Both the position numbers and the translations under genes were made by a program. This document shows positions 1 through 12,523 of a stretch of DNA of 12,523 bases, piece after piece. The DNA is from a bacterium (GTDB lineage: Bacteria; Hydrothermota; UBA3072; B12-G15). The notes under the pieces are model-generated. The model saw only the letters and a list, made by a program, of their open reading frames with translations. It ran no database searches and was not told the origin of the DNA. Every line of letters begins with the position of its first letter. Position 1 is the stretch's first letter. The DNA lies in NCBI GenBank assembly GCA_003646055.1, contig QNDZ01000033.1, positions 1-12,523 of the forward strand. Direction: 5' to 3'.

Positions 1-879
1 CATCAGCACCTGGTCGTATGGTGTATCCGTGGTAACTGTATAAAAAAGTGCCCTTGTTTCACCAGCCCTGAGTCTCAATTCATCAAGGAATCTATTGAAG
101 GCCATTCTATAACGTGCACGTATGGCAGATGGGTTTACAAGAATTCTGGAACCTGTTTCAAGGTCTCTTAAATAAACTGTATTCCTTATTGAAAGTTCAA
201 TCTCATCTGGATGTAAAACCTGGAGAAGTATTATCTCATTCCTTGACCTGACAAATCCTCTTATTGGTTTAAAAAACCTCTCTGGCTCGTCTAAAAAATC
301 AGACACAATGATTATCAAACTCCTCTTCTTGATAAGTCTGGAGAATGAATCAAGTACCTGCATTATATCTGTTTTGCCACCTGTTTTTATTGCTTCAAGT
401 TTTGATACAAGCCTGTGGATATAATCCCTCCTGGCAATAGGGGGTAGAAAGGACAGAAGACCTACATTAAAAGGGATAAGCCCCACTGCATCATTCTGGT
501 CAAGGAGAAGATACGAGAGGGAAGCAATCAGAACCTTTGAATACTCAACCTTTGAGACTGGTTTACCATAACCCATTGAATTGCTTACATCAAGAAGGAA
601 ATAAACCCTCATGTTCGTTTCTTCATGAAACTTCTTCAAGTACAACCTTTCTGTTCTACCGTACACCTTCCAGTCAACAAGATGGAGAGAATCACCAGGA
701 CTGTATGGCAGATGTTCAGAAAATTCCAATGACTGACCGTGGTGGGGAGAAAAGTGAAGGCCTGAGAGAAAACCCTCAACAACAACACGAGCCTTTATCT
801 CAAGCCCGGAAAGCCTGGTTATAACAACAGGGTCAAGATATTTCTTGATTGAGGGGGAATGGGTATCCCCCTTATCCAT
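1..879 (-). CDS. DUF58 / VWA-like domain protein (C-terminus cut by window edge)
   Basis: The reverse strand reads open from an ATG at 879 to the first base of the window, giving 293 residues. Motifs match DUF58 proteins, usually partners of MoxR AAA+ ATPases in envelope-associated clusters: GLHFSPHHGQSLEF (40-53), YSPGD (59-63), VDWKVYGR (68-75), then a von Willebrand A-type domain. Its metal site looks complete: D97-x-S99-x-S101, T170 and D194 in 'VSDF'. DUF58 proteins usually run about 290-310 aa, so probably only a few residues are missing. The start overlaps the 3' end of the pilin-like gene by 8 nt (ATGGATAA) and has no obvious ribosome binding site, which suggests translational coupling. 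No MoxR gene lies directly upstream, where it often sits. The family is clear; its biochemical role is generally not well known. Confidence 0.87.
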   Translation of the reverse strand, partial: MDKGDTHSPSIKKYLDPVVITRLSGLEIKARVVVEGFLSGLHFSPHHGQSLEFSEHLPYSPGDSLHLVDWKVYGRTERLYLKKFHEETNMRVYFLLDVSNSMGYGKPVSKVEYSKVLIASLSYLLLDQNDAVGLIPFNVGLLSFLPPIARRDYIHRLVSKLEAIKTGGKTDIMQVLDSFSRLIKKRSLIIIVSDFLDEPERFFKPIRGFVRSRNEIILLQVLHPDEIELSIRNTVYLRDLETGSRILVNPSAIRARYRMAFNRFLDELRLRAGETRALFYTVTTDTPYDQVLM

Positions 880-1381
880 ATATGACAAAGATGTGGCGCT
901 TCTTTGCTGGGTCTAAGTAAAACAGGGGATTACCGCTTTTGTTAAAACCAATCACCCCGTAGTGCTTCACCAGTGTATCTCCAATGGGGATGAAAAACCC
1001 AACACCAATGCTACCAGGTGTACCCTTCTGCTGAGAATTCACCCCTCCAGGGGAATCATCCTTATAGTCCTGAGGAACGTCATACTTAAATGTGTGGACT
1101 TCTGTTTTCAGGATTTCATTGCCTGTTAAAGGATTTATTATGCCACCCTCTTCATCAACATACGGCCAGAAATCATCAACACTCTTTGGATAAATACCTA
1201 TATGGTCGGCAATGTAATGCTCAATTGCGGCCTTAACTGTGTATGCATTTGCCTTTATCTGTGCCTCTATTGTTTGATTCCTGTATCTAACAAACTGGGG
1301 CTGTACAAGGATATAAATCAGGACAACTATCGCTATAATTATCAACACATCCAGTATCTTTACCACAGTATCCTTATTCAT
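872..1381 (-). CDS. Type IV pilin/pseudopilin-like protein without a prepilin cleavage site
   Basis: A 169-residue protein with one N-terminal hydrophobic helix (about residues 8-29), then a polar helix and a small C-terminal domain rich in beta structure. The N-terminus aligns without gaps to type IV pilins and type II secretion pseudopilins from the usual GFTLIE box to the 'PQF' that ends the membrane helix. Here the box reads VVKILD, so the processing Gly is Val and Glu5 is Asp. The text after it (TIEAQIKANAYTVKAAIEHY, then YP) is typical of the pilin alpha-1 helix. By family knowledge such a protein should not be cut by prepilin peptidase and may stay as a membrane anchor. A strong AAAGGAGGTAG site precedes the ATG, a candidate promoter lies at 1403-1430, and the DUF58 gene overlaps its stop. 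Confidence 0.8.
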   Translation of the reverse strand: MNKDTVVKILDVLIIIAIVVLIYILVQPQFVRYRNQTIEAQIKANAYTVKAAIEHYIADHIGIYPKSVDDFWPYVDEEGGIINPLTGNEILKTEVHTFKYDVPQDYKDDSPGGVNSQQKGTPGSIGVGFFIPIGDTLVKHYGVIGFNKSGNPLFYLDPAKKRHIFVIYG

Positions 1382-1402
1382 TCTACCTCCTTTTTTTCTG
1401 GT

Positions 1403-1430
1403 AGTTTAAGCCATAATCAGTTAATGTCAA
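1403..1430 (-). promoter_or_regulatory. Candidate sigma70-type promoter for the pilin-like/DUF58 genes
   Basis: Read on the minus strand, a perfect TTGACA (1430-1425) is followed after 16 nt by TAAACT (1408-1403, 4 of 6 to TATAAT). The predicted start would leave a short leader carrying the AAAGGAGGTAG ribosome binding site of the pilin-like gene. It lies in the 72-nt gap after the Kelch gene. The -10 box is weak, so this is tentative. Confidence 0.4.
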
Positions 1431-1453
1431 GTATGTTTAAGGGTTTTAATCCA

Positions 1454-2944
1454 TCACTCCCTATAAAAAATTTCATTGATGTTAAGGGTGGGGGTATAAT
1501 AATCCCATCCTCCTATAAGATAGATTGTATCATTTATAGTTGCTGAAGCTGGACTTTCACAGGGAGTAGGTTTTCCAGGAAATGAACTTATCCATTTATC
1601 CTGCGATATGGAGTATGCATCAATACGGTTAGTATAATCCCCTGAGGACAATTTTCCTGAAAAAACAACTATCAAATCCCCAATAACTCCGTATCCAATG
1701 CCCCTTCTTCCAATCGGCATTGGACTAAGTTTCTCCCAAGTATCTGTCTTGGGGTCATACCTCTCGTTTGCATCCACTGTTGAAAATCCACTCTGTCCAC
1801 CTCCTATGCAGTAGATGTATCCATCGTAAACTATTCCAGCAAGCCTATCCCTGGGTGTGAACATGGACGTTTTTGTTTCCCACTTATCAGCCTCTGGGTC
1901 ATAAACTTCGTTGATGGCATAAAACTGGTTCCCGTCAAATCCACCAATCACATAAATCCTATCACCTACAGTTAATGCAACATGTCTCTGTCTCGCAGTA
2001 GGCATAGGGGTCTTTGTTTCCCATGTATTTGAAGCAGGGTCGTATACTTCATTCACATTCAGAAATTCATTTGTCTCAACAACCTTTCCTCCAAAAACAT
2101 ATATTCCCCCATTATATGCGGCTGCTGCTGGACCAGCCCTGGCTGTGGGCATATCAGCACCCCTTGTCCAGGTGTCTGTTGTTGGATCATAGATATAGGT
2201 AGTATTCAATGTTTGTCCATGTGAATTCCCACCAAAAACATATATTTTTCCATCAAGCACAACCGTTCCTGGACTGGAAAGGTCCACAGGAATCTGGCTT
2301 CCGTTTTTCCAGGCACCATTGTTCACATTTAGCTGGAATACATGGGATGTCATTGCACCATTTGAATCGTAGGCTATTACTCCTACACTTACAGTATTAC
2401 CAACATCGTTTGGCCACCAGTTCACAGCACTATCCACAATGCATGAAAAAATTCCTGAAGATGAGGTCCAGAAATAAAAAATCCTATCATCTTCAGGATC
2501 CTCAGCATGAATCCAGAAACTTACCTTCTCACCCAGGAGGGCCTTTGATAAGGACTGTCCATAATCCACTATCCCGGGTGGCTGGTTTCCAGTTGTATCT
2601 TGTTGAACAGGTCCAGAGGTTAAAACTATCTCAAAATTCTTTATGAAGGACAATCCTGTAGCATCTGTAATAATCACCTGAATATTCACATTGTTAACAG
2701 CCGGATTCTCCGGAGACTGCCAGATAACTGTATCCTCTTCCGGGTCAACAAAGTATCCCTGGCTTGCACTCCAAGAATAGGTAACCTGGTCACCATCAGG
2801 GTCAACAGCAACAGCCCAGAACACAGCAGATTCACCTACCTGTAAAGTATCAGCAGATTGACCATAGGAAACAAGTTCGGGTGGATAATCCGTGCCCCTA
2901 CACCCTGCTAAGAGGACTATAAGAGCGATAAAAAAAACAAACAT
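1454..2944 (-). CDS. Kelch-repeat beta-propeller lipoprotein with two Ig/PKD-like domains
   Basis: 496 residues from the ATG at 2944. A longer reading from 3019 is possible but overlaps rmlD, whereas an AAGGAGGT site sits 4 nt before 2944 and the protein then begins directly with a signal peptide. Residues 1-15 end in a lipobox (LLAGC, Cys15), so it is probably lipidated and held in the envelope. Two related modules follow, about 21-110 and 121-208; each has PP..V.YGQS, then an FW strand, then A.DP..D.........W. Next come six Kelch blades (about 211-496) with repeated IYVFGG...YDP..DTW...MP. The W-strand at 211-220 (AWKNGSQIP) probably closes the last blade. Kelch propellers bind proteins or sugars; some sugar-handling enzymes share the fold, but no catalytic site is evident. 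It lies 26 nt after rmlD, as last gene of the glycan operon, so a cell-surface role is likely; the ligand is unknown. Confidence 0.88.
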   Translation of the reverse strand: MFVFFIALIVLLAGCRGTDYPPELVSYGQSADTLQVGESAVFWAVAVDPDGDQVTYSWSASQGYFVDPEEDTVIWQSPENPAVNNVNIQVIITDATGLSFIKNFEIVLTSGPVQQDTTGNQPPGIVDYGQSLSKALLGEKVSFWIHAEDPEDDRIFYFWTSSSGIFSCIVDSAVNWWPNDVGNTVSVGVIAYDSNGAMTSHVFQLNVNNGAWKNGSQIPVDLSSPGTVVLDGKIYVFGGNSHGQTLNTTYIYDPTTDTWTRGADMPTARAGPAAAAYNGGIYVFGGKVVETNEFLNVNEVYDPASNTWETKTPMPTARQRHVALTVGDRIYVIGGFDGNQFYAINEVYDPEADKWETKTSMFTPRDRLAGIVYDGYIYCIGGGQSGFSTVDANERYDPKTDTWEKLSPMPIGRRGIGYGVIGDLIVVFSGKLSSGDYTNRIDAYSISQDKWISSFPGKPTPCESPASATINDTIYLIGGWDYYTPTLNINEIFYRE

Positions 2945-2948
2945 CTCT

Positions 2949-2956
2949 ACCTCCTT
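2949..2956 (-). promoter_or_regulatory. Ribosome binding site that sets the Kelch lipoprotein start
   Basis: The minus strand reads AAGGAGGT, 4 nt before the ATG at 2944. It is an almost full anti-16S match. It favours the 496-residue protein with a normal lipoprotein signal peptide over the ATG at 3019. Confidence 0.75.
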
Positions 2957-2970
2957 GAAATATGTCTTTC

Positions 2971-3831
2971 TTAAAGTAATCCCCTTTTTGAAAGATACTC
3001 CTTGAGTGCCTCCTGCCATGGTTTCATAACATTCACCCCTGCGTTCTTCAACACCTTATTTTCCAAAACAGAATAGAATGGCCTTTTTATGTCTACCACA
3101 GGGTCACTCTTTCTTGGAGAAAGATTGGCATTTATTCCGGACAGTCTGAATATTGCCCTTGCAAATTCATACCAGTTTGTTTCACCTTCATTGGTACAAT
3201 GAATTATTCCCTGGATATGATTCTTCACTATTATTTTCATTTGTCTTGCAACATCAAGGGTGAATGTAGGTGTAATAAACTGGTCGTCCACAACCTTGAT
3301 ATCCTTTCCCTGCTCAGCAAGATAAATCATGGTCTCAACAAAGTTCCTGCCACCTTTTGCCCTGCATGGATTCAATCCATAGAGACCTGAAACCCTCACA
3401 ATCGCATAGTCCTCTGAATAGTTCTTTATGTATATCTCTCCAACAAGTTTTGAAATACCGTACGTGTTCAGTGGATTTGGTGTATCAGTCTCAACATAGG
3501 GTTTTCCTTTGCTTCCGTCAAAAACATAGTCTGTTGAGATGTGAATAAGGTATGTTCCAAGTTCGTTGCAGAGCATTGCAAGTTCCTTCAGTGCATATCC
3601 ATTAACCCTGTAAGCAGTATCCCTCTCCTCCTCACACTTTGGAACATTGTGGAATGCTGCCGTGTTAATCAAGACATCTGGTTTTATACCAGAAAGAACC
3701 GTTCTCTGGGATTCAGGGTCTCCTATCTCTATATCTTCATGGGTGAGTGGAATAACCTCAAAACCATCCGAAAGTTCTCTTACAAGGACAGAACCCAGTT
3801 GTCCATTGGCTCCTGTTACTACAATCTTCAT
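2971..3831 (-). CDS. rmlD: dTDP-4-dehydrorhamnose reductase (RmlD family SDR)
   Basis: 286 residues, the normal RmlD length. The nucleotide-binding GANGQLG loop is at 7-13, the STDYVFDG motif at 99-106, and the short-chain dehydrogenase pair Y124/K128 in YGISK. The RPFYSVLEN segment (250-258) corresponds to the family's sugar-nucleotide-binding RP..S.L.N. By family, it reduces dTDP-4-keto-6-deoxy-L-mannose to dTDP-L-rhamnose with NAD(P)H in the cytoplasm. The ATG shares one base with the stop of the upstream epimerase gene (TAATG), and GGGAGG sits 9 nt before it, so the two are translationally coupled. RmlA and RmlB are not in the window and the RmlC-like neighbour is unusual, so the exact deoxysugar is uncertain; related reductases make other dTDP- or GDP-sugars. 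Confidence 0.85.
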   Translation of the reverse strand: MKIVVTGANGQLGSVLVRELSDGFEVIPLTHEDIEIGDPESQRTVLSGIKPDVLINTAAFHNVPKCEEERDTAYRVNGYALKELAMLCNELGTYLIHISTDYVFDGSKGKPYVETDTPNPLNTYGISKLVGEIYIKNYSEDYAIVRVSGLYGLNPCRAKGGRNFVETMIYLAEQGKDIKVVDDQFITPTFTLDVARQMKIIVKNHIQGIIHCTNEGETNWYEFARAIFRLSGINANLSPRKSDPVVDIKRPFYSVLENKVLKNAGVNVMKPWQEALKEYLSKRGLL

Positions 3832-4859
3832 TAAAAGATCCTCCCGAGTTTCTTTATGGTTTTTGACATTTCATCCAGCATGGTCATCCATTTGATATTG
3901 TAGTAAATCGGGTTGAGGAAGTCATCGTATCTGTATTCTTCAATCTTTTTAACCATATCAACAACTGCATCTTCCACAGTGGTTTCAGGTACATATCCCA
4001 GGGCTTTCTTTAATTTTTCATTGGACATCCTGTAGGATCTTGTCTTGAAATTTGAGTAATCTGCCTCAATATCAACCTCTATTCCAAAGTGTTCAAATAG
4101 AGTGGTCTTCACTCTCAGGGCAAGTTCTGATATCCTAAAATTTCTGTAACAAAGATTGAATATCTGACCTTTCACATCTTTCTCATCTGCTTCTGAGAGC
4201 AGAATAAAGGCGTTTGCTGCATCGTTCACATGAACCAGAGGCCTCCACATTTCACCTCCACAATTGAGCCTCAGTCTTCCTTTGGTAAGGGCATCCTTAA
4301 CAAAGGTATTCACCACAAGGTCATATCTCATTCTCGGACTGAAACCAAAAACAGTCCCCTGCCTTAAAATTACAGGTGAAAAATTTTCATCCATAAGGTC
4401 TAAAAGAACCCTTTCGGCTTTAAACTTGGAAACAGCATAAGCAGCCCTGGGTTCAACCGGACTGTCCTCTGTTTTTATATCATCAGGTGCAAAGAAGCCA
4501 AGGTCATATATTGAGGCACTTGAAGCAAAGACAAGCCGTCTTACTCCCACCTTCTTGCAGAGTTTTGCCAGTTTTTCCGTTGCAACAGTATTCATCTCTT
4601 CATTTGCAACGGGGTTATACTCAGCCGTGGGGTCATTGGAGAGACCCGCCAGGTGTATTACAGAATCAACACCATCAAGGACAGATTCATCAACATCCCT
4701 TATATCCTTCTGCACAATTTCTACTTTATCCATTATCTCCTTTATCCCTATCTCTGTGAAAAACAGTGTATCAAGAACCCTAACCCTTTCACCCTTCTCC
4801 AGCAACTTCCTTAAAAGAACAGAACCGATATATCCTGCGCCACCAGTAACAAGAATCAT
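3831..4859 (-). CDS. NAD-dependent sugar-nucleotide epimerase/dehydratase (extended SDR)
   Basis: 342 residues. A Rossmann GGAGYIG loop is at 6-12, the active-site Ser region ASSASIY at 112-118, and Y141-x3-K145 is the catalytic pair. The segments AGLSNDPTAEYNP (71-83), FGFSPRMRYDLVVN (171-184) and GGEMWRPLVHVNDAANA (201-217) are typical of a group of surface-polysaccharide epimerases/dehydratases related to UDP-glucose 4-epimerase. Substrate and exact reaction cannot be read from the sequence. The start follows the stop of the cupin gene after one base, with GGGGAGG a few bases ahead, and its stop overlaps the rmlD start. It is therefore a core member of a five-gene glycan operon. Confidence 0.85.
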   Translation of the reverse strand: MILVTGGAGYIGSVLLRKLLEKGERVRVLDTLFFTEIGIKEIMDKVEIVQKDIRDVDESVLDGVDSVIHLAGLSNDPTAEYNPVANEEMNTVATEKLAKLCKKVGVRRLVFASSASIYDLGFFAPDDIKTEDSPVEPRAAYAVSKFKAERVLLDLMDENFSPVILRQGTVFGFSPRMRYDLVVNTFVKDALTKGRLRLNCGGEMWRPLVHVNDAANAFILLSEADEKDVKGQIFNLCYRNFRISELALRVKTTLFEHFGIEVDIEADYSNFKTRSYRMSNEKLKKALGYVPETTVEDAVVDMVKKIEEYRYDDFLNPIYYNIKWMTMLDEMSKTIKKLGRIF

Positions 4860-4860
4860 A

Positions 4861-5328
4861 CTACCTCCCCTTCACTGTCCAGACGTCTCCAAAACTATCA
4901 GGTGGTATTCTTACTTCATCAGGATTCTCTCTATTGTATGTATGGCTTGCAATACTTATGAGAATAGTATCATCTTCTAAGGACATCCATCCATGATAAA
5001 CTCCTGGAGGAACAACTATCAATCTTGGATTCCTTGCACTTCCTATGATAGTCATCATTTCCCCATAAGTGGGACTATCCTTCCTGTCGTCCTTCAGAAC
5101 AAATTTGGCGCTTCCATGGGCTATAAAAAACCAATCCCACAATTCATTGTGTTTATGGAAGGCCCTTATAATCCCCCTGACAGGATCTCCAACCATGTAA
5201 ACCTGACCAAACTGATGTGCCACTGCATGAGGGTCTGTCTCTCCCTGAGCCTTCCTGATTATCTCAACAAGATAACCCCTATCATCCTCATAGGTATTCA
5301 ATTTTATAACCTTAACACCATCAATCAT
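4861..5328 (-). CDS. RmlC-like sugar 3,5-epimerase family cupin
   Basis: 155 residues, shorter than classic RmlC (about 180). Family signs are DDRGYLVEI (15-23), RAFHKH (55-60) in place of RGLHYQ, SPTYGEM (85-91) and VPPGVYHGW (106-114). RmlC epimerises C3 and C5 of dTDP-4-keto-6-deoxyglucose. His58 matches the catalytic base, but counting back from the 'HG' turn, the lysine expected in the active site appears to be Asp65. It may thus act on a related sugar, epimerise one carbon, or be a 3,4-ketoisomerase-like or inactive cupin. The start lies 8 nt inside the glycosyltransferase gene, whose last codons hold an AAGGAGG ribosome binding site. Assignment to the fold is firm; the reaction is not. 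Confidence 0.75.
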   Translation of the reverse strand: MIDGVKVIKLNTYEDDRGYLVEIIRKAQGETDPHAVAHQFGQVYMVGDPVRGIIRAFHKHNELWDWFFIAHGSAKFVLKDDRKDSPTYGEMMTIIGSARNPRLIVVPPGVYHGWMSLEDDTILISIASHTYNRENPDEVRIPPDSFGDVWTVKGR

Positions 5329-6451
5329 GGAAACCTCCTTTTAGTTTTTTTAGTTCCTTCAAGACCTCAGCACCAATCCTATCTGGTGTAAACTCTCTCT
5401 TAAAAAGTTTATATCCATTAACCCCTATCTCTTTTCTGAGTTCTTTGTTCCTTTTGAGTTCTAAAAGTGCCTCAGCAAGAGACTCTCCACTACCAATCTC
5501 ACAGAGAAAGATGTTCTTCCTGTGCTCAAACACTTCCCTTATAGCAGGTGTATCCCCTGTAACAACAGGGATTGCACAGGCAATTCCCTCGTAAAGTTTG
5601 TTTGGTATCACCCTTCTCGCCTTATCCGCCTTTCCAAAAATCCCAAGACAAACATGGGACTTTGATATGAGTTCCGGAAGTCCCTCTGGTGCAACCCAGC
5701 CAAGGAATTCAATATTCTTTAATCCTTCAGCCATTTTTACAGTTTTTTCAAAGAGTTGTCCACGGCCTGCAAAAATAAATTTTATTCCTTTATTCTGAAG
5801 CCTGCGGGCAGCATCAACAATCACCTCCATCCCATGCAGTGGGATAAAACCCCCAAAATAAATTACCGTAAACTCTCTAAATTTCTCGGTATTCACAGGA
5901 TGAAAAAAATCAGGGTCCTCACCCACCCAGAATCTTCTGAACTTCTTTTTTTCAACCTTGAACTCATTAGCAACAAATTCAATGTGATGGTCAGTATCAA
6001 GAAAGAGAAGATCAGAAAGTCTTATGGATGTTCTATCAACAAATCTCAACAATTTTTCCATTAAACTCCCTTTTTTTACAAGCATCCTGTCTTTAACAAA
6101 GGTATCCCACAGTGATACATGGAAGTCAAATACAAGGGGCCTTCTCCATAGTCGCGAAAAGAGGAAGGCAAGTGGAATATCAAAGTGCCCTGTATAACCA
6201 ACAAGTAATATATCCGGCTTATTCTGGATTTCAAGCGCCTTAAAAAAAAGATTTATATATGCAACAAGAAACTTAACTCCAAGTCTCAAAAAACCAATAA
6301 TACCCTTGAACTGGCCAATTCTGGGTTCCACTCCGCTCCACATGGGATAGTGACATTGAATCACTTCTGCTCCATTATTCACCAGCCCCTTTATAATCAC
6401 CCGGTTTCTAATATATTCCTTTGAGTAAGTTCCAAAGTAACATATCTTCAT
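5321..6451 (-). CDS. GT4-family glycosyltransferase (GT-B fold)
   Basis: 376 residues from the ATG at 6451. An ATG at 6652 is in frame but would overlap the protease gene and add a tail unlike this family, whereas MKICYFGTYS is the usual first beta strand. The N-terminal domain covers about 1-185. The C-terminal Glycos_transf_1 domain starts at YFGGFIPLHG (198-207) and contains FAGRG (227-231), FLGWV (249-253) and NKLYEGIACAIPVV (284-297), the last holding the Glu that normally contacts the nucleotide sugar. It should move a sugar from an NDP-sugar onto a glycan or lipid acceptor at the cytoplasmic face of the membrane. It is the first gene of the glycan operon, behind a candidate promoter whose -10 box ends 7 nt before the ATG. 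No Shine-Dalgarno site is well placed, which fits a leaderless mRNA. Confidence 0.87.
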   Translation of the reverse strand: MKICYFGTYSKEYIRNRVIIKGLVNNGAEVIQCHYPMWSGVEPRIGQFKGIIGFLRLGVKFLVAYINLFFKALEIQNKPDILLVGYTGHFDIPLAFLFSRLWRRPLVFDFHVSLWDTFVKDRMLVKKGSLMEKLLRFVDRTSIRLSDLLFLDTDHHIEFVANEFKVEKKKFRRFWVGEDPDFFHPVNTEKFREFTVIYFGGFIPLHGMEVIVDAARRLQNKGIKFIFAGRGQLFEKTVKMAEGLKNIEFLGWVAPEGLPELISKSHVCLGIFGKADKARRVIPNKLYEGIACAIPVVTGDTPAIREVFEHRKNIFLCEIGSGESLAEALLELKRNKELRKEIGVNGYKLFKREFTPDRIGAEVLKELKKLKGGFHD

Positions 6452-6458
6452 AGTGTGA

Positions 6459-6486
6459 ATATTATCATCCCTTATCCCTTTGTCAA
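6459..6486 (-). promoter_or_regulatory. Sigma70-type promoter of the glycan operon, leaderless arrangement
   Basis: On the minus strand, a perfect TTGACA (6486-6481) is followed after 16 nt by TAATAT (6464-6459, 4 of 6 to TATAAT). Seven bases separate the -10 box from the glycosyltransferase ATG, so transcription should begin at or one base before the ATG. It lies in the 82-nt gap after the protease gene. An overlapping GATAAT has a better hexamer score but only a 14-nt spacer. Confidence 0.55.
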
Positions 6487-6533
6487 TAAAATTTACCTTT
6501 GGAATAAAGAAAGCACTATTTTTACTCTGGAAT

Positions 6534-8699
6534 TTATTTAACCAAGAGGACCTTCTTGATTGTGCTTCTGTATCTGACAAAATATATACCTGAACATGGT
6601 GGATAAAAGGTCTTTGGAACATCCTGCACCAGGATTTCACCCACCTTTTCACCTAATAAATTATAAATTCTGACAGGGGTTTTCTCACTTGATGGCAAAA
6701 ACAAAATATGGTCAAGATTATTCACAATTTTCAGATCCTCTGCATATACATCTGCCTCTTCTTTCGCCTTCAACTCCATTATGCCATTCAACAGAAGATA
6801 GAGTTTGTAAATATGCCTTCCAGCACCAGGAGCATCCTCATACCTGAAGTCCTTCTGTCCCTGAACTACATTTGTTCTGAGCACAACAAGGCTGTCCCTG
6901 TATAGGATCCATTCACCTTCATTCTCTACTGAACCCTGCCTCCAGTAAACCCCCACCCTTTGGTCACGTTTAACTTCAACCCAAAAATCTACAAGTGCAA
7001 TCCCGAATGATACTATACCCGCTGCTGCTTCAACATCTGGTACTCCATAACCGCTAATAGAATCAGGATTATTGAACATGGTGGAAGAAACCTTCAAAGC
7101 CTGAATAACATCCTTTTCCCTGTCAAGAGAAAGCAGGATAGCAATAACACCTGTAAGGAATGCACATGAATAACTTGTTCCATAGGAAGAATACAATCCA
7201 CTTCCAACGACTAAATCAGGTGAAACACTTTCATCCCCTGAGTAGAAGGAAACTATATATCTCCCTGGAAGAAGGAAATCAGGCTTAACAAAACCACCTA
7301 TCCTTCCTCTTGATGTCCAGATGGCCGGTTCATAAATCTCCCCGCCTTTTTCAACCCACTCTCCAGTTATTGTGTTCCAGCCTGTTCGTGAAGTAAATGC
7401 ACCAACGGTTATCACATTGGGAGATGAACCTGGTGGACCAATCTGATACCTGTCTTCAGGTGGTATTATTCTTTTATAAATACCTGATGCATTAATAAAC
7501 CTGCTTTTTCCATAGGTAACCCATGCATCCACCCTGGTACCAATATCACCAAATAGATTTATCCCAAAATAGTTATTGAAACCCCCGGGTTTCTTGAACA
7601 GTACTACAAAAACCTGATGGTAACATTGATTGTAATTCCCAGAATAAAATAGTATTGAGTCAATCTGGGATGGAAGACCTGATTTTATGAATAGAAGTGT
7701 GTCCCTGAACCAATCAGAAAAATAGGAGTTGTTTAATGACAATCTGATATTCTGAGAACTACCTTCTGGATAGTATATTGAAATACAGGTTATTGAATCC
7801 TCTGATGAAAGATTCACGAGGATAAGGCTTGTGCTGTCAATGGAAAGGAATGAGGAATCGCCAAAGGTGGTTAGACCTCCTGAATGAACAAATGAACCTC
7901 CATAATTTCCTGCTGAAGCAACTGGATACACATTTATAGTTGAATTGATTGTTATATCTGATAAGAACCTTTCAAAAAGGGTTTGACCATCATGGGGTCC
8001 AAATCTGTGCCCAAGAGACATATTTACAATCAGTGGAAGATTAAGGGATTCTGCCACACTTATAAGGAAACTTAAACCATCAATTACACCCATCTCATCA
8101 GGGATAATTTTGACGAAATAAAAATTTCCACCTCTAAGGATACCCCCATATACAGAATCCCTTCCACATATCGTTCCACTTATAGCAGTCCCATGACCCG
8201 TTTCATCAAGGTCAGGGAGGTTTTGAGAAATATCCTCATGTGAATACCATCTTCCATAATCAAACCAAGGGGGTGGATTTGAAGAAATCACCGTCTGGTC
8301 CCATAAACCAGAAAATATACTCCTTCCATTATTCAAGAATCCTGGATGGGAAAGGTCAATCCCCTGGTCAATTATACCAACAACAACATCCTTTGCATCT
8401 CCATGAATAGAAATAACAGGTGTAAGATTTATGGCCTCCTTGCCCTTATCATTGAAGAACTCAACAGGTTTTGCCATTTCCAGACGTACAATATAATCCT
8501 TCCCCTTTAATTCATTCAAATCATCACCTGTAATTGTTGCAGTGGCAAACCTTCCAGATTCAGTCTCAACACCTATACCCATAGCCGCAAGGGAGTCCAG
8601 ATATAGAGAATCACTAAGTTCAATTAAAACCCTCCACGGTTCTCCTTTAAGAGTGAACAAAGGGTCTATATACATCCCGATTAGAATAAATACAAGCAT
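6534..8699 (-). CDS. Secreted subtilisin-like serine protease (S8, Csp-like) with C-terminal sorting-like domain
   Basis: 721 residues. The catalytic set is complete: Asp111 in IIDQGID, His169 in TGHGT, oxyanion Asn265 in SAGN and Ser509 in GTSYS. From Asn265 to Ser509 is 244 residues against 66 in subtilisin BPN', so about 175 residues are inserted. That insertion, with the GLWDQT..... YG.WYSHEDI stretch (131-157) and SLGHRFGPHDG (228-238), resembles the Csp subfamily, known in Clostridia for a jelly-roll insert. Residues 565-650 look like a fibronectin-type linker. Residues 675-721 (VRIYNLLGEKV ... GIYFVRY ... KKVLLVK) match the pattern of C-terminal sorting domains of Bacteroidetes type IX secretion substrates. 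The short hydrophobic N-terminus (MLVFILIGM) lacks the usual basic residues, so the signal peptide is weak or the start lies slightly upstream (an in-frame ATT at 8720). A sigma54 promoter lies just upstream. Confidence 0.9.
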   Translation of the reverse strand: MLVFILIGMYIDPLFTLKGEPWRVLIELSDSLYLDSLAAMGIGVETESGRFATATITGDDLNELKGKDYIVRLEMAKPVEFFNDKGKEAINLTPVISIHGDAKDVVVGIIDQGIDLSHPGFLNNGRSIFSGLWDQTVISSNPPPWFDYGRWYSHEDISQNLPDLDETGHGTAISGTICGRDSVYGGILRGGNFYFVKIIPDEMGVIDGLSFLISVAESLNLPLIVNMSLGHRFGPHDGQTLFERFLSDITINSTINVYPVASAGNYGGSFVHSGGLTTFGDSSFLSIDSTSLILVNLSSEDSITCISIYYPEGSSQNIRLSLNNSYFSDWFRDTLLFIKSGLPSQIDSILFYSGNYNQCYHQVFVVLFKKPGGFNNYFGINLFGDIGTRVDAWVTYGKSRFINASGIYKRIIPPEDRYQIGPPGSSPNVITVGAFTSRTGWNTITGEWVEKGGEIYEPAIWTSRGRIGGFVKPDFLLPGRYIVSFYSGDESVSPDLVVGSGLYSSYGTSYSCAFLTGVIAILLSLDREKDVIQALKVSSTMFNNPDSISGYGVPDVEAAAGIVSFGIALVDFWVEVKRDQRVGVYWRQGSVENEGEWILYRDSLVVLRTNVVQGQKDFRYEDAPGAGRHIYKLYLLLNGIMELKAKEEADVYAEDLKIVNNLDHILFLPSSEKTPVRIYNLLGEKVGEILVQDVPKTFYPPCSGIYFVRYRSTIKKVLLVK

Positions 8700-8710
8700 A
8701 CCTTTATCTT

Positions 8711-8727
8711 TGCAAAAAATGTTCCAA
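8711..8727 (-). promoter_or_regulatory. Sigma54 (-24/-12) promoter of the protease gene
   Basis: The minus strand reads TTGGAACATTTTTTGCA, against the consensus YTGGCACGNNNNTTGCW. The invariant GG (8725-8724) and GC (8713-8712) are separated by exactly 10 nt. With GC at -13/-12, +1 falls at about 8700, one base before the protease ATG at 8699. It sits between a sigma54-activator gene and a gene it could control, which greatly raises the likelihood that it is real. Confidence 0.75.
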
Positions 8728-8742
8728 TTTTAACCAATTTAT

Positions 8743-8770
8743 TACCAGTTAAATAAAAGATTGGCTGGTA
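8743..8770. promoter_or_regulatory. Inverted repeat upstream of the sigma54 promoter (possible activator site)
   Basis: TACCAG (8743-8748) and CTGGTA (8765-8770) form a 6-bp inverted repeat with a 16-nt spacer. Half-site centres are 22 bp apart, about two helical turns, so both would face the same side of the DNA. The centre is about 57 bp upstream of the predicted start, closer than usual for an enhancer site. No T-run follows on either strand, so it is unlikely to be a terminator. Binding by the neighbouring Fis-type activator is an inference. Confidence 0.35.
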
Positions 8771-8783
8771 GAAATTTTTTCCC

Positions 8784-10163
8784 TTAATGTGAATTCTTTT
8801 CACTTAATCCATACTCTTTTATTTTGTTATGCAGAGTCCTTGTAGAAATGCCCAGTATCTCTGCTGACTTCTTCTTATTCCAACCTGTTTTTTGGAGAGT
8901 CTGGATAATAAGTTTCTTCTCCATTTCTTTGAGAGATGTTGGTTCAGAGAATATATCAACACCAGAAACAATTTCAGGTGGGAGATGTTCGGGTTTTATA
9001 ACCTTACCTGTGCACATTACAATTGCATGAGCAACAGCGTTTTCAAGTTCTCTCACATTCCCTGGCCAGTTGTATGAAACAAATAAATCCATTGCCTCTT
9101 TTGATACCTTCAGTTCACTCTTTCTGTATTTTTTCAGGAAGTGTTTAATTAGTAAGGGGATATCCTCCTTTCTTTCCCTCAATGGTGGTAGAACAATTTT
9201 TATCACCTTTATTCTGTAGTAAAGGTCCTCCCTGAATTCCCCCTTCCTCACCAGTTCTTCAAGGTTTCTGTTGGTTGCTGAAATCAATCTCACATTGGCC
9301 TTTCTCTCCTTTGTATCACCAAGCCTTCTGAAAACACCATGCTCAAGCACCCTCAGAAGTTTTGTTTGAATGGGCAATGGCACCTCTGCAATTTCATCAA
9401 GGAAGAAAGTCCCACCATCTGCTTCCTCAAACAGTCCCATTTTGTCTGATACTGCACCTGTGAATGCACCCTTTTTGTATCCAAAGAGTTCTGATTCAAG
9501 CAGATTTGCAGGAAAAGCACCACAATAAACAGGAACAAATGGTCTCTTACTCCTCTGACCACTATTGTGTATTACACGGGCTATAAGTTCCTTTCCAGTT
9601 CCACTCTCCCCTTCTATCAACACTGGAACATCACTTGCAATCACCCTGGGAAGAATGTTTATCACACTCTTTATTGCCCTGCTCTTCCCTACAATTCCTT
9701 CAAATGAATAATCTTCTTTTAATTGGGATTTCAATCTGAGATTCTCGTATATGAGATTCTTCTCTTTTTTCACCTTTTCAAATGCAATACCAGCAATCTG
9801 GTGGAAGGCAAGGAGAAAATTCAAGTCTTCCTGAGAGAATATCTTCTTTGCAGTCCTTGAATCAAGATAAACAACGCCCTGAACCCTCTTCCTTCCTGGT
9901 ATGGGGACGGCAACTATGGAAAGAATATTGTAAAGCATGATGCTGGATGAGTTTGAAAACCTTGGATCTGTTTTTGCATTTGTGGTGAGAACTGGTTTCC
10001 CTGTCTTGAAACAATTCCTTACAATGGTGAAAGATATCTCCTCCGGGTTTTCTAAATCTTCTTTTTTCATATTTCTCGCAACCCTTACCTCAGCCTCACC
10101 TTCATCACTGATTAAAACAAGTGCTCCCCTTTCAGCACCTGTTCTCTCAATAGCAATATCCAT
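8784..10163 (-). CDS. Sigma54-dependent transcriptional activator (GAF-AAA+-Fis)
   Basis: 459 residues from the ATG at 10163. An N-terminal GAF sensor domain (about 1-130) is followed by a coiled linker (130-150) and the AAA+ domain, with Walker A GESGTGKE at 185-192, the sigma54-contacting GAFTGA at 232-237, Walker B GGTFFLDE at 250-257 and NWPGNVREL at 365-373. A Fis-type helix-turn-helix spans 414-452. It should bind upstream of sigma54 promoters and use ATP to open them. There is no receiver domain, so control is probably by a ligand or signal at the GAF domain, not phosphorylation. The frame stays open upstream to 10283 and encodes what looks like the missing first GAF helix (LLLIYRATTLINSIEDE), yet contains no ATG, GTG or TTG. 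The real start may be non-canonical near 10226-10235, inside or just after the lipoprotein gene's end. A sigma54 promoter follows its stop. Confidence 0.92.
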
Positions 10164-10237
10164 AATCTTGGCAAGGAGAACATCCTCATCCTCAATTGAA
10201 TTAATCAGGGTTGTAGCCCTGTAAATAAGAAGCAGAT

Positions 10238-10245
10238 CCTCCCTT
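10238..10245 (-). promoter_or_regulatory. Possible ribosome binding site for a longer sigma54 activator
   Basis: The minus strand reads AAGGGAGG just after the stop of the lipoprotein gene. It stands 11 nt before an in-frame ATT (10226-10224) and 2 nt before an in-frame CTG (10235-10233), but about 74 nt before the first ATG. A site this good with no canonical start nearby supports a non-ATG start, without proving it. Confidence 0.35.
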
Positions 10246-10258
10246 GTAAGTTCCTTCT

Positions 10259-11200
10259 CTACGGGATCAGGAAGTAGGATACCTTACCCCCCATATTGGA
10301 TTTACTATCCACAATAAAGACTGCCCACTCGTAATAACCTGGTGAAAGGGAACCCACATGAAAAACAGTATCCATTGTGGGTATACTATCAACATCAATA
10401 ACAGGTTCATCCATACCAGATTCCCTCCTCCAGACCAGAAGGTGATAATAATACCCTGGATATTTCCTCCAGACAAAATTGAAAGGAACGCTAACCTCTG
10501 AACCCTCAACTGGAGAGATAGGCACAGTGAAGGTATCAATGAAATCATAGAGTGTTGAAACAGTACTTGACCAGCTACCCCTTGTATCATATGCATTCAA
10601 CTGGAAACTATCTCCCCTCATATTTACCACATCATTACCCTGGATCTTACCCCTGAATAACGCGGCAAAACCACTATCATCCACTGGCTCAGAATACTTC
10701 AACTTTACAACTGTGTCTCCAGTAGTTACGCTAACCGACTCTACATCAAAAACATAATCACTGTCAACAACAATCGCCTCTATAATCACCTCATATAGCC
10801 ACCCAACACTGTACCAATTTGAAGACCTGGAATAAACCTTTTTGTAAAAAAATTGAGGGATAGCATTCATAATAAAATTCAGGGTATCCACCAGTCCAGG
10901 TCTTATCACTGTCCACTTGCTCATGGACACATATCCTGATTTTGAAACCTCCACAAAAACTGAATCAGGCCTCAATGGACCGTAGAAATAAAAACCATTG
11001 GTATTTGTGAGAACAGAATATGTACTGTCAATTACAACATAAACATTTTCAAGGCCTTTCCCTGAAAAACAAGAAACACGACCTGTTATGTATCCCCCTG
11101 CTTCAGGATTGAACAGGTCATAAGGGTTATCACGGGGTGCCTCCCCTGTACAGCTTACCAGGAGGAGATACACATTGACAAATATCAATAACCTTTTCAT
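10259..11200 (-). CDS. Lipoprotein with carboxypeptidase-regulatory-like domain
   Basis: 313 residues from the ATG at 11200; a TTG at 11203 is also possible but would lie only 4 nt from the -10 box. The signal peptide ends in a lipobox (LLLVSC, Cys17), followed by TGEAPRDNPYD, a motif style common in FCB-group lipoproteins. Residues about 36-100 (GYITGRVSCFSGKGLENVYV, then NTNGFYFYGPLRPDSVFVEV) form a carboxypeptidase-regulatory-like beta sandwich. The C-terminal part (about 225-313), with PVEGSEV..PFNFVW and LSPGYYEWAVFIVDS, resembles a fibronectin or Ig-like fold. No enzyme motif is visible. It should sit in the cell envelope. It is transcribed with the sigma54 activator and might feed it a surface signal, though nothing in the sequence shows contact. 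A strong promoter lies at 11208-11236. Confidence 0.85.
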   Translation of the reverse strand: MKRLLIFVNVYLLLVSCTGEAPRDNPYDLFNPEAGGYITGRVSCFSGKGLENVYVVIDSTYSVLTNTNGFYFYGPLRPDSVFVEVSKSGYVSMSKWTVIRPGLVDTLNFIMNAIPQFFYKKVYSRSSNWYSVGWLYEVIIEAIVVDSDYVFDVESVSVTTGDTVVKLKYSEPVDDSGFAALFRGKIQGNDVVNMRGDSFQLNAYDTRGSWSSTVSTLYDFIDTFTVPISPVEGSEVSVPFNFVWRKYPGYYYHLLVWRRESGMDEPVIDVDSIPTMDTVFHVGSLSPGYYEWAVFIVDSKSNMGGKVSYFLIP

Positions 11201-11471
11201 CAATTAAAATATACTGATTTTTTATGAAATTGTCAAACATGCCTCCTGGAAATTTCTTCTTCTATAAAAAGGTTTGTCAAGTGGGGAGATGAAAAACTTT
11301 ACATTTTATCTCCTTTTATATATATTATAAGTGAGGATAAACCGAACCTGTACCTGAGGAGTTTAACCCTACCTTCTATGCGCGCATCTGTGAGAGGCGC
11401 AAGGTATATGTTCGGGGACTGGGTTGCCCAAACTTGACAAGGGCTATAAAAAGCCAAGAAGAAAATGGAGC
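11201..11471. other. Non-coding stretch between the lipoprotein and transposase genes
   Basis: 271 nt with no convincing gene. It holds the lipoprotein promoter (11208-11236), a second lone TTGACA (minus strand, 11280-11275), an AT-rich run with TATAAT (minus, 11329-11324) but no matching -35 box, and most of the paired hairpins assigned to the IS110 guide RNA (11342 onward). The right end of the insertion sequence should fall somewhere between about 11240 and 11342 but cannot be placed, since this family lacks clear terminal repeats or target duplications. Confidence 0.6.
11208..11236 (-). promoter_or_regulatory. Sigma70-type promoter of the lipoprotein/activator operon, leaderless arrangement
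   Basis: On the minus strand TTGACA (11236-11231, perfect) is followed after 17 nt by TATATT (11213-11208, 5 of 6). Seven bases separate it from the lipoprotein ATG at 11200, so +1 should fall at the ATG. No Shine-Dalgarno sequence precedes the gene. This is the best sigma70 promoter in the window. Confidence 0.68.
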
Positions 11472-11482
11472 TCACCCAGTCC
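11342..11482 (-). ncRNA. Candidate IS110-family guide RNA (bridge/seek RNA)
   Basis: Two perfect-stem structures abut without a gap. The first is GGACTGGGT (11416-11424) with ACCCAGTCC (11474-11482), 9 bp, enclosing 49 nt that include a GGCT/AGCC hairpin (11442-11455). The second is CCGAAC (11342-11347) with GTTCGG (11410-11415), enclosing TACCT/AGGTA (11370-11374 with 11402-11406) and TGCGC/GCGCA (11379-11383 with 11397-11401), with a one-sided internal loop of 22 nt. One arm covers the last transposase codons and its stop. By family knowledge IS110 recombinases use a structured RNA from a non-coding end of the element, located 3' of the gene in IS1111-type members. Strand, exact ends and function are inferred; a purely structural DNA end is the alternative. 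Confidence 0.5.
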
Positions 11483-12509
11483 TCCTCATTTTATTTACAT
11501 TTCTCTCTACAAATGTATCATAGGTTATATGTTGTTTTAATAGATGATATACCATTCTGGAGATTTTCCTTGCAAGTGCTATCTTTGCTACATTTTTACC
11601 TTTTTTATACATCTGCTTTTTATAATATTCATATAAGTATCCTTTTCCTATCCTCACTATCCCGGTTGCTATCTCTACATATATCCATTTAAGATACATA
11701 TTTGCCTGCCTGGAAAGATGCCCTGTCTTGAACTTTCCACCACTCCCTTTCACCCTCGGAACAAGCCCTGCGTAACTGGAATATCTCTTTGCAGATGGAA
11801 ACCTATCAATAGGTCCTGTTTCGTAAAGAATTGTTAATGCAGAGATAGTTCCTATCCCAGGAACACTCTTAAGAAGGAAAACCTCTGGTGTCTCCTTTGC
11901 TATCCTTTCTATCTTTCTATTCCACTCCTCTATGTATTTATCCAGATTATCTATGAGAGATAAATAATGTGGTAATATCTCGGTGTAAGGAGAGGGAAGA
12001 TTTAATTGTTCTAATTCTTTCCTCCTTTTTCCTCTCCATATATCTCCATGGGAAAGGACTATATTCAATTTCGCAAGTATGCTGCGGACAAGATTCTTAA
12101 ACCGTGCACGAATCCTTACCAGAGTTAACCTTGTCCTCAACATCTCACGAATCTCTCTCTCCTCCATGGATGGAATCCATGCAAAAGGAATAAGGTCTGC
12201 CCTCAATAGATGGGAAAGCATCCTGGCATCAACTTTGTCTGTCTTTACTTTCGCATATGCAATTGCCTTGGTCTGCAAAGGATTGGATAAAACCACGTCT
12301 ATTCCCATCTCTTGAAGTAAATCCACAAACCAATACCAGTTCCTTGTGGCCTCAAGAACAACCTTCGCATTATCACCAAATTGAGACATAACCTCTCTTA
12401 TACTACTTTTATCATTGCTTACCCGCCTTTCTACCACCTCTCCCGTAGCATCATTGAAACCATATACCTGGGTAAAGTTTTTGTGTAAATCAACCCCTAC
12501 ATAAAACAT
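11472..12509 (-). CDS. IS110-family transposase (DEDD recombinase)
   Basis: 345 residues, the normal length. The N-terminal RuvC-like DEDD domain shows D7 in GVDLHK, E53 in LEAT, and D91 and D94 in TDKVDA. A helical middle follows, then the Tnp_20 domain from SVPGIG (215-220) through SSYAGLVPRVKGSGG (244-258) and GHLSRQANMYLKW (263-275). This domain carries the family's conserved serine; I cannot say which one here. IS110 enzymes cut and join DNA through this composite site, guided by an element-encoded RNA, without target duplication. The ATG at 12509 follows an AAGGAGGT site by 4 nt. No frameshift or truncation is visible. Its last codons form one arm of the hairpin in the candidate guide RNA. 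Confidence 0.95.
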   Translation of the reverse strand: MFYVGVDLHKNFTQVYGFNDATGEVVERRVSNDKSSIREVMSQFGDNAKVVLEATRNWYWFVDLLQEMGIDVVLSNPLQTKAIAYAKVKTDKVDARMLSHLLRADLIPFAWIPSMEEREIREMLRTRLTLVRIRARFKNLVRSILAKLNIVLSHGDIWRGKRRKELEQLNLPSPYTEILPHYLSLIDNLDKYIEEWNRKIERIAKETPEVFLLKSVPGIGTISALTILYETGPIDRFPSAKRYSSYAGLVPRVKGSGGKFKTGHLSRQANMYLKWIYVEIATGIVRIGKGYLYEYYKKQMYKKGKNVAKIALARKISRMVYHLLKQHITYDTFVERNVNKMRRTG

Positions 12510-12523
12510 ACATACCTCCTTCC

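Follow-up and report, generated by a model that had tools for sequence, protein, structure and literature searches.

The Element and Its Transposase

The window, by which we mean the whole stretch of 12,523 nucleotides analysed here, is contig C33 of a genome assembled from a metagenome. This assembly totals 1.87 Mb over 277 contigs, has a completeness of 80.6% and shares its genus with a genome labelled candidate division WOR-3. Its minus strand carries, at 11472..12509, the complete gene of an IS110-family DEDD transposase of 345 amino acids, recognised by its reading frame, profile matches and conserved residues, with the stop codon at 11472-11474. The protein scores 250.9 bits against the NCBIfam IS110 "RNA-guided transposase" model (cut-off 140) and matches both Pfam IS110 domains, the C-terminal one being PF02371; a DEDD transposase with this C-terminal domain is what characterises the IS110/IS1111 superfamily. 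Residues D7, E53, D91, D94 and S/T256 are conserved with at most one exception each among 31 aligned proteins. An AlphaFold2 model built with 31 sequences (mean pLDDT 88) found its best structural matches in the recombinases of IS621 and ISCro4, whose structures were determined together with bridge RNA, and the sequence search agrees that these two are the closest.

The contig stops 14 bp upstream of the transposase start, and therefore the left end of the element is absent from the window. Two other contigs of the host assembly, C194 and C80, both break off within one and the same left end. C194 very probably represents the left flank belonging to the window copy, given that the host flanks of C194 and of the window are collinear with the two flanks of the insertion L003 in a sister species. 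C80 (locus L008 of the host assembly, G000) is the left end of another copy at another site, so that the host genome has at least two copies; its left flank, ATATTAAG, does not fit the left guide of the window, and the RNA of this copy is missing from the assembly. The same assembly also holds, at C11:17980-18129 (L010), a fragment of another IS110-type transposase: an 80-aa frame, located at the end of a contig, scores 29.7 bits against PF02371.

The Twin Hairpin at the 3' End of the Gene

The candidate guide RNA (seekRNA or bridge RNA) occupies 11342..11482 on the minus strand, a span that gives its folded part, with putative RNA ends, and that was defined by covariation and a covariance model. 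It is made up of a target loop (loop 1, 11416-11482) and a donor loop (loop 2, 11342-11415). The preliminary description had drawn two outer stems of 9 and 6 bp abutting at 11415/11416, and their coordinates proved exact: loop 1 is closed by 9 perfect pairs between its 5' arm (11474..11482) and its 3' arm (11416..11424), and loop 2 by 6 perfect pairs (11342-11347 with 11410-11415), the latter being the outer part of a 14-nt pair with 86% complementarity. The 5' arm of loop 1 takes in the last codons of the gene together with one base, the first, of its stop codon, and the structure does begin, as had been proposed, inside the final codons of the transposase. An inner hairpin is present inside each outer stem, also as described; in loop 1 it is a covarying helix, GGCT...AGCC at 11442..11455, which separates the two target guides and has changes on both sides in 4 of 4 pairs. 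The large single-stranded part drawn for loop 1 did not stand in full, because some of it is taken up by a further short helix within stem 1, which the comparison of relatives brought out (columns 16-19 pairing with columns 65-68 in alignment A2).

The 141 nt fold on the transposase strand with -51.4 kcal/mol, compared with -37.9 (sd 3.8) in dinucleotide shuffles (z -3.54; one of 200 shuffles as good), while the opposite strand gives z -4.78 relative to its own shuffles (none of 200 as good); since the opposite strand folds at least as well against shuffles, folding energy does not decide the strand. Rfam gave nothing at gathering scores across the entire window and, at a permissive threshold, two matches far below gathering scores on the opposite strand.

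Conservation of the RNA among Relatives

Eleven related RNAs were aligned by sequence alone (MAFFT), and our conclusions rest on alignment A2, an alternative alignment (A4) having been set aside because it contains one spurious antisense row (L044, plus strand). The consensus structure has 19 base pairs, 12 of them with changes on both sides, and 93.2% of the 205 cells are paired; the covariation score was equalled in none of 500 shuffles and the number of pairs with both-side changes in one of 500, and pairing falls to 17–47% when partners are slid by 1–3 columns. A further measure of covariation, the count of further pair types, was not above shuffles (21 vs. 22.8). The compensatory changes that the preliminary description called for are thus present in the relatives.

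A covariance model built from the 11 RNAs matched 12 of 147 WOR-3-phylum genomes at E <= 0.01; eight of the 12 had contributed RNAs to the model, and G117, G066, G110 and G003 had contributed none. The matches outside the training set include two in G117 and three more in G070 that nearly duplicate trained ones, and the untrained matches L017, L019 and L021 lie at the 3' ends of transposases 33–40% identical to that of the window. L199 (G003 C91:12611-12738) is a weak RNA-model match (E 5.9e-4) in a genome with no listed transposase match. Across 28 loci with transposases or fragments of them, 16 have the RNA at the 3' end of the gene and on its strand, so that the structure belongs to the 3' side where it is found, as had been expected; the other 12, several of them fragments, have no significant RNA-model match. 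L003 has only about 57 bp between its TATAAT and the start codon, which leaves no room for an upstream RNA. A long non-coding region with an RNA downstream of the gene, the arrangement of the IS1111 group, is what is found here.

Several copies in G070 (L189, L201, L205, L206 and L207) consist of the transposase 3' tip and the full guide RNA only and are probably relics; these short copies sit behind a separate repeat of about 220 bp with dozens of matches in that genome. Reading them as small non-autonomous mobile elements was rejected, because the preceding sequence is an independent many-match repeat and the left boundaries differ. Viral contigs yielded no relative by protein query, by alignment query or by right-end pattern, and the at least 120 stretches found in them with a loose RNA pattern were judged to be chance; among plasmids, at least 5000 records contain transposases of under 60% identity.

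Target Guides and Host Flanks

Loop 1 carries two guides that can be read against the host sequence. The right target guide, TTTCTTCTT (11456..11464, minus strand), comprises the nine bases right before the inner hairpin and is the reverse complement of the right flank AAGAAGAAA, which with the core AA (11260-11261, placed from L022) lies at 11253..11261 on the same strand. The left target guide, TTGTCAAGT (11432..11440, minus strand), sits after the inner hairpin and equals the left junction on C194, the contig attributed by synteny with L003; it is composed of host flank, the core AA, and then the G and T of the left end. The same arrangement with dissimilar sequences recurs in L004 (AGTTTTTT), L042 (ACTATAAAA), L022 (AAAATAAT), L021 (CGTCCCCG), L197 (GTGTCCCG), L017 (GGTTCATC) and L019 (TGACCCTG). 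The complement of the top strand therefore precedes that of the bottom strand (right guide 11456-11464 before left guide 11432-11440), as in IS1111 elements, and the order is the same in the relatives.

In nine dissimilar elements, the right guide matched its own flank over a mean of 8.11 nt vs. 3.15 nt for foreign flanks, a difference reached in none of 200,000 permutations; a right flank was available for 16 elements, of which these were nine (that of L041 was 5 nt long, and L003, L044, L189, L205, L043 and L204 were excluded as near copies). The hairpins and end anchors used in the guide tests had been chosen by eye with the sequences already seen, and L018, L020, L023, L024, L026 and L028 were left out of them. 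Because the sequences had been seen before testing and L201 is the best of its group of four, the test was repeated with each of the four and with 15 elements, and was widened further. All 18 elements gave a mean run of 7.17 nt on their own flanks vs. 3.47 on foreign ones, and one element per group (n = 11) gave 7.18 vs. 3.26, each with none of 100,000 permutations as good. Among the elements added, L017 fits (8 nt), and L050 and L051 do not (3 nt) and were kept in the 18-element version; the result holds. The latter two, from G075, are broken copies of an L019-like element whose right flanks misfit the guide in runs of 3, and the left flank of L051 fits its guide with a run of 9.

The left guide gave 7.78 nt on its own flank vs. 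4.64 on foreign ones, with one of 200,000 permutations as good (nine of 11 elements, L003 and L043 left out), a weaker test because several elements share TGTCAAG on the left; the left guide of L021 matched over only 4 nt. When G-U pairs are allowed, matches lengthen (L044 from 4 to 9, L189 from 5 to 8), which is consistent with an RNA from the transposase strand. The placement of the guide RNA on that strand is therefore supported, not proven, by these wobbles together with the junction promoter described below, which points along the transposase strand. An RNA encoded by the element with guides that match the target flanks is a further characteristic of the IS110/IS1111 superfamily, and the comparison of loops with targets and donor ends proposed in the preliminary description found loop 1 matching its own flanks and loop 2 the ends of the element.

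Element Ends, Core and Predicted Joined-End Promoter

The right end of the element was read on the minus strand, with the last bases ATAG at 11262..11265 (a boundary set by homology with L022, to within one base), and with the subterminal inverted repeat CAAACCTTTTTAT at 11264..11276, which has a 13-bp perfect partner in L003 and 12 of 13 matching bases in C194. Exact empty sites exist for L022: in its own genome and in two sibling genomes, the uninterrupted target is GAATCA-AAAATAATCTT. With the element inserted, the left junction is GAATCAAA|GGATATAAT and the right junction CAAAG|AAAATAATCTT, so that this insertion has an overlap of AA and no duplication beyond it. By analogy with these sites, the core of the window element is placed at the minus-strand AA of 11260-11261, possibly shifted by a base. 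Searches for an empty site of the window element found none, and for L014 the matches in related genomes start at least 69 nt into the query and none reaches the junction. The rebuilt 14-base target of the window, TTGTCAAGAAGAAA, has no perfect copy in the rest of this assembly and two places with one mismatch. Manual placement of the boundary by the 7/3 rule, which would assign GTTA to the target, was rejected in view of the L022 empty sites and the constant TATAAT of the left ends.

Loop 2 contains the left donor guide, ATAGAAG at 11373..11379 (minus strand), and in 8 of 8 elements this heptamer (ATAGAAG, ATAGCAG or AAAGAAG) equals the right end, the core and the first base, G, of the left end. 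A possible right donor guide, TATACCTT (11401..11408, minus strand), can pair at 7 of its 8 positions with AAGTTATA, a stretch of the joined ends, in a weak match found by eye. Donor-loop guides that match the element ends, here complete for the left and partial for the right, also belong to the definition of the superfamily.

When the ends were joined in a script, TTGACA (the -35 half, 11275..11280 on the minus strand) and TATAAT came to stand 16 or 17 bases apart, with 12 of 12 consensus bases in 8 of 8 elements; a shift of the boundary by a base changes this spacing and leaves the hexamers as they are. A promoter sequence formed by the joined ends is an IS1111 feature, and a transcript started there would cover the gene and continue into the RNA. 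Elsewhere in the genome, the CTTGACA...TATAAT pattern has four matches vs. none for the reversed control. The lipoprotein-like gene left of the element has a promoter-like sequence of its own, TTGACA-17-TATATT (window 11203-11240, by eye), and two outward-pointing promoter-like sequences thus bracket the element.

Subterminal inverted repeats, in IS1111 usually of 11–13 bp, are perfect over 13 bp in L003, reach 12 of 13 between the window and C194, and are shorter where perfect in L041 (9), L004 and L022 (10) and L043 (8). In the joined ends, the spacing between them is 15 bp for the window and L003, 13 bp for L004, L022 and L043, and 10 bp for L014, L041 and L042, so that only the last three keep the usual, although not definitional, 7 + 3 bp extensions of IS1111, with 10 bp between repeats, described in PMC11187229. 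L004 has about 150 bp more between its left end and the start codon than its relatives, and upstream of its gene there is a perfect-looking inverted repeat around TCTTCTTTTG...CAAAAGAAGA.

Two Species, One Site

The elements of the window and of L003 are 98% identical at one and the same site, and the surrounding host DNA is 79–88% identical. The right flank is AAGAAGAAA in the window vs. AAGCAGAAA in L003, and the right guide is TTTCTTCTT vs. TTTCTGCTT, so that flank and guide differ between the two species by one matching base. RNA and right end together align over 210 bases with 4 substitutions and 1 gap, and one of the 4 substitutions is precisely what preserves the guide-flank pairing. 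Because the element is more alike than its surroundings, we suggest that it entered or re-entered each species separately, its guide in each case fitting the local sequence; the same pattern could also have arisen by gene conversion between copies.

Bases after the Core and Promoter -35 Boxes

The two bases that follow the core agree between the left guide and the left junction in 8 of 8 elements: GT/GT in the window and L003, GA/GA in L004, L014, L041 and L042, and GG/GG in L022 and L043, where the third base fails; these eight elements represent few independent changes. As the empty sites of L022 show, its GG is not derived from the target and is, therefore, the element's own. Bases of such a kind were named handshake guides in IS621 (PMC11208158).

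In the window and L003, L004, L014 and L041, the left flank starts a promoter-like sequence pointing away from the element, and TTGTCAAG read backwards is CTTGACAA. The best promoter scores, out of 12, are 10 for the window, 10 for L003, 12 for L004, 9 for L014 and 11 for L041, and elsewhere 7 for L042, 8 for L022 and 8 for L043; among 20,000 random stretches, 932 score at least 9 and 187 at least 10. That the left guides of this branch are often aimed at a host promoter -35 box, which the insertion would leave intact, stays a suggestion, because the guide itself fixes the -35 half and only the -10 half is independent. We put forward tentatively, with somewhat more doubt than belief, that the target loop reads the first bases of the left end in a handshake-like manner with the opposite guide, pairing with the strand-exchange product, and that left guides are often aimed at host -35 boxes; both features are possibly new.

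Discussion

The window almost certainly contains the right part of an IS1111-type mobile element, with its transposase gene, guide RNA and right end, for which we propose a guide-directed cycle; its IS1111-type assignment comes from RNA position, guide order and inverted repeats. The twin hairpin, proposed from the window as a candidate guide RNA with two binding loops, gains support from covariation, from its 3' position and from the matches of its loops to flanks and ends.

A terminator, or a structure that stabilises the transposase mRNA, would also account for stable, GC-rich stems at this 3' end, the fit between guides and flanks then being accidental. However, no T-run follows the stems, the guides lie in unpaired parts and fit their own flanks far better than foreign ones, and a matching single-base change in guide and flank separates the sister species, which leaves this explanation extremely improbable. 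It is very unlikely, although the NCBIfam name is IS110 and joining the ends leaves 15 bp, not 10, between the inverted repeats, that the RNA is one of the IS110 branch, with guides in the order left, right: the RNA lies 3' of the gene, its right-flank (top-strand) guide precedes the left guide and L003 has 13-bp inverted repeats, all as described for IS1111 in PMC11187229.

The system could also be a genuine IS1111-type one of which the window copy is inactive and its RNA a relic, a reading to which the one mismatch between the left inverted repeat of C194 and the right one, the degraded copies of relatives in G070, and the element and host site already common to the sister species lend some weight. 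Against it stand the complete reading frame with its catalytic residues, the 9-nt guide matches on both sides and the second left end on C80, which implies at least two copies, and we regard it as unlikely.

The cycle that we propose is built around what is observed, namely a conserved structure, guide matches to flanks and ends, the promoter sequence of the joined ends and the exact empty sites of L022. The transposase would bind the RNA. Through its two guides, loop 1 would base-pair with the flanking host DNA or with a new target, and the partners of loop 2 would be the element's own ends. The element would leave as a circle, in which the joined ends would form a strong promoter and transcribe gene and RNA together, the RNA presumably being processed from this transcript. 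The circle would then enter a new site that matches the target guides, the strands being exchanged at a core some two bases long (AA).

The seekRNA/bridge-RNA plan with the IS1111 guide order is itself already known. The RNA 3' of the gene with the top-strand guide first is the arrangement of the IS1111 family (PMC11187229; PMC11208160), and the window element resembles the IS1111-family seekRNA elements ISEc11, ISKpn4, ISPst6 and ISPa11 (Siddiquee et al. 2024, PMC11187229), as these are described there, in the RNA 3' of the transposase gene; in the top-strand complement 5' of the bottom-strand one, with overlap at the insertion point; in subterminal inverted repeats, a joined-end promoter and no target duplication beyond the core; and in the GL-P----S/T motif of the transposase. 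It differs from the published IS1111 elements in its uncultured WOR-3 host, the likeness to their seekRNAs being one of plan, by description, and from their usual spacing between repeats. With the bridge RNA of IS621 (Durrant et al. 2024, PMC11208160; Hiraizumi et al. 2024, PMC11208158), it shares separate target and donor loops with two guides each for opposite strands, a core included in the pairing, and the recombinase fold. In contrast, the IS621 bridge RNA is described as lying 5' of its gene with the guide order reversed, and its core is CT, compared with the AA placed here by analogy. The RNA-guided TIGR-Tas proteins (PMC12045711) are related (NCBIfam NF052498, 29.7 bits with a cut-off of 100; fold match E 6.5e-7), whereas here there is a mobile element with its own ends. 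Among the openly licensed PubMed Central papers, we found none on these WOR-3 IS1111-type elements.

If the tentative reading of the bases after the core is true, the handshake principle of IS621 would hold for the reversed guide order too, and, if left guides do read promoter -35 boxes, this would be a new targeting habit. With the elements described here, the range of RNA-guided IS1111-type elements comes to include an uncultured phylum, and their guides can be read from sequence alone; at one site in two species, guide and target change together; and the family offers natural guide/target pairs for testing the reprogramming of these recombinases.
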